Assembly (NCBI RefSeq): GCF_000429545.1
Contig: NZ_AUCB01000011.1
Span: 1 to 64,000 of the forward strand
Source of the DNA: Arenibacter certesii DSM 19833
Lineage (GTDB): Bacteria > Bacteroidota > Bacteroidia > Flavobacteriales > Flavobacteriaceae
Direction: 5' to 3'
Length of the DNA: 64,000 bases
Shown: positions 1 to 64,000 of the stretch, piece after piece
How the letters are laid out: every line of letters starts with the position of its first letter
Numbering within the stretch: the first letter of the stretch is position 1
Notes under the pieces: model-generated
What the model saw: the letters and a program-made list of their open reading frames with translations, nothing else
Databases searched by the model: none
What the model was told of the DNA's origin: nothing
Translations under genes and position numbers: made by a program

Positions 1-239
1 TGTTGATCCTGGATGACTTTGGACTGGCTCACTTGGATAGAAAACAGCAAATGGACCTGATGGAGATCATTGAGGACCGGCATGGAAGATCATCTACCAT
101 TATTGCAAGTCAACTTCCTGTGGGAAGCTGGTACGATATTATTGGAGAAGCAAGCATCGCTGACGCGATATTGGACCGACTGGTACACACCTCTCACCGG
201 ATAGAATTAAAGGGAGAAAGTCTAAGAAAAAAACTGTAA
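1..239 (+). CDS. istB: IstB-like ATP-binding transposition helper, 3' part
   Basis: This is the C-terminal part of the IS21 helper ATPase, which assists the IstA transposase in target choice. The frame is already open at base 3, so the 5' part lies before the window. The visible protein begins with the Walker B strand LILDDFG, continues with an ASQLP segment, and ends with the typical IstB tail LDRLVHTSHRIELKGES. The TTG at position 3 is an internal leucine codon, not a start. The gene is followed directly by the IS terminal repeats. The family assignment is strong. Confidence 0.88.
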   Translation, partial: LILDDFGLAHLDRKQQMDLMEIIEDRHGRSSTIIASQLPVGSWYDIIGEASIADAILDRLVHTSHRIELKGESLRKKL

Positions 240-325
240 TATTGTCATTAACTTATCTTTTTGACCAAAATCCTTAGGGGGGTCAGTATGGCCAGAATAG
301 GGGGTCAACATCACCAGAATATCCA
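1..325 (+). mobile_element. IS21-family insertion sequence, right end (partial)
   Basis: The window opens inside an IS21-type element: the 3' part of istB is followed by the element's right end. That end holds two tandem 22-bp units (278-299 and 300-321), each starting GGGGGTCA and ending CCAGAATA, as in the multiple terminal repeats of IS21 elements. I place the tip at the CA of TATCCA near 325, because IS21 ends usually finish in CA; this boundary is inferred. The left end and istA lie outside the window. Confidence 0.75.
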
Positions 326-605
326 GCAAATTTCAGAACTTTTCCGTGAAGTAGATGGAGAAGTTGGTTCCCTATCAAAATTCATTGGAGTTAGTAAGGA
401 TACTAAAATCTACCGTTTACCTTTATCAACCCGCGCAATGAACGTTTTAAAAGCTATGGATGGTATAGATGTATTGGAAGGTACTACCGAGGATCTAGCG
501 AAGATTTCCTTGCGGGATCTTTTAAAAACTCCACATGCCGGTCACAAAACTATCGATGAGTTTCAAGAGCTTTGTTTGTTTGTAAACCTTCCGATGAAAA
601 GGTAG
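261..605 (+). pseudogene. RNA polymerase alpha-CTD-like protein, 5' end replaced by IS21
   Basis: The C-terminal half resembles the helix-hairpin-helix C-terminal domain of the RNA polymerase alpha subunit: LSTRAMNVLK followed by DLLKTPHAGHKTIDE matches the pattern of an alpha-CTD (ELLKTPNLGKKSLTE in E. coli). The first ~22 codons are translated from IS21 terminal repeats, so the original start has been lost and the present reading frame is a chance fusion. Small alpha-CTD-like proteins occur on Bacteroidetes mobile elements, but their role is not clear to me. The gene converges on the XRE-like gene with only 10 bp between the ends. Whether the fused frame is expressed is unknown. Confidence 0.6.
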
Positions 606-615
606 CACCTTGACT

Positions 616-1014
616 TTAAATCTTCTTCTTAAACTCTGTCAGGGCATTAACAATGGCCGTCTCCAAGTCTCTGTACTCCTCTTGAACATCTGCCTGGTAC
701 ACCACATTTTCCCCAATATTGTCTTTAGGAATAAATTCGTTGTCCTCAGAGAGAATCCATGCGGGGTTATAGCCCAAGGAATAGTAATACAGAATCAATT
801 TTATGGTAGTTAGGGAAATGGCCCCACGTTCTACATTAACCAAGGTATTATAGTCCATATCAAAACGTTCGGTAATCGATTTAATGGAAAAAGCGCTTGA
901 ACGCTTGTTGCCAGTATCCTTTTCTATCAATTCTTCGCGAATAATCTTTAAACGTTCGCTGATATACGCAAAATCCTCAGTGGAGGCTCTCATCATCTCG
1001 TCTATATCTTTCAT
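616..1014 (-). CDS. XRE-like helix-turn-helix regulator
   Basis: The protein has 132 residues. The central part (about 25-95) looks like a Cro/C1-type HTH: residues around FSIKSITERFDMDYNTLVNVERG read like the recognition helix region of XRE proteins, followed by LYYYSLGYNPAWIL, typical of XRE-type regulators on Bacteroidetes elements. It is the first gene of the minus-strand mobilisation block if read from the right, and ends 20 bp after the coupling-protein gene, so it is probably the last gene of that transcript. A role in controlling transfer genes is inferred from position. The start ATG at 1014 is the only reasonable one. Confidence 0.55.
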   Translation of the reverse strand: MKDIDEMMRASTEDFAYISERLKIIREELIEKDTGNKRSSAFSIKSITERFDMDYNTLVNVERGAISLTTIKLILYYYSLGYNPAWILSEDNEFIPKDNIGENVVYQADVQEEYRDLETAIVNALTEFKKKI

Positions 1015-1034
1015 GTATATTATTTAATTGTTTA

Positions 1035-3560
1035 TTACTCCTTATACATTTCTATTGGATAGCTTGAATATAAGGTTTCCAAAATTCCCAAATAACCATT
1101 AACCACGTCCGTTTGGTTGATCGCTGAAACTTTTTCAAAAATAGGTATTTCATGTTGCCTACGAAAAGCATCCGCCAACTCCTTACTTGGCATACTGCGA
1201 TATTCTTTTATAAAATCTTTAGCAATATCTTCGTTTTTCTCCAGAGAGGCCGCTATTTCATCGGTTATTTTCTGTTTGTCAAAAACTGCCAACTTTGGTT
1301 TATTTCCCGTACAACGAATGTACTCCCGTTCGACAAGCAAATTGATATCATGGATTACCTTCATGAAATTAGCGTCTAGAACTTTATCTATTTCTTTTTC
1401 TATGTACATTCGATCGACCAGCGCAGTAATATATCCTTCTAATTTTTGTATAGCATCAGAATCATCTTTTGTTATTTCCTCCAACTTTTGAAGGTGGTCG
1501 AACAATTTCAGTTCAAGAGCCAAAGGAATAAACTGCATTCGTTGTATATGATTACCGTATTGTTCTGTAGCAAATTTTTGGGTGTAGTTAGTATAAAAGT
1601 CTAAATAATTAGTCTTACTAAAATCAAGATTTTGCACTATCTCAAAAAAGTTAAGACTGTGAATCAGTTTTAGTTTGGACTCCACTAATTCCTGATGATT
1701 TTTACTTTTAAATTTGGTATGGATAGGTATTTCGTATTTCCCTTGGATCTTTTTGGATTCCATATTGGGTTTAAGCAAACCAAAACACAGTTTTTGTTCA
1801 ATTGGATTTTCAAAGGTATCTGCCACAATCCCTCCGAAGTGGCCTGTAGACATACTGGTGATCTTGCTTTTTGGCAGCAATTCCGAAAGGATAGTGCTAA
1901 AATTGACTGTAGTATCATTGTTGGATATTGCCTTGCTCTTTTTTTCTTGATGGATACGCCCAAATATTTCGCTGATCCTACGTGCTGTTTCCCCTTTAGC
2001 GGCCCCAGTAAATACATTAGAGCAGTTGTCGAAGATGACTTCCGCCAATTCCCTACCGTAATCTGCTATCAACTGCGTAATACTTTGAATGCCCAACACC
2101 GAGGCCACATAATGAGACCTTCCAGTATCGATTATCTTTCGCAGGCCCATTATGAAAACCGTTGGTAGTTCATCTAAAATAAGACCTAATGGCCTACAAC
2201 CAGGTTTGTTTACTACCTGTAAAATCTTATTGATATACAGGCCTATTGGAGCGGCATAGATTTCTGAACGGTCGGGATTATTCTGAATACAGACTATTTT
2301 TGGTTTTTGTGGATTATTGATGTCCAACCTAAAATCGTTACCGGTCATGATATAATAGATTTCCTTGCTGGCCAGCAAGGAAAGGGATATCTGGGCACTT
2401 GCGGTTTGGCCGGCCAACTGCTGACCTGCTTGCCGTTCCATGGCATCTTTGAAAGGAATCATCAAACTACGAACTTCTACCTCCGTCATCATAATTTCCA
2501 ATAAGTATTCAATGTTTATAGTGGATAACGTAATGACATGGGGCAGAGTGCAGATATTTTCACCAGTTTCTTCGGATTTCTTCTTCAAGTACCAGATAAG
2601 ACCTGAAACAAAGCTAATGGCACTTTTGGAAAAGAAATCACTGCGTTTTATCCATTCCTTGTTCAGATTTTTCATGATAATAGTAGCTGCATCCGCGGCA
2701 TCGGTCTGGTTACGCATTAAATATGGGTCAATGGGGTTACAGCGATGCGATTTCTCAATATTATCAAAACTCAACGTATAGAAAACAGGTAGTGTGGAAA
2801 GCTCGTTGGCATCGATTGTGCGTTCCTTTTTTCTGCGCCAATAGTTATAAGCGACCTTGCTAAGCGTATCGAACTTAAAATCATATATCAATAGCGTAAA
2901 GTTCTTTTCTATCATTTGCTCTATAATTTCTTCGATCAAGGCAAAGGATTTCCCGCTACCTGGAGTGCCTATGACCAATAAAGCACGGAATAGGTTGACA
3001 AAATTTATCCATCCTTGCCGTAGTTGGCCTTTGTAGTGGTACTCATAGGGAATGTTTACGGAATACTTGGTATCTATGCGATCTTCCATTTGCCGAAACG
3101 TTTCGTTCTGGTCATTGAAAGGATCATTTTCTGCCTCATTTGAGAAGTCTATCACTTGGAAAAGATGTACTGAACCGGAAATGGATAATAGAAAACCGAT
3201 ACTATATAAAGTCAAGGAACACCAAAGTAAATTGAGATGATAGACTTTAAAATAACCTGTGATAAATAAAAGTAGACACCCAATTAAAAAATATGAAAGA
3301 CCCACTATTAAAGAACGGTTCTCTTTTTTCCTGGGATTATAAAGCATTACCGCCCCTAAAATGACCATCACTAGTATAACTCTACTGGGTAATGGCTCTC
3401 GTAAAGCTTTAAATCGGTTAAGGAAATCATGGATAATAACGGAGAGTTGTGAATCCCATTCCAGATATTGCACAATCGGGTAATAGGTCATAAATCCTAT
3501 TGTAGCAAATAAGGTTGCCGATAGTAACATTGCCGAGAATGCAAGATTCTTGTCATTCAT
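1035..3560 (-). CDS. Conjugative coupling protein (TraG/VirD4 type, MobC-like)
   Basis: This 841-residue membrane ATPase would link the relaxosome to the type IV secretion channel. Four hydrophobic segments fill residues ~5-30, 60-75, 83-103 and 110-132. Walker A is GTPGSGKS (198-205) and Walker B is LGLILDE (458-464). The stretch GIQSITQLIADYG and the following NCSNVFTGAAKGETARRI are characteristic of the MobC/TraG proteins of Bacteroidetes conjugative elements. The C-terminal 200 residues are charged and helical and are probably cytosolic. Its presence implies that the surrounding element is or was transferable, although no relaxase is visible in the window. Confidence 0.85.
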   Translation of the reverse strand: MNDKNLAFSAMLLSATLFATIGFMTYYPIVQYLEWDSQLSVIIHDFLNRFKALREPLPSRVILVMVILGAVMLYNPRKKENRSLIVGLSYFLIGCLLLFITGYFKVYHLNLLWCSLTLYSIGFLLSISGSVHLFQVIDFSNEAENDPFNDQNETFRQMEDRIDTKYSVNIPYEYHYKGQLRQGWINFVNLFRALLVIGTPGSGKSFALIEEIIEQMIEKNFTLLIYDFKFDTLSKVAYNYWRRKKERTIDANELSTLPVFYTLSFDNIEKSHRCNPIDPYLMRNQTDAADAATIIMKNLNKEWIKRSDFFSKSAISFVSGLIWYLKKKSEETGENICTLPHVITLSTINIEYLLEIMMTEVEVRSLMIPFKDAMERQAGQQLAGQTASAQISLSLLASKEIYYIMTGNDFRLDINNPQKPKIVCIQNNPDRSEIYAAPIGLYINKILQVVNKPGCRPLGLILDELPTVFIMGLRKIIDTGRSHYVASVLGIQSITQLIADYGRELAEVIFDNCSNVFTGAAKGETARRISEIFGRIHQEKKSKAISNNDTTVNFSTILSELLPKSKITSMSTGHFGGIVADTFENPIEQKLCFGLLKPNMESKKIQGKYEIPIHTKFKSKNHQELVESKLKLIHSLNFFEIVQNLDFSKTNYLDFYTNYTQKFATEQYGNHIQRMQFIPLALELKLFDHLQKLEEITKDDSDAIQKLEGYITALVDRMYIEKEIDKVLDANFMKVIHDINLLVEREYIRCTGNKPKLAVFDKQKITDEIAASLEKNEDIAKDFIKEYRSMPSKELADAFRRQHEIPIFEKVSAINQTDVVNGYLGILETLYSSYPIEMYKE

Positions 3561-3650
3561 GATGAATCTAAGGTGTTACGGAAATTAATTTAGTGTATTA
3601 TTAAAACATATTGATTCTCCTTTAATTCTATTGATAAGGGTCCATCGGTA

Positions 3651-5207
3651 TCATTTTATAAAGTTTTGTAAATCATTGTTCTTCTTTATTTTTTCATTCC
3701 TTTTTTCAGGAGTAAGAGGGACCTTTTCCTTTAGGTGTGCGCTAATTTCATTTAAGGGAATGGTATAGTTAAATTTAAGTCCAAAATCGCATTCCACACT
3801 ATTGTTGTGTACAGCCTTTATAATGCCAATGTTGGGAGTACCATGAGGCCCATTTATTTTTTTCAATTCAATTTTATCCCCAATGGCCATTTCATTCGGG
3901 CTAACGGTTTCCATCTTAATGTATTTCTCCTTCTTGGAGTCCCTAAGGTCATCATTCCAATCCTTTCCTTTAGATTTATGAATAGTGGTCCTAAACGGTA
4001 GATAAAGTTCGCTAATGGTCTCTAATAAGGCTTTGAAAAGGTTTTTGTCTCCGTCAGCCTGAATGGTATTAATAATTTCTTGCAAGTAGAATTCCAATAG
4101 AATCTTGTCCGAAGTTATTGCCCATTTGACTAAATTGAACATAAGTTTTTCCCTTTTGAAATAGGCAGTCAATTTTTCTTCTATAAATGTGGCCTGATTG
4201 TTCAATAAAACCCCATCGCCTGTAGAGTAGTTAAACAGTAGGCTTACATGTCCGTTTCTATAAGAATATTCCACAGATATGTTCGGATTATAAAGGTTCA
4301 TAAGGCTGGAAAATAACATTATGTCGAACTCATAACCTTTGATGTCATTGTCCATGATGGATATTAAGGTCACCATATTTGACTTTAAGTAAGGTTCGGT
4401 TAACTGACCGAAAAACTGTAATTTTTTTTGATACAAATTTCCACTAAATGAGACATAGAAATTATCGGGACTACCATGGAGTTCGTGGTAGGAGAGGAGG
4501 TCTAAGCTACTTTCCGCGACTATAATTTTTGAAGGTTCCTTGATGGGGCTGGAATGGAATAGGAAATGATCCTTTTGATTCAGTACCAGACGAAACTTTT
4601 TTATTTTGTTGTCGCTTCTGCTTCTATATGATTTGTTGTAGAGAATGTAATTTTGGGGATTACCGTCCAAATCGTACTTTGGAAAGGCAATGTTGGCTAT
4701 TTTATTGACATTTTCCCCATTGGGATAAGCATTATATATACGACCTTTAAATATTGGATCGTTTAAAGTTGTCCTAGAAATACCTCGTTGTATCCTTAAA
4801 TAACTGGAGTTACTTAAAGCAGCAATAGTAAAATTATCCTCCAAGGATTTTTTTGTTGCATTGGTATTTCGTACTTCCATAGGGATATTACCCAAATAAC
4901 CAATCCCATTTACAATTTCTAGTCCGGCTTGCACCGCCTTGTAAAAATTAGTATTTCTGAACATCAAATACCTGAAAAAAAGTCCTTTATCCTGGGAGTC
5001 GTTTCGATTGAAATAGGTTACTGGGGCCCGGGCCGTTTGCAGAACAATGCGATCTCTATCGTTTTTGAATTCCATAGAACCTGCACTTTTCTTTATTAAC
5101 TTATATCCATTCTGATGTAAGTACATAGGAAAATTGGCCTCTGCATTGATTTTCGAAATCAATCTTTTATAATGATCAGGGTCATCTATATAGTTTGGGC
5201 TTTGCAT
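3651..5207 (-). CDS. Toprim-domain protein of mobile element (primase/mobilisation-like)
   Basis: I place the start at ATG 5207 (518 residues); the longer frame to 5237 needs a TTG. A Toprim fold is indicated by AESSLDLLS (E232) followed by ISIMDNDIKG with the D286/D288 pair, the acidic residues that bind magnesium in primases, topoisomerases and related nucleases. The N-terminal ~150 residues resemble the CHC2/DUF3991-like region that precedes Toprim in Bacteroidetes mobilisation proteins. The C-terminal ~90 residues contain a lysine-rich tail. The likely role is DNA processing or priming during transfer. It sits between the coupling protein and the DUF3945-like gene on the same strand. Confidence 0.7.
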   Translation of the reverse strand: MQSPNYIDDPDHYKRLISKINAEANFPMYLHQNGYKLIKKSAGSMEFKNDRDRIVLQTARAPVTYFNRNDSQDKGLFFRYLMFRNTNFYKAVQAGLEIVNGIGYLGNIPMEVRNTNATKKSLEDNFTIAALSNSSYLRIQRGISRTTLNDPIFKGRIYNAYPNGENVNKIANIAFPKYDLDGNPQNYILYNKSYRSRSDNKIKKFRLVLNQKDHFLFHSSPIKEPSKIIVAESSLDLLSYHELHGSPDNFYVSFSGNLYQKKLQFFGQLTEPYLKSNMVTLISIMDNDIKGYEFDIMLFSSLMNLYNPNISVEYSYRNGHVSLLFNYSTGDGVLLNNQATFIEEKLTAYFKREKLMFNLVKWAITSDKILLEFYLQEIINTIQADGDKNLFKALLETISELYLPFRTTIHKSKGKDWNDDLRDSKKEKYIKMETVSPNEMAIGDKIELKKINGPHGTPNIGIIKAVHNNSVECDFGLKFNYTIPLNEISAHLKEKVPLTPEKRNEKIKKNNDLQNFIK

Positions 5208-5273
5208 TGGAAAGAAGTAAAATAGCCGACATGCCAAGCAGGTCGACTATTATATTGAGTTAGTATAAATGGA

Positions 5274-6116
5274 TTACATGCTTAAGGCGTTATTAAGCTG
5301 ATTCTTTTTTTTTTCGCCTTCAGCGGTTACATTTTCCTTGGCTTCTTTCTCCTTTACATTGGTTTTGTCCAAATTTCTGTAGAGAAAACGTTGGCCTTTG
5401 GCACTCCATCTGACCATATAGGTTAAAGGTCCTTTTTGTGTCTTTCTAATAGTGATTTTTACCTCTTCCCCCTTGTTCAGGTTTTCTGCTTGTTGTTTGG
5501 TCAATATTTGACCCAAAACGTACATGTTGGCAGAGAGAGCAGATTTTGTACGGATGTCGTTCAGTTTTGGCTCATAATAGGCAAGTTTTTGAAATGTATC
5601 GCCGTTTAAGGAAGTGCCGGTGAACTGAATGGTTTTGCCCTCGTTCACCATATCATGGTATTCATCCTTGGTAAATTGATATTGGTAGGCATTCGCTTCT
5701 TCTAGCTTAACCTGTTCCTTACGTTTAATCTGTACGTCTAGTCTGGAACCGTAGGTGGAGTTATATAACATTTGAACCATCTTGATCGATTCCTTCAATT
5801 TACCATCATTGATGTATGTGGTTTCGATCAACTGCTCCTTTCCTTCTAGAATAGACTCTTGAATGTTCGGTTCCAGTTTTTCAAAACTTATAAAGGCCCC
5901 TTCCATACGTCTTTTCGTGTCGGCCTCAGCAAATTGTTGATCCAAACTTTTTCGGACTTCAACATTCCTACTGTTCTTTAACATTTCAAAGGACGGATTA
6001 TTACGGGATTTTATTTTGAAGGTTTTATCATCTAAAGATACCGCCTCGCCCTTTTGCCAAACCTGGTTGACATTGACGAATACTTTCTGAATCGTGTTTT
6101 CTACTTGCTTTTCCAT
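5274..6116 (-). CDS. DUF3945/DUF4099-like mobile-element protein
   Basis: The protein has 280 residues, is soluble and has no signal peptide. The part around residues 145-245 (FTKDEYHDMVNEGKTIQF, LTKQQAENLNKGEEVKI, YMVRWSAKGQRFLYRNLD) resembles the repeated 'L-t-k-e-q-l-G' modules of DUF3945/DUF4099 proteins common on Bacteroidetes conjugative elements. Their biochemical role is unknown to me. The lysine-rich C-terminus could bind nucleic acid (inference). The start ATG at 6116 is preceded by a copy of the leader motif TTCCGTAAC (minus strand). Confidence 0.55.
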   Translation of the reverse strand: MEKQVENTIQKVFVNVNQVWQKGEAVSLDDKTFKIKSRNNPSFEMLKNSRNVEVRKSLDQQFAEADTKRRMEGAFISFEKLEPNIQESILEGKEQLIETTYINDGKLKESIKMVQMLYNSTYGSRLDVQIKRKEQVKLEEANAYQYQFTKDEYHDMVNEGKTIQFTGTSLNGDTFQKLAYYEPKLNDIRTKSALSANMYVLGQILTKQQAENLNKGEEVKITIRKTQKGPLTYMVRWSAKGQRFLYRNLDKTNVKEKEAKENVTAEGEKKKNQLNNALSM

Positions 6117-6120
6117 TTTT

Positions 6121-6208
6121 GAGTGATTTTTAATTGTTACGGAATTTGAATTTGTTACATTTGAATAACTTTCAGATCAGGAGTGATTTGTGAGTTACGG
6201 AATTTGAA
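6121..6208. repeat. Direct repeat upstream of minus-strand transfer genes
   Basis: Two near-identical blocks occur at 6121-6150 and 6181-6208. Each has GAGTGATTT, a short spacer (6 or 4 nt), then GTTACGGAATTTGAA. The core GTTACGGAA occurs again at 3574-3582, just upstream of the coupling-protein start. On the coding (minus) strand the core reads TTCCGTAAC. This could be a regulator-binding or leader element shared by the two transcripts (inference). Confidence 0.5.
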
Positions 6209-6239
6209 GGAAAGAGGGCGGGAGCGCCCTTTTTCCATT

Positions 6240-7463
6240 TTATAGGGCAATTCTATATTCTTTCAATTGCACCTCCTTCCCTTCACTGACTTGATTTTGA
6301 GTGTTTTCCCATTCAGTATACCAATTGTCTGACTTTGGCTTTAGAATATCTATCGTTTTGTTGAGATAGTTTTTGTAATACGACCAAACCAATAATTTGA
6401 TCGCGTTGGATTCTAGGGGTAACCGAACCTTAATAACTTCGTTGTCCTTGGAAATCATAATACTGTATTTGTTTAACCTTTTTTGGTTTATTATTTTGTT
6501 GAATTTCAAAAAGCTTTTGCTCAGCTCTTTATTGTAACGCCTTGTATGGTCGTATAGTCGGGTGAACGATTTTTCATTTCCCATAGGGAATCGCAATAAC
6601 ATATCTCTATCGGTCAAGGTTAAATTAAAATCAGCATCGTTTGTATAGGATATAAAGTGGAGGTCCCGTAAATACCCTTCTATTTTTTTATTTCCCGTAA
6701 AGCTTAAAAATAGTTTGTCCACTTTCGTTAGCCTTTGTATCTGGAAAAGTATATCGGTTGTTTGGGAATTGATTGTTCCCAACGCCATATACACTACATT
6801 TTTTAATTGAAATTTATTATGGAAGGCCAAAGCTTCCTTGGGGTCACTAAAAAGAAAAAGTCCCTCTATTTTTTTTGGGATATTGGAGTACCAAAGAGAA
6901 TGTTTTATAGCTGATTCCCCATAGGGAACCACCTTATTACCCATATCTTGGAAGTATCCGCAGACCTCATTCTGCAAATTGAACAAGGGAAATAGGGGGG
7001 TACCTTCATCGTTTTGGAATACACGATCCATAAAGGGCGTAGAGATGTCCACCCCCTGATAGAGATTCCCCAAAGCTTCTTCCAGCGGTAATTGGTAGGA
7101 TAAAAAATGATTAAAGTTCTTTTGAACTATTTTAAGCGTGTTGTCTGGGTTATTCGATATCAATAGCCCTTCGGTTTTCAACACTTTGTTATAATAGTTA
7201 TCCAGCTTATCCCATATCAGTTCTTTTCCTTCTGATTCAACCTTTGATACATATTCGGTTATTAGGTCGGATGCAGAAAGTTTTTCATGTGGACGTTGTA
7301 CTTTATAATAGAAATATCCTATTTCGGTATTTATAACTACATAGTGATCCCCACTGTTTTTAAATAAATGGTGGGTATTATTGGATTGCACGAGTCGGAA
7401 CCCCAAATGTTCAAAGAGATTTGGAAGGTGTATCAGGTGGTCTTTGTTAAGCCAGTTATTCAT
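6240..7463 (-). CDS. Degenerate Toprim-like protein of mobile element
   Basis: This 407-residue protein has the same layout as the Toprim gene at 3651-5207: an N-terminal part with GFRLVQSNNTHHLFKN comparable to GYKLIKKSAGSMEFKN, then a Toprim-like region at ~198-270 (EGLFLFSDPKEALAFHNKF, KLFLSFTGNKKIEGYL). The catalytic DxD pair is absent in the second motif, so the fold is probably retained without metal chemistry. It may be a structural or DNA-binding partner of the active copy (inference). The start ATG 7463 lies back to back with the M23 gene. Confidence 0.5.
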   Translation of the reverse strand: MNNWLNKDHLIHLPNLFEHLGFRLVQSNNTHHLFKNSGDHYVVINTEIGYFYYKVQRPHEKLSASDLITEYVSKVESEGKELIWDKLDNYYNKVLKTEGLLISNNPDNTLKIVQKNFNHFLSYQLPLEEALGNLYQGVDISTPFMDRVFQNDEGTPLFPLFNLQNEVCGYFQDMGNKVVPYGESAIKHSLWYSNIPKKIEGLFLFSDPKEALAFHNKFQLKNVVYMALGTINSQTTDILFQIQRLTKVDKLFLSFTGNKKIEGYLRDLHFISYTNDADFNLTLTDRDMLLRFPMGNEKSFTRLYDHTRRYNKELSKSFLKFNKIINQKRLNKYSIMISKDNEVIKVRLPLESNAIKLLVWSYYKNYLNKTIDILKPKSDNWYTEWENTQNQVSEGKEVQLKEYRIAL

Positions 7464-7479
7464 CCTATTATTAAATATG

Positions 7480-7508
7480 TTGTTATTTGTATTATATTAG
7501 TAACTTTG
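7480..7508 (+). promoter_or_regulatory. Bacteroidetes-type promoter of the M23 gene
   Basis: TTG at 7480-7482 and TAACTTTG at 7501-7508 are separated by 18 bp and match the -33/-7 (TTG, TAnnTTTG) promoter of Bacteroidetes. Transcription would start near 7515, so the peptidase should start at ATG 7526 rather than at the upstream TTG/ATG-like codons. Confidence 0.5.
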
Positions 7509-7525
7509 CGTATAAATACAAATAT

Positions 7526-8365
7526 ATGGTTTTTTTTGATTACACAAGGTCATGGAGAAAAAAATCGGGTATCACCAAACCAAAACCGGATAAATCTTTT
7601 GGAAAGAAGGAGCTTGCTTATTTTCTCTTGCTTATTCTTATGTGCCTGTTCTATATAATATGGCACAGTCCTTTTGTTTCAGAACAACGACTTGAGGACA
7701 GTGCGGCAACAATTGACCGGTATGGAGAACGACTTAAAGTGAATCTAGAATCAAACTCAACTGGTGAGAACCTTACAGAAAGGGAACGTGATCAATTGTT
7801 AATGGCCATCGAAGAACGAATAGTTGGTTTTCTATACCAAATTCCCGATTACTCTTACATAAGCTCTTTGGAGACATACCTACAGTACCGGCCTAAGTTA
7901 TTAGAGCAATTTCCATCAGCCGTCCCGTTGGAAAAAGACAATTTTACTATTACAAGCAACTATGGCATTCGTGTCCATCCTATTACCCGAAAAGAGAAGA
8001 AACACTATGGTATAGATTTGGCCACCACGCCAGGAAAAAAGGTATATGCATCGGCATCAGGTACCATCCTGGATATCCTATATTCCAAAAAAGGTTATGG
8101 AACACACATTATCATTAAACATCGCTTTGGATTTGAAACATTGTATGGACACCTTAACAAAGTCCTTGTCCGAAAGGGTCAAACAGTAGATCAGCATGAA
8201 ATCATTGGTATGGTAGGTAATACAGGGAATTCTACGGGATATCATCTGCACTATGAGATATTAAAAAACCAAGTGAAAATTGATCCGCTAGCTTCCTTTG
8301 ATCTTAAAAAGAAGATTTACGATGAGTTGTTCATGGGTAACCTGGAAACGGAAGGAGAGAAGTAG
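7526..8365 (+). CDS. Membrane-anchored M23 family metallopeptidase
   Basis: From ATG 7526 the protein has 279 residues: a short basic cytosolic tail, one membrane segment (about 30-47) and an extracytoplasmic LytM/M23 domain (140-255). The zinc motif HYGIDLA (H160, D164), GYGTHIIIKH, LYGHLNKV (H209) and YHLHYEI (H240, H242) are all present, so the enzyme should be an active peptidoglycan endopeptidase. The upstream frame to 7487 is open, but a promoter -7 box at 7501-7508 lies inside it, which argues for the later start. On a conjugative element such an enzyme could open the wall for the transfer apparatus (inference). It is divergent from the Toprim-like gene. Confidence 0.85.
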   Translation: MVFFDYTRSWRKKSGITKPKPDKSFGKKELAYFLLLILMCLFYIIWHSPFVSEQRLEDSAATIDRYGERLKVNLESNSTGENLTERERDQLLMAIEERIVGFLYQIPDYSYISSLETYLQYRPKLLEQFPSAVPLEKDNFTITSNYGIRVHPITRKEKKHYGIDLATTPGKKVYASASGTILDILYSKKGYGTHIIIKHRFGFETLYGHLNKVLVRKGQTVDQHEIIGMVGNTGNSTGYHLHYEILKNQVKIDPLASFDLKKKIYDELFMGNLETEGEK

Positions 8366-8572
8366 GTGCTTTTCTTATTATTTATAATACTATAAGCTCC
8401 TATTGCCAAAAGTTAGGATTTATAAGTTAATGTGATTCTCGGAAATAAAAGCTTCTATAATGTCCTGTAACAATTTGAAAAAGCCTGAAAATCGAGTTCA
8501 TAATTATGATTCGATTAAATTCCATTTTACAATTCTTATTTTTAGCTGGAAAATGTACACTATAGCCGAAAC

Positions 8573-11113
8573 ATGGAAAAACTCATAGGAGTAATACAAC
8601 GAGTAACATATCATAACAGGGAAAACGGTTGGACTGTCTTGAGGGTTACCCCTATTGATAAACCCCATGAATTGAAAACAGTAACAGTGCATCAAGCAAA
8701 TGTGTTTGCCGGAGCAACAATGGAGTTTGAAGGGGAATGGGTGCATCATGCTAAGTATGGGGAACAATTTAAGTCACAAAACACTTTTGAGAGAAAACCT
8801 TCCAGCGCATCGGCATTGGAAAAATATATTGGATCTGGTCTGATATATGGAGTTGGTCCTAAAATAGCCAAACGGATCGTAAAGCATTTCGGAAAAGATA
8901 CCTTGGATGTTTTTGAAGGTGATATTGAAAGGTTGAAGGAGGTTCCCGGAATAGCGCAAACAAAGCTAGAACAAATAGAATCTTCATGGACGGAGCATAG
9001 AGAGATTAGAAATGTAATGTTGTTTCTTCAAGAATATGGGGTAAGCACCTTATTTGCAGTTAAGATTTATAAAACGTATGGTAACGATGCAATTAAAATT
9101 GTAGAAGACAATCCCTACCAATTATCAAAGGATATTTATGGTATTGGTTTTTTTTCAGCCGATAATATAGCCTTAAGTATGGGGATCGGAAAAGATAGCC
9201 CAAAACGAATGCAAGCAGCAGTAAGTCATGTTCTTTCTGCTGCACGAGAGCAAGGGCATTGTTACTTAGAGTTAGAAAACATTCAAAAAGAAGTAAAAAA
9301 GCTTTTAAATGAAAACTATAGTGATTTATGCCAAGAGGTAGTGAATCAAATGGAGAAGAATAACGATTTAAAAGTTCGGTTAAAACAAGAAGAAAACCTA
9401 GCGGTTAAATGCTATTACTCAAAGTCCTTATATTTTGACGAGTTGCACACCGCAAAAATTACGCAGTCTTTTCTTGAGAATGAGGTGATCATTGATACGG
9501 GAAGAGCGGAAAGTTGGTTGAAGCGCTTTAACAAACTTCAAGAATTTCCTTTAAGTGATGAACAATTCAGCGCGGTTCTCGGGATTTGCCAACACCCCTT
9601 TTCTATTTTAACAGGCGGACCAGGTTGCGGAAAAACAACCACCACAAAAGCGTTGGTTAAGTTATTATTTGCGATGAAGAAAAGAGTAACACTCGCAGCA
9701 CCCACGGGCAGAGCGGCCCAACGAATGAGTGAAGTCATAGGAGCAGAAGCACAAACCATACATCGCTTGCTTGTTTGGCAACCGCAAACAGGACAATTCA
9801 AGAAAAACGAGGAAGATCAACTGGATACGGATTTTGTCATAATCGATGAAAGCTCCATGCTCGACATTTCCATATCTGCATCTCTTCTAAAGGCGATCCC
9901 TCTTTCGGCGCAACTACTCTTTATTGGCGACCCTAATCAACTTCCATCGGTAGGAGCTGGTAATGTGTTGAAAGACTTAATTGAAAGTGAAAAAGTGCCG
10001 TGTTTTCATCTGAGAAAAGTATTTAGACAGGCCAACGAAAGCCAGATTATAAAATTTGCACATGAGATAATACACCGCCAAATTCCTCGAATAGAATCGC
10101 CCATTCATGTTCCCGACATCTGGAATCAAAAAATAGATTGTCTTTTTATCGATTCGGAAGAAGCCACCAAAGAGCAAATGCTTTTTATTAGGAAAATAAG
10201 AAAGTCGATGAGATACGTAATAGATAAGGAGGGTATAGCGTTTATCCGGGAGCAGGGAGATGAAGAATTGGATGACAGCTATAAATCTATAACCCAAGAA
10301 GACGATATTTATATAAACACTACTAGTAAAGAAGAAATTGAAAACTTAAAAAGAACAGGGGTCCGTTCTTACATTTTTAATGTTCCTAAAAAGTTCTTGC
10401 ATACAAATATTGAATCGCTAATGAGATCGGAATCCAATGCGGAAGCATTAAAAGGGATTGTAGAAAACATCCACCCTTGGTCTAGCATTAATTATGGATT
10501 TACCGCATCGGAAATGGCGGTAAGGCTCTATACTAAAACAATTAAAGAGCGATTGGGGGAGCATACGGAAGTGCAGATACTTACCCCTATGACCGTTGGA
10601 AGTATGGGAACACGTAGTTTGAATCAACTCATACAAGAAACTGCCAATCCTGAAAAAGAAGGTGTAATAAGTTTAAATATTGGTGATCGTACATTTCGTA
10701 CTGGAGATAGAGTAATTCAGCGAAGAAATAACTACGATTTAGAAGTTTTCAATGGCGATATAGGCTTTATATCTGCTATTGATCACCAATCGAATTGTAT
10801 GGAAATCACCTATCAAACAGGCGAAAATGAAAGGCAAGTACATTACGAAAAGCAAGACGTTTTAGACCTAGATTTGGCTTATGCCATTACAATCCATAAA
10901 TCTCAAGGGAGTGAATTTGATGCGGTAATTATTCCTGTAGTATTGCAGCATTTCAATATGCTATATCAAAACTTGATTTATACGGCACTTACCAGGGCTA
11001 AGAAAATGGCAATATTTGTTGGAACTCGAAAAGCATTGGGTATTGCGGTTAGAAATATTGATAACCGTACTAGAAAAACGATGCTGAAGACGATCGTACA
11101 AAACGATATATAA
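8573..11113 (+). CDS. recD2: RecD2-like ATP-dependent DNA helicase
   Basis: This is an 846-residue superfamily 1B 5'-3' helicase. The N-terminal region has tandem helix-hairpin-helix motifs (GVGPKIAKRIVKHFG, LKEVPGIAQTKLEQI). Walker A is TGGPGCGKTTT (~346-356), the DExx box is IIDESSMLD (~422-430), then VFRQANESQI, and the C-terminal motifs AITIHKSQGSEFD and YTALTRAKK. RecD2-type enzymes process DNA ends or stalled forks without RecBC. There is a ~200 bp gap after the M23 gene. The flanking element-like region suggests it came with the mobile element, although chromosomal copies also exist. The region between motifs contains an insertion of ~180 residues (500-680) that I do not recognise. Confidence 0.9.
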   Translation: MEKLIGVIQRVTYHNRENGWTVLRVTPIDKPHELKTVTVHQANVFAGATMEFEGEWVHHAKYGEQFKSQNTFERKPSSASALEKYIGSGLIYGVGPKIAKRIVKHFGKDTLDVFEGDIERLKEVPGIAQTKLEQIESSWTEHREIRNVMLFLQEYGVSTLFAVKIYKTYGNDAIKIVEDNPYQLSKDIYGIGFFSADNIALSMGIGKDSPKRMQAAVSHVLSAAREQGHCYLELENIQKEVKKLLNENYSDLCQEVVNQMEKNNDLKVRLKQEENLAVKCYYSKSLYFDELHTAKITQSFLENEVIIDTGRAESWLKRFNKLQEFPLSDEQFSAVLGICQHPFSILTGGPGCGKTTTTKALVKLLFAMKKRVTLAAPTGRAAQRMSEVIGAEAQTIHRLLVWQPQTGQFKKNEEDQLDTDFVIIDESSMLDISISASLLKAIPLSAQLLFIGDPNQLPSVGAGNVLKDLIESEKVPCFHLRKVFRQANESQIIKFAHEIIHRQIPRIESPIHVPDIWNQKIDCLFIDSEEATKEQMLFIRKIRKSMRYVIDKEGIAFIREQGDEELDDSYKSITQEDDIYINTTSKEEIENLKRTGVRSYIFNVPKKFLHTNIESLMRSESNAEALKGIVENIHPWSSINYGFTASEMAVRLYTKTIKERLGEHTEVQILTPMTVGSMGTRSLNQLIQETANPEKEGVISLNIGDRTFRTGDRVIQRRNNYDLEVFNGDIGFISAIDHQSNCMEITYQTGENERQVHYEKQDVLDLDLAYAITIHKSQGSEFDAVIIPVVLQHFNMLYQNLIYTALTRAKKMAIFVGTRKALGIAVRNIDNRTRKTMLKTIVQNDI

Positions 11114-11138
11114 TTTCTAGTCACTATTTATTGGTTAA

Positions 11139-11266
11139 ATCCCTTAAGGGCAAGAAATTAATTGCGCCTTAATTTACTCGATAATCGAGATTAAATGCTC
11201 CGAGGCTTGCCTTGAAAATTAAAGTGCTTTTCCTCTAAAATGCCTCATGGGTTTGCCCTGAGATAG
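11139..11266. repeat. REP-like palindromic units
   Basis: The stretch contains CCCTTAAGGG (11139-11148), CTCGATAATCGAG (11178-11190), and two imperfect hairpins around a shared TTGCC core: ATGCTCCGAGGCTTGCCTTG (11195-11214) and CTCATGGGTTTGCCCTGAG (11244-11262). This layout resembles REP elements mobilised by REP-associated tyrosine transposases in Bacteroidetes, but that link is from memory of the family. Confidence 0.45.
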
Positions 11267-11779
11267 TTTACTAATCCTACAAGCTTTGTATGATATAAAG
11301 TTAAATCGAACACTCATTAACATATACAGTGCGAGGTCCAAATCTTCGTTAATAATGTTCTGCTAGTATCAGGAAGTTTTAAGGGATTGAAGCAAAACAA
11401 AGGATGAGTCCTATATACTATCACATGAAATTAAATCTGTTTACAGGATGCACTCTGCAATTTATTTATGCAAAACAAATAAAATATCCGTCTCATAAAG
11501 CTTTTTTGAGTCAGGATATACTGTAAAAAAATGTAAAGTAGATCCTTTTATCAAACAGAAATCGGAAAACAGACGCGGCGGGACAAAGTAAAACTATTCA
11601 AATTATACTGGTTTTTGAAAGAAGTGTTATCCTATCTGCGAATATTAAATTACCCAATCACGTATCATTTGCCTATTGAAAAGGTCCTAAAAAAACCAAT
11701 AGAGGTAGAGCTTTCGCCAAAGAATAAGACGTTCTGAAAATGTATAAGTTGGTGGATAATAGGCAGTAAAAGGGCAAAA

Positions 11780-11799
11780 TGTTGTACCTATGTTGTACC
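11780..11799 (+). repeat. Tandem TGTTGTACC pair near tRNA-Met
   Basis: TGTTGTACC occurs at 11780-11788 and again at 11791-11799 with a 2-nt spacer, directly beyond the tRNA terminator. Short direct repeats at this place are what tyrosine-recombinase arm sites look like, so this may be part of an attachment region (inference). Confidence 0.35.
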
Positions 11800-11803
11800 C
11801 AAT

Positions 11804-11833
11804 AAAAAAACCCAGAAGACAAATCTCCTGGGT
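11804..11833 (-). terminator. Rho-independent terminator of tRNA-Met
   Basis: The arms ACCCAG (11810-11815) and CTGGGT (11828-11833) pair. On the minus strand the hairpin is followed by a run of seven T residues (complement of 11804-11810). It lies 16 bp after the tRNA 3' end. Confidence 0.75.
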
Positions 11834-11849
11834 TCCCTTATTTTACTTG

Positions 11850-11923
11850 TAGCGAGATCGGGAATTGAACCCGAGACCTCCGGGTTATGAATCCGACGCT
11901 CTAACCGACTGAGCTACCTCGCC
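11850..11923 (-). tRNA. tRNA-Met (CAT anticodon)
   Basis: On the minus strand a 74-nt cloverleaf is complete: acceptor GGCGAGG pairs with TCTCGCT plus discriminator A, the D arm contains AGCTCAGTCGGTTAGAGC, the anticodon CAT is at 11889-11887, and the T arm has the loop TTCAATT. CCA is not encoded. The G1-U72 and G7-U66 wobble pairs are noticeable. The elongator-type acceptor end argues for elongator methionine rather than initiator; a lysidine-modified tRNA-Ile cannot be excluded from anticodon alone. Confidence 0.92.
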
Positions 11924-12065
11924 ATTTTGGTTTTTTAAACGGCTGCAAATATATAGTTTAATTTTTAGTCTTTCAAAATTAGAACGTAAAAAAATTAATA
12001 TTCTTCTTTTATTTTTTTATCCTATATAAATATATATATTGACAACCATTAAACACTATATAGTA

Positions 12066-12449
12066 ATGAACGATAAAGTTAAATTTGAAGTTGAATTTGT
12101 GATACAGGCTTCACCACAGCTTCTGTATCAATATATATCCACTCCCTCAGGGCTTTCGGAGTGGTTTGCCGATAACGTAAACTCTAGAGGTGAGAAGTTC
12201 AATTTTATTTGGGATGGCTCCGAAGAGGAGGCAAAATTGCTAAAACGCAAAAGTGAGGAGTTTGTTAAATTTACCTGGGTCGCCGAGGAAGATGAAAGTT
12301 TTTTTGAAATGCGAATTATAGTTGACGAAATAACTAAGGATGTCTCCTTGTTTATTACCGATTTTGCTGAAGAAGACGAAGTAGACGAAGCTAAAATGCT
12401 CTGGGAAAACCAAGTGTCTAGTTTAAAACAAGTTTTGGGATCTACTTAA
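12066..12449 (+). CDS. START-like (START_2) domain protein
   Basis: From ATG 12066 the protein has 127 residues; the frame is open to a TTG at 12039, but family members begin near MNDKVKFEVEF. It has the SRPBCC/START-like fold pattern: an N-terminal strand VKFEVEFVIQASPQLLY, a helix with LSEWFADNV, the strand KFNFIWDGSEE, and a C-terminal long helix ending WENQVSSLKQ. Such helix-grip proteins bind small hydrophobic ligands or act as Hsp90-activator relatives; the ligand here is unknown. It is widely conserved in Flavobacteriia. It is followed by a strong terminator. Confidence 0.75.
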   Translation: MNDKVKFEVEFVIQASPQLLYQYISTPSGLSEWFADNVNSRGEKFNFIWDGSEEEAKLLKRKSEEFVKFTWVAEEDESFFEMRIIVDEITKDVSLFITDFAEEDEVDEAKMLWENQVSSLKQVLGST

Positions 12450-12468
12450 TCCTTTAGTGAAATAAATG

Positions 12469-12476
12469 TATCTTTG
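12469..12476 (+). promoter_or_regulatory. -7 box before the class IV aminotransferase gene
   Basis: TATCTTTG matches the Bacteroidetes -7 consensus TAnnTTTG. The predicted start of transcription (~12482) lies inside the terminator hairpin of the preceding gene, giving a ~20-nt leader. No clear -33 TTG is present at the right distance, so the call is tentative. Confidence 0.35.
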
Positions 12477-12501
12477 GCCTTGATTTTTCAAGGCTTTTTT
12501 T
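12477..12501 (+). terminator. Terminator abutting the next start codon
   Basis: GCCTTGA (12477-12483) and TCAAGGC (12488-12494) form a 7-bp stem with a T4 loop and are followed by seven T residues. The hairpin ends one base before the ATG at 12502. It should stop transcripts from the START-like gene. Confidence 0.75.
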
Positions 12502-13347
12502 ATGATTAATTTTAATGGAGACCTCCATTCCAAAGATTCTTTTTTTTTAAACCACAATAATAGAGGACTACGCTACGGTGATGCCCTTTTTGAAACCATA
12601 AGGGTGGTTAATGGTAAACTGTTCTTCTGGGAAGACCATTATCTTAGACTAATGGCCTCTATGCGTATTTTACGTATGGAAATACCAATGTCCTTTACCA
12701 TGGAATTCTTGGAGGAACAGATAATGGAATCAGTTACCGAAAATACGTTGAAGGAAAGTCCGGCACGTGTACGTGTGACCGTTTTTAGGAATGATGGCGG
12801 ATTCTATTTACCCAATACTAATGATGTTTCTTATATTATTGAGGCTTCTGCACTAGAATCTCCCTTTTTTGTTCTTAATGCGGAAGCATACGAAGTGGAG
12901 CTTTTTAAAGACTTTTATGTCAATCCCGATATGTTGTCAACATTAAAAACTAATAATAAGCTTATAAATGTGGTAGGGAGTGTTTTTGCGAAAGAAAATG
13001 GATATCAAAACTGTCTGCTTGTAAATAACAATAAAATGGTGGTGGAAGCCCTTAATGGAAATCTTTTCCTAGTTAAAGGCAATCATATTAAAACCCCGCC
13101 ATTAAAAGACGGTTGTCTAAATGGGATTATCCGCAAAAAATTAATCGGTATTCTAGAAAATCTTGATCATTATGTACTTGAAGAAGCCCCTATTTCACCA
13201 TTTGAACTTCAAAAGGCAGACGAGCTGTTTATAACCAATGCCGTTGTAGGGATCCAGCCAATTAGTAAATATAGGAAGAAGGAATATGCTACTACCGTAG
13301 CTTTGGATCTGATAGGTAAATTAAATGCTGCAGCAAGACTGACCTAA
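12502..13347 (+). CDS. Class IV aminotransferase (aminodeoxychorismate lyase-like)
   Basis: A 281-residue fold-type IV PLP enzyme. Visible family features are RGLRYGDALFETIRV near the N-terminus, the lysine region LSTLKTNNKLINVV (catalytic Lys in TNNK/L), and VVEALNGNLFLVKGN and TPPLKDGCLNGIIR downstream. Members include 4-amino-4-deoxychorismate lyase (PabC), branched-chain and D-amino acid aminotransferases. The RGLRYGDALFET form and the solitary setting in a housekeeping cluster fit PabC-like activity in folate synthesis, but the substrate cannot be decided from sequence alone. The ATG at 12502 directly follows a terminator hairpin. Confidence 0.78.
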   Translation: MINFNGDLHSKDSFFLNHNNRGLRYGDALFETIRVVNGKLFFWEDHYLRLMASMRILRMEIPMSFTMEFLEEQIMESVTENTLKESPARVRVTVFRNDGGFYLPNTNDVSYIIEASALESPFFVLNAEAYEVELFKDFYVNPDMLSTLKTNNKLINVVGSVFAKENGYQNCLLVNNNKMVVEALNGNLFLVKGNHIKTPPLKDGCLNGIIRKKLIGILENLDHYVLEEAPISPFELQKADELFITNAVVGIQPISKYRKKEYATTVALDLIGKLNAAARLT

Positions 13348-13362
13348 GGAAGGGTATTGAAA

Positions 13363-13923
13363 TTAGTTTAAATTAGGGTTTTCAGGAGAATTGGACCATA
13401 TTAGATAATTGCCCCCCAATTCTAACATCTTCTCTTTCCAAAATGCATTTGCAGATTTTTGGATGATGGCGCAATGGTACACATTTTCTACCACAATCCA
13501 GGATTTAGAGTTGAGCTCTGCTTCCAATTGAAGAGAAGACCAGCCAGAATATCCTAAAAAGAATCGTATATCATCTTCTGATATTACTTTATTGTTGATC
13601 ATTTCAACAATGCTGTTAAAATCACCTCCCCAATAAATCCCATCGGAAATTTCGATGCTATTTTCTACCAATTCAGGCACCTTATGGATAAAATAAAGAT
13701 TATCCTGCTCGACAGGACCTCCATTATACACCCTAAAAGGAACTTCAATCTCGGTAACTAGATCGCTAATATTGTAGTTTAAAGGTTTATTTAGGATAAA
13801 ACCAACGGATCCTTCCTTATTGTGTTCTGCAAGCAGTACAATAGATCTGTGAAAGGAAACATCACCAGAAAGAGTAGGCTCGGCAATAAGTAGTTTGCCT
13901 TTTTTTGGTTTTTCCGCAATCAT
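13363..13923 (-). CDS. YqgE/AlgH family protein
   Basis: This is a 186-residue protein with the family's hallmarks: KGKLLIAEPTLSGDVSFHRSIVLL, GSVGFILNKPL, VYNGGPVEQDNLYFIH, YWGGDFNSI, and FLGYSGWSSLQLEAEL. YqgE/AlgH proteins are conserved in many bacteria but have no firmly known biochemical function. The length is normal. It converges on the aminotransferase gene with a 15-bp gap. Confidence 0.92.
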   Translation of the reverse strand: MIAEKPKKGKLLIAEPTLSGDVSFHRSIVLLAEHNKEGSVGFILNKPLNYNISDLVTEIEVPFRVYNGGPVEQDNLYFIHKVPELVENSIEISDGIYWGGDFNSIVEMINNKVISEDDIRFFLGYSGWSSLQLEAELNSKSWIVVENVYHCAIIQKSANAFWKEKMLELGGNYLIWSNSPENPNLN

Positions 13924-13982
13924 AATATTCTCTTATATCTTCTAAAGTAATGAATTTAATGTAATATAAAAGGGTTTTTTAT

Positions 13983-14014
13983 AAAAAAAAAGCACTTCTG
14001 TTGAGAAGTGCTTT
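13983..14014 (-). terminator. Terminator of the HU gene
   Basis: AAAGCACTTCT (13989-13999) and AGAAGTGCTTT (14004-14014) form an 11-bp stem with a 4-nt loop. On the minus strand it is followed by a run of T residues (complement of the A-run 13983-13991). Confidence 0.85.
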
Positions 14015-14035
14015 AGAAGTATTCTTAGCGTATGA

Positions 14036-14308
14036 CTAGTTTACAGAATTGCTTAAATCTGAACCTGCCTTAAACTTAACAACATTTTTCGCTGCAATCT
14101 GAATCGTCTTTCCAGTTGATGGGTTTCTACCTTCTCTTGCATTTCTTTTAGATACAGACCATGATCCGAAACCTACTAAAGATACTCTATCACCTTTCTT
14201 AAGAGAACCTTCAACATTTCCTAAAAATGACTCTAATGCTTTTTTTGCTGCTGCTTTTGTAATGCCAGCATCGGCTGCCATTGCATCTATTAATTCTGTT
14301 TTGTTCAT
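14036..14308 (-). CDS. HU family DNA-binding protein
   Basis: A 90-residue histone-like protein with a full family match: MNKTELIDAMAADAGITKA at the start, VSLVGFGSWSVSKRNAREGRNPSTG across the DNA-bending arm (proline in the RNPSTG tip), and KFKAGSDLSNSV at the end. HU dimers bend and compact DNA. It is a single gene with its own strong terminator. Confidence 0.96.
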   Translation of the reverse strand: MNKTELIDAMAADAGITKAAAKKALESFLGNVEGSLKKGDRVSLVGFGSWSVSKRNAREGRNPSTGKTIQIAAKNVVKFKAGSDLSNSVN

Positions 14309-14484
14309 AATTTCAATAATTAATTGTTATTATTTATATTTTAATACTTCAACAAAATTATACGGATTTGGCAGTAACGCAAGTAAAACGGGGGTAAATC
14401 GCTAATTTTGTTAATAACTTCGGGTCATTGTTGATAAAGTTGGACTAATTGTACATTTCTCGCTACATCAATGTACATGGGGGT

Positions 14485-15435
14485 TTAGCGCATAAAGGCG
14501 TTTTTTTCTAGTTTTAATCCATTTAATACTTCTTTAGTCGTCATTCTTCGTTTTCCTGGAAGCTGAATTTCTAGTAGGTTTATGTAACCTCCCATCACCG
14601 CAACCTTTAATTCGTTTTTAGTGAAGCTTATAGCACCAAACTCCACCTCATGTTTCACTTCTTCCTTAGTTGCTGAATAAATTTTCATGGTTAATTTGTC
14701 CTCTCCATTATAAAGAGTGCTCCAAGCCGTTGGGTAGGGGCTTAATCCTCTAATTTTATCATAAACCTTATTTAATGGTTGGTCCCATGCCAATTCACAA
14801 GTATCCTTATGAAGTTTATGTGCGAGTTTTAATTGGCCATCCTCTTTTTGTTTTCTCGGACTTACTTCCCCCGTCATTAACTTTTCTACCGTTTTAACTA
14901 CAAGTTTGGCTCCAAGCACCATTAATCGATCATGTAGGGATCCCGCGGTATCTTCCTTGCTAATAGCCGTACTGTCCTGTAGTAATATTTCACCGGTGTC
15001 TATTTTTTCATCAATAAAGAAAGTGGTGGCTCCAGTCTCTTTCTCTCCGTTTATAATAGACCAGTTTATAGGTGCTGCCCCACGGTAATTGGGTAGGAGG
15101 GAAGCGTGAAGGTTAAACGTACCCATAGTAGGTATTGCCCATACTAGCTTAGGTAGCATTCTAAAAGCGACTACCACCTGTAAATCTGGTTTTAAGGATT
15201 TTAAGTTGTCTAGGAATTCCTCATCTTTTAAATTGGTGGGTTGTAAAAGCGTTAATCCCTTAGCGGTGGCATATTTCTTAACAGCGGATTCGTTTAATTT
15301 TCTTCCCCTACCAGCAGGTTTGTCGGGGGCGGTAATTACACCTACTATGGGAAAACCTTCTTTATGCAAGGCTGCTAAAGTGGCCACTGCAAAATCTGGG
15401 GTACCCATAAATACGATTCTCGGTTTTTCCATCAT
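14485..15435 (-). CDS. fmt: Methionyl-tRNA formyltransferase
   Basis: Fmt transfers a formyl group from 10-formyl-THF to the initiator methionyl-tRNA. The 316-residue protein begins RIVFMGTPDFAV, has the formyl-THF motif LHASLLPNYRGAAPI (with the catalytic Asn/His/Asp set in the hydrolase-like domain), FFIDEKIDTGEIL, and the C-terminal OB-like domain (about 205-316). Its start overlaps the recQ stop by 4 bp (15432-15435), so the two are co-transcribed. The second methionine is an equally good start. Confidence 0.96.
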   Translation of the reverse strand: MMEKPRIVFMGTPDFAVATLAALHKEGFPIVGVITAPDKPAGRGRKLNESAVKKYATAKGLTLLQPTNLKDEEFLDNLKSLKPDLQVVVAFRMLPKLVWAIPTMGTFNLHASLLPNYRGAAPINWSIINGEKETGATTFFIDEKIDTGEILLQDSTAISKEDTAGSLHDRLMVLGAKLVVKTVEKLMTGEVSPRKQKEDGQLKLAHKLHKDTCELAWDQPLNKVYDKIRGLSPYPTAWSTLYNGEDKLTMKIYSATKEEVKHEVEFGAISFTKNELKVAVMGGYINLLEIQLPGKRRMTTKEVLNGLKLEKNAFMR

Positions 15436-17333
15436 TTGTTTATTTCGTATTGATTTGTTGAATTTATTTTGATTTTCCCGTCTTCCAATAATCCCTGTAA
15501 CGCTAAAATAACGGAACTCTCCTTATATGTTAGGATACGGATTAAATCTCTGGAACTTTGACTGTTTATAGCTAAGTGCTTAACTATATCCTCTTGTATA
15601 ATAGCAATAATATGTTGGTCTACGGGATTCTTTTGAATACAAATATCGCATTTACCACAGTCTGAGGATGTTTTTTCACCAAAATAGGAAAGTAGTTGTG
15701 TGTTCCTGCAAACCGTACTATTTTTTGCATAGGCCAGAATTTGATTTACATTTTCCGTTTTTATGGCGATGATCTGCTTTATTTTACCTGCAAAAATGTT
15801 AATGGTCCGCTCATCTTCCCTTGGGACCAAAAAGGTAATCTCTAAGTCGTTGTGCTGTGCTTGGTAGTCAATAATTTCGTCCTTCTCCATTTTTTCTAGC
15901 GTACGTATCACTTCTTTTTCTGATTTATTGACTTTTTTAGCGATTAATAGCACATTTACTTTAGTATTAAAGTCAAATACTCCTCCATAGGTACGTAAAA
16001 TGGTCTGTATGATGGGAGCCGATACTTTATGTATGTCTAAATAATCGAATATTTCCCTTTTAGAAGCTATAAATCGGATGGTGGTTTTTTGAGAAAAAGA
16101 TTCTGTAAGGGAGATCACCGAGTTTTGATCTAATATCCGTAGGCCATTATAAGTTAGGTTGCTATTTAACTTATAGGTGTCGCAAAAGGAGTTAAAGGGC
16201 AATTGATAGATTTCAAAGCTGCCTTCCCCAAAAGGGATCTGGAAATAATTGTTAAGCTTATTGTAGAGGAGTTTTATAAACGCCACATCGGGTAATGCCC
16301 CTAAAAATTGATTGCGTACTTGAGATTCATCCTTTTGGTTTAAGATCATCACAGCGAGAGCCGGCTCCCCATTACGTCCTGCTCTCCCAGCTTCCTGAAA
16401 ATAATTCTCCATGCTATCTGGAATCTGGTAGTGGACAACCAGGCCAACATCGGCCTTATCTATACCCATCCCAAAGGCATTGGTAGCTACCATTACCTTT
16501 ACTTTGTTCGCCAACCAATGGTCTAATCGCTCCTCTTTTTCCTTTGTGCTGATTCCACCATGGAAGAAAGTGGCCGTGTGCCCTAACTTAGTTAAATAAT
16601 TGGCTATTTCCACTGTCATCCTTCTATTTCGAACGTAAACAATGACGCTTGATTTAGCTTCCTGGCACAATTCCCTTAACCTATAGTTTTTATCCTCATC
16701 CCAAAACACATTAAAGGCAATATTGTCCCTACCAAAAGAGTCTTTTATTTTTAGGGGCTCTTTAAGATTTAGGTTTTCGCAAATATCCTGGACAACCAAA
16801 TCAGTTGCTGTGGCTGTTAGGGCTATTACGGGCACATTGGGCACTAAATCTCTTATTATTGAGCACTCTAGATAGGCGGGCCTAAAATCGTTGCCCCATT
16901 GCGATATACAATGTGCCTCATCTATAGCGATCAGGTTTACGTCCATCTGCTGAATACGGTCCCTAATCAGGGTTTGTTGTAAGCGCTCTGGGGAGAGGTA
17001 TAGAAACTTGTAATTGCCGTATAAACAGTTATCTAAAAGTTGGTTTACCTCTTCTTGGGAAATTCCACCAGTTAATGCAATAGCCTTTATTCCTAAAGAC
17101 CTTAATGCTTCTACTTGGTTTTTTATCAAGGCAACTAAGGGAGATACCACTATACAGATTCCTTCTTTAGCCAATGCAGGAATTTGAAAACAGATCGATT
17201 TTCCACCACCTGTAGGAAGTAGGGCCATTACATCCTGTCCGCCTAATACAGCATGGATAATTTGCTCCTGTGAATTTTTAAAATCCTGGAACCCCCAATA
17301 TTTTTGCAAAATCTCCTTGGGCTGCAGTGGCAC
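15432..17333 (-). CDS. recQ: RecQ family ATP-dependent DNA helicase
   Basis: This is a 633-residue superfamily 2 helicase. Walker A is LLPTGGGKSICFQIPA (~40-55), the DEAH box is AIDEAHCISQWG, motif VI is YFQEAGRAGRNGE, and the zinc-binding cluster is CRNTQLLSYFGE...CGKCDIC. The winged-helix RQC part follows; an HRDC domain is not evident. It would unwind forked or recombination DNA 3'-5'. It lies in an apparent operon with the AAA ATPase gene upstream (1-bp overlap at 17333) and fmt downstream. Confidence 0.95.
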   Translation of the reverse strand: MPLQPKEILQKYWGFQDFKNSQEQIIHAVLGGQDVMALLPTGGGKSICFQIPALAKEGICIVVSPLVALIKNQVEALRSLGIKAIALTGGISQEEVNQLLDNCLYGNYKFLYLSPERLQQTLIRDRIQQMDVNLIAIDEAHCISQWGNDFRPAYLECSIIRDLVPNVPVIALTATATDLVVQDICENLNLKEPLKIKDSFGRDNIAFNVFWDEDKNYRLRELCQEAKSSVIVYVRNRRMTVEIANYLTKLGHTATFFHGGISTKEKEERLDHWLANKVKVMVATNAFGMGIDKADVGLVVHYQIPDSMENYFQEAGRAGRNGEPALAVMILNQKDESQVRNQFLGALPDVAFIKLLYNKLNNYFQIPFGEGSFEIYQLPFNSFCDTYKLNSNLTYNGLRILDQNSVISLTESFSQKTTIRFIASKREIFDYLDIHKVSAPIIQTILRTYGGVFDFNTKVNVLLIAKKVNKSEKEVIRTLEKMEKDEIIDYQAQHNDLEITFLVPREDERTINIFAGKIKQIIAIKTENVNQILAYAKNSTVCRNTQLLSYFGEKTSSDCGKCDICIQKNPVDQHIIAIIQEDIVKHLAINSQSSRDLIRILTYKESSVILALQGLLEDGKIKINSTNQYEINK

Positions 17334-17875
17334 TAGATATTTTTTAAGCTATTTAATATAAAAGTAACTCTTTCATCCACGGTTCCTTTGGAAACTTCAA
17401 TAATGGTGTATCCGTATTCCCTATAGGTTTTTTCTAAAAATGAATGAATGCGCTGAGCTTCCTCAAAACTTTCATATCGCTCATTGTCCGAAGCGTGAAT
17501 TTCTTTCCATGGAGGGAGTAAAAAAACCACGTCGTACCTATGGGACTTGCATTCCTTCACAAAATGCGGTCCGTAAGCCTGACCAAAGCAGTCCATATAT
17601 GCCGTGACATCTGGAAGGCCGCGGTCAAAGAAAATTATTGGCTCATCTATTTTTTCTGCCTCTTTAAATTGATTGGCTCTCCCTTCCATAATACGTTGGC
17701 TAAAAAGTAAAGGGTCTGTTTTAAACAAGTGCGGAATTCCCTCTTCTCTAGCTTTCAAAGTAATTTCTCGGGAAATTTCCTCAAAACAGAAGTATCCAAG
17801 TGCTTCTATTTTGTTGATGATAGAAGTCTTGCCGGTGCTAGGTCCACCCGTGATGACAATTTTTTTAGAATTCAA
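17333..17875 (-). CDS. AAA_28-type ATPase/kinase
   Basis: The protein begins with a P-loop, IVITGGPSTGKTSII, followed by YFCFEEISREITLKA, FFDRGLPDVTAY and VFLLPPWKEI, which fits the AAA_28/NadR-like P-loop family common in Flavobacteriia. I prefer the TTG at 17875 (NSKKIVITGG, 180 residues) because homologues start there; the open frame continues to a TTG at 17911 (192 residues). The substrate is unknown; members look like nucleotide or cofactor kinases. It is the first gene of the apparent transcript with recQ and fmt. Confidence 0.75.
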   Translation of the reverse strand: MNSKKIVITGGPSTGKTSIINKIEALGYFCFEEISREITLKAREEGIPHLFKTDPLLFSQRIMEGRANQFKEAEKIDEPIIFFDRGLPDVTAYMDCFGQAYGPHFVKECKSHRYDVVFLLPPWKEIHASDNERYESFEEAQRIHSFLEKTYREYGYTIIEVSKGTVDERVTFILNSLKNI

Positions 17876-17978
17876 ATAATGAAATTTAGAGTTGCATAAA
17901 TAGTCTTGCAAAGTAAGGAAATACCATAAAGATTAAAAAATTGACAAGGATACTTTATATATTTGCCAAAAAAAGGGC

Positions 17979-18266
17979 ATGGATCAAAATACAGAGGACG
18001 AATTTTATAGTCGACTAAAAGAACAATTATCATCAGTTAGTAAGTGGCCTTCCAATTACTTGTATAAGTTTATTGTTCCTACCAATGAATTGAAAATAAA
18101 GGAAATAGAAGATTGTTTTAATAATACTGGGGCTGTAATAGAATCCAAAACATCTAAGAACGCCAAATATACTAGTTTATCCATCACGGTTAATCTAAAC
18201 AATCCCGACGAAGTTATTGAAAAATACAAGGAAGTAGGGAAGATAGAAGGGGTAATATCGCTATAA
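17979..18266 (+). CDS. DUF493 (YbeD-like) family protein
   Basis: A 95-residue small protein with the YbeD/DUF493 pattern: WPSNYLYKFIVP near the front, then a ferredoxin-like alternation with SKNAKYTSLSITVNLNNPDEVIEKYKEV. In E. coli YbeD may have an allosteric or regulatory role, but function is unproven. It is divergent from the AAA ATPase operon with a ~100 bp shared intergenic region and precedes the DUF4290 gene on the same strand. Confidence 0.85.
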   Translation: MDQNTEDEFYSRLKEQLSSVSKWPSNYLYKFIVPTNELKIKEIEDCFNNTGAVIESKTSKNAKYTSLSITVNLNNPDEVIEKYKEVGKIEGVISL

Positions 18267-18359
18267 AATAGCATATCTAGCATAATTTTATTAATTTGCA
18301 ACCGTTATTAAGAATACTTCTCTTATCATAACATAAATCATTAGCAAAAACATTTCAAT

Positions 18360-19013
18360 TTGAATTTAGTAGAAAACTTAGAATATAATACTGAGCGCTC
18401 AAAGCTTATTATACCCGAATACGGTCGTCATTTTCAAAAAATGGTGGACTACGCGGTTTCCATAGAGGACGATGAAGAGAGAAATAAGGTGGCAAATGCT
18501 ATCGTTAGTGTAATGGGGAATATTCAGCCGCACTTGCGTGATGTCCCTGATTTTCATCACAAATTATGGGACCAGCTTTTCATTATGTCAGATTTTAAAC
18601 TGAACGTAGAATCCCCTTTTCCAATTACTTCCAAGGAGACATTGCAAAAAAGACCAGAACCATTAAAATATCCGCAAAATTTCCCAAAATATAGATTTTA
18701 TGGTAATAATATCAAAAGGATGATAGATGTTGCCGTAAAATGGGAAAAAGGTGATAAACGGGAAGGCTTAGAGTACGCCATTGCCAATCATATGAAGAAG
18801 TGTTACCTAAATTGGAACAAGGACACTGTAGAAGATAAGAACATATTTAAACATTTATATGAGCTTAGTGACGGGCAGATAGACCTTGCTAGTGAAGGGG
18901 AGAACCTCACAGAAAGTGGTCAATTTTTAAAAAACCGCGTAGCTAAGACTCCTAGAAACTCTTCACCAAAAAAATCTCAAAGAAATCATCCTCGCGGTAA
19001 AAAGCGTTACTAA
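18360..19013 (+). CDS. DUF4290 family protein
   Basis: The protein has 217 residues, starts from TTG at 18360 and begins NLVENLEYNTERSKLIIPEYGRH, the conserved N-terminus of the family; no ATG precedes this block, so TTG is supported. DUF4290 proteins are conserved in Bacteroidetes with unknown function. The body is helical, the last ~25 residues are very basic (KKSQRNHPRGKKRY), suggesting contact with nucleic acid or ribosomes (inference). It is 15 bp upstream of murA, so the two are co-transcribed. Confidence 0.85.
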   Translation: MNLVENLEYNTERSKLIIPEYGRHFQKMVDYAVSIEDDEERNKVANAIVSVMGNIQPHLRDVPDFHHKLWDQLFIMSDFKLNVESPFPITSKETLQKRPEPLKYPQNFPKYRFYGNNIKRMIDVAVKWEKGDKREGLEYAIANHMKKCYLNWNKDTVEDKNIFKHLYELSDGQIDLASEGENLTESGQFLKNRVAKTPRNSSPKKSQRNHPRGKKRY

Positions 19014-19028
19014 TATTTTCCACCTTTT

Positions 19029-20336
19029 ATGGGAACATTTAAAATTGAGGGCGGTCACCAGTTGCATGGTGAGATAACGCCACAAGGGGCAAAGAATGAA
19101 GCCCTTCAAATACTTTGTGCAGTACTACTTACTTCAGAGGAAGTAGCCATAACCAATATTCCAGATATTGTAGATGTCAATAAATTAATTTCCTTATTAA
19201 AGGATTTAGGGGTAAAAGTCCAGAAAAAAGGTCAAGGTGCCTATACTTTTAAAGCAGATGACGTTAATTTGGATTACCTTCAATCTACCCAATTTAAAGA
19301 AGACGGACGCGGATTACGAGGTTCAATTATGTTGGTTGGACCCTTATTGGCTCGTTTCGGAAAAGGATATATTCCAAAACCGGGAGGCGATAAAATAGGA
19401 CGAAGACGATTGGATACCCATTTTGAAGGTTTTATTAAATTGGGAGCCAATTTCAGGTACAATAAAGAAGAACATTTTTACGGGGTAGAGGCAGAACGTT
19501 TGCAAGGAACGTATATGCTATTGGATGAAGCTTCCGTAACTGGAACCGCCAATATAGTAATGGCAGCCTCACTTGCCGAAGGAAAAACCACTATTTACAA
19601 TGCGGCCTGCGAGCCTTACTTACAACAGCTTTGCAAGATGCTCAATAGAATGGGGGCAAAGATTAGTGGTATTGGATCTAATCTACTGGAAATAGAAGGA
19701 GTAGAATCCTTAGGGGGTACAGAACACCGAATGCTTCCAGATATGATTGAAATTGGTAGCTGGATTGGTTTGGCAGCCATGACAAAAAGTGAGTTGACCA
19801 TTAAAAATGTAAGCTGGGAAGATCTAGGGCAAATTCCTACCGTTTTCAGGAAACTAGGCATACAATTAGAGCGTAGGGGAGATGATATATTTATCCCTGA
19901 GCATAAGGATGGTTACGAAATACAAAACTATATAGACGGTTCTATTTTAACGGTATCGGATGCACCCTGGCCAGGGATGACTCCAGATTTGTTAAGTATT
20001 ATCCTAGTAATGGCTACACAAGCAAAAGGGGAGGTTTTAATACACCAAAAAATGTTTGAAAGTCGACTTTTCTTTGTAGATAAATTGATTGATATGGGCG
20101 CTAAAATTATCCTTTGCGACCCACATAGAGCCACCGTAATAGGGCACAACTTTAAGTCCAACTTAAAGGCTACCACCATGGTTTCACCAGATATTCGTGC
20201 GGGTGTTTCCCTACTGATAGCTGCCTTGTCTGCAAAAGGTACTTCGACTATCCACAATATTGAGCAAATAGATAGAGGGTATGAGAATATAGATACCCGT
20301 CTAAGAGCTATAGGAGCCAAAATAACTAGAGTATAA
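19029..20336 (+). CDS. murA: UDP-N-acetylglucosamine 1-carboxyvinyltransferase
   Basis: MurA catalyses the first committed step of peptidoglycan synthesis, adding enolpyruvate from PEP to UDP-GlcNAc. The protein has 435 residues of the two-lobed EPSP synthase fold: GGHQLHGEITPQGAKNEAL (Lys-Asn of the PEP/UDP site), GRGLRGSIMLVGPLLARFG, GPGGDKIGRR-like PGGDKIGRRRLD, and the DIRAGVSLLIAALSAKG motif. The fosfomycin-target loop residue appears to be Asp or another residue rather than an obvious Cys; I did not resolve this. It ends in a strong terminator. Confidence 0.95.
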   Translation: MGTFKIEGGHQLHGEITPQGAKNEALQILCAVLLTSEEVAITNIPDIVDVNKLISLLKDLGVKVQKKGQGAYTFKADDVNLDYLQSTQFKEDGRGLRGSIMLVGPLLARFGKGYIPKPGGDKIGRRRLDTHFEGFIKLGANFRYNKEEHFYGVEAERLQGTYMLLDEASVTGTANIVMAASLAEGKTTIYNAACEPYLQQLCKMLNRMGAKISGIGSNLLEIEGVESLGGTEHRMLPDMIEIGSWIGLAAMTKSELTIKNVSWEDLGQIPTVFRKLGIQLERRGDDIFIPEHKDGYEIQNYIDGSILTVSDAPWPGMTPDLLSIILVMATQAKGEVLIHQKMFESRLFFVDKLIDMGAKIILCDPHRATVIGHNFKSNLKATTMVSPDIRAGVSLLIAALSAKGTSTIHNIEQIDRGYENIDTRLRAIGAKITRV

Positions 20337-20376
20337 GGTTGCTTATTTTAACCTTATAGTTTGTAAGAATATAAAT

Positions 20377-20414
20377 AAAACTCCCGTGAAGTTGATTCAT
20401 GGGAGTTTTATTTT
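20377..20414 (+). terminator. Terminator of murA
   Basis: AAAACTCCCGTGAA (20377-20390) pairs with TTCATGGGAGTTTT (20396-20409) over 14 bp with one G-T pair, followed by a T-rich tail. It marks the border between housekeeping genes and the sialic-acid locus. Confidence 0.88.
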
Positions 20415-20767
20415 ATGTATATGTTCCCTTCCTTATAAATATTTTGGAACACTAATTTCCTTTATGATTTATTCGCTTGGCGGCGGCGATCTGGTATAAT
20501 CACAATGAATGCCACTTTTCCTGGATTAATTGAAAGTTGGGCGTTTCCCTATCGGGCCGCTCTTTCCGCTATATCTTTTTTTTGTTTTCGCTCTTCAACT
20601 ATAAGTGTAATTCATGTGCACATTATCACAATTCCTACAAGGTTGGAAAACCTTGCAGGATCAGGTGCTACAAAACACAGAAGTTAAAAAAAAGGATGCT
20701 GCTGCAATAGCTAACGCGGCAATCAGTATACTTTAAAAGTTTGTTTTTGTTTAATATTTTATTAGTT
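20415..20767. other. Non-coding stretch with repeat remnant
   Basis: No credible gene is present. The stretch around 20470-20690 reads like a degraded intergenic repeat; its clearest part is the palindrome CCTACAAGGTT-GGAA-AACCTTGCAGG-like sequence at 20633-20658. A 60-codon frame here is accidental. Confidence 0.5.
20633..20658. repeat. Palindromic intergenic repeat
   Basis: CCTACAAGGTT and AACCTTGCAGG are inverted arms with a short loop and one mismatch. Similar CAAGGTT...AACCTTG palindromes are scattered in Bacteroidetes intergenic DNA. It is not followed by a T-run, so it does not look like a terminator. Confidence 0.5.
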
Positions 20768-20784
20768 ATTATGTATAACATAAT
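20768..20784. promoter_or_regulatory. Distal nan operator (copy 1)
   Basis: ATTATGTATAACATAAT is a perfect palindrome (7-bp arms around ATA). Its GT-N3-AC core fits FadR-type GntR operators. It lies 246 bp upstream (centre to centre) of the identical site at the nanA promoter; a looping arrangement is possible. Confidence 0.75.
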
Positions 20785-20981
20785 ACAATAATATTGAAAA
20801 GATAAACATTAACAAAATTTTCTCATTTATTTCTAAGGGGTTTATTTTGAGATGAAGGATGTAATTTGTATCCCACAATGTGAATGCGTTAATATATTCT
20901 CGTTTTACTTTGTCAGATGGAGACTTGTGAAGTTTAGCGGTTTTGGGTTTAAATATTTTTATATTTCCGCAATAATATAAA

Positions 20982-21012
20982 TTGTAAAGCTCAAAATCTT
21001 TATTTAAGTTTG
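20982..21012 (+). promoter_or_regulatory. nanA operon promoter
   Basis: TTG at 20982-20984 and TAAGTTTG at 21005-21012 are spaced by 20 bp and match the Bacteroidetes -33/-7 promoter. The operator begins 2 bp after the -7 box, so it covers the probable start of transcription. Confidence 0.65.
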
Positions 21013-21013
21013 T

Positions 21014-21030
21014 ATTATGTATAACATAAT
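21014..21030. promoter_or_regulatory. Proximal nan operator (copy 2)
   Basis: Second perfect copy of ATTATGTATAACATAAT, directly downstream of the -7 box and 12 bp before the nanA start codon. This position is typical of repression by blocking transcription initiation. Confidence 0.82.
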
Positions 21031-21042
21031 TGACAAATAGAT

Positions 21043-21945
21043 ATGAAAGGACTTATAGCAGCGACCTATGCTCCAATGCACCAGGATTCTTCGCTTAATT
21101 TGGGGGTTGTTCCACATTACGCGGAATTCCTAATTGGAAATGGGGTTAAAGGCGCATTTATAAATGGTTCTACAGGTGACTTTGCTTCTTTGTCCGTAGC
21201 TGAAAGGAAAGAAATTACCAAAGCCTGGGGTGAAAATAAATCGGCTGATCTTTTTGTGATAGATCATGTTGGGCATACCAGTTTAAACGAAGCAAAGGAA
21301 TTGGCTAAGCACGCTGCAGATAAGGTAGATGGTATTGCTGCTCTTGCACCTTATTACTTTAGATTGTCTGATATTAATAAGTTGGTAGAATATTGTAAGG
21401 AGATTGCCGCTTGCGCTCCTACTATTCCTTTCTATTACTACCATATTCCTGTGCTAACAGGAGCAAATTTCAATATGGCAGAATTCTTAGAACTTGCTAC
21501 CCCGCAGATTCCAAACCTGGCAGGTATTAAGTTTACTAACAATAACCTTATAGACTATAAGTACTCCAAAGAATTTAACAATGGTTCTGCTAATATCCTT
21601 TTTGGATTTGATGAGATATTGCTTTCTAGTTTGCCTTTTGGTGCAGATGGATGGGTAGGTAGTACTTATAATCATTTGGCGCCATTATACTTAGCTATTA
21701 TAGAGGCTTTTAATAACAACGATCATAAGTTGGCCGCAGATCTTCAACAGAAATCCATGAAATTTGTGGATACACTAAATGCTAAAGGCGGATTTAACGG
21801 TGCTGCAAAATCGTTTATGAAAGCATTAGGTCTAGATCTTGGTCCAAGTAGATTTCCACATGTTACTCTTACCGATGCACAGATAGAGGAGGCAAAGGCT
21901 GAATTAGATGCATTGGGGATAACACCTTACTTGGGTAAGATTTAA
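21043..21945 (+). CDS. nanA: N-acetylneuraminate lyase
   Basis: This is a DapA/NanA-type class I aldolase of 300 residues, predicted to split Neu5Ac into ManNAc and pyruvate in the cytosol. The carboxylate-binding motif is GSTGD (42-46; GTTGE in many relatives), the catalytic tyrosine is in YYYHIP (~Y133), and the Schiff-base lysine is K163 in GIKFT. NanA rather than DapA is favoured by the neighbouring sialidase, epimerase and O-acetylesterases. It is first in a six-gene operon and carries an operator over its promoter. Confidence 0.88.
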   Translation: MKGLIAATYAPMHQDSSLNLGVVPHYAEFLIGNGVKGAFINGSTGDFASLSVAERKEITKAWGENKSADLFVIDHVGHTSLNEAKELAKHAADKVDGIAALAPYYFRLSDINKLVEYCKEIAACAPTIPFYYYHIPVLTGANFNMAEFLELATPQIPNLAGIKFTNNNLIDYKYSKEFNNGSANILFGFDEILLSSLPFGADGWVGSTYNHLAPLYLAIIEAFNNNDHKLAADLQQKSMKFVDTLNAKGGFNGAAKSFMKALGLDLGPSRFPHVTLTDAQIEEAKAELDALGITPYLGKI

Positions 21946-22016
21946 AGGGATACAAGTCTTTAGCGAGTTTAGTGTTCGCTCCCTGCGGAAGATGAATTGT
22001 TTTTAACGGTATTATA

Positions 22017-24086
22017 TTGAGATATTTTTATTTGCTTACCATTTTACTCACTTTTTCTATGCAGGGACAAAAATTAAAAGTCGCCTGCGTAGGGAATAGT
22101 GTTACCTATGGTACCCGAGTAGCGGAAAGGGAGCGAAACGCTTATCCTGTGCAATTACAGAAATTGTTGGGTGATAATTATGAAGTGGCTAATTTTGGTT
22201 ATCCAGGGGCAACGGCTCTTAAAAAGGGGCATAAGCCCTATTGGGATACTCCTATTTTTAAGGAGTCTAAGTCCTTTCAGCCCAATCTAGTTGTTATTCA
22301 TCTTGGTCTTAACGATCAGGGGAATAATAATTGGCCAGCGCATAAGGAGGAATTTGTCTCTGATTATCTAGACCTAATTCAAGAGTATAGAAACCTTCCT
22401 TCTTCACCTGAAGTTATTATCTGTAAAATGTCCCCTTCCTTTTCAGGTCATCATTGGTTTGAAGAAGGGATGCGCGAAAATTATCGAGAAATTCAAGCTA
22501 AAATCGACACAATAGGAGTACTTGCAGGTGTTGATGTGATAGATTTACAAGAACCTTTGTATCGCTTCCCCGAATATTATGCAGATGATCTTCATCCCGC
22601 CAAGGAAGGAGCTACAATTATCGCCAATAAAATAGTTCGTTTTATAAGCGGGAATTACGGTGGATTAAAGCTTCCCTTGCTATATGGGGAGAATATGGTT
22701 TTCCAAAGAAATGTACCCTTGGTTATTAATGGTACGGCCAACGCTTTGGACAACATAACGGTACGTTTTAACGGGGAGACAATACGAACAAATGTTACTA
22801 AGCACGGACAATGGGAGGTAGCATTTCCTGCAAAAGAGGCTGGCGGACCTTATAAGCTTTCTATAACGTCTAAGAAATCGGGAGAGATTTGTATATCTAA
22901 AGTCTATATAGGCGAAGTGTGGCTTGCTTCAGGTCAGTCCAATATGGGTTTTAAAGTAAAAGATGAGCAAAACGCGACTTCTATCTTAAAAGATTCCCTA
23001 AATGTGAATGTTTTCCTTTTTTCATTGGATCCTAAGGCGCATGCCAGTAATCATACCTTTACAAAAGAAGAGTTGCAAAACAGTAATGCAGCAAATTATT
23101 TTGAGCCTTCTGGTTGGAGTAATAAGCCTGGTGCTATAATCGCGAATTTTTCAGCTATAGCTTATTCCTTTGCGTATAACCTTCAAAAAGAACTAAATAT
23201 ACCCATAGGAATTGTAAATAACGCGGTAGGTGGTTCTACCACGCAGAGTTGGATTAGTAGGGAAGCTATGGAAACAACACACCAAACCATTAGTTTGCTA
23301 AATGATACCCATCTAAATCCCTTGGTACAGCCATGGGTGTCCGAGCGAAAAGCAAAAAATTTAGCTAGCATGAAGGACTTTGGAATAAAAGCCAGACACC
23401 CTTTTGATCCTACAATGCTGTTTGATGCGGGTATTTACCCTATTAAGGACTATGCTATAAAAGGTGTTATCTGGTATCAGGGGGAATCCAATGCAGAGCG
23501 AGAGGAGTTGCACTCTAAATTGTTTAAAATGTTGGTTTCCGATTGGCGTAATCATTGGAATAATCCAAACCTGGCATTTAACTTTGTACAGTTGGGTAGT
23601 ATAAACAGGCCTAATTGGGGGGTATTTAGGGATTCTCAACGGAGATTGTTATCCATTCCCAATACAGGAATGGCCGTGTCTTTAGATGTGGGGCATCCTA
23701 CGGATGTGCATCCCAAAGAGAAGTGGGTGTTAGGTAAACGTTTGTCTAATATTGCTTTAGCAAATAATTATGGCTTTAATATTCCGCATTCAGGACCTTT
23801 ATTAGATTATGTGAATGTAAATAATAGCGTTTTGGAAATTCATTTTTCCCATGCAGACGGTTTAAGAACTAATGATGGGAAGGCTGTTCGGGATGTAGAA
23901 ATTGCTGGTGCCGATAAAGTGTTTGTAAAGGCAGAGAGCCAAATTAATAATAATGTTTTAGAGGTGTGGAATAAGAGCGTTGAGAAACCAAGATATGTTA
24001 GGTATGGATATAGTTCCTATACTGATGGGAATTTGATTAATAAACATGGTCTCCCTACGTCTACTTTCTCCAATTTGGTAGATTAG
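22017..24086 (+). CDS. Two-domain SGNH hydrolase / sialate O-acetylesterase
   Basis: The protein has 689 residues with a signal peptide (1-17). It starts at TTG 22017; a stop just upstream and no ATG before the signal peptide support this. Domain 1 (about 20-212) is an SGNH/GDSL hydrolase with VGNSVTYG (S28), GLNDQGNN and DDLHP (D190, H193). Domain 2 (about 215-685) is the SASA/sialate O-acetylesterase family: SGQSNMGF (S308) and VIWYQGESNAER. Two separate catalytic serines suggest removal of O-acetyl groups at different positions of sialic acid in the periplasm. It follows nanA by 71 bp. Confidence 0.9.
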   Translation: MRYFYLLTILLTFSMQGQKLKVACVGNSVTYGTRVAERERNAYPVQLQKLLGDNYEVANFGYPGATALKKGHKPYWDTPIFKESKSFQPNLVVIHLGLNDQGNNNWPAHKEEFVSDYLDLIQEYRNLPSSPEVIICKMSPSFSGHHWFEEGMRENYREIQAKIDTIGVLAGVDVIDLQEPLYRFPEYYADDLHPAKEGATIIANKIVRFISGNYGGLKLPLLYGENMVFQRNVPLVINGTANALDNITVRFNGETIRTNVTKHGQWEVAFPAKEAGGPYKLSITSKKSGEICISKVYIGEVWLASGQSNMGFKVKDEQNATSILKDSLNVNVFLFSLDPKAHASNHTFTKEELQNSNAANYFEPSGWSNKPGAIIANFSAIAYSFAYNLQKELNIPIGIVNNAVGGSTTQSWISREAMETTHQTISLLNDTHLNPLVQPWVSERKAKNLASMKDFGIKARHPFDPTMLFDAGIYPIKDYAIKGVIWYQGESNAEREELHSKLFKMLVSDWRNHWNNPNLAFNFVQLGSINRPNWGVFRDSQRRLLSIPNTGMAVSLDVGHPTDVHPKEKWVLGKRLSNIALANNYGFNIPHSGPLLDYVNVNNSVLEIHFSHADGLRTNDGKAVRDVEIAGADKVFVKAESQINNNVLEVWNKSVEKPRYVRYGYSSYTDGNLINKHGLPTSTFSNLVD

Positions 24087-24131
24087 TAAATCCCAAATAA
24101 TCCTTATCTTTTAATTAACCTTAAAAAATTC

Positions 24132-26183
24132 ATGGAAACTATTTTTAATAATACATTTTCTAAAAGCGTACATAAAGGACTAACGGTCTTGGTTGTAGCA
24201 CTATTTTCTTTAAGTGTTAATGCGCAGATAGAATTTAATAAACTAGCTAAGAAATACCCTATAATTCCGACCCCGCAGGAAGTAGAATACGGAAAGAAAG
24301 AAAGGGCTTTTAAATCCATTAGCATTATTAGGAATGATTTTGAAAAGCTAGATCTAGTTCCACAAATTGTCTTAACTAAAGAGGGACTAGGGACGGGATC
24401 CAAAGATATAAACATCGAAATAATTCAGGATAAGAAACAATCCAATGAGGAAGGGTATACCCTTAAAATTGATAAGAACATAACTATTACCGCCCCTACC
24501 GTAAAGGGTGCTTATTATGGGCTTCAGACGTTAAGACAACTGATAAGAAATAACGGAAAAAAGTTTACCCTGCCTCAGGTGGGTGTAAAAGACTGGCCAG
24601 CCTTTAAGATTCGAGGTTTTATGCACGATACTGGGCGTAATTTCCAAAGTATAGAACAACTTAAGGAACAAATAGATATCCTCGCTCAATACAAATACAA
24701 TGTTTTTCATTGGCATTTAACCGATGATCCGGGATGGCGTTTGGAAAGTAAATTATATCCAGAATTAAAAACAGATAACTCTTTTAGCCGGCACGTAGGT
24801 AAATTCTATTCTCAAGAAGATTTCAAGGAAATATTAGCCTACTGTAAGGAACGTCAAATAACCTTAATCCCTGAATTCGATATTCCCGGGCATACCAATG
24901 CCTTTAGAAAAGCTTTTGGGATTAAAACTATGAAGGAAGAAAGGGTGATTCCCATTCTTATCGATCTTTTTGATGAGCTGATGGGACTTGCCGATGCTGA
25001 AGAAATGCCATACATCCATATTGGGACCGATGAAGTACGGAATGCGCCTGAATATGTGGAGGACGAGATGATTCTTACCCTAATGAATCACATAAAAAGT
25101 AAGGGGCGTGAGCTAATAGTTTGGAAGGAAGGTATTGTAATTGAAGAAGATTCAACCTCTATAAATCAACTTTGGGCTCAGCATAATGTGCGTGAGGGAC
25201 ACCGATTTATTGATTCTAGAGCTAATTATATTAATCATTTGGATCCTTTTGCTGGGATGGCACGACTGTTTTTTCAGCAACCCTGTAGACAACCTGCTGG
25301 AGATTCTTTGGCATTGGGAGGGATACTTTGTGCATGGCCAGACAATAATGTGGCTGAGGAACGTGATATTTTAAAACAGAATCCAATTTATCCTTCAATG
25401 GTTTTTTATTCAGATGCTGTCTGGAAGGGAAGGGAGAAAAATTATCCAGAGTATTGGGCCAAACTCCCCCCAAAAGGAACAGAGGAGTTTAATAGGTTTA
25501 AGCATTTTGAACACAAAGTGTTAGTGCATAGGGACTTGTTTTTTAGGGATAAAGAATTTCCTTATGTAAGGCAAACAGACGCCTCATGGAAGGTTATAGG
25601 TCCTTTTGATCATAAGGGTGATTTTACAACTTCTTTTCCAGTTGAAAAGGTACTGGTGTCTTCTTATTTGGTGGACGGTAATGCGTATTCGTGGGACGAT
25701 AGTCCTGTGGGAGGAACCATACATTTAAAGCATTTTTTCGGTTTCCCAGCGATCACGAACGCCAAAGAGGGCACCTACTATGCCCATACTAAAATTTATT
25801 CCCCAGAAACTAGGGAACAGGCATTTTGGGTAGGGTTCTACGGGTGGTCTAGATCTGGAGGTAGAAGGGGAGGTCCCGCACCTAGTCTTGGGCAATGGCA
25901 TATTACCGAACCAAAGATTTGGGTGAACAATGAGGAAATCTTGCCCCCAGTTTGGAAACAGCCGGAATTGGCGGTAGCTACCGATGAGATTCCATTTATG
26001 GATGAAGATTATTTTTATAGGGAGCCCACCATGATAAAATTGAATAAGGGCTGGAATACGGTATTATTGAAAATTCCCCATGGAGGTGGCTCTTGGAAAT
26101 GGATGTATACAGTTATGCCAGTTCACATAGTTGGTAAAGACGTTAGGGAGGTAACCGACTTAAAGTTTGACGCCTCCTTTTAA
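24132..26183 (+). CDS. GH20 beta-N-acetylhexosaminidase
   Basis: The protein has 683 residues and a signal peptide ending near SVNAQ (about 32). An N-terminal GH20b-like domain precedes the (beta/alpha)8 barrel: GFMHDTGRNF, FHWHLTDDPGWRLE and the catalytic pair D300-E301 in HIGTDEV, where substrate-assisted catalysis uses the 2-acetamido group. The usual glycine in HIGGDE is threonine here. A C-terminal ~200-residue extension with a beta-rich look (about 460-683) may be a carbohydrate-binding or sheet domain. It would trim GlcNAc or GalNAc exposed after sialic acid removal. Confidence 0.9.
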   Translation: METIFNNTFSKSVHKGLTVLVVALFSLSVNAQIEFNKLAKKYPIIPTPQEVEYGKKERAFKSISIIRNDFEKLDLVPQIVLTKEGLGTGSKDINIEIIQDKKQSNEEGYTLKIDKNITITAPTVKGAYYGLQTLRQLIRNNGKKFTLPQVGVKDWPAFKIRGFMHDTGRNFQSIEQLKEQIDILAQYKYNVFHWHLTDDPGWRLESKLYPELKTDNSFSRHVGKFYSQEDFKEILAYCKERQITLIPEFDIPGHTNAFRKAFGIKTMKEERVIPILIDLFDELMGLADAEEMPYIHIGTDEVRNAPEYVEDEMILTLMNHIKSKGRELIVWKEGIVIEEDSTSINQLWAQHNVREGHRFIDSRANYINHLDPFAGMARLFFQQPCRQPAGDSLALGGILCAWPDNNVAEERDILKQNPIYPSMVFYSDAVWKGREKNYPEYWAKLPPKGTEEFNRFKHFEHKVLVHRDLFFRDKEFPYVRQTDASWKVIGPFDHKGDFTTSFPVEKVLVSSYLVDGNAYSWDDSPVGGTIHLKHFFGFPAITNAKEGTYYAHTKIYSPETREQAFWVGFYGWSRSGGRRGGPAPSLGQWHITEPKIWVNNEEILPPVWKQPELAVATDEIPFMDEDYFYREPTMIKLNKGWNTVLLKIPHGGGSWKWMYTVMPVHIVGKDVREVTDLKFDASF

Positions 26184-26196
26184 ATGATATCAGCGT

Positions 26197-26850
26197 ATGA
26201 AACGATTTTATTTTTTTATAGGATTTATATTAATGGTGTTTAGTACAGAAGCACAAACATTTTCTGACCATTATTATAAGCGAAAAGCACAGTTTGAGGC
26301 AGCGCCTGATACTGAAGACGAAATTATATTTTTAGGGAATAGTATTACCGAAGGTGGAGATTGGAATGCATTATTTCCTAATAAAAACGTGGTGAATAGA
26401 GGAATAAGTGGCGATGTAACTGCAGGGATTCTCAACAGGTTATCCGAAGTAACCTCTTCCCAGCCGAAAAAAATATTTCTACTTATTGGGACCAATGATC
26501 TTGCTAGGGGGAAGACAGAATCATATGTGGTAGACCATGTTGCATCCATTGTGCAAGAAATAAAAAGGGAATCGAAAAATACGGCAATATTTTTGCAAAG
26601 TATCCTTCCTGTAAATCCAACCGTAGGTGATAAATTCTTGGGTCATAAAGAGAATCAGGAATTGATCGTCTCCGTGAATAGCGTGTTAAAAGACCTCTCT
26701 AAAAGGATGAATGTAAAATTTATTGATCTCCATAAAAAGTTTAGAAACGCAAAAGGAGAATTAAAAGCGAGATATACTCATGATGGATTGCATTTGAATA
26801 AGTATGGGTATCAAAAATGGAAGAAAGTGCTAAGACCTTATCTAAAATAA
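26197..26850 (+). CDS. Secreted SGNH/GDSL esterase
   Basis: A 217-residue single-domain SGNH hydrolase with a signal peptide (1-20, STEAQ). Block I is LGNSITEGG (S49), block III GTNDLARG (98-105) and block V DGLHLNKYG (D196, H199), all intact. Of the PAF-acetylhydrolase-like type, such enzymes in sialic-acid loci act as sialate O-acetylesterases (NanS-like); substrate is inferred from context. It follows the hexosaminidase by 13 bp and is the second esterase of the operon. Confidence 0.85.
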   Translation: MKRFYFFIGFILMVFSTEAQTFSDHYYKRKAQFEAAPDTEDEIIFLGNSITEGGDWNALFPNKNVVNRGISGDVTAGILNRLSEVTSSQPKKIFLLIGTNDLARGKTESYVVDHVASIVQEIKRESKNTAIFLQSILPVNPTVGDKFLGHKENQELIVSVNSVLKDLSKRMNVKFIDLHKKFRNAKGELKARYTHDGLHLNKYGYQKWKKVLRPYLK

Positions 26851-26941
26851 ATAGGGTCTATGGAGGGCACTGTATAAAGAAATAGATTGTGTAACAACGG
26901 GTGGATTTGTTCACTAACCATCAATAATAATAGTATAAACT

Positions 26942-27718
26942 ATGAAAAAGCAAAATATCAGACCTTACGTATTAGCAGAAAACAATTGGAAATCGGTAAA
27001 GGAAACCAATTACGAGGTAGCTGTGTTACCATGGGGTGCAACGGAAGCCCATAATTATCACTTACCATATGCAACAGATAATATTATAGCTGAAAATGTT
27101 GCGATGGAAGCGGCAAAACAGGCCTGGGGAAATGGTGCAAAGGTGGTGGTGTTACCAACGATACCTTTTGGGGTAAATACTGGGCAGATGGATGTTAAGC
27201 TTTGTATGAATATGAGCCCTAGTACGGAATATGCGGTTTTAAGGGATGTGGTTCAGGTTTTGGATGCACAGAACATAGATAAACTGGTTATTGTAAATGG
27301 GCATGGTGGAAATAACTTTAAACAATTTATAAGGGAATTAAGTTTAGAGTTTCCAAAAGTGTTTGTCTGCGCATTAAACTGGTGGAATAACACGGATCCT
27401 AAACCTTATTTTGATGAACCTGGAGACCACGCTGGGGAATTGGAAACTTCGGTAGTTATGCACTTAACTCCAGAATGGGTATTGGATTTAAAAGAAGCTG
27501 GATCTGGAGCAGCTAAAACCTTTAAAATAAAAGGTTTAAAAGAAGGCTGGGTGACTTCGCAACGTAGGTGGACACAAGTAACGGAAGATACCGGTGTTGG
27601 AAATCCGGAATTGTCCACTGCCGAAAAAGGAAAAAAGTTTTTTGAGGTTTCTGCAAAAAATATAGGGGAGTTTTTGGAGTCGCTTTCTAAATCGGACGTC
27701 AATGATATGTACGAATAA
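26942..27718 (+). CDS. Creatininase family metal hydrolase
   Basis: This is a 258-residue cytosolic protein without signal peptide. The metal ligands of the creatininase/MftE family are all present: LPWGATEAHNYHLPYATD (E35, H37, D46), VNGHGGNN and GDHAGELETSV. The family cleaves C-N bonds in cyclic amides, such as creatinine, and peptidic amides. No creatinine or riboflavin-like pathway genes are near; its place between esterase and sialidase suggests an amide or lactam step in sialic-acid breakdown (inference). It is fifth in the operon, with 91-bp and 59-bp gaps. Confidence 0.85.
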   Translation: MKKQNIRPYVLAENNWKSVKETNYEVAVLPWGATEAHNYHLPYATDNIIAENVAMEAAKQAWGNGAKVVVLPTIPFGVNTGQMDVKLCMNMSPSTEYAVLRDVVQVLDAQNIDKLVIVNGHGGNNFKQFIRELSLEFPKVFVCALNWWNNTDPKPYFDEPGDHAGELETSVVMHLTPEWVLDLKEAGSGAAKTFKIKGLKEGWVTSQRRWTQVTEDTGVGNPELSTAEKGKKFFEVSAKNIGEFLESLSKSDVNDMYE

Positions 27719-27777
27719 TAAAGCATAAAGACTTAAATTAGAGAATAGTAGAGTAATTATAAATTAATAAAAGTAAA

Positions 27778-28914
27778 ATGAAAAAAGTATTTATTGGGCT
27801 GTTACTTGGTACCAGCATGGTCCTATCAGGGCAAACGGAGAAGCATAAAATTGCTGATGGGGTAAAGGTTTATCAAGACCTATTTAATGCGGAAGAGGTA
27901 GATGGAGTAGCTTGTTTTAGGATTCCTGCGATTATTACAGCCCCTAACGGCGATCTTATCGCCGCTATTGATGAACGGGTGCCTGGTTGTGGTGACCTTA
28001 AATTTAGTAAGGACATAAACATTGTAATTAGAAGAAGTAGTGATAATGGGAAGACTTGGAGTGATATAGAAACTGTTGTTGACTTGCCTTATGGACAGTC
28101 GGCTTCCGATCCTTCGCTTATAGTAGACCGCGATACCAAGGAAATTTTTATGTTCTATAATTATATGGACTTGGATAAGGAAAAGGATGTTTACTATTTC
28201 CAAGTGGTTAAAAGTGCCGATAATGGAAAAACATGGACCCAGCCAGAAGATATTACCAGTCAGATTGCCAAAGAACAATGGCATAACGATTTTAAGTTTA
28301 TTACTTCAGGTCGGGGCATCCAGACCAGAAGCGGGAAATTATTGCACACTATGGTGAACCTTAATAGCGGACTTCATTTATTTGCAAGTGATGATCATGG
28401 AAAATCTTGGTATTTAATAGATACGCCTATACAACCTGCAGATGAGTCAAAAGTAATTGAACTTGCTGACGGTACTTGGATGATTAATGCTCGTGTAAAT
28501 GGTGCTGGAATGCGTTATGTGCACCGATCAACTGACGAGGGGAAAACTTGGACCACAACAGAAGAACCAGAACTTATAGATCCTGGGTGTAATGCTAGTA
28601 TAATTAGATATACCGCTATTGAAGATGGCTATAAGAAAAACAGACTACTTTTTTCAAATGCAAAAATGGAAAAAGGAAGAATGAATATGACTGTTCGTGT
28701 TAGTTATGATGAAGGAGAAACTTGGACACAAGGAAAAACTATTTATTCTGGTGGTTCTGCGTACTCTTCAATGACAGTGCTAAAAAATGGAGATATAGGG
28801 TTATTCTTTGAGCAAGATGGATATACTAAGAATCCCTATGTGAGCTTCTCCTTGAAATGGTTGACTGACGGTGATGATAAGTATAAAAAGCCTTCTAAGA
28901 GAAAGAGAAAATAA
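27778..28914 (+). CDS. nanH: Exo-alpha-sialidase (GH33)
   Basis: A 378-residue secreted six-bladed propeller sialidase. The signal peptide ends near LSGQ (about 19). The arginine-triad motif is FRIP (R48). Five Asp boxes of the form S-x-D-x-G-x-T-W are at about 87-94, 146-153, 204-211, 251-258 and 309-316, which is a high number and regular spacing. There is no lipobox, so it is probably periplasmic or secreted. It would release terminal sialic acid for the transporter. It is last in the operon; a bidirectional terminator follows. Confidence 0.92.
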   Translation: MKKVFIGLLLGTSMVLSGQTEKHKIADGVKVYQDLFNAEEVDGVACFRIPAIITAPNGDLIAAIDERVPGCGDLKFSKDINIVIRRSSDNGKTWSDIETVVDLPYGQSASDPSLIVDRDTKEIFMFYNYMDLDKEKDVYYFQVVKSADNGKTWTQPEDITSQIAKEQWHNDFKFITSGRGIQTRSGKLLHTMVNLNSGLHLFASDDHGKSWYLIDTPIQPADESKVIELADGTWMINARVNGAGMRYVHRSTDEGKTWTTTEEPELIDPGCNASIIRYTAIEDGYKKNRLLFSNAKMEKGRMNMTVRVSYDEGETWTQGKTIYSGGSAYSSMTVLKNGDIGLFFEQDGYTKNPYVSFSLKWLTDGDDKYKKPSKRKRK

Positions 28915-28950
28915 TTTTATAGTTATTAACTCCAGTATATAAAGGATAAA

Positions 28951-28980
28951 AATAGCGGGCATTGCCCGCTATTTTTTATT
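28951..28980. terminator. Bidirectional terminator between sialidase and regulator
   Basis: AATAGCGGGC (28951-28960) and GCCCGCTATT (28964-28973) form a 10-bp stem with a 3-nt loop, with T-runs on both strands. It overlaps the last codons and stop of the convergent regulator gene. Confidence 0.88.
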
Positions 28981-29688
28981 GTTTTTAAATATTCTGTCGA
29001 AATGAGGTTCCAAATGCCTTCTCATAGCAACCCTAAAGGTTTCTGGTGTGCCTACTTTTAAATTATCCAATAACATTCTATGGGTAACAAACTGGCCGCT
29101 AGAATATTCATAATCTTTTAGATTGGTTTCGCTCTGATGTACAAATTCAAAAACGGGGAGCAAAAGGTCCTGGAATTTTTTGAGAGTAGTATTGTTAGAC
29201 ATTTCATAGAGTTTCCCGTGAAATGCAATCTCCTTATCTAAAGAAAACATGCTCTTGTTATAACTGGTCTCTTCTTCCATGACTACAATTTTTTCCAAAT
29301 CATCTATATCCTTTTGAGTTTTATGCTCAAAAAGAAAATCGGCCATCCCCATTTCCATAATAAGTCGGAATTCAAATAGGTTTTTCAGTGTGCCCGTAGC
29401 CAAAAGAGTGGGGTCTAACATGCGCTCAAAATTATGCATGATATCTGGGTTGGTGATAATCATTCCCCTATGTTTTTTAGACTCAATTATCCCTAAAGTA
29501 CGCAAACGTAAAATAGCTTCCCTTACCACAGTGCGACTAACACCTAATGATTGTGCGAACTCCATTTCCTTAGGGATGGAATCCCCCGCCTTTAAATTGT
29601 TTTCCTTTATAAACTGTAACAAACGCGCTTCTACTTTATCTGTAAGAGATAAAGTTTCCAACGGTTCTATTTTTGAAAAATTATTCAT
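28969..29688 (-). CDS. FadR-type GntR transcriptional regulator (NanR-like)
   Basis: The 239-residue regulator has an N-terminal winged HTH (about 12-75: SLTDKVEARLLQFI, LGVSRTVVREAILRLRTLGI, typical GntR) and a C-terminal all-helical FCD effector domain (about 95-235, with metal-binding candidates H-D in HRMLLDNL and HLEPHF). It most likely senses a sialic-acid intermediate and binds the palindrome ATTATGTATAACATAAT, whose GT-N3-AC core matches FadR operators. It is divergent from the epimerase gene, and the operator between them suggests autoregulation. It is named NanR-like by context only. Confidence 0.82.
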   Translation of the reverse strand: MNNFSKIEPLETLSLTDKVEARLLQFIKENNLKAGDSIPKEMEFAQSLGVSRTVVREAILRLRTLGIIESKKHRGMIITNPDIMHNFERMLDPTLLATGTLKNLFEFRLIMEMGMADFLFEHKTQKDIDDLEKIVVMEEETSYNKSMFSLDKEIAFHGKLYEMSNNTTLKKFQDLLLPVFEFVHQSETNLKDYEYSSGQFVTHRMLLDNLKVGTPETFRVAMRRHLEPHFDRIFKNNKK

Positions 29689-29832
29689 AATATTGGTTGG
29701 TTTATTTTCATGACCAGCAAGATTTCAATACTTCAAGGTGCAAAAATAGCATTGTAATTGAATTATACTCCGTAAGTCAGTCTATTCTCAACTATTTCTA
29801 GAATAGAACACAACTAATATAAGAATTATTTT

Positions 29833-29840
29833 TAGATTTG
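29833..29840 (+). promoter_or_regulatory. -7 box of the epimerase gene
   Basis: TAGATTTG matches TAnnTTTG and lies one base before the operator copy 3, the same layout as at nanA. A -33 TTG at the proper spacing is not evident. Confidence 0.5.
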
Positions 29841-29841
29841 T

Positions 29842-29858
29842 ATTATGTATAACATAAG
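29842..29858. promoter_or_regulatory. nan operator (copy 3)
   Basis: ATTATGTATAACATAAG differs from the palindrome at one end base. It lies between the divergent regulator and epimerase genes, directly after the -7 box of the latter and 6 bp before its start codon. Confidence 0.8.
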
Positions 29859-29864
29859 TTGATT

Positions 29865-31031
29865 ATGAAAAATTCTACTCTTTATAAAAATTCCCTGCTA
29901 AACGATGTAATTCCGTTTTGGGAAAAACATTCCCTAGATTTAGAGCATGGAGGCTATTTTACCTGTTTGGATCAAAAGGGGGAAGTGTTTGATAACGATA
30001 AGTTTATCTGGTTACAAGGGCGTCAGGCTTGGACGTTCTCGATGCTGTACAACCAAGTGGAAAAAAATCCAAAGTGGTTGGAAATTGCAAAATCGGGAAT
30101 CGATTTTCTCAGGAAGCATGGTATGGACAAGGATGGAAACTTCTATTTCTCCGTAACCAAAGAGGGAAAGCCATTAGTGCAGCCTTATAATATTTTTTCA
30201 GATTGTTTTGCGGCAATGGCATTTAGTCAATATGCAAAGGCTACAGGAGATGAGGCGGTAAGAGAGTTAGCAAAACAGACTTACTATAACATTTTAAAGA
30301 AAAAGGACAACTCTAAAGGGGTTTATGAGAAAAATACGGACGTAAGACCTTTAAAAGGGTTTTCCTTACCTATGATTCTTTCTAATTTGGTCTTAGAGTT
30401 AGAAGATGTACTGGACAATGAGGAAATAGAAAGAACCATAAACTTTAGCGTAAGCGAAGTAATGGATGTTTTTTTACAAAAAGATTCCGGTATTATATAT
30501 GAATTTGTAAGTCCGGATGGATCGCTCAGTGATAGTTTTAATGGTCGGTTATTAAATCCTGGCCATGGTATTGAAGCTATGTGGTTTATGATCGATATAG
30601 GAGCTAGGAGAAACGATACAGAATTAATAGAAAAGGCTACCAAGGTTATATTAAATATACTTGATTATAGTTGGGATGAGGAACATGGCGGAATTTTCTA
30701 CTTTTTAGACGCTATGGGAAAACCCCCACAGCAGTTAGAATGGGATCAAAAACTATGGTGGGTGCATTTGGAAACCTTGGTAGCTTTAGCAAAAGCGTAT
30801 GAACACACCGGGAACAAGGAAATAGGAGAGTGGTATCAAAAGGTGCATGACTATGCATGGACTCATTTTTCAGATCCAGATAATGGTGAATGGTTTGGAT
30901 ACCTTAATAGGGAAGGAAAACCTTTACTGACCTTAAAAGGAGGGAAGTGGAAAGGATGTTTCCATGTGCCAAGAGCCATGTTCCAATGTTGGAAGAGCTT
31001 TGAAAACATAGAAGCAAAAGAGAGGAAATAG
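29865..31031 (+). CDS. AGE-family N-acylglucosamine 2-epimerase
   Basis: From ATG 29865 the protein has 388 residues; the upstream TTG at 29859 would only add two codons. It is an (alpha/alpha)6-barrel of the renin-binding/AGE type: [49 protein letters not shown] (catalytic His), and [14 protein letters not shown] near the C-terminus with a second active-site His. In sialic-acid pathways the enzyme converts ManNAc to GlcNAc, the step following NanA in the Bacteroidetes-type route. It is under a nan operator. Confidence 0.9.
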
Positions 31032-31040
31032 TATAAGTAT

Positions 31041-31290
31041 ATAGTATTGAGAATTGAGTACAAAGTAGTGAGTATTAAGTATTGAGAATTTATAGACCGA
31101 TTGCTCGTACTTAACTTAGTCGGATCAATAATTCATAAAGTAAGGCTTTTCCTTTAAGATCAAGGAGGAGCCTTTTTTTTGTAAGAACAAAACGGAGGGA
31201 TTGTTATATAGTATTAAGTACAAAGTAGTTAGTACAAAGTATTGAGTAGTGAGAATTGAGAAATGAGTATTGAGTAGTGAGTATTGAGTC
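31041..31290. repeat. Degenerate short repeats (GTATTGAGTA-like)
   Basis: Two blocks, about 31041-31095 and 31207-31290, are built from variants of the units AGTATTGAG, AGTAGTGAG, AGTACAAAGT and GAATTGAG in irregular order. Spacing is irregular with no unique spacers, so this is not a CRISPR array. Such low-complexity repeats are known between genes of Flavobacteriia. Confidence 0.7.
31142..31180 (+). terminator. Terminator of the epimerase gene
   Basis: AAGGCT and TCCTT pair with AAGGA and AGCCTT across a small internal loop (31142-31174), followed by eight T residues. Confidence 0.8.
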
Positions 31291-31401
31291 ATTCCCCCCC
31301 GGGCACGCTCGAGAACACGAACTTTAGCTAACTTAAGTTTGAGTATCTTTTTAATAATATCCTATTTAAATAGCGAAGCAAAATTCCTTATCCTCAGAAT
31401 A

Positions 31402-31544
31402 ATGGGCCAAAGCTCCGAAATCAGGAGCGAAGGAACGTAGCGACGCGGAGTTTGGCCCATGGTTTTTCGACCTCGGTGTCGAAAAAATTCATAGGAGAAG
31501 GCGCCTTTTTCTTTGTTTCGTTTCTTTTGGGCGAGCAAAAGAAA
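31402..31544. repeat. Cluster of three palindromes (mobile repeat-like)
   Basis: Three inverted repeats stand in a row: arms of about 15 bp (31402-31417 and 31446-31460, one-base bulge) containing GGGCCAAA...TTTGGCCC; TTTTTCGAC/GTCGAAAAA (31463-31471, 31478-31486); and TTTCTTTTG/CAAAAGAAA (31521-31529, 31536-31544). The local composition differs from the AT-rich surroundings. It looks like a dispersed non-autonomous repeat. Confidence 0.65.
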
Positions 31545-32088
31545 CCGACGAAGGAGGTTCATGAATACCTTTAAAAAGGAAATAGAAAGCAATGAACTAA
31601 ATGAAAGCAAGTAGGTTAGAGAAATTGATAAAAAGCACTTATGATTCAAATACAAAACTAACAACATAATGCATACCCAATATATGTTTAGATATTATCC
31701 TATAAAAACTGAAATATTAAATTATAAACACATCTACGTAAACATCATAAAACCAGTTTTTTATAGGTTAAGTTAGATGATAGTAGTTAGATTTGTTTGT
31801 TACATCCTAACTTGAATTATTACTCCTTCACTTTTATGTAAATCATTCTTAATGGTATTCTGGCCTAAGTGCCAAAAAAAAAGTAATGGTTTAGATTTTT
31901 TTGCTATCGCTAAGGCTGGCTCCTCTAATCCAAGGTCTACCGTACTAAGCAAGGGATGAATTAATTGCCTTTCTTGTCTTCTAAAATCTACCTTCCAATA
32001 GGCTCTTAAATATATTTTTTAAGGTCTATTTCTGCTTGATTTTCTAGCATATTTACAAAATCGCCTATCTTCAAAATAAATTCCTGTT

Positions 32089-32105
32089 TATATGTTATAC
32101 ATAAT
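32089..32105. promoter_or_regulatory. nan operator (copy 4)
   Basis: Read on the minus strand, ATTATGTATAACATATA matches the nan palindrome with two changes at one end. It lies 51 bp upstream of the kelch-symporter start, further from the start codon than the other operators. Confidence 0.72.
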
Positions 32106-32155
32106 ACTTGATTTATTATCTTGTGGCTCTTAAAATATAGAAAAACGGTTACAAA

Positions 32156-34768
32156 ATGAAAATTCGTAAAGTTCCCTCGCTCATAATATTGCTTATTTTG
32201 TTTTCTATTGGTCTATATGGGCAAGAAGAATCCAAAATAAGGGTATCCAATCTACCAGCCCTACCAGCTGTTGAAGCAGGTGCTAAATCCTTAGGGTTTG
32301 CAGGAATGATGGGTGGTATTCACAATGGCATGGTGATCGTTGCTGGAGGAGCAAATTTCCCTACAGGACTACCATGGGAAGGTGGAGCAAAAATATGGCA
32401 CAATGCTATTTATATTTTAGAAAAGGATAGCTGGAGGTTATCCTCTGAAACTTTGCCCACACCTTTAGGATATGGGGCATCTGTTTCTACGGATAAGGGA
32501 GTGCTAATTATTGGGGGAGATAACCAAGACCAAGTTAGTAATAGTGTATTTTTATTATCCTATAATCAATCTAAAAAGGATATTGAAATTATATCCTATC
32601 CAGAATTGCCTGAACCGTTGGCTTATACCTCGGCGGTGTTGGAAGAGGACTATGTCTATGTGGCAGGGGGGATGAATGCGGATAAAAGCAGCAATTCCTT
32701 TTATCGTTTAAATTTAAAGGAAAAAACATCCTGGGAGAAATTGGAGGATTTCCCTGGAGAGCCACGCGCCCTTCAGGCAATGGTGGTGCAAGAAACCTCA
32801 CATTCAAGAAACATTTTTTTAATAGGTGGTAGAAATCAAACTAAGGGAAGTATTTCTACTCCTCTTACGGAATACCTTTCCTACGACCTCAATAAAAAAC
32901 ATTGGATTAATAAAGGAGATCTAAAAGTAAATGGCAAGCCTAGGGTTTTAATGGGAGCTGTGGCAGAACCTATGGGCTCTATGCACGTATTACTTTATGG
33001 AGGATCAGATGACGTCTTATTTACCCAATTAGAAACTTTAGGGCAAAAGATAAACCAAGCTAAAAATGATAGTATTGCCAAAAAGTTAATCGCAAAACGA
33101 GATGAGATATTAAATACTCATTCTGGTTTTAGCCACGAGGTTCTAGCATTTAATTCCATTACAGATAAATGGTATGTGTATGATACCCTTAATGTAAAGC
33201 TACCCGTTACTACCTTAGGTATTAAAAAGGATAATGAATTTCTAATTGTGTCCGGAGAAATTTCTCCAGGTATTAGAACCCCTGAGGTGTATAGCATCAG
33301 CGTGGATGAGCCTGATCATTCCTTTGGAGCGTTAAACTATGCAGTTCTGGGGCTGTATCTTTTAATTTCGTTATTGATAGGAGTCTATTTTGCCAGAAAA
33401 CAGAAGTCTACGGAGGATTACTTTGTAGGTGGGGGGCGTATTCCTTGGTGGGCCTCTGGACTAAGTGTCTTTGGTACTTTATTAAGTGCCATTACCTTTA
33501 TGGCCATCCCCGCGAAAGCTTTTATTACGGACTGGTCGTTCTTTCTGTTGAATATTGCAGCAATTGCCATTACTCCACTGATTGCCTTCTTGTTTATTCC
33601 ATTTTTCAATAGAATGCATATATCCACGGCCTATGAATATTTAGAAAATCGCTTCAATTATTTGGCTAGGGCCATTGGTAGTATTTCCTTTATTTTATTT
33701 CAATTAGGGCGAATAGGGATTGTGTTATTATTGCCATCCTTAGCAATTTCCATAGTTACCGGTATTTCTGTTGAGACGTGTATTCTATTAATGGGACTAT
33801 TATGTGTTGTTTATACTGCATTTGGTGGGATAGAGGCTGTAATTTGGACTGATGTGCTGCAGGTTGTAGTATTAATGGGGGGAAGTATTGTGGCAATAGT
33901 ATGGATTCTTCTGCATACAGATACCCCTGTAAATGAAATGATTGCCTACGCATCAGAAAAGGAAAAATTTCATATTATAAACTTCGATTTTAATTTTACC
34001 GATTCTACTTTTTGGGTGGTGTTTATAGGGGGCTTGGCTTCGGCTATGGTTACCCAAGGAACAGATCAGACCATTGTGCAGCGGTATTTAACGAGTTCAA
34101 GTATAAAAGACTCCCAAAAAACGTTGTATACCAATGCCTTGTTAACGCTTCCTGCAACAATAATATTTTTCGGTATCGGTACGCTCCTATTTATATTTTA
34201 TACAGAAAGGCCAGAAAGGCTCTCACCTGCAATTTCCAATAACGACTCTCTATTTCCCTGGTATATTGTTAAGGAGCTGCCTGTGGGGGTGTCTGGATTA
34301 TTGATAGCAGGAATTTTTTCTGCTGCTATGTCTAGTATAAGTAGTAGTTTAAATTCGGTCTCTACCGCTTTTTGTAATGACCTTTACAAGCGTTATAATC
34401 CAAAATTGAGTGACATAGGTATGCTAAAAATTGCACGTATAGTCACCGTCATTGTGGGAATCTTTGGGGTGCTTTTAGCGTTATGGATGGCCAATTCCAA
34501 TATAAAATCGCTTTGGGATCAATTTTATAGATTCTTAGGTTTGTTTACCGGTGGCTTGGGTGGCATGTTCCTATTGGGAATGCTAACCAAACGCGCAAAC
34601 AGTACTGGAACACTGCTAGGTTTGGTAGTTAGTGCTATTTTGTTATGGTATATTAGCGTGTATACTTCCATTAACTTTTTAATGTATTCTTTTGTTGGAG
34701 TGGCCTCTTGTTTTGGTTTTGGGTATATGTTCAGTTTATTTTTTAAAGACAAAAAATCACAGGAATAA
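32156..34768 (+). CDS. Kelch mutarotase-SSS sodium/sialic acid symporter fusion
   Basis: The protein has 870 residues. After a signal-like helix (1-22), residues ~30-390 form a six-bladed kelch propeller of the N-acetylneuraminate mutarotase (NanM-like, cyclically permuted) type, with repeats such as GGMNADKSSNSFYRLN and GGRNQTKGSIST. Residues ~391-870 form a sodium:solute symporter of the SSS family, starting ALNYAVLGLYLLISLLIGVYFARK and STEDYFVGGGRIPWW, with about 13 membrane helices. The propeller would sit in the periplasm and supply the beta anomer directly to the transporter. The fusion ties anomer conversion to uptake. It is under a nan operator. Confidence 0.88.
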   Translation: MKIRKVPSLIILLILFSIGLYGQEESKIRVSNLPALPAVEAGAKSLGFAGMMGGIHNGMVIVAGGANFPTGLPWEGGAKIWHNAIYILEKDSWRLSSETLPTPLGYGASVSTDKGVLIIGGDNQDQVSNSVFLLSYNQSKKDIEIISYPELPEPLAYTSAVLEEDYVYVAGGMNADKSSNSFYRLNLKEKTSWEKLEDFPGEPRALQAMVVQETSHSRNIFLIGGRNQTKGSISTPLTEYLSYDLNKKHWINKGDLKVNGKPRVLMGAVAEPMGSMHVLLYGGSDDVLFTQLETLGQKINQAKNDSIAKKLIAKRDEILNTHSGFSHEVLAFNSITDKWYVYDTLNVKLPVTTLGIKKDNEFLIVSGEISPGIRTPEVYSISVDEPDHSFGALNYAVLGLYLLISLLIGVYFARKQKSTEDYFVGGGRIPWWASGLSVFGTLLSAITFMAIPAKAFITDWSFFLLNIAAIAITPLIAFLFIPFFNRMHISTAYEYLENRFNYLARAIGSISFILFQLGRIGIVLLLPSLAISIVTGISVETCILLMGLLCVVYTAFGGIEAVIWTDVLQVVVLMGGSIVAIVWILLHTDTPVNEMIAYASEKEKFHIINFDFNFTDSTFWVVFIGGLASAMVTQGTDQTIVQRYLTSSSIKDSQKTLYTNALLTLPATIIFFGIGTLLFIFYTERPERLSPAISNNDSLFPWYIVKELPVGVSGLLIAGIFSAAMSSISSSLNSVSTAFCNDLYKRYNPKLSDIGMLKIARIVTVIVGIFGVLLALWMANSNIKSLWDQFYRFLGLFTGGLGGMFLLGMLTKRANSTGTLLGLVVSAILLWYISVYTSINFLMYSFVGVASCFGFGYMFSLFFKDKKSQE

Positions 34769-34769
34769 A

Positions 34770-37754
34770 TTAGGTTAGTTTACTGAAAAAATCCTCATAA
34801 CTTTCGTTTTCGGAAATATTTAGTTTTTTCCGTAATCGGTGACGTGCCACCTTTACGGAACTCAGAGAGATGCCAAATAGAGTCGCAATATGCTGGGAAT
34901 TAAAATTTAATTTAATTAGTGCACACAACCGTAATTCTCTATCGGTAAGATGTGGACAATTGTTTTTTAGATCCTTAATGAATGTGGTATGAATCTGATT
35001 AAAAAGATTATAGAAGTTTTCCCAATCCTCATCCAGCATTAAGCTATCATCAATTAGGTCGATAATCTTTTCTAGATTCCGCTTTTTGGGAGTGGTCTCT
35101 TTGGTTTCTTTTAGTAGGTTGCTCTTAATTTCTGATAACAAGTGGTTCTTATGAACGGTTCTAAGGGTGTAATTGGTAAGTTCTTCAGTTTTAAAATTCA
35201 GCTCTTCAATTAGCTTCTTTTGTGTCAATTCTTGGTTATCCTTTTCCGCCTGTAAAAGAGCTATCTCACTTTGATGGACCTTTTCTTGCTGGTTTTTGAC
35301 CTCTTCAGTTTTAGAAGCTACCAATGATTCTAATCGTTCCTGTTGTTTTTTTATGGCGGATAATCGCAGTTTAATAAACGATAACACTAGTAAAAAACCC
35401 ACTAAAACACTTAAAATTCTTATCCATGTTTTTTGCCAAAAGGTGGGGAGTACGGTAATCCCAATTGAAGCAAGCGAGGAATCATCCTTATCAATATTTT
35501 TGGCAGAATTGACTTTCAAAGAATAGGTGCCAGGTTTTAAATTGGAAAAAGTAAGCGCTTGCTGATTGCCAATTATTTGCCAGTCGTCATTTAAGCCTTC
35601 CAGTTTATAGGCATAGTTATTTTTTTTAGGGTTCCAATAATCAGAACTTGAGTAATTTATAGATAGGATATTGTCATCAGGGGTTAGCGTTATATGGTTG
35701 TTTCCTTTAGAATCTATAATTAAATCTCTTGTGCCGTTTCCACCTAAAATAGTGCCAGATGTAAAAAACACTTTAGGAGTACCTGTATTATTTTCATTAA
35801 GCTCAGATGCTTTAAAATAAGATAATCCTAGTCGTCCTCCCATTAGTATATGATTGCTTTTGGTTATAATGGCACTTCCGCCTCTGTAGGAGTGAACTCC
35901 ATATCGTAAGCCAAAGTTTTCTACGGTACCATTTCGTTTAATTTTGCTGAGTCCTAAATTAGTGCTGCACCATATATTTTTATCACGGTCTAAAAATACA
36001 TCCCCAATAATATTGGCTTCCATACCTTCTTCCTTCCCTATTCGCGTGAATTTGTTATTACTTCTATCGTACCTATTTAGACCGTGACCATATGTTCCTA
36101 TTAATAGGGAAAGGTCCTCGTCTTCGGTTATGGATCTAATACGATTACCACTAAGGGAATGGGGGGTAGTTTTATCGGATGTATAGGACAATACCGTATC
36201 TGACTTAAAAACGTTTAACCCTAAGTTGGTTCCTACCCACATTTCCCCCTTTATGTCATTATAAAGAGCCGTAATGAAGTTTGCGTTTAGGTTGTTTGTA
36301 TTATCTGTATTTATTGTCCGAACAACTTTTAAATCCGAATCATAGATATAAATGCCGGAACTTGTACCTACCCATACTTCTCCATAGTTGTTTTTTTCAA
36401 TGGCAAAGATTGCCTTGGCTTCAAATCGATTTTCTGCATGGAGAAAAGTATTATTCTTAGTATCGAAAATATTTAAACCTCCACGGTAAGTTCCAATCCA
36501 GATTCTTTCCTGATCGTCTTCAAGTAGTGATATTATATTGTTACCGCTTAGATCATCATCTTTAGCAGGGGTGTCAATAAAAACCGTAACCTTTCCATTT
36601 TGTGGATTATATCGTCTCAACCCATTTCTGCCAGCGGTAATCCAAATATCCCCATTGCTGGCTTCCAATAGTTGAGAGCCTTGTTCATCTATTTGATCAA
36701 AGGCCAATTTAGAAGGGGGAATATGACTTATAGTGATATGATTTTTAAAGTAGCTGGCACCACCATGCACAGTACCCACCCACATTATATTGTTCGATCC
36801 TTGAAATATGCTCAGTATAGAATTGTCCGCTATGGGGTAGTTAGTATAGGTATTTTGCTTAAAAGCGAAAAACTTGTTTTCATCTTGTTGATATAGGTTT
36901 AGCCCTCCACCATCAGTACCTATCCATACATTATTGTCTTTGTCTACTAACAGATCCAAGATAAAATTGTTAGAAATACTGTTCATTCTGGTATTATTAG
37001 AAGTAGTATAATGTACAGATGTACTGTCTTTGGTATTGTACCTAAACAATCCATTACCATTAGTCCCTATCCATAAGTGACCTTCTTGATCCTTGGATAT
37101 AGCATTAATATAAATGTCGTTGTTTTGCAGATTAATCTGTGAAAATGTTGATTCCTGATATTTAAAAACATCCCCACGACTAGTGCTTATCCAAATAACG
37201 CCATTTTCATCTTGGAAAAGATCAGTACCATTACTAATGCTATTTTCCGATTCCCCTAAAGGCATTTTATGAATAATTGTTTCATTATTGGAGTTAGGGC
37301 TAAGTGCCATAATTTCACTATTTGCATTAGTACACCAAAGTGTCCCATTATTAGCTTCCATTAGACTGATAATATATCCATTAATGCTGTTATTAATGGA
37401 TTGATCCGAAGAAGAAAACCTTTCAAAACAGTCTTTTTCCACATCAAAATAAAATAGACCACTAGATGTAGCGGCCCATATTATACCGGTACTATCTTGT
37501 AGTAAGTCATTTGCCTGATCATTTTCATTAGGAAGAAGATAGGTTTTAAATTTTTGGCCATCATATTTGTCGATACCTAATGGAGTCACAAACCAAATAA
37601 AACCTTCCTTATCTTGTATAATATTGTTTATTCTATTATCCGAAATACCATCTTCAAATGTAATTTTTTGAAACTGAATGATGCGGTCTTGAGTAAAGCC
37701 GTTTATACAAAACAGTACAAATAGTAAGGGGACTGTTAACTTAACTTTATACAT
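34770..37754 (-). CDS. Membrane-spanning propeller-Y_Y_Y-LuxR regulator
   Basis: From ATG 37754 the protein has 994 residues (a TTG at 37781 would add nine). It has a signal peptide (ending near GFTQ), two seven-bladed Reg_prop propellers with repeats of the type GxIWxGT (e.g. NGVIWISTSRG, NNVWIGTDGGGLN), a Y_Y_Y domain (~690-760), one membrane helix (IRILSVLVGFLLVLSFI, ~775-793), a coiled coil and a C-terminal LuxR-type HTH (TDRELRLCALIKLNFNSQHI, ~925-985). No histidine kinase or receiver domain is present. It ends one base after the transporter stop and is divergent from susC, so control of the SusCD operon is likely (inference). Confidence 0.85.
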   Translation of the reverse strand: MYKVKLTVPLLFVLFCINGFTQDRIIQFQKITFEDGISDNRINNIIQDKEGFIWFVTPLGIDKYDGQKFKTYLLPNENDQANDLLQDSTGIIWAATSSGLFYFDVEKDCFERFSSSDQSINNSINGYIISLMEANNGTLWCTNANSEIMALSPNSNNETIIHKMPLGESENSISNGTDLFQDENGVIWISTSRGDVFKYQESTFSQINLQNNDIYINAISKDQEGHLWIGTNGNGLFRYNTKDSTSVHYTTSNNTRMNSISNNFILDLLVDKDNNVWIGTDGGGLNLYQQDENKFFAFKQNTYTNYPIADNSILSIFQGSNNIMWVGTVHGGASYFKNHITISHIPPSKLAFDQIDEQGSQLLEASNGDIWITAGRNGLRRYNPQNGKVTVFIDTPAKDDDLSGNNIISLLEDDQERIWIGTYRGGLNIFDTKNNTFLHAENRFEAKAIFAIEKNNYGEVWVGTSSGIYIYDSDLKVVRTINTDNTNNLNANFITALYNDIKGEMWVGTNLGLNVFKSDTVLSYTSDKTTPHSLSGNRIRSITEDEDLSLLIGTYGHGLNRYDRSNNKFTRIGKEEGMEANIIGDVFLDRDKNIWCSTNLGLSKIKRNGTVENFGLRYGVHSYRGGSAIITKSNHILMGGRLGLSYFKASELNENNTGTPKVFFTSGTILGGNGTRDLIIDSKGNNHITLTPDDNILSINYSSSDYWNPKKNNYAYKLEGLNDDWQIIGNQQALTFSNLKPGTYSLKVNSAKNIDKDDSSLASIGITVLPTFWQKTWIRILSVLVGFLLVLSFIKLRLSAIKKQQERLESLVASKTEEVKNQQEKVHQSEIALLQAEKDNQELTQKKLIEELNFKTEELTNYTLRTVHKNHLLSEIKSNLLKETKETTPKKRNLEKIIDLIDDSLMLDEDWENFYNLFNQIHTTFIKDLKNNCPHLTDRELRLCALIKLNFNSQHIATLFGISLSSVKVARHRLRKKLNISENESYEDFFSKLT

Positions 37755-38006
37755 AGGTTCACTTCTCTTAATTCTGGGCAAATATAGAGTATACGCCCTT
37801 AAATATATTGGTTAAAAGGATTTTATGAAGATATATATTAATAAAAAGTTACTAAAATGTAACCTATTTGTAATCTAATGTAACCTAAAATTATACCCAT
37901 ACTATCTTAATTTTCTGTTAATATAATTTAGTTTCGCATCCTATAAATGTAGGCTTGGATTAAGAATTAATCTAAGTCTCTAAATTATTTAACCTAAACA
38001 ATTCAA

Positions 38007-41000
38007 ATGAAGAAAATTGCAATTTTTTGCTGCTTGTTAATGGTGCAGATGCACTTATTTGCACAGCAGCCCGCGATTACCGTAAACGGAACGGTTTCGG
38101 ATGCGGAGACAGGAGAGCTCATTCCGGGAGCTAGTGTAGTTGAAAAAGGCACTGGTAATGGTGTAGTTACCGATTTTGATGGGGAATTCGAAATCAAAGT
38201 GTCAAGTAACGCTACATTAGAAGTAAGTTATTTGGGTTACGCACCTACTGCTGTTAAGGTGAATGGACAAACCCAATTACGAATTAGTATGGAGTCCCAA
38301 GCCGAGGAGCTGGGAGAGGTTGTATTAGTAGGTTATGGTACTCAGAAAAAGGAAAACCTAACCGGATCGGTAAGTACCATTGCAGCTGAGCAATTGGAAA
38401 GTCGTCCTGTAAACAATGTTATGCAGGCGTTACAAGGTGCAGCACCCGGTCTTTTACTAACTGTTGGAAACTCAGGGGGTGAGCCTGGAGCAAACATGAA
38501 TATGAGTATTCGTGGGGTAGGAAACCTTCAAGGAACAGGTTCCCCATTGGTAATTGTAGATGATATTCCATTGGATAATCCATCGGATCTAAACAATATC
38601 AACCCAAACGACATTGAGAGCGTTTCAGTTCTTAAGGATGCAGCTTCTTCTGCTATATATGGTTCTAGAGCGGCTTTTGGAGTAATTATCGTAAAAACAA
38701 AAAGTGGTGAAGCATTGGATGGTAATAAGTTTACCTATTCCAATAATTTTATCTACTCTTCTCCCTTAAATACACCAAATATGATGAACTCTTTGGAGTT
38801 CGCCAATTATTTTAACCTTGCTGCTACAAATGGTGGTAGTGGTGCTGTGTTCTCGGATGAAGTTATGGGCCGTATTAAGGCTTATTTAGCAGATCCCGAA
38901 AATACTCCGGTAACGGTTCCTAATCCGGACGGTACCCGTTGGCAACAATATACCGGATCTAACGCCAATACAGATTGGTTTAAGGAAATGTATAAGGGGA
39001 TTGTATTCCGTCAACAACATAACCTTAGCTTTTCTGGTAAACAAAAAGGGATTGCCTATAATGTTTCTGGTTCGATACTTGACGCTCCAGGAATCATGAA
39101 TTATGGAGATGATTCTTATAAGCGTTATACCTTTAATTCCAAAGTTTCAAGTAAAATTAATGATTGGTTAACTTTTGATGCTAACTTAAGATTGTCAAGA
39201 GCTGAAACTGATCGTCCTAGTTATGACAGAGGTTTGTATTTGCATAACATTGCTAGAAGATGGCCTACCAATGGGGTAGTTATGCCCAATGGCAGCTATA
39301 GCGATGGTTCTGAGATTCCTTTTCTTTTGCAAGGTGGTCGCTATAAAAATATAGATCAAAGCATGGATGGATCTGTAAACTTGGTTATAGAGCCTATTAA
39401 AGATTTAAAAATCAAGCCAAGTTTACTGTATACCACTAATCACTATAGCTATGGCAATCACAATGCTAAAGTATCTGTTTTGGAACCAGATGGTGAAGAA
39501 AGATTTATAAGAAGTAACAACGGTTTTTCTAGAAACGCTAGTGAGAGAACATATTTGTCTCCTAACTTGGTGGTTTCCTATGATAAATCCATAAACGATG
39601 TACATAATTTTGCAGCTTTAGTTGGATACCAACAAGAGGAAACTAAATATACTAGTATATATGGATCTAAAAATGATCTTATCACTGACGGAGTACCTTC
39701 TATTTCAACTGGAGTAGGTGAAGACAATGTTAGTGATTCAGCAGGATCTTTCGCGACTCAAGGATATTTTGGTAGATTTACCTATAACTATAAGGAGAAA
39801 TATCTTTTTGAAGTAAATGGTCGTTATGACGCCTCTTCACGTTTTGCTTCGGATAGTCGTTGGGATTTCTTCCCATCCGTATCGGCAGGGTATAACGTTG
39901 CAAAGGAAAATTTCTGGGGTATAGACCAGATCAGCATGTTCAAATTTCGTTATTCAACAGGTAGTATAGGTAATCAGAACGTACCTAATTATCTATATAT
40001 TGGTCGTATGCCAATTAGAACCAACTTATGGTGGTTGGGTAACAACGGAAGACCTAATTATACGTTAACTCCTGGTATTATTAGCCCTGATATTACATGG
40101 GAAACGGTATCTACAGATAACTATGGTTTGGATATAGCGGCACTTAACAATCGCTTACAGTTCTCGTTCGAATATTTTATAAGGACCACAAAAGATATGT
40201 TTGGTCCTGCAGAACGCCTTCCAGCAGTGCTAGGTACCAATGCACCACAATCTAACAATGCAAACCTAGAGACCAAAGGTTTTGATTTTAACGTATCATG
40301 GAAAGACATGATAGGGGATGTAAACTATAATGTGGGGTTAGTACTTTCGGATGCAGTAACTACGGTAACGGAGTATTCAAACCCAAACAATTTATTGAAT
40401 ACCTATAGAGCTGGTCAAAAATTAGGAGAAATCTGGGGCTTTGAGACGGTAGGATTATATCAGAATCAAGCTGAAATTGACAATGGACCAGATCAAACTC
40501 CGGTTTATGGTGGTGTTTGGTTCCCTGGGGATGTACAGTATAAAGACATCAACGGAGATGGAAAGATAGATTATGGCGATTCTACTACTGATAAGCCAGG
40601 TGATAGAAAAATAATAGGGAACTCTACTCCAAGATATAGTTTTGGATTTAATGCAGGACTAGATTATAAAGGGTTCGATTTCTCCATGTTATGGCAAGGA
40701 GTTGCAAAGAGAGATGTGTGGACTGGTGATGCCTATACTTTTGGAGCAGTTGGTAACCTTTGGCAGTCTGCAGGGATGAAAGAGCACCTTAATTACTGGT
40801 CAGAAGATAATCCTGGTGGATTTTTCCCTAGACCAACTTTCCGTTCTACTTGGAGAAACCAGCAAGTACAAACAAGATATTTACAGAATGCTGCCTATAT
40901 GCGCTTAAAGAATATAAGCTTAGGATATAATTTCCAGTCTGATATTCTTGAGTCTCTTGGGTTGAAAAAACTTAGAGTCTTCGTAACCGGTGAGAACTTA

Positions 41001-41120
41001 ATTACCCTTTCAGATATCTCAGGAATATTTGATCCTGAAGCTACTGGAGGATACTGGGGGAACGGTAAAATTTATCCGCTACAAAAATCCTACTCAATGG
41101 GATTGAACGTACAATTTTAA
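38007..41120 (+). CDS. SusC/RagA-type TonB-dependent transporter
   Basis: A 1037-residue outer-membrane transporter. The signal peptide (to about LFAQ, 20) is followed by a carboxypeptidase-D-like regulatory domain (VNGTVSDAETGELIPGASV), then a SusC-type TonB box/plug (LVGYGTQKKENLTGSV, VDDIPLDNPSDLNN) and the beta barrel with the aromatic C-terminal end LNVQF. In this locus it most likely imports sialylated or released glycans (NanO-like); the ligand is inferred from the neighbours. SusD follows after 12 bp. Confidence 0.92.
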   Translation: MKKIAIFCCLLMVQMHLFAQQPAITVNGTVSDAETGELIPGASVVEKGTGNGVVTDFDGEFEIKVSSNATLEVSYLGYAPTAVKVNGQTQLRISMESQAEELGEVVLVGYGTQKKENLTGSVSTIAAEQLESRPVNNVMQALQGAAPGLLLTVGNSGGEPGANMNMSIRGVGNLQGTGSPLVIVDDIPLDNPSDLNNINPNDIESVSVLKDAASSAIYGSRAAFGVIIVKTKSGEALDGNKFTYSNNFIYSSPLNTPNMMNSLEFANYFNLAATNGGSGAVFSDEVMGRIKAYLADPENTPVTVPNPDGTRWQQYTGSNANTDWFKEMYKGIVFRQQHNLSFSGKQKGIAYNVSGSILDAPGIMNYGDDSYKRYTFNSKVSSKINDWLTFDANLRLSRAETDRPSYDRGLYLHNIARRWPTNGVVMPNGSYSDGSEIPFLLQGGRYKNIDQSMDGSVNLVIEPIKDLKIKPSLLYTTNHYSYGNHNAKVSVLEPDGEERFIRSNNGFSRNASERTYLSPNLVVSYDKSINDVHNFAALVGYQQEETKYTSIYGSKNDLITDGVPSISTGVGEDNVSDSAGSFATQGYFGRFTYNYKEKYLFEVNGRYDASSRFASDSRWDFFPSVSAGYNVAKENFWGIDQISMFKFRYSTGSIGNQNVPNYLYIGRMPIRTNLWWLGNNGRPNYTLTPGIISPDITWETVSTDNYGLDIAALNNRLQFSFEYFIRTTKDMFGPAERLPAVLGTNAPQSNNANLETKGFDFNVSWKDMIGDVNYNVGLVLSDAVTTVTEYSNPNNLLNTYRAGQKLGEIWGFETVGLYQNQAEIDNGPDQTPVYGGVWFPGDVQYKDINGDGKIDYGDSTTDKPGDRKIIGNSTPRYSFGFNAGLDYKGFDFSMLWQGVAKRDVWTGDAYTFGAVGNLWQSAGMKEHLNYWSEDNPGGFFPRPTFRSTWRNQQVQTRYLQNAAYMRLKNISLGYNFQSDILESLGLKKLRVFVTGENLITLSDISGIFDPEATGGYWGNGKIYPLQKSYSMGLNVQF

Positions 41121-41132
41121 ATATAAATTAAG

Positions 41133-42872
41133 ATGAAAAATATTAGATACATTACATTTTTGCTGCTTGGGATTTTTGCGATGTCCTGTAGCGATGATTT
41201 GTTAGATAAGCTTCCGGAGGATGAAATTTCTCCAGAGCAATATTGGAAAACACCCAATGACTTGGCGTTGTTCCTAAATCAATTTTACACTACATTCCCA
41301 GTGCATAACGGATGGAATGGTGGAATTTTCGAATTCGACAATAACAGTGATAATTTGGCAGATGTTAGCATCAACACTAGATTTGTTGGTAGTAATAACA
41401 CCGCGCCTACTTCCGATGGTACGTGGAATGGAAATTACAGCAACATTAGGAATGTAAATTATTACCTAGAAAACAGTGCAACTGCGGAAGGTCCAGATGA
41501 CCTTATTAATGCTTACAACGGTGAGGCCTATTTTTTTAGAGCGATGTTTTACTTTGAGTTATTACAAAAATTTGGAGGAGTACCTTATATAGATAAGGTT
41601 TTAAATACCGATTCTCCAGAATTGATGTCAGCTAGAATACCAAGAAACGAATTGGCCACTAAAATTATCGAGGACCTGGATAGGGCTATTGCTGGTTTAC
41701 AACCCAAAGCATCTACTGAGGCTTTTAGAGTGCATAGAGGAATGGCTTTGGCGTTAAAATCTAATGTAGCGCTTTACGAAGGGACTTGGGAGAAATACCA
41801 TGAAGGAACTCCATTTGCAGCTCCTACCAATGAAAGCACCAAGTTTTTGCAATGGGCTGCAGATGCTGCCGAAACATTGATAAATGAAGGTAATTATACG
41901 CTTTACAACAACGGAGAAGAGAACACCTATTGGAGTCTATTCAATAAAGTTGATTATTCCGGAGTTTCTGAAGTGATGTTCTGGAAAAAATACGATACTT
42001 CCGAAGGGGTAGACCATAGAGTAGGTCACTATATTCCACAAAATGGAGCAGGTACTGGGGTTACAAAATCTTTGGTAGATTCGTACTTAAGTATAGACGG
42101 CCTGCCTATAGGAGTAAGTCTTTTGTACAGTTCTAGTCAAGAAAGCAGTCTTTCTGATATCGTGGTAAATAGAGATCCAAGGTTAGCCCAAACTATTGCA
42201 ACCCCTGGAGATCTTATCACTGAAAGAGCCGGTAATCCTGATATATTCTTTGATTATCCAACCTTTAGAGAAAATAACGAGGTAGTTTCTACCACTGGAT
42301 ATCAAATTTATAAAGGAGGTAGCACAGATGAAGCTCAAAGAACAGAAAGTACCATTGGAGCTATTATCTACAGATATGCCGAAGTACTTTTAAACTATGC
42401 GGAAGCTAAAGCAGAATTAGGAACTTTAACTCAAGCAGATTTAGACAACACCGTTAACTTGCTAAGGGCCCGTGTTGGAATGCCGTCACTTACTCTGACA
42501 CCTGTTGCTGATCCCAATAAAGCATTTCCCGAGCTAAGTGATCTTATTAATGAGATAAGAAGAGAGCGTAGAGTGGAAATGGCTTTGGAAGGTAAGCGTT
42601 TTGATGATCTTATGCGTTGGAAAGCGGATCACCTTATTATAGGTAAAAGACACCAAGGTTTCAAAATTGTTGGCAGTGATATGGAATCTGAATTTGCAGA
42701 CTTGATAGGAAGTTCTATCCTTGTAAATGACGAAGGTTATATTGATCCATATATCAATGCATTACCAACTGGGTTTGGTTTTAATCCTAATAGGGACTAT
42801 TTATCAGCTATCCCGTCGGAGCAAATTGTGCTAACTGGTGGTGTAGTAACGCAAAATCCTGGTTGGGAATAG
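41133..42872 (+). CDS. SusD/RagB-type surface glycan-binding lipoprotein
   Basis: The protein has 579 residues with a lipoprotein signal (GIFAMSC, Cys ~19), the SusD start DDLLDKLPEDEISPEQYWKT, the TPR-like helical body with GEAYFFRAMFYFELLQKFGGVPY, and the C-terminal RRERRVEMALEGKRFDDLMRW. It pairs with the SusC barrel as the lid that captures glycans (NanU-like by context). A terminator follows at 42923. Confidence 0.93.
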   Translation: MKNIRYITFLLLGIFAMSCSDDLLDKLPEDEISPEQYWKTPNDLALFLNQFYTTFPVHNGWNGGIFEFDNNSDNLADVSINTRFVGSNNTAPTSDGTWNGNYSNIRNVNYYLENSATAEGPDDLINAYNGEAYFFRAMFYFELLQKFGGVPYIDKVLNTDSPELMSARIPRNELATKIIEDLDRAIAGLQPKASTEAFRVHRGMALALKSNVALYEGTWEKYHEGTPFAAPTNESTKFLQWAADAAETLINEGNYTLYNNGEENTYWSLFNKVDYSGVSEVMFWKKYDTSEGVDHRVGHYIPQNGAGTGVTKSLVDSYLSIDGLPIGVSLLYSSSQESSLSDIVVNRDPRLAQTIATPGDLITERAGNPDIFFDYPTFRENNEVVSTTGYQIYKGGSTDEAQRTESTIGAIIYRYAEVLLNYAEAKAELGTLTQADLDNTVNLLRARVGMPSLTLTPVADPNKAFPELSDLINEIRRERRVEMALEGKRFDDLMRWKADHLIIGKRHQGFKIVGSDMESEFADLIGSSILVNDEGYIDPYINALPTGFGFNPNRDYLSAIPSEQIVLTGGVVTQNPGWE

Positions 42873-42922
42873 ACTATATTCTATAACTGGAAAATCATAT
42901 TAGTTAGTTGTAACTTAAATTT

Positions 42923-42958
42923 CCCGCTTGACATCTTTTGTCTTGCGGGATTTTTTTA
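42923..42958 (+). terminator. Terminator after susCD
   Basis: TCCCGC (42923-42928) and GCGGGA (42946-42951) pair, with an extra GAC/GTC inside, and seven T residues follow. Confidence 0.8.
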
Positions 42959-43175
42959 CCAAATAGTGACTTACCTAGGAGAACTAGGATCGTTTTATAA
43001 TTTCTACAGCTACCATAAATAATGAACTTTAATAACTCAGCTATAATTTTCTAACCAACAGAGGTGTTAGTGTGGTATTTATGAAATCATGTTATATTTG
43101 ATACATTTTAAAAATTGGTCCTTGTTTTCTATGTTTATATTGCGTGTAGAATTTATTTAATTTATTATTTTAATT

Positions 43176-44771
43176 ATGAAGTATTTGTATGTTCTTAGTT
43201 TGTTGATGCTTTTTAACTCCTGTTCCGAAAAAGAACAAGAGAAAATAGCTAAGCCCAACATTATTTTTATCATGTCGGATGATCATGCCTATCAGGCCAT
43301 TAGCGCTTATAGTGATAAGCTGATTAAAACTCCCAACATAGATCGGATTGCAGAGGAAGGTATGCTCTTTACCAATGCGAGTGTTACAAACTCGATTTGT
43401 GCTCCTTCTAGGGCGGTGATTCTTACTGGGAAGCATAGTCACCTTAATGGGAAGATAGATAACCTTAGTAAGTTTGATACTACCAATGTAACTTTTCCGC
43501 AAATTCTGCAAAAAGCCGGTTACCAAACTGCTATGTTTGGGAAACTTCATTTTGGAAATAATCCAAAAGGTTTTGATGAATTTAAAATCTTGCCTGGGCA
43601 AGGTAGTTACTACAACCCAAAATTTATTACACAGAAAGGGGATACTACAATTAGTGGATATGTTACGGATATTACTACCGATTTGGCCTTGGACTGGATG
43701 GAGCATCGCAGGGTTCCAGAAAAGCCATTCTTATTAATGTACCTCCACAAAGCTCCACATAGAGCTTGGTATCCAGATGAGAAGCACTATAAGGAATTCA
43801 CTCAAAAAACATTCCCCTTGCCAGAAACGCTGTTCGACGACTACCAGGGTAGGGTAGCAGCGAAAACTGCAGAAATGAATATTTTAAATCATATGCACTT
43901 GTCTTATGATAATAAGATTGAGGAAGATGTTTTAAAACGACTTGATATTAATTCAGGGATGAATAGAAATGAAGTATACCGCATGACTCCAGAGCAACGT
44001 AGTAGTTGGGATAGCGTGTATGGTCCCATTAACGAAGATTTTGAAAAACGTTATTCTTCTATGGATGATAAAGAGTTGATGGAGTGGAAGTATCAGCGAT
44101 ATCTTCAGGACTATTTAGGTACCATAGCCTCCGTTGATGATAACGTAGGGCGATTGTTGACCTATTTAGATGAGAATAACCTTTCAGAAAATACGGTAGT
44201 GATCTACACTTCGGATCAAGGTTTTTACCTTGGTGAGCACGGCTGGTTTGATAAGCGTTTTATGTATGATGAATCTTTTAAAACGCCGCTATTGATAAAA
44301 TGGCCTAATAAAATAACGCCCGGAACTACGGAAGATGAAATGGTTCAGAATCTAGATTTCGCCCAAACATTCTTGGAGATGGCAGGGGTAAATGCACCGG
44401 AAGACATGCAAGGTGAAAGTTTGGTGCCTCTATTAACGGGTAAAAAAGAACTTTGGGACAGGGATGCCGTTTATTATCACTACTATGAATACCCTGCAGA
44501 ACATGCGGTAAAAAGACATTACGGTATTGCTACCAAAGAATTTAAGATTATTCATTTCTACCATGATGTGGACGTATGGGAATTGTATGATCGACTTAAT
44601 GATCCCCAAGAAATGAACAATGTGTTTAATGATCCTGAATATTCAGATGTTGTTGCCGAGATGAAACAAAAATTGAAGGAAATCCGTGAGAAATACAAGG
44701 ATTCTGAAGCTTTGGATAATCATTATATACAGTTGTATCAAGATAAAAATCACAACAACTTAGAGGATTAG
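43176..44771 (+). CDS. Sulfatase (lipoprotein, N-acetylglucosamine-6-sulfatase/IdS-like)
   Basis: A 531-residue type I sulfatase. A lipoprotein signal ends at C16 (LMLFNSC). The metal site DD (D35, D36) is followed by the formylglycine signature C-A-P-S-R (C75-R79), then TGKH and later SDQGFYLGEHGWFDKRFMYDESF, a pattern common in GlcNAc-6-sulfatase or iduronate sulfatase relatives. It likely removes sulfate from mucin or glycosaminoglycan-type glycans. An unlinked sulfatase-maturing enzyme is required and is not in the window. It is 300 bp after susD, with its own terminator. Confidence 0.85.
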   Translation: MKYLYVLSLLMLFNSCSEKEQEKIAKPNIIFIMSDDHAYQAISAYSDKLIKTPNIDRIAEEGMLFTNASVTNSICAPSRAVILTGKHSHLNGKIDNLSKFDTTNVTFPQILQKAGYQTAMFGKLHFGNNPKGFDEFKILPGQGSYYNPKFITQKGDTTISGYVTDITTDLALDWMEHRRVPEKPFLLMYLHKAPHRAWYPDEKHYKEFTQKTFPLPETLFDDYQGRVAAKTAEMNILNHMHLSYDNKIEEDVLKRLDINSGMNRNEVYRMTPEQRSSWDSVYGPINEDFEKRYSSMDDKELMEWKYQRYLQDYLGTIASVDDNVGRLLTYLDENNLSENTVVIYTSDQGFYLGEHGWFDKRFMYDESFKTPLLIKWPNKITPGTTEDEMVQNLDFAQTFLEMAGVNAPEDMQGESLVPLLTGKKELWDRDAVYYHYYEYPAEHAVKRHYGIATKEFKIIHFYHDVDVWELYDRLNDPQEMNNVFNDPEYSDVVAEMKQKLKEIREKYKDSEALDNHYIQLYQDKNHNNLED

Positions 44772-45077
44772 GGATAAAATTTTTGTTGGTGGACCTGCGA
44801 TTATCGGGTTATTTATCTTCATCTTACTCCAATAGAAAGGTATTTAACATTACATTATGAAGGAGAGCTCTATTAGGAATGTAGAGCTCTTCTATTTTAT
44901 ATAAAGTTATATACCTGTGCCGTAGATACAAGAGGTCAGAACTTATTAATAATAAAAAGAGTTGAATATATCCACTCCAAGGGATTAAAGGCTGGGATAT
45001 AAGGAAGTAGGTTTGAACCTATACATAGGCTTCTATAAAACCTATTTGAATTTGCTCAACTTTAACTACTGTGCGAC
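44772..45077. other. Intergenic stretch after the sulfatase
   Basis: About 300 bp with one terminator hairpin (44864-44890) and no gene. The remaining sequence shows no clear signal. Confidence 0.5.
44864..44897 (+). terminator. Terminator after the sulfatase
   Basis: AGAGCTCTA (44864-44872) and TAGAGCTCT (44882-44890) form a perfect 9-bp stem, followed by a TTCTATTTTAT tail. Confidence 0.7.
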
Positions 45078-45122
45078 AAAAAAATAACCCTGTGAGAATT
45101 TTAAATCCTCACAGGGTTATTT
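45078..45122 (-). terminator. Terminator of nhaA
   Basis: AAATAACCCTGTGAG (45082-45096) and CTCACAGGGTTATTT (45108-45122) form a perfect 15-bp stem with an 11-nt loop. On the minus strand it ends in a run of T residues. It can also stop plus-strand transcripts. Confidence 0.9.
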
Positions 45123-45186
45123 GTATTTTATATTGATAAAATTAAAATGGAGTAGTGAAAAATTTTGACTGTCCTTATCGTTTTGG

Positions 45187-46485
45187 TCAATTACTGGGAC
45201 TTGTGAACCTTAGAACAAGATACCCTATGATCCCTGATATCCCAGAACCAACCATAATACCTACTTTTGCAGAATCTATTATCACTTCTTTCCCTACAAA
45301 GGCCAAGTTGGCGATAAATATAGACATGGTAAAACCAACTCCAGCCAATATTGCAACTCCTATAATGCGCCGAAACGGAATATTATCCGGTAAAATTGCT
45401 AGCTTCAATTTAATTCCTATCCAAGAGAAAAGGGTAACCCCTATTAATTTTCCAGCAAATAAGGCAATAGCAATATGAAACAATAACGAGGTGTTCAATT
45501 CCATGCCGCCACCTACCGCAACCCCTGCATTCGCTAGCGCAAAAACAGGCATAATAAAATAAGCAACCCATCCGTGCAGCGCATGTTCCGATCGCTGCAA
45601 AGGCGATTTAAATTTGTTGCCTAAAGCCTCTAACTCATCCATTTTTACAATTTGTTCACTAGATAAAACGGGAAGATAATCCCTTTCAGTTTTAGCAAAA
45701 CCCCTCGAGATTTCAGAAAGTTGGTTCATAAAAGAATCCATATCTATCCTTTGCCTTAAAGGAACAGTAAATGCAAGTAAAACCCCGGCGATTGTGGGAT
45801 GAATACCCGATTTAAAGAATAGAATCCATATCACGATCCCAAGGGTGATCATAAGATATTTGGAATATAAATTGCGATAAGACAAAAAGAAAAGTAATCC
45901 TAGGAGTGCAAAAGCGTAAAAAAGTAGCATCCAATCTATCCCTGTGCTATAAAATAGGGCAATTACAATAACTGCACCTAAATCATCCACGATGGCAAAG
46001 GCTGTTAAAAATATCTTTAGGCTTAACGGGACCCTGTTGCCCAATACTTTTAAAATAGCAAGCGAAAATGCAATATCTGTTGCCATGGGTATACCCCATC
46101 CAGCGTGTGTTTCTGGCGAGTCGTTCAAAAATAGAAATAAGCTCATAGGAATTATCATCCCTCCTACAGCTGCAAACATAGGCAAGGCAGCTTTACGTAT
46201 ACTATTTAACTCTCCAATGAGTAGCTCCCGTTTAATTTCTAACCCAATCAAAAAGAAGAATAACACCATTAATGCATCATTGACCCAATAGATCAATGGT
46301 AGCGTAAACTCAAACGTTTCTGAACTTATCCCGAGATGATAGTGCCATAAGGCTTGGTAAGATTCACTATAACTAGAATTTGCCCATAACATCGCAATAA
46401 TGGTTGCAGTAAATAGCAAGATGCCACTAAAACTTTCTACTTTGGAGAATTTTAGTAAAGGGATAAGTATTCTTCTCTTTAACAT
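45187..46485 (-). CDS. nhaA: Na+/H+ antiporter NhaA
   Basis: A 432-residue inner-membrane antiporter that exchanges sodium for protons. Characteristic parts are SGILLFTATIIAMLWANS, the transport-site pair in AFAIVDDLGAVIVIALFY, and MFAAVGGMIIP. About 11-12 membrane helices are visible. The length is slightly longer than E. coli NhaA (388). It is not obviously part of the sialic-acid regulon, although it could help maintain the sodium gradient used by the SSS symporter (inference). Confidence 0.94.
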   Translation of the reverse strand: MLKRRILIPLLKFSKVESFSGILLFTATIIAMLWANSSYSESYQALWHYHLGISSETFEFTLPLIYWVNDALMVLFFFLIGLEIKRELLIGELNSIRKAALPMFAAVGGMIIPMSLFLFLNDSPETHAGWGIPMATDIAFSLAILKVLGNRVPLSLKIFLTAFAIVDDLGAVIVIALFYSTGIDWMLLFYAFALLGLLFFLSYRNLYSKYLMITLGIVIWILFFKSGIHPTIAGVLLAFTVPLRQRIDMDSFMNQLSEISRGFAKTERDYLPVLSSEQIVKMDELEALGNKFKSPLQRSEHALHGWVAYFIMPVFALANAGVAVGGGMELNTSLLFHIAIALFAGKLIGVTLFSWIGIKLKLAILPDNIPFRRIIGVAILAGVGFTMSIFIANLAFVGKEVIIDSAKVGIMVGSGISGIIGYLVLRFTSPSN

Positions 46486-46672
46486 TCTGAAATTTTGTTG
46501 TATTTATACATTATACTCTCAAAAATAGTAATATTCTTTAGAATTCAATTAGGTAGCAGTATTTATTTTTAACTTTTCATAATCTCCGATTTAAACCTGT
46601 TTACTGGGGTTTTCATTATGATTTCTGAAAAATTATGCCGTGTTTTTTACCTGCTGAATTTGATGTACTCTT

Positions 46673-48271
46673 TTATTCCTGATTGTATTTTAAAACCCAA
46701 TTGATATATATATCATTAAGCTTCAATACCATCTCTTTATGGTCTCCTGCTATATTGTTGATTTCCGTAAGATCATTTGCCATATTATATAAATCCCAAG
46801 GAGCATTTTTATCGTTACGGACAATCTTCCAGTTTTGGAGTCGCATTGCCTGACTATTTCTCCACTCCCAAAATAAAGGGCCTTCCCGTTCCATTTCTGG
46901 ATTTTTAAAAACGGGTACAAGACTTTTGCCGCGGAGGGGGGTGATTTTCTCGCCTTTAAAACTTTTTGGATAAGTAGCCCCCGAAATTTCAATAAAAGTG
47001 GCCATGAAATCTATAAAATGTCCCGGATAGTTTGTAAAAGTATTGGGGTGTATCCTTTTTGGCCAATAAGCAATAAGCGGACTATTTATTCCACCTTCAT
47101 TATTATAATTCTTGTACAATCTAAAGGGAGTATTGGACACATTGGCCCAGTCCTTTTTTAGAGACGTCCATCGTGCTATGGATCCTAGAGGTGCATTATC
47201 ATCATCATCTTTTAAATCCACCACCTCTGCCGAAGCTCCATTGTCTGATACAAAAAGGATTATAGTGTTTTCACTAGCGTTAATTTCTTCCAACTTCGCC
47301 AAAAGTCGACCTATATTCTGATCTATACGGTCTATCATAGCCGCATAAACCTCCATAACAGATGCCTCATATTCTTGTTCTTTGGGGGACAGGCTATCCC
47401 AATTCCTATGAGTAGGTTCAGGGAGAGTTACCTTATCGTCTAACAAACCAGTCGACTTCTGTTTTTCAAACCTTTTTTGTCTAATATGGTCATAGCCGAG
47501 ATTATACTTTCCTTTATATTTTGCTATATCCTCTGGCCAAGCCATTAGCGGATCGTGTGGCGCGGTATAGGAAAGGTATAAAAAGAAAGGGTTGCTTTTA
47601 TTTTCTTCCAAGTAATCCAAGGCATAATTGGTAAAATAATCTGTGGAGTAAAAATCCCTTTCTTTTGGGGTGTAAGGGCTATAAATAATACTATCTATTC
47701 CCCATTGCCGATCATTTCTTTTTTGTGCTGGCGGAGGTTCTCCCTCCCTTTGTTGACCTGGGTTAAAATGGTTAAAGGCCCCATCTATTAAACCAAAAAA
47801 ACGTTGAAACCCCCTATCATATGGATTGTCAATTCCGTGGTGTTTCCCTGAGTAATAAGTGGCATAACCGGCCTCTTGTAGTACCTCACCTAGGGTTACC
47901 GCATTGCGAATGGGATTGGTATGCGTTTGGTCATATCCAGAATCATGGGCATACACGCCGGTCAATAAGGCGGCTCTGGAGGGGAAGCACTTTCCCGCAT
48001 TGTAGAAATTCCTAAATCGCATTCCATTTTGGGCTAGCTGATCCAAATTGGGAGTGTTTATTTCCCCACCGTAGCATCCTAAGTCCGACCAACCCATATC
48101 ATCAACAGAAATCAGGATAATATTAGGCTTATCTCGCTCGTTTTGATTAGTGCAACCTAATAAGCTGATGGAAAGGAAGAGTACATATAATAAGGAACCA
48201 TAATTTCTGGAAAAGAGAATGATAGGACGGGGATTAATTTGATTATGCATGGATTTTTTATCAGATGACAT
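46673..48271 (-). CDS. Sulfatase (arylsulfatase-like lipoprotein)
   Basis: A 532-residue type I sulfatase with an unusually long lipoprotein leader: lipobox SISLLGC with C40. The metal-binding DD follows in ISVDDMGWSDLGCYGG, and the formylglycine motif is C-F-P-S-R (C95-R99) in NAGKCFPSRAALLTG. LFVSDNGASAEV and GGINSPLIAYWP are typical of arylsulfatases. It differs in subtype from the sulfatase at 43176, so two sulfate linkages could be handled in this neighbourhood. It may start at a later methionine (M8). It is divergent from the class V aminotransferase. Confidence 0.87.
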   Translation of the reverse strand: MSSDKKSMHNQINPRPIILFSRNYGSLLYVLFLSISLLGCTNQNERDKPNIILISVDDMGWSDLGCYGGEINTPNLDQLAQNGMRFRNFYNAGKCFPSRAALLTGVYAHDSGYDQTHTNPIRNAVTLGEVLQEAGYATYYSGKHHGIDNPYDRGFQRFFGLIDGAFNHFNPGQQREGEPPPAQKRNDRQWGIDSIIYSPYTPKERDFYSTDYFTNYALDYLEENKSNPFFLYLSYTAPHDPLMAWPEDIAKYKGKYNLGYDHIRQKRFEKQKSTGLLDDKVTLPEPTHRNWDSLSPKEQEYEASVMEVYAAMIDRIDQNIGRLLAKLEEINASENTIILFVSDNGASAEVVDLKDDDDNAPLGSIARWTSLKKDWANVSNTPFRLYKNYNNEGGINSPLIAYWPKRIHPNTFTNYPGHFIDFMATFIEISGATYPKSFKGEKITPLRGKSLVPVFKNPEMEREGPLFWEWRNSQAMRLQNWKIVRNDKNAPWDLYNMANDLTEINNIAGDHKEMVLKLNDIYINWVLKYNQE

Positions 48272-48626
48272 CGTCAGTTAATATAATTTAAAGGTAAGGA
48301 ATCTATTAGATGGTTGGAACACTCACTTTACAGTTATATTTCCAGAACAAAGAAGAATATCTTGTTATACGAATTCCAGTGGTGATTACTAATAATATAA
48401 ATCTAAAACCCGGGATTGCTCTCCATTACGGACCGGCATATTTTAGCAGTCACTGGTGAAAGAAAAGTTATAGGATTAAAAAATTCTTCAACTCCCATAC
48501 CCCCAAAATGGCAAATAGCCTTACTTTTGAAGTATGGTTTTTTATGGGGTTTTGATAATTTCTTTTATGTGATAAAGAGTTATAAATCCGAGAGCCTATT
48601 TTGAGAATAGAATACATAATTAGAAA
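48272..48626. other. Divergent intergenic region
   Basis: About 355 bp between the sulfatase (minus) and the class V aminotransferase (plus). It should hold both promoters; I see no clear -7 box, repeat or gene in it. Confidence 0.4.
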
Positions 48627-50132
48627 ATGAAGAGAGCGTCTAAAAGTACTACAGTAAAGGAATTAGCAAGTTTAGAAAATCACTTTCAACAGTTTAGACC
48701 CCATATTATTGGGAATTCACATGTTTTTAAATCATTGAACGGGAAACAAGAACTGCTATATGCAGATTGGATCGCTAGCGGCCGACTTTATGCGCCTATA
48801 GAAGATATCATGTGTAATAAGATTGGACCAATGGTGGCTAATACCCATTCGTTTTCCAGTGAAACAGGAAAGGCATCTACCTACGCCTATAAGCACGCTA
48901 GAGACCTTATTAAAAAGCATGTAAACGCTAACGAAAATGATGTATTGGTGACCTGTGGTACGGGAATGACAGGGGTCCTAGCGCGATTACAGCGCATTAT
49001 GGGGCTTCGGTGGCCAGATGTGGTTAAAAATAAAATTACATTACACGAGAAAGAAAGACCTGTGGTGTTCATTACCCATATGGAACATCACTCCAATCAT
49101 GTGCCGTGGATGGAAACTATAGCGGATGTGGTAATCCTAGCTTCCGATGAAAATTTATTGGTAGATCCAAAGCAGTTGAGCTTGGAACTAGATAAATATA
49201 AAGATCGTCCCCTTAAAATTGGATCTTTTACGGCCTGCTCTAATGTTACAGGGATCATTACCCCTTATGGGGAACTTGCAAAAATTATGCACCAGCACGG
49301 GGGATACTGTTTTGTGGATTTTGCAGCCTCGGCTCCCTATGTAAAAATGGATATGCACCCCGCTGACCCCGAAGCGCAATTAGATGCTATATTTTTCTCT
49401 CCCCATAAGTTCTTGGGCGGACCAGGAACCTGTGGGGTGTTAGTTTTTAATAAACAACTATACAATACACAGGTTCCCGATGTGCCTGGTGGAGGTAATG
49501 TAAAATGGACCGATCCATGGGGAGGATTTGCCTATAATGATGATATTGAAACCAAGGAAGATGGGGGTACACCAGGCTTTCTTCAGGTGATGCGTACTGC
49601 GCTTACCATGGGGCTAAAAGAGAAAATGGATGTTAATAAGATGAGGGAACGTGAAGAGGAACTATTACAACTTTGTTTTAATATGCTACAAGATATCCCC
49701 GGACTTTACATTTTGGGTTGTAAGGACCAAAAACGCATCGGTTGTGTATCTTTCGGAATTCAGAACATCCATTATAATTTAATAGTAAGATTGCTTAACG
49801 ATCGTTTTGGGATTCAGGTACGCGGTGGTTGGTCTTGTGCTAGTACCTACGGTCATCATTTGTTTAATATAGATCAGGATGATTCTAAAACCATGACACA
49901 GGGAATTTACAATCAGAATTTAACCAACAAACCCGGATGGGTACGGATCTCACTACATCCGATAATGACCGATGAGGAGGTGATACGGATCTGTAATGCC
50001 ATAGCATTGGTCGCAGAAAACATAGAACATTGGAGTACCCCTTACGTGTATAATAATGCCAGCAACGAATATGAATGCGAACAGGGCGATAACAGGATTA
50101 TTGAAGAGGTTAAGGAATGGTTTAATATATAA
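48627..50132 (+). CDS. Class V aminotransferase (cysteine desulfurase-like fold)
   Basis: A 501-residue PLP enzyme of fold type I. The PLP lysine lies in FFSPHKFLGGPGTCGVL, the Asp that holds the pyridine nitrogen in CFVDFAAS, and a C-terminal cysteine loop in RGGWSCASTYGHH resembles that of cysteine desulfurases. The protein is about 100 residues longer than SufS/IscS, and its substrate is unknown. No sulfur-transfer partners are adjacent. It converges on an MFS gene with 19 bp between them. Confidence 0.75.
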   Translation: MKRASKSTTVKELASLENHFQQFRPHIIGNSHVFKSLNGKQELLYADWIASGRLYAPIEDIMCNKIGPMVANTHSFSSETGKASTYAYKHARDLIKKHVNANENDVLVTCGTGMTGVLARLQRIMGLRWPDVVKNKITLHEKERPVVFITHMEHHSNHVPWMETIADVVILASDENLLVDPKQLSLELDKYKDRPLKIGSFTACSNVTGIITPYGELAKIMHQHGGYCFVDFAASAPYVKMDMHPADPEAQLDAIFFSPHKFLGGPGTCGVLVFNKQLYNTQVPDVPGGGNVKWTDPWGGFAYNDDIETKEDGGTPGFLQVMRTALTMGLKEKMDVNKMREREEELLQLCFNMLQDIPGLYILGCKDQKRIGCVSFGIQNIHYNLIVRLLNDRFGIQVRGGWSCASTYGHHLFNIDQDDSKTMTQGIYNQNLTNKPGWVRISLHPIMTDEEVIRICNAIALVAENIEHWSTPYVYNNASNEYECEQGDNRIIEEVKEWFNI

Positions 50133-50141
50133 AATGAATAT

Positions 50142-50169
50142 CGGGGAACAATTATAGCTTCCCCGGTTT
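50142..50169. terminator. Hairpin between convergent genes
   Basis: CGGGGAA (50142-50148) and TTCCCCG (50159-50165) form a 7-bp stem followed by a GTTTTCC tail on the plus strand. It overlaps the end of the MFS coding sequence. Confidence 0.5.
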
Positions 50170-51396
50170 TCCTGCACCAATCCCCATATACATTTTAAGG
50201 ATGATAACCACAAATAGGAGGATTAGAGAGTAGGTCCACCCTCCTGTAAAATCGAACAAACTACCAAAAATAAAGGGTCCGGTAGCGGCTACCATGTAAC
50301 CTATGGATTGCGCCATACCGGATAGTTCCGTAGCGGTATCAGAATCCTTTGATCTTAGGACTATAAAAAGGAGCGCTAATCCAAATGTACCTCCCAGGAC
50401 AAAACCGATTAAGGATACCCAAAGTGCAATGTATCCTAGAGATGGAAGTAACAATCCCAATACCCCTATACTTTCTACGAGCATTAAAATGATTACAATA
50501 GACCTTTGATCTGTTGTTTTTCCCGCCCATAGAGGAATAATTATGGATCCAAGAATTCCCGTTGCCTGTGATAAGGAAAGCATCCAGCCAGCATAATCGG
50601 CATCATATCCACGGCTTTGGATAATGGCGGGTAGCCATGCAAGAATCACATAAAAAGTAAGGGATTGTAAACCCATAAAAAAAGCTATTTTCCATGCTTT
50701 TGGTGCTTTTCCGAGCGCTTTCATTGCCGCCTTATAATTGCGCTTTTGATCCGATATACTTATCCGAGATAGTTGAGGAATCCATACTAGAAAACCTATA
50801 AAAGCCAATATAGCCCATACAGCTAAAGAACCCCTCCAGCCTAAATTGGTATTATCGGCCAGAGGAACACTAATTCCTGCAGCTAAGGAGGCTCCAATAG
50901 CCATTACGCTAGAATAAAGGCTAGTGATAAAACCGGAGTTTGATGAGAAATTTCGCTTAGTAAGGCTAGGTAGTAAAACATTGCCGAATGCTATGGCAAT
51001 TCCAAAGAGAAGCGTACCTAAATATAGGGGGAATATACCCTGCAAAGATCTAATTCCTATCCCAATGGCCATTAAAAGTAGGGCGCCGAATAATGTTCGA
51101 GCAATGCCAAAACGTCTAGTAAACAAAGGGGTAAGGGAAGAGAAAATCCCAAAAGCTATCAAAGGCAGGGTAGTCAGTAATCCCAACATAGAATTGGAAA
51201 GTCCTGTTGACACCCTAATATGATTTACCAAAGGGCCAACGCTAGCCAGGGCAGGTCTAAGATTTATGGCAATGAATAGTATTCCTACTATCAATAAGAT
51301 ATCGTTGGAGCTAAATCTTCGCTTTTTAATAGAGGACTTTTGTTCTGACATTGGTCTGCTTATGGTTAATAATATAGCCAATACTAAACTAATCAA
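50152..51396 (-). CDS. MFS transporter (CynX/NimT-like)
   Basis: A 414-residue transporter with 12 membrane helices. The stretch NLRPALASVGPLVNHIR at the first helix and GLLTTLPLIAFGIFSSLTP near helix 2 are typical of the cyanate/2-nitroimidazole (CynX/NimT) branch of the major facilitator superfamily. The substrate is not known. It faces the ALDH gene across a 555-bp gap. Confidence 0.82.
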   Translation of the reverse strand: MISLVLAILLTISRPMSEQKSSIKKRRFSSNDILLIVGILFIAINLRPALASVGPLVNHIRVSTGLSNSMLGLLTTLPLIAFGIFSSLTPLFTRRFGIARTLFGALLLMAIGIGIRSLQGIFPLYLGTLLFGIAIAFGNVLLPSLTKRNFSSNSGFITSLYSSVMAIGASLAAGISVPLADNTNLGWRGSLAVWAILAFIGFLVWIPQLSRISISDQKRNYKAAMKALGKAPKAWKIAFFMGLQSLTFYVILAWLPAIIQSRGYDADYAGWMLSLSQATGILGSIIIPLWAGKTTDQRSIVIILMLVESIGVLGLLLPSLGYIALWVSLIGFVLGGTFGLALLFIVLRSKDSDTATELSGMAQSIGYMVAATGPFIFGSLFDFTGGWTYSLILLFVVIILKMYMGIGAGKPGKL

Positions 51397-51952
51397 AGCC
51401 TAAAGATGATTTGAGCTATTTCCATTTTATTTATGGCGACAAAGTTGAATATAGTGACATAAACTAGTACATTTTTCGTTTAAGTGACTCTACTTAGATG
51501 ATTTACCGCCTTAGAACATCACTTTATTTTCAATGGTCGTAAATTCACCATTCCTATTATATATTGAAATAAATAGCTTTTGCGCGGACCTATTTTAAAA
51601 TTATAATACGTACCTTAAAGCTAAATATGCCAATAAGGCGTTTTTGGATGTTCTTATGGGAATAGGTAAGGCCAACTTTAAAGAGAATAACCTTTAAACG
51701 TTCTTACTAGCTTCACTCAATTTTCCAACCACTATTTATTGCCATAACATTTTATTGGGTTGGCTTTCCGATGTATTTAATCCCGTGAGTGATGTTCAAA
51801 TCCATTCTATTCTTCCCCACGGTAAATCGTTTTTGAACTATTCATCACAAGTACAATAGAAATGTAGAAGCAAAGGTTGATTATGCGAATAGCTGATTAA
51901 AAGTGCTCTTAAAACGAGCTGTATTCACTAACACTAATTTAATATCACAATA
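51397..51952. other. Long divergent intergenic region
   Basis: About 555 bp between MFS and aldehyde dehydrogenase genes. No convincing gene, repeat or operator is visible. The length is large for a promoter region, so an uncharacterised short transcript or a decayed gene is possible. Confidence 0.35.
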
Positions 51953-53455
51953 ATGGCAAATGTAACAAAACCCAAATTTAAAGAGAGATATGAAAATTTT
52001 ATTGGCGGAAAGTTCGTCGCTCCAGTAAAAGGACACTATTTTGACAATGTATCTCCAGTAGATGGTAAAGTATTTACTCAAGCTGCCCAATCCACACAGG
52101 AAGATATTGATCTTGCTCTTGATGCTGCCCACGAGGCATTCCCATCTTGGAGTACTACTTCGGCAACAGAACGTAGCAATGCGCTTTTAAAGATAGCACA
52201 AGTGATGGAAGATAATTTTGAGTACTTGGCAACTTTAGAGACTATCGATAATGGGAAGCCAATTCGTGAAGCCCGTGCTGCGGATATCCCATACTGTATT
52301 GATCACTTTCGTTATTTTGCAGGTGTTATACGTGCTGATGAAGGAACAATTTCGGAACACGATAAGAACACGGTGAGTATTGTATTACATGAACCTATTG
52401 GTGTGGTTGGTGAGATTATACCTTGGAACTTTCCATTATTGATGTTGGCTTGGAAGATAGCCCCGGCTCTAGCGGCTGGTTGTACTGCTGTTGTTAAACC
52501 AGCAGAACAAACCCCAACTAGTGTTATCGCCTTAATGGAACTTATTGGTGACATTCTTCCCGCTGGTGTATTGAACATCGTAACTGGTTTTGGAGCAGAA
52601 GCAGGACAAGCTTTAGCAACTTCTGACCGAATTGCAAAGCTTTCATTTACTGGATCAACAAAAACTGGTCGTAAGGTCTACCACAATGCAGCGGAAAACA
52701 TTATTCCCGTAACCATGGAGCTAGGTGGAAAATCTCCTAATATTTTCTTCCCGTCTGTTGCAGATCATGATGATGATTTCTTTAGCAAAGCTATTGAAGG
52801 TGCATTAATGTTCGCCCTTAATCAAGGAGAAATCTGTACTGCTCCATCGCGTATTTTGGTACACGAGCGTATTGCCGATCTCTTCATAGAAAGGATGCAG
52901 GAACGTTTAAAAGACGTTAAGACCGGTAATCCACTAGATCCAGAAACAATGATAGGTTCTCAGGTATCCAAGGCACAGTATGACAAAATCCTAAACTACA
53001 TCAACGTTGGTAAAGAAGAGGGTGCAATGGTACTAGCTGGTGGGGATGCTGGTAATTACGAAGGGGAACTCTCTAAAGGATTCTACATTCAGCCTACGGT
53101 ACTGAAAGGACAGAACAATATGCGTGTCTTCCAAGAAGAGATTTTTGGACCAGTTGTAGCCCTTACTACTTTTAGTTCTACGGAAGAAGCCATCGCTATC
53201 GCCAATGATACCCCTTACGGATTAGGTGCAGTTGTTTGGTCCCGAGATTCCCACGAATTGTTCCAAGTTCCTCGTGCTATTCAAGCGGGTAGGGTTTGGG
53301 TAAATCAATACCATACCTATCCTGCACACGCTCCCTTTGGTGGCGTTAAGGAATCTGGTTTTGGACGTGAGAACCATAAAATGGCACTAGATCACTATCG
53401 TGTTGTAAAAAATATGTTGATCTCCTACGATAAAAAGCCTATGGGATTCTTTTAA
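51953..53455 (+). CDS. NAD(P)-dependent aldehyde dehydrogenase
   Basis: A 500-residue ALDH superfamily enzyme. The cofactor region [21 protein letters not shown], the glutamate in [12 protein letters not shown] and the catalytic cysteine C295 in GEICTAPSR are present, and the end EESGFGREN-like [13 protein letters not shown] is standard. It oxidises an aldehyde to the acid; its close resemblance is to the AldB/ExaC group. A DUF779 partner, often next to such genes, is not visible. A terminator follows. Confidence 0.93.
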
Positions 53456-53761
53456 TTGAAGTTTAGGCTTAAGCACTTAGCAGAGCCCTGGACAACCGGG
53501 GTTCTGTTGTTTTATCGATATTGGCAACTTAAAATGGGAATGGTTGATCTTACCAATTTCCATTGTATTATTGGCAGTGGGGTTAAAAATTCTAAAACTT
53601 AATAAAGTAGATGGAAAAAAGGACCGAAATTGAGTTTCTATTGATGTTTTTAATCCTGAATAATTCGTTTTATTTGGTGATATCGAAGATAATTAATAAA
53701 CTGTTTACCAATTTATAGTGAAGGTATGGCCTAGTATGTGCTTTATAACAAGAACATTATT
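53456..53761. other. Intergenic stretch after the aldehyde dehydrogenase
   Basis: About 305 bp with a terminator (53482-53514). A frame with a hydrophobic stretch (53520-53633) has no start codon and was not called. Confidence 0.5.
53482..53514 (+). terminator. Terminator of the aldehyde dehydrogenase gene
   Basis: AGAGCCCTG (53482-53490) pairs with CGGGGTTCT (53497-53505) using two G-T pairs, followed by GTTGTTTTA. Confidence 0.65.
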
Positions 53762-54265
53762 ATGAGTAGAGGGTTTATAAGAGAAGAAGATCAGGAGGAA
53801 ATTCCAATAGTCCCTCCGAGAGCAGATTTACCGCATGGGGTTACTAATTATGTAACACAAATAGGGTTAGACGCATTATTGGCAGAGAAAGAAGAGCTAA
53901 TGGAGGAGATTGTTAATGTAGATCGAACCAATGAAAATGAAAGCAGGATTGCCATTAACCATAACAATGCAAGATTGCAATTGCTAAATAATAGAATTTC
54001 CACCGCTAAGGTAATACATCTAGCAGATCAACCACAAGATGAAGTTAGGTTCGGGGCAACGGTTACCTTAAAAATCATGGCTACCAACAAAACTCAAAAA
54101 TTTCAGATAGTGGGTGTTGATGAGGCCGATATTACAAAAGGAAAAGTTTCCTTCGTCTCTCCAATAGCAAAAATATTAATCGAAAAGAAAGTAGGGGACA
54201 TGGCAATTTTGCAATTGGCAAAGGAGGAGAGGGTTTTTCAAATTTTATATATTAGCTATATATAG
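53762..54265 (+). CDS. GreA/GreB-like transcription factor family protein
   Basis: From ATG 53762 the protein has 167 residues; the GTG at 53738 would add eight. An N-terminal coiled-coil-like helix (GLDALLAEKEELMEEI) is followed by a C-terminal FKBP-like region (RFGATVTLKIM, KFQIVGVDEADITKGKVSFVSPIAKILIEKKVGD), as in GreA/GreB/Rnk. The coiled-coil tip acids needed for RNA cleavage (DE at the tip) are not clear, so it may act as a competitor of Gre factors rather than a cleavage factor (inference). Confidence 0.75.
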   Translation: MSRGFIREEDQEEIPIVPPRADLPHGVTNYVTQIGLDALLAEKEELMEEIVNVDRTNENESRIAINHNNARLQLLNNRISTAKVIHLADQPQDEVRFGATVTLKIMATNKTQKFQIVGVDEADITKGKVSFVSPIAKILIEKKVGDMAILQLAKEERVFQILYISYI

Positions 54266-54407
54266 GAAGGAAAAAGAAAGGATAGTGTATCAATTCCCTT
54301 AGTAATAAATATGTAGACGTCAGATAAATTTTTTCATTTGATGATATCTCCATAATTAGAGGTATAAGTTCATTATCTTGGTCTAAATTTTTAAAACAAC
54401 AATTAGT

Positions 54408-54896
54408 TTGAATATTTCGGAAGAGAAAAAACAGCTTATAGAACAAATAGGTCTGGGCTTTGGGGATCGTATGGGGGTGTCCCCACTTGCAGCAAGAATT
54501 TATGGGCTTTTAACCCTTTCATCTTATGACGGCCTCACTTTTGAAGAGGTAAGGGAAGCATTGGGATCTAGTAAAAGTTCTACTTCCATTAACCTTAACG
54601 TCCTCACCCAACTTAATTTTGTTGAGTATTACACTAGACCGGGGGATAGAAAGCGATATTTTAAAGTATCTAAATCTTTTCAGAAGAAGTATTTAATGCA
54701 ATATGCACAGACTTTAAATAGCGAAGCGGAACTCATTTCCAAAATAAATGCCTACAATCTACAGCATTACCCAGAGAAGTTTGTAAATGAAAAGTCGATG
54801 GGTACCTTGATGGAAGAATACATCAAGGCCCAGCATGACCTAGTGGAAACTACATTGAAAAAAATGACTGCTCTTTTTGAAGATCAAAATCAGTAA
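54408..54896 (+). CDS. GbsR/MarR-type transcriptional regulator (copy 1)
   Basis: A 162-residue winged-HTH regulator starting at TTG 54408 (no ATG upstream). The GbsR-like pattern is clear: MGVSPLAARIYGLLTLSSYDGLTFEEV and SSKSSTSINLNVLTQLNFVEYYTRPGDRKRYF. It shares the architecture and about half its residues with copy 2 at 57044. No convincing operator precedes it; the next gene downstream (META) has one. It probably regulates efflux or membrane-stress genes in this block (inference). Confidence 0.85.
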   Translation: MNISEEKKQLIEQIGLGFGDRMGVSPLAARIYGLLTLSSYDGLTFEEVREALGSSKSSTSINLNVLTQLNFVEYYTRPGDRKRYFKVSKSFQKKYLMQYAQTLNSEAELISKINAYNLQHYPEKFVNEKSMGTLMEEYIKAQHDLVETTLKKMTALFEDQNQ

Positions 54897-54942
54897 CTCC
54901 CATTTATTGATAACTGAGATATTTAACAAAATCTTATCCTTA

Positions 54943-54966
54943 GAGGTTCTAATTGTTACGAACTAA
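54943..54966. promoter_or_regulatory. GbsR-type operator (copy B) before the META gene
   Basis: GTTC at 54946-54949 and GAAC at 54960-54963 are spaced by 10 bp, and the right arm TTACGAACTAA (54956-54966) is identical to that of copy A at 56991-57014. It ends 4 bp before the -7 box TACTTTTG. Confidence 0.7.
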
Positions 54967-54970
54967 AAGA

Positions 54971-54978
54971 TACTTTTG
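54971..54978 (+). promoter_or_regulatory. -7 box of the META-domain gene
   Basis: TACTTTTG matches TAnnTTTG and is 28 bp before the start codon at 55006. Confidence 0.6.
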
Positions 54979-55005
54979 TGCTTGTAAATTTAATTCATAA
55001 ATAAA

Positions 55006-55833
55006 ATGAAAATAAAATTGATTCCAATATTGCTGATTACCATCAGTGTTCTTAGTTGTAAGACTCAAAAAGTAAATACGGAAACCGCTCCAAATAAGGA
55101 AAGTGAAATGGAAGAACATTTAGGAATAACCAATACAGAATGGATTCTTACAGAACTAGAAGGGGAAAAAGTAGCTCTAGACCAAGCCCAAGATAGAAAT
55201 ATTAGATTTATACTGAACGCTGAGGATAATACCTTTAATGGTTTTTTCGGATGTAATTCTGGTTTTGGAAATTTTAGTTTAGAAGAAGGAAATAGGATTC
55301 GGTTTAGTCAAATTGGGGTAACCCGTATGGCCTGTCCTGAGGAGTCTATAAAGGAGTCTCAGGTATTGGAAGTATTTAATATTGCCGACAATTATACGTT
55401 AGATGGGAACACGCTTAGGTTAAATGTGGGTAGAAGGGCTCCCTTAGCCGTTTTTAAAAAGGCGGAAGTACAAAAGGACCTGATTACAGAAAAATATTGG
55501 AAATTGAAGACCTTAGAAGGGAAAGAAGTAAAAATGGCCGATAATCAAGAGGGTGAGATTTATTTTATTCTTAAGACAAATGAAAATAGGCTTACTGGAT
55601 TTGCTGGTTGTAATACATTTGGAGGAGGATATACTCTTGAAGAAGGGAATCGCATTAGGTTCTCTCAAGTATTCTCAACAATGAAGGCTTGTCTAGATGT
55701 TGATGTTGATGAAGCAGCATTTTTTAAAGTTTTTGAACTTACCGATAACTATACTATTGATGGAGATATTTTAATGTTTAATGTGGGACGAAGAGCTCCT
55801 TTGGCAGTTTTTGAGGCAGTTTATCTAGACTAA
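55006..55833 (+). CDS. Lipoprotein with two META (HslJ-like) domains
   Basis: A 275-residue predicted lipoprotein (lipobox SVLSC, C18). Two META domains repeat in tandem, about 37-150 and 155-272. Both share LEEGNRIRFSQ and NVGRRAPLAVF, and each has a GCN motif (FFGCNSG, FAGCNTF). META/HslJ proteins are linked to heat or drug tolerance, and their molecular role is not established. The close match of the repeats suggests a recent duplication. It is 110 bp downstream of gbsR copy 1. Confidence 0.85.
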   Translation: MKIKLIPILLITISVLSCKTQKVNTETAPNKESEMEEHLGITNTEWILTELEGEKVALDQAQDRNIRFILNAEDNTFNGFFGCNSGFGNFSLEEGNRIRFSQIGVTRMACPEESIKESQVLEVFNIADNYTLDGNTLRLNVGRRAPLAVFKKAEVQKDLITEKYWKLKTLEGKEVKMADNQEGEIYFILKTNENRLTGFAGCNTFGGGYTLEEGNRIRFSQVFSTMKACLDVDVDEAAFFKVFELTDNYTIDGDILMFNVGRRAPLAVFEAVYLD

Positions 55834-55904
55834 GGTTATACTTTATACTGCTTATAAACAGGAGGTTAAATTCCTGTCAAAATAATTAAAGGATAATATT
55901 TATT

Positions 55905-55937
55905 AAAAAGCAATTGCATGGTGCAATTGCTTTTTAA
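55905..55937 (+). terminator. Terminator of the META-domain gene
   Basis: AAAAAGCAATTGCA (55905-55918) pairs perfectly over 14 bp with TGCAATTGCTTTTT (55922-55935). It lies only ~14 bp before the start codon of the next gene. Confidence 0.88.
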
Positions 55938-55949
55938 CTTTACAGACCT

Positions 55950-56843
55950 ATGGGAAAATTAATTGAAAACAAATGGTTTCTCCTCCTCATTATTGCACTG
56001 ACCTGGGGTAGTTCTTTTATTCTGATCAAAAAATCCTTATTAGTGTTTACGCCATATGAAATTGGTGCTATCCGGGTAGGTGTTTCTGGCTTGTTAATGG
56101 CATATATTGGAATTCCCGCATTGCGGAAGATGTCTAAGAAAGTACTGTTTTGGGTTATACTGGCGGGATTTTTTGGAAACTTTTTCCCTATGTTTCTTTT
56201 TCCTTTGGCACAAACACAGGTTAGTAGTTCCCTTGCAGGAATTTTAGATTCACTAGTTCCCGTTTTTGTTCTGACATTCGGATTTTTGTTTTTTGGAATC
56301 CGTAGTAGATGGATTCAATTTATTGGAGCGATTATCGGTTTTATTGGGGCGGGAAGCCTAATGTACTTTTCGGAAGCAAACAGAGAGGAATCTCAACTAT
56401 TCTATGCCTTTTTAGTTGTTTTGGCTACTGCTTGTTACGCTGTTAATGCTCTTATCATTAAAGAAAAATTACAAGATATTCCTTCCTTGCAATTATCAAG
56501 TGCCGTATTCTCTGTATGGATGGTTCCGTCATTTATTATTCTAGTTTTATCTGGTTTTTTTCAAAACTTTGAAGCCAGCACCCCAACTTATGAAGCCTTG
56601 GGCTACCTTGGGATTCTAACGATTATGGGGACGGCTGTAGCCATGATTTTATATTACAAACTCATACAGAATACTTCGCCCGTATTTGCCAGCACCGTAA
56701 CCTATTTACTACCCTTAGTGGCAGTAATTTGGGGTTTGCTGGATGGTGAGCGCTTTACAATATGGTATATGGTGGGGGGAATCCTAATCCTGATTGGAAT
56801 CTATTTAATTGGAAAAAACAAGAAACCCAAACTTCTTTCATAA
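55950..56843 (+). CDS. EamA/DMT-family transporter
   Basis: A 297-residue membrane protein with ten helices in two EamA halves, e.g. LLIIALTWGSSFILIKKSLL at the start and YLGILTIMGTAVAMILYYKLIQNTSPVFAS in the second half. DMT transporters export metabolites or amino acids; the substrate is unknown. A terminator lies right before it, so its promoter is probably within the hairpin region or it depends on read-through. Confidence 0.85.
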   Translation: MGKLIENKWFLLLIIALTWGSSFILIKKSLLVFTPYEIGAIRVGVSGLLMAYIGIPALRKMSKKVLFWVILAGFFGNFFPMFLFPLAQTQVSSSLAGILDSLVPVFVLTFGFLFFGIRSRWIQFIGAIIGFIGAGSLMYFSEANREESQLFYAFLVVLATACYAVNALIIKEKLQDIPSLQLSSAVFSVWMVPSFIILVLSGFFQNFEASTPTYEALGYLGILTIMGTAVAMILYYKLIQNTSPVFASTVTYLLPLVAVIWGLLDGERFTIWYMVGGILILIGIYLIGKNKKPKLLS

Positions 56844-56990
56844 AATTAAATGCCCTCTATTTTAAGGGTTCACGGCACTCGTTTAATAGGGTTAACTAGC
56901 CAGTTTATTTTCTTCTTTGTAGTAGCTATCTAATGCTACTTGACCCTATTTTTATAACTAATTAAACTATTAACAAAAAATTATGTTCAA

Positions 56991-57014
56991 TTAGTTCGTA
57001 AGGTTACGAACTAA
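56991..57014. promoter_or_regulatory. GbsR-type operator (copy A) before the second gbsR gene
   Basis: The arms TTAGTTCGTAA (56991-57001) and TTACGAACTAA (57004-57014) form a perfect 11-bp inverted repeat with a 2-bp spacer. It lies 3 bp upstream of the -7 box TATTTTTG and 29 bp before the start of the regulator gene. Confidence 0.82.
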
Positions 57015-57017
57015 GTC

Positions 57018-57025
57018 TATTTTTG
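57018..57025 (+). promoter_or_regulatory. -7 box of the second gbsR gene / RND operon
   Basis: TATTTTTG matches TAnnTTTG. The operator lies directly upstream, in the spacer region between -33 and -7. Confidence 0.65.
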
Positions 57026-57043
57026 CAGTAAAATTTAGATGGT

Positions 57044-57532
57044 ATGTCAGATGTATTCCAAGAAAAAAAGGTTCTTATTGAAGAGATAGGACTTACTTTG
57101 GAGGAAAGGGCCGGTTTGGCCCCGTTAGCGGCACGTATATATGCCACATTAATACTTTCCTCTAATGCAGGCTTAACCTTTGATGAGATTATTGAGATAA
57201 CAGCAGCTTGTAAAAGCTCTGTTTCAAGTAACTTAAATGTTTTGTTGCAACTAGATTATGTGGAATTTTATACAAAAACTGGGGACAGAAAACGATACTT
57301 TAAAACTTCTCCGAATTTTGTAAAAAATGCGATGAGTCATTATGGAAGTTTACTTAAAAAGGAGTTGGAAGTCATTAATAAGGTAAGAACCTTCAATCAA
57401 TTAAACAATCCTGAAAAATATTATAGTGATAAGACAGTGGGGTTGATGTATCAAGAACACTTGATAGCGCAGTTGGAGTCTATCGATCAGAAAATTCAGG
57501 AAATCAGCGCCTTACAGAATCAATCTATATAA
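57044..57532 (+). CDS. GbsR/MarR-type transcriptional regulator (copy 2)
   Basis: A 162-residue regulator, paralogous to copy 1: AGLAPLAARIYATLILSSNAGLTFDEI and CKSSVSSNLNVLLQLDYVEFYTKTGDRKRYF. It starts the RND operon (84 bp before the adaptor) and is preceded by the perfect palindrome at 56991-57014, so it is likely an autoregulated repressor of the efflux genes (inference). The start is ATG 57044. Confidence 0.87.
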   Translation: MSDVFQEKKVLIEEIGLTLEERAGLAPLAARIYATLILSSNAGLTFDEIIEITAACKSSVSSNLNVLLQLDYVEFYTKTGDRKRYFKTSPNFVKNAMSHYGSLLKKELEVINKVRTFNQLNNPEKYYSDKTVGLMYQEHLIAQLESIDQKIQEISALQNQSI

Positions 57533-57615
57533 TTAATTATTGTATTCCATCACCGCAACAATTTCGCACTAAAATTTTATTGCTCATTTTAAACTAAGAA
57601 TAATTTACACAGCAC

Positions 57616-58743
57616 ATGAAAACAACTTTTAAAACCGCTATTCCCATTTTATTATTAACGATTTTAGCTTCTTGTGGAAGCGATAAATCGGAACAAAATA
57701 GTGCGCAGGCCAGGCCGGCACTTCCTTTTCCAGTAGTTCAGGTTCCTACCAAAACTGTAACTTCTTACACTACCTATCCTACTAACATAGAGGGAATAAT
57801 AAATAGTGAAGTCAGAGCCAAAATAACGGGATACATTACGGAGGTATTGGTTGATGAGGGTGAAAAGGTAAAAAAAGGTCAGCCTCTTTTTAGATTGGAA
57901 ACCCAATCCATGAGTCAGGATGCAGCAGCTGCAAAGGCTAATGTGGAGGCCGCTCAAGTTGAGGTAAATAAACTTAGGCCATTGGTAGAAAAGAATATTA
58001 TAAGTGAGGTCCAGTTAGAAACCGCGAAGGCGAAACTGCAACAGGCAAAGAGTGGATACAATAGTATTACAGCCAACATTGGATATGGTACTATTGTAAG
58101 TCCGGTAGATGGATATGTAGGATCAATACGCATGCGTACAGGGTCCTTGGTAAGTCCTACCAATCAGCATCCATTAACCACGGTTTCTAATATCAGTAAA
58201 GTTTATGCCTATTTTTCAATGAACGAGACTTCGTACTTAGACTTTTTGCAAAATGCCAAGGGTGCCAATAAGGAAGAAAGAATATCTAACTTCCCAGAAG
58301 TGACGCTTGTATTGAGCAATGGCAAGGAATTTGACCAGAAGGGAAAAATAGAAACAATTAATTCACAGGTAAACCCCAATACGGGAACGATTACTTTTAG
58401 AGCGGTATTCGACAATACAAGTGGTTTGTTGACCAATGGAAATAGTGGTACTATAAAAGTGCCTTCTGTTTTTGAGGATGTCCTTGTGATTCCACAAGAA
58501 GCAACTTTTGAGCAACAGGAAATGACTTTTGTCTATGTGTTATCCGAAGATAATACAGTAAGCTCTAAAGCCATAAGCATTAAAGGCAATGCCGATAGTA
58601 TGTACATTTTGGAGTCTGGATTGCAAGAAGGGGAAACCATCGTTGCCAAAGGTGTTGGAAAACTAAGAAATGGCACTCCTATTACGCCACAGAAGGTGAA
58701 ATTTGAAGAAGTGGCTCAACTTAGACAAACTGAGTTTCAATAA
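57616..58743 (+). CDS. RND efflux periplasmic adaptor
   Basis: A 375-residue membrane-fusion protein and lipoprotein (lipobox TILASC, C20). A biotinyl-lipoyl part (VDEGEKVKKGQPLFRLET) surrounds a short coiled-coil hairpin (AKANVEAAQVEVNKLRPLVEKN), then the lipoyl second half (YGTIVSPVDGYVGSI) and beta-barrel and membrane-proximal domains. It links the RND pump with the outer-membrane channel. The next gene follows by 24 bp. Confidence 0.93.
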   Translation: MKTTFKTAIPILLLTILASCGSDKSEQNSAQARPALPFPVVQVPTKTVTSYTTYPTNIEGIINSEVRAKITGYITEVLVDEGEKVKKGQPLFRLETQSMSQDAAAAKANVEAAQVEVNKLRPLVEKNIISEVQLETAKAKLQQAKSGYNSITANIGYGTIVSPVDGYVGSIRMRTGSLVSPTNQHPLTTVSNISKVYAYFSMNETSYLDFLQNAKGANKEERISNFPEVTLVLSNGKEFDQKGKIETINSQVNPNTGTITFRAVFDNTSGLLTNGNSGTIKVPSVFEDVLVIPQEATFEQQEMTFVYVLSEDNTVSSKAISIKGNADSMYILESGLQEGETIVAKGVGKLRNGTPITPQKVKFEEVAQLRQTEFQ

Positions 58744-58767
58744 TAATATAGGAAATACAAAGAAACC

Positions 58768-61700
58768 ATGATTAAGACTTTTATCACACGTCCCGTACTA
58801 TCTACGGTGATATCTATAATTATTGTGATTTTGGGAATATTAGGGTTGCAGTCCCTATCCGTAACCCAATATCCTGATATTGCCCCACCTACCATACAGG
58901 TAACGGCTAGTTACCCTGGAGCTTCGGCGGCAACCATATTAGAAAGTGTAATAATTCCTATAGAGGAACAGATCAACGGGGTAGAGGGGATGACCTATCT
59001 AACCTCTACTGCTACGAATAACGGTACTGCTGCTATTACTGTTTATTTTAAACAGGATGTAGATCCAGATATTGCAGCAGTAAACGTACAGAACCGTGTT
59101 GCACGGGCAAATCCAATGCTCCCCCAGGCTGTACGGCAAACAGGAGTACTTACCCAAAAGCAACAGACAAGTGCATTAATGTTTATTAGTTTTTATTCGG
59201 ATTCTGAAGATTACAATGATGTTTTTCTACAGAATTATCTAAAAATTAATGTAGTACCAGCTTTTCAACGTGTTGAAGGGGTAGGAGACGTAAATGTTTT
59301 TGGAAGTAAGGATTATGCCATGCGAGTTTGGTTACAGCCCAATAAAATGGCAGCATATGGACTATCACCTTCCGATGTTACAGCGGCGATAAATGAGCAG
59401 AGTCAGGAAGCTGCAGCAGGAACTATTGGTGAAAATCATGGCGAGGCTTTTTCCTATGTAATTACCTATGACGGTCGTTATCGTACCGAAGAGCAATATG
59501 GAAATATTGTGATTAAAGCCTTAGGTGATGGGGAGTACCTGAGATTAAAAGATGTAGCTACAATTGAATTGGATGCGCAATCTTATGCTAGTAGCGCCAA
59601 AACAGATGGTAAGCCCAGTGTTGCTATGGCCATCTATCAGACACCAGGATCCGATGCTCAGAAAATTATTGAGGAGATTAAAACAGAATTGGCTAGCTTA
59701 GAAAAAGGCTTTCCAGAGGGTATTAGCTATGTAATCCCTTATGATACTAATGAGTTTTTGAACGCTTCCGTAAATAAGGTGGTGAAGACGTTTATAGAGG
59801 CCTTTTTACTTGTTTTTTTGGTGGTCTTTATTTTCTTACAGGATTTTAGATCTACTTTAATTCCGGCTATAGCCGTGCCAGTATCCATTATTGGAACCTT
59901 CTTTTTCTTAAATCTTTTTGGATATTCCATTAACCTGTTAACGCTTTTTGCCTTATTGCTGGCTATTGGGATTGTGGTGGATGATGCCATTGTAGTAGTA
60001 GAGGCTGTCCACGCCAAGATAGACGAGGGAGCCAAGGATATGGAAAAAGCTACTATTGAGGCAATGGAAGAAATTACCGGAGCAATTATTTCAATTACTT
60101 TAGTAATGGCTGCGGTTTTTGTACCAGTAACGTTTATTACCGGTCCTACCGGAGTATTCTATGAGCAATTTGGGATAACGCTTATTGTAGCGATATTGAT
60201 TTCTGCTGTGAATGCCCTTACTTTAAGTCCGGCTTTATGTGCTATCCTTTTAAAACCTCATAATGAGGAAGAAAAGAAGAAAACATTTTTACAGCGCTTT
60301 TTCCATGCTTTTAACGTAGGGTTTAATGCCACTGTAAGACGTTATGGGAAATCACTTGGATTTTTGTACCGTCATAAGTGGATTACTGGGGCTATTCTTA
60401 TCGTTTCTATTGCAGGAATTGTTTGGGCTTCCAATACCACCCCATCCGGATTTGTACCTGATGAAGATAGAGGATTGGTCTTTGTAAACGTAGAATTACC
60501 ACCAGGAGCATCTATTGATAGAACGGCGGAAGTAAACCGTGAAATATATAGTAAAGTTAAAGATTTACCAGGCGTAAAAAGTGTTACCCTTATTAACGGG
60601 ATAAGTATTATTAATGGAGCGGGAAACAACTACGGTTTAGGGTTTATTAAACTAGATGATTGGAAAGACCGTGAAACCGATGACCTTTCTACCAAAGCAA
60701 TTACGGGGAAATTATTTGGTATTGTAGCAACTGTTTCTGATGCCAATATTATTTTCTTTGCACCTCCAAGTATTCCAGGTTTTGGAAACTCATCGGGAGT
60801 GGAAGTGAATCTTTTAGATCAATCTGGAGGCGATTTTAGTGAATTAGATCGGGTGAATAAGGAATTTATAGGGAAGCTGATGCAAAGGCCAGAACTTATG
60901 TATGCCCAGTCTTCTTTTAGTACTGAATATCCACAGTATAAATTAGATATCAACGTTCCTTTAGCAAAAGATTATGGAGTGAATATCAACAGTATATTCA
61001 ATACACTCCAGGGGTATATTGGCAGTATTTATGCTGCAGATTTCTCTAGATTTGGAAAGCAGTATAGGGTTTATATTCAGTCTTTACCAGAAAGCAGAGC
61101 CGAAAAGCAAGATTTAAACAGTCTATATGTAAAGACTAAAAGTGGGGAGATGGCACCTATTACTCAATTTGTCAAAATAGAGCGTGTATTTGGACCACAA
61201 TCAGTAACAAGGTTTAATCTGTTTAACTCAACTAAAGTTACCGCAGCGGTAAATCCTGGATTTAGTACTGGAGATGCAATTACGGCAGTTGAAGAAGTCA
61301 GTGCAGAGTTACCAGCAAACTTTAGTACGGCGTATTCTGGACTTACTAGGGAAGAGATTAATGCGGGTGACCAAACTACTGTTATCTTAATTTTGGTAAT
61401 TGTGTTTGTGTACTTTTTATTAAGTGCCCAGTATGAGAGTTATTTATTACCATTTGCCGTTTTGTTTTCACTGCCATTGGGGATTTTTGGAGCTTTTATC
61501 TCCACAAAATTTGCAGGCTTGGAAAACAACATCTATTTCCAGATTGCCTTAATAATGTTAATCGGGCTGTTGGCAAAGAATGCAATTTTGATAGTGGAGT
61601 TTGCCATACAAAGAAGAAAGAGGGGAGAAACCATATTTAATGCAGCAATTGACGGAGCAAAGGCTAGGTTACGACCTATTTTAATGACCTCTTTTGCCTT

Positions 61701-61911
61701 TATATTTGGTCTATTGCCTCTGGTTTTGGCCTCTGGAGTTGGAGCCGAGGGGAACCGTGCCATTGGTACTGGAGCAGTTGGAGGGTTATTAATAGGAACT
61801 ATTTTAGGGGTTTTTGTAATTCCGATCCTTTATATCTTGTTCCAGTGGCTAGATGAAAAGGTAAGCCGAAAACCAAAAAAACAGAATTTAGAAATTTCAG
61901 AAGAAGTATAA
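58768..61911 (+). CDS. RND efflux pump permease (AcrB/HAE1 type)
   Basis: A 1047-residue inner-membrane pump of the hydrophobe/amphiphile efflux type. It begins with TRPVLSTVISIIIVILGILGL and has the proton-relay motif GIVVDDAIVVVEAV in helix 4, ETRGA-like loops in the periplasmic porter domains, and the second TM block ending GGLLIGTILGVFVIPILYIL. Twelve helices in two groups of six are evident. The proton/drug antiport substrates are unknown. The outer-membrane gene follows by 4 bp. Confidence 0.95.
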   Translation: MIKTFITRPVLSTVISIIIVILGILGLQSLSVTQYPDIAPPTIQVTASYPGASAATILESVIIPIEEQINGVEGMTYLTSTATNNGTAAITVYFKQDVDPDIAAVNVQNRVARANPMLPQAVRQTGVLTQKQQTSALMFISFYSDSEDYNDVFLQNYLKINVVPAFQRVEGVGDVNVFGSKDYAMRVWLQPNKMAAYGLSPSDVTAAINEQSQEAAAGTIGENHGEAFSYVITYDGRYRTEEQYGNIVIKALGDGEYLRLKDVATIELDAQSYASSAKTDGKPSVAMAIYQTPGSDAQKIIEEIKTELASLEKGFPEGISYVIPYDTNEFLNASVNKVVKTFIEAFLLVFLVVFIFLQDFRSTLIPAIAVPVSIIGTFFFLNLFGYSINLLTLFALLLAIGIVVDDAIVVVEAVHAKIDEGAKDMEKATIEAMEEITGAIISITLVMAAVFVPVTFITGPTGVFYEQFGITLIVAILISAVNALTLSPALCAILLKPHNEEEKKKTFLQRFFHAFNVGFNATVRRYGKSLGFLYRHKWITGAILIVSIAGIVWASNTTPSGFVPDEDRGLVFVNVELPPGASIDRTAEVNREIYSKVKDLPGVKSVTLINGISIINGAGNNYGLGFIKLDDWKDRETDDLSTKAITGKLFGIVATVSDANIIFFAPPSIPGFGNSSGVEVNLLDQSGGDFSELDRVNKEFIGKLMQRPELMYAQSSFSTEYPQYKLDINVPLAKDYGVNINSIFNTLQGYIGSIYAADFSRFGKQYRVYIQSLPESRAEKQDLNSLYVKTKSGEMAPITQFVKIERVFGPQSVTRFNLFNSTKVTAAVNPGFSTGDAITAVEEVSAELPANFSTAYSGLTREEINAGDQTTVILILVIVFVYFLLSAQYESYLLPFAVLFSLPLGIFGAFISTKFAGLENNIYFQIALIMLIGLLAKNAILIVEFAIQRRKRGETIFNAAIDGAKARLRPILMTSFAFIFGLLPLVLASGVGAEGNRAIGTGAVGGLLIGTILGVFVIPILYILFQWLDEKVSRKPKKQNLEISEEV

Positions 61912-61915
61912 TACT

Positions 61916-63322
61916 ATGAAATCAGCACGATTAACGAAATATATAATTATTGCCAGTATGCCGGTACTATTGGTATCCTGCTTTTCGGCAAAGGAATATG
62001 TACAGTCAGATCAGGCCGTTATTGAGGACAGAGCCTTTAGGACGGATCAACTTTCACAAGACAGTCTTACCGTGGCAGCGGTTTCTTGGAGAACGCTTTT
62101 TACCGATCCTATTCTTACCCAATATATAGAGCAAGGACTAGACAATAATATGGATATAAGGGTAGCCTTGCAGCAGATAGTTGCTGCAGAGGCATACCTT
62201 AAGCAAGGAAAAGCGGGATACTATCCTACATTTTCGGCTAATGGGCGATATACACATCAAGAATTGTCCAAAAATAGCCCTATGGGTGCTCTTGTAGGTA
62301 GTTCTCAAGATCAATTCGAACTTACAGGAAGCTTGGCATGGGAAGCAGATATTTGGGGGAAAATCCGTAGTAATAAGAGGGCTTCTGAAGCTTCTTATTT
62401 ACAAACGGTAGCCGCTCATCATGCTGTAAAGTCAAGACTAATTGCCAATATAGCATCGGTATACTACCAACTATTGACCGTAGATGAGCAAATTTCTATT
62501 ACGAAAGAAACCATTGCCACTCGAGAAAATAGTTTAGAAACCTCCAAAGCATTGAAGGAAGCAGGGGGTATAACCCAAGTTGCTGTAAAACAGACCGAGG
62601 CACAGCTCCATACGGCTGAAGCAATATTGGTAGACCTCAATAACCAAGCGTACTTATTGGAAAACACCCTATCCGTGCTATTAGGGGAAATGCCGAAAGC
62701 CAGGGAAAGAACCGTTTTGGATAATCAAAAGATTTCTACAGAATTGGTAGTTGGGGTGCCTATGCAGCTATTGAGCAATCGTCCAGATGTCATGGTAGCG
62801 GAATTAGAATTAAGAAAAGCATTTGAGCTTACTAATGTAGCTCGTAGTAGTTTTTATCCTTCTCTGACCCTTTCGGCAACAGGAGGTTACCAAAGTCTGG
62901 ATATTGATCAATTGTTCAGTGCTAATTCGCTTTTTGCCAATCTCGTAGGGGGACTTGCGCAACCCATATTGAATGGACGAAAGATCCGAACCCAATACGA
63001 AGTATCCAAAGCACAGCAGGAAATGGCTAGTTTAAACTTTAAACAATCCGTATTAACTGCAAGCAAGGAAGTTTCGGATGCCGTATATTCCTTTGGAACG
63101 GCTACCGAAAAAATAGCGATAAAAGAAAAGGAATACGAAGCCTATGCCTTGGCTACGGAGTATTCTCAAGAATTGTTAAACAACGGACTAGCAAACTATT
63201 TAGAGGTATTACGAGCTCAGGAAAATGCACTAAATTCTAGTCTAGATCTAGCAAATGCTAAAAATAGACAATTGCAATCTGTTGTAGATTTATATGAAGC
63301 ATTAGGGGGCGGATGGAATTAA
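61916..63322 (+). CDS. NodT-type outer-membrane efflux channel
   Basis: A 468-residue TolC-like lipoprotein (VLLVSC, C22). It has repeated outer-membrane factor motifs: VSWRTLFTDPILTQYIEQGLDNNMDIRVALQQI near the start and LSNRPDVMVAELELRKAF, then the C-terminal LANYLEVLRAQENAL. It completes the tripartite pump with the adaptor and permease upstream. Confidence 0.93.
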   Translation: MKSARLTKYIIIASMPVLLVSCFSAKEYVQSDQAVIEDRAFRTDQLSQDSLTVAAVSWRTLFTDPILTQYIEQGLDNNMDIRVALQQIVAAEAYLKQGKAGYYPTFSANGRYTHQELSKNSPMGALVGSSQDQFELTGSLAWEADIWGKIRSNKRASEASYLQTVAAHHAVKSRLIANIASVYYQLLTVDEQISITKETIATRENSLETSKALKEAGGITQVAVKQTEAQLHTAEAILVDLNNQAYLLENTLSVLLGEMPKARERTVLDNQKISTELVVGVPMQLLSNRPDVMVAELELRKAFELTNVARSSFYPSLTLSATGGYQSLDIDQLFSANSLFANLVGGLAQPILNGRKIRTQYEVSKAQQEMASLNFKQSVLTASKEVSDAVYSFGTATEKIAIKEKEYEAYALATEYSQELLNNGLANYLEVLRAQENALNSSLDLANAKNRQLQSVVDLYEALGGGWN

Positions 63323-63364
63323 GTTATATTTTTGGGTATCTTAAAATCGATATCCCAATAAAAG

Positions 63365-64000
63365 ATGACAGATTTTTTTGAAATATATAGAGCACATCTA
63401 ATTTATGCTCTTTTAGTTATTATCACGGTATTAGTATTGCGCGGGTTAACTAACTTGCTAAACCGTTGGTTATTGAATAAGGGAGATCAAAAATTTCCTG
63501 GAGAAAGGCCTAAGGCAGTTAATTTGGTAAAGCGTATCCTTAATTCGTTATGGATTGTGCTTGGCCTAATTGCCTTAGGCTTTATTTTTGTTGGTGAGAA
63601 TAAATATGCTATTCTCAAGCACAATTTTCTTTTGATATTATATTTAGGCTCGGTTGCGGTAATTACTATAGCGTTAACAGCATTTGCTAATTTGTGGTTC
63701 AAACGTGAAATTCAACGGAAAGCAACTACGAATGCCGATGCTACAAGCCTAAAATTTTTGGGTTATGTGGTAGTGTTTGTCATTTATACGATAGGACTGC
63801 TGTTCGGGCTTCTTGCTTTCCCAGCTTTTAAAGGAATTACACAGACTGCTTTGGGAGGAGCTGGAGTTTTGGCCCTAATTGCAGGAGTGGCGTCCCAAGA
63901 GGCACTTGCCAATCTTGTGGGAGGAATATTTATTATCAGTTTTAAACCCTTCAAAATAGGGGATATAATTAAGGTCTCAGATACTATGGTGGGCACTGTG
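63365..64000 (+). CDS. MscS-family mechanosensitive channel, N-terminal part
   Basis: Starting at ATG 63365 the frame stays open to the end of the window (212 codons). The visible part has several membrane helices and the pore-helix/beta-domain signature: GGAGVLALIAGVASQEALANL and NLVGGIFIISFKPFKIGDIIKV. This is typical of MscS-type small-conductance channels that release solutes upon osmotic downshock. The C-terminal vestibule domain lies outside. It is 42 bp after the efflux channel gene on the same strand, so it could share its transcript. Confidence 0.88.
   Translation, partial: MTDFFEIYRAHLIYALLVIITVLVLRGLTNLLNRWLLNKGDQKFPGERPKAVNLVKRILNSLWIVLGLIALGFIFVGENKYAILKHNFLLILYLGSVAVITIALTAFANLWFKREIQRKATTNADATSLKFLGYVVVFVIYTIGLLFGLLAFPAFKGITQTALGGAGVLALIAGVASQEALANLVGGIFIISFKPFKIGDIIKVSDTMVGTV

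Follow-up and report, generated by a model that had tools for sequence, protein, structure and literature searches.

The mirror-image sequence that precedes the genes for a META-domain lipoprotein and an RND efflux system in Arenibacter certesii DSM 19833 very probably serves a small family of repressors as their shared binding site. More exactly, we consider TTRGTTCG-N8-CGAACYAA to be, with a probability of roughly 87 %, an operator of GbsR/MarR-type repressors that lies over the core promoter in an efflux and envelope regulon. The sites stand directly ahead of the −7 box, are conserved between genera and are nearly restricted to gbsR-RND, META and DUF308 genes. One operator type and one neighbourhood, RND efflux, recur in tens of genera and provide a directly testable candidate binding site. 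Used as a search key, the operator puts META/HslJ-like and DUF308 proteins, both poorly understood, into an efflux regulon, and it brings out paralogous GbsR systems with different operator letters within one cell.

Organisation of the locus

We analysed a stretch of 64,000 nucleotides (the window) from a draft genome of 4.99 Mb. The locus carries, all on the + strand, gbsR1, site A, the META lipoprotein gene, an EamA exporter gene, site B, gbsR2 and the genes for the RND adaptor, permease and outer-membrane factor (Table 1). The consensus of the −7 box, TAnnTTTG, is the one reported for a flavobacterium (PMC9723704).

Table 1. Genes, candidate operators and other features of the locus (54408-63322 of the window).
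Feature	Position	Strand	Basis
gbsR1, MarR/GbsR-type regulator	54408..54896	+	ORF; MarR_2 27.3 bits, cut-off 27; weak CudC match
Site A, weaker candidate operator	54943..54966	+	core GTTC-N10-GAAC at 54946-54963
−7 box TACTTTTG of META gene	54971..54978	+	matches consensus TAnnTTTG
META-domain lipoprotein, HslJ-like, two META stretches	55006..55833	+	PF03724 145 bits, cut-off 24
Terminator-like hairpin with T run 3′ of META	55906..55934		present in 4/4 genomes examined
EamA-family exporter	55950..56843	+	PF00892
Site B, perfect 11-bp palindromic candidate operator	56991..57014	+	sequence and genome scan
−7 box TATTTTTG of gbsR2-RND	57018..57025	+	matches consensus TAnnTTTG
gbsR2, GbsR/MarR-type regulator	57044..57532	+	ORF; CudC 40.3 bits, cut-off 218; MJ223-like model
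RND periplasmic adaptor	57616..58743	+	TIGR01730 228 bits, cut-off 94.9
RND permease	58768..61911	+	TIGR00915 1115 bits, cut-off 940
RND outer-membrane factor	61916..63322	+	TIGR01845 300 bits, cut-off 210

The start codon of gbsR1 is apparently TTG (54408), and the same TTG is found in the genomes G001, G004 and G010. The META lipoprotein scored 35.7 bits against the HslJ model, under its cut-off of 168. Immediately 5′ of the EamA start lies a strong hairpin, AAAAGCAATTGC...GCAATTGCTTTT, whose sequence hardly varies across the four same-genus genomes examined. As this terminator-like hairpin separates META from EamA, it is doubtful that the two form a simple operon. The scan of the window returned no GTTC-N10-GAAC directly 5′ of the EamA gene. 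In several genomes the position 3′ of META, or of a META-DUF308 pair, is taken by what looks by eye like a short-chain dehydrogenase gene (loci L051, L053, L225, L177 and L206), where the window has EamA.

Sites A and B

Site B reads TTAGTTCGTAA-GG-TTACGAACTAA, two 11-bp arms that mirror each other without a mismatch across a spacer of 2 bp, and ends 3 bp before the −7 box of gbsR2 (ATG at 57044). Site A has the core GTTCTAATTGTTACGAAC (54946-54963), followed by TAA. The 12-bp right arm GTTACGAACTAA is identical in both sites, and the −7 box of META (ATG at 55006) begins 4 bp past that of site A. The sequence bears out both descriptions in the earlier note, which had reported a perfect 11-bp inverted repeat 3 bp 5′ of the −7 box of gbsR2 and a weaker copy with an identical right arm 4 bp 5′ of that of META.

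Site B exceeds chance. The note had proposed scanning the genome for the arms, and a search for the 24-bp palindrome with up to three mismatches found, in all 4.99 Mb, just site B and a second place before a DUF308 gene, against none for the reversed control. Within the window, perfect 11-bp repeats with spacers of 0-8 gave 11 overlapping matches, which are site B and four other clusters, compared with 0-2 matches in Markov samples (n=20); one of the other repeats is a terminator-like hairpin. The motif GTTC-N10-GAAC has two matches in the window where 0.47 are expected, and 9 out of 100 shuffles also get to two. The 18-bp core with up to three mismatches likewise has two matches there (3 out of 100 shuffles); genome-wide it gave 17 places against 35 for the reversed control and is uninformative at this looseness. 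Site A is too degenerate for the 24-bp palindrome scan with up to three mismatches. By itself it is weak and within chance expectation, and since matches of its quality are expected by chance, we judged it as a candidate operator by its conservation.

Conservation in the genus and a third target

The gbsR1/gbsR2 pair is present in 6 of 18 same-genus genomes, the genome under study included; the gbsR2 homologue of the same-genus genome G001 matches at 86 %. In the six pair-carrying genomes GTTC-N10-GAAC precedes gbsR2 in 6/6 and META in 6/6, and every one of these META promoters has the site at the same place as site A. The motif is thus not absent from orthologous promoters, an outcome that the earlier note had named as speaking against its proposal, and META or DUF308 genes in other genera are also preceded by it. 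The 24-bp palindrome with up to three mismatches was found in exactly the six pair-carrying genomes, at 11 places (six before gbsR2, two before META, three before the DUF308 gene), and nowhere in the other 12; its reversed control gave 0 in all 18. Combined with the −7 box (GTTC-N10-GAAC-N5-9-TAnnTTTG), the motif occurs at 29 places in 16 of the 18 genomes, against 6 for the reversed control. When the loci were read, these places fell before gbsR2 (6), META (6), DUF308 genes (2) and other gbsR genes (14), with a single one (G006:C34:155008-155040, L106) that is the only same-genus match without a recognisable target gene. The own promoter of gbsR1 holds no GTTC-N10-GAAC in any of the six genomes (0/6).

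The palindrome outside the window (G000:C5:103096-103119; positions 1501-1524 of locus L002) precedes a gene for a 213-aa protein, which starts about 190 bases downstream of its −7 box and has, judged by eye, dctA-like and agcS-like neighbours. The product matches Pfam DUF308, and we take it to be 'HdeD-like'. Close orthologues (83-100 %) were found in only three of the 18 same-genus genomes, the three in which the palindrome precedes this gene; two others have homologues at 29-30 %. As this DUF308 gene carries the palindrome in the genome under study, the predicted regulon is broader than the gbsR2-RND and META genes given in the earlier note.

The regulators

At E 0.01 the profile search returned two matches only, 4nb5 (2e-09) and 1ku9/MJ223 (2.2e-07). 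The AlphaFold model of GbsR2 (mean pLDDT 91) shows a winged-helix MarR-type fold with long C-terminal helices, the MJ223-like build by which GbsR proteins are recognised. Compared with the PDB, the model had its lowest E-value with 1ku9 (3.9e-08, TM 0.57-0.61) and a higher TM (0.73-0.82) with 5jbr, an uncharacterised protein, while the MexR structure 1lnw was a weak fold match only (E 2.8e-03). The gbsR2 product had no Pfam match at E 0.001. The two paralogs scored 46.7 and 40.3 bits against the CudC model NF047500, whose cut-off of 218 they do not reach, so we name them GbsR-type and not GbsR or CudC orthologues.

The name GbsR might suggest control by choline or glycine betaine, but the neighbours do not fit. 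They are RND, META, EamA and a GreA-like gene; genes for glycine betaine synthesis or Opu uptake, which accompany the osmostress GbsR subgroup, are not among them, and the ExaC-like aldehyde dehydrogenase encoded some 1 kb 5′ of gbsR1 stays under the BADH and ExaC cut-offs. The aromatic cage for choline is reported to be absent from the non-osmostress GbsR-type proteins (PMC6207618).

A maximum-likelihood tree of 128 GbsR homologues, rooted at the midpoint, places all eight META-adjacent proteins in a clade of 12 (100/99; the GbsR1 side). Its sister clade of 10 (99/86) contains the six same-genus GbsR2 proteins. Proteins from other genera occur in each clade, and the node uniting the two is supported at 100/99. 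The genome also encodes a third GbsR paralog (G000:C2:174030-174560, L062), which has a site of its own, GTTCTCTTTATTCAGAAC. It is followed by a separate RND adaptor gene, whose identity to the adaptor of the window is 53 %.

Which regulator acts at which promoter

The earlier note had linked the META lipoprotein to RND efflux and had placed both promoters under one repressor. The link is strongly supported, with the site at both promoters in 6/6 pair-carrying same-genus genomes and before META or DUF308 genes of other genera. The claim of a single repressor has to be limited, because two GbsR paralogs are encoded here, members of sister clades, with GbsR1 beside META and GbsR2 beside the pump.

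META homologues occur at 19 places in 16 of the 397 family genomes. Seven of the places have the site, one has a near-site with a changed arm (G133:C29) and 11 have none; the site of G120, hidden in this survey by an overlong start call, was counted from the site reading. Every genome with an exact site at META also has a protein of the GbsR1/GbsR2 lineage. Two of the 11 siteless places lie in genomes with a lineage regulator (G335:C44 and G259), and in G335 it is the second of two META genes that has no site. In G259 (L079) a regulator of the GbsR2 lineage and a META-DUF308 pair are present, yet the motif with −7 box is found nowhere in the genome. A META homologue of the same-genus genome G015 (53 % over part of its length) also has no site.

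Wherever META adjoins a gbsR1-type gene, the site lies in between, directly 3′ of the regulator gene (8/8 neighbourhoods), which favours GbsR1 as the protein acting at META. Control may therefore be separate, which we hold to be possible at a little below even odds: GbsR1 would act on META and perhaps on DUF308, GbsR2 on gbsR2-RND only, and the sites would be alike by descent of the paralogs. Such an arrangement is compatible with the proposed operator and contrary to the claim of one repressor. The META site of G345, which is closer in sequence to the gbsR1 site than to that of the RND genes, points the same way, as do the same-genus META sites, which are less symmetric than the gbsR2 sites. 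Against it stands G249: its genome has one strong lineage GbsR (E 1.5e-6 for the second match), and gbsR2-RND and META, separated by 18 kb, each carry a site. This suggests that one repressor can serve both promoters, although the two sites of G249 differ in their inner bases, and this counts against it.

The inner bases were compared with the GTTC/GAAC letters fixed by the search and the META site of G318 left out. The inner tetramer GTAA is found in 6/12 gbsR2 arms (same-genus sites), 9/20 META arms and 4/8 DUF308 arms, or 19/40 overall, versus 6/200 arms of other gbsR own sites, which include a few lineage members from other genera and in which GGTT (65) and GGAA (48) are commonest. At gbsR2 of G120 and G249, which also belong to the lineage, the site is not of the GTAA type. 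In the genome under study, gbsR2 shares the GTAA half-site with META and DUF308, which argues against separate control; judged by these letters, the three sites seem to form a single specificity class, distinct from that of the third system. When protein positions were searched for co-variation with these inner bases, the highest-ranking ones lay outside the recognition helix, and no position within that helix stood out as accounting for the bases.

Alongside the separate control set out above, we tentatively consider joint control by the two paralogs, to which we give somewhat less than an even chance. Here two GbsR repressors that diverged before several of the genera did might run an envelope-defence regulon of Flavobacteriaceae together, both paralogs reading the same GTAA-type operator in the genome under study and META and DUF308 serving as partners of efflux. 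The regulon would then comprise tripartite RND efflux, META and DUF308, conceivably joined in some genera by an MFS-like transporter or another lipoprotein. In this reading the operator would be insulated from that of the third GbsR-RND system of the cell, and the paralogs might cross-regulate or form heterodimers.

Distribution and position of the operator in the family

We collected 62 distinct gbsR homologues by protein, leaving out ORFs of <130 aa and identical genes. GTTC-N10-GAAC lies within 300 bp upstream of 44 of them; these are related proteins and not independent, and the controls used identical sequences. In the same 62 upstream stretches other spacings from 2 to 21 gave 0-6 matches, and tests with eight other 4-mer pairs gave 0-1. 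In 42 of the 44 the distance from GAAC to the start of a TAnnTTTG box is 5-9 bp, in most cases 6 or 7, where about 0.7 are expected from the frequency of TAnnTTTG in these stretches. The 18 homologues without an upstream site comprise five same-genus gbsR1 genes, five with the site between gbsR and adaptor, one with an overlong start call and seven with no site at gbsR, although one of the seven (G027) has a site at a greater distance 5′, in front of a different ORF.

The tree set of 128 loci (ORFs of 130-259 aa, proteins sharing their last 100 residues merged) is biased, as it includes loci found by the motif; 106 of these loci have an own site. In 100/106 own sites, again partly chosen by motif, the end of GAAC is 6-7 bp from the −7 box, so the site would cover the upstream part of the core promoter. 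A dimer bound there would hinder the polymerase, which makes it unlikely that the GbsR proteins act as activators or mixed regulators from GTTC-N10-GAAC. This alternative draws on the fact that we infer repression at the site. Against it, the GbsR-type proteins described in PMC7396694, PMC6207618 and PMC6096048 are repressors.

The strict motif with −7 box was found at 84 places in the 397 family genomes, against 1 for the reversed control. They are spread over 79 genomes and 57 of 237 genera. Leaving out site B, which was not re-read, and one of an identical pair (G114/G324), and adding one site of G006, we had 83 distinct sites to read. Directly after the site comes a gbsR homologue in 77/83, and 75 of these 77 have an RND adaptor match next. 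The other six, from five genera, stand before META (G335, G345, G249 and G120) or before DUF308 (the genome under study and G335); in G120 the site-bearing META is followed by a DUF308 gene. No other gene type was found behind a strict site among the 83 read. With this company and spread, it is highly improbable that some other transcription factor, encoded elsewhere, recognises the palindrome. Nothing points to such a factor directly; the nearest case is G133:C29 (L269), where a decayed-looking site precedes META in a genome without a GbsR match at E 1e-25. That the palindrome arose by chance or is a terminator-type hairpin, as the weakness of site A alone and the other perfect repeats of the window might suggest, has next to no plausibility given its position before the −7 box and its recurrence in tens of genera.

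Proposed mechanism and relation to known systems

In the repressor reading, dimers of the GbsR1/GbsR2 lineage would occupy TTRGTTCG-N8-CGAACYAA, immediately 5′ of the TAnnTTTG box, and stand in the way of RNA polymerase. The gbsR2-RND genes, the META lipoprotein gene and the DUF308 gene would stay silent until the repressor is freed by a ligand, which is probably a toxic or membrane-active compound that the pump exports. The gbsR2-RND genes would be self-repressed, and META, beside gbsR1, would be derepressed by that signal or a related one. META and DUF308 proteins may then act as helpers in the envelope. Steric repression is the natural reading by analogy with OpcR of Bacillus, unlike the roadblock of GbsR.

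The Bacillus proteins GbsR, OpcR and OpuAR (PMC7396694, PMC6207618) are similar in being MarR-type proteins modelled on MJ223 with an inverted-repeat operator near the promoter. The GbsR operator of Bacillus is reported to be A/T-rich, with half-sites 4 bp apart, and to lie downstream of the transcription start as a roadblock, the OpcR site overlaps the −35 region, and the targets are osmoprotectant genes (PMC7396694). In Arenibacter, on the other hand, GTTC-N10-GAAC lies upstream of the −7 box and would control genes for efflux and the envelope. Another GbsR-type repressor that binds in its own promoter region is CydE of Alishewanella (PMC6096048), but it has two footprinted sites without GTTC-N10-GAAC, controls cytochrome bd and is derepressed by sulfate. 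Osmoprotectant genes and cytochrome bd are known targets of GbsR-type proteins (PMC6207618, PMC6096048), and a 2018 survey had no consistent picture of the process controlled by the members from Bacteroidetes (PMC6207618). The HslJ protein of Acinetobacter (PMC11724541) is a periplasmic stress protein of a similar kind, whose mutant is reported to have a changed surface hydrophobicity; it is under OxyR control, whereas META in Arenibacter stands behind a GbsR-type candidate operator together with RND efflux.

Our search of the open-access literature, mostly judged by title and abstract and with most subscription papers outside its scope, found no published report of this operator or regulon.

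MarR-family proteins such as MexR are local repressors of RND pumps, with the gene beside the pump genes and the operator over the pump promoter. The same arrangement is found here, a MarR-type gene that adjoins pump genes whose promoter is overlaid by an operator-like site, and differs from the MexR type in the GbsR-type subfamily, the TAnnTTTG promoter, the META and DUF308 targets and the pair of paralogs. On sequence grounds, we rate the system as a local MarR-type pump repressor with its own operator class and an unusual envelope regulon.

Further sites

A looser scan of eight genomes returned 18 places, with 4 in the controls. It added a single-domain META gene in G318, an ORF that looks MFS-like by eye in G281 near a gbsR1-type gene, with a similar case in G027, and a gene for a 131-aa protein in G120, by eye a lipoprotein. 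One subgroup of GbsR loci (L055, L060, L097, L098 and L099) has GTTC-N10-GAAC between gbsR and the RND adaptor gene, which suggests a separate promoter for the pump. In L057 and L059, a second copy of the site lies between these two genes.
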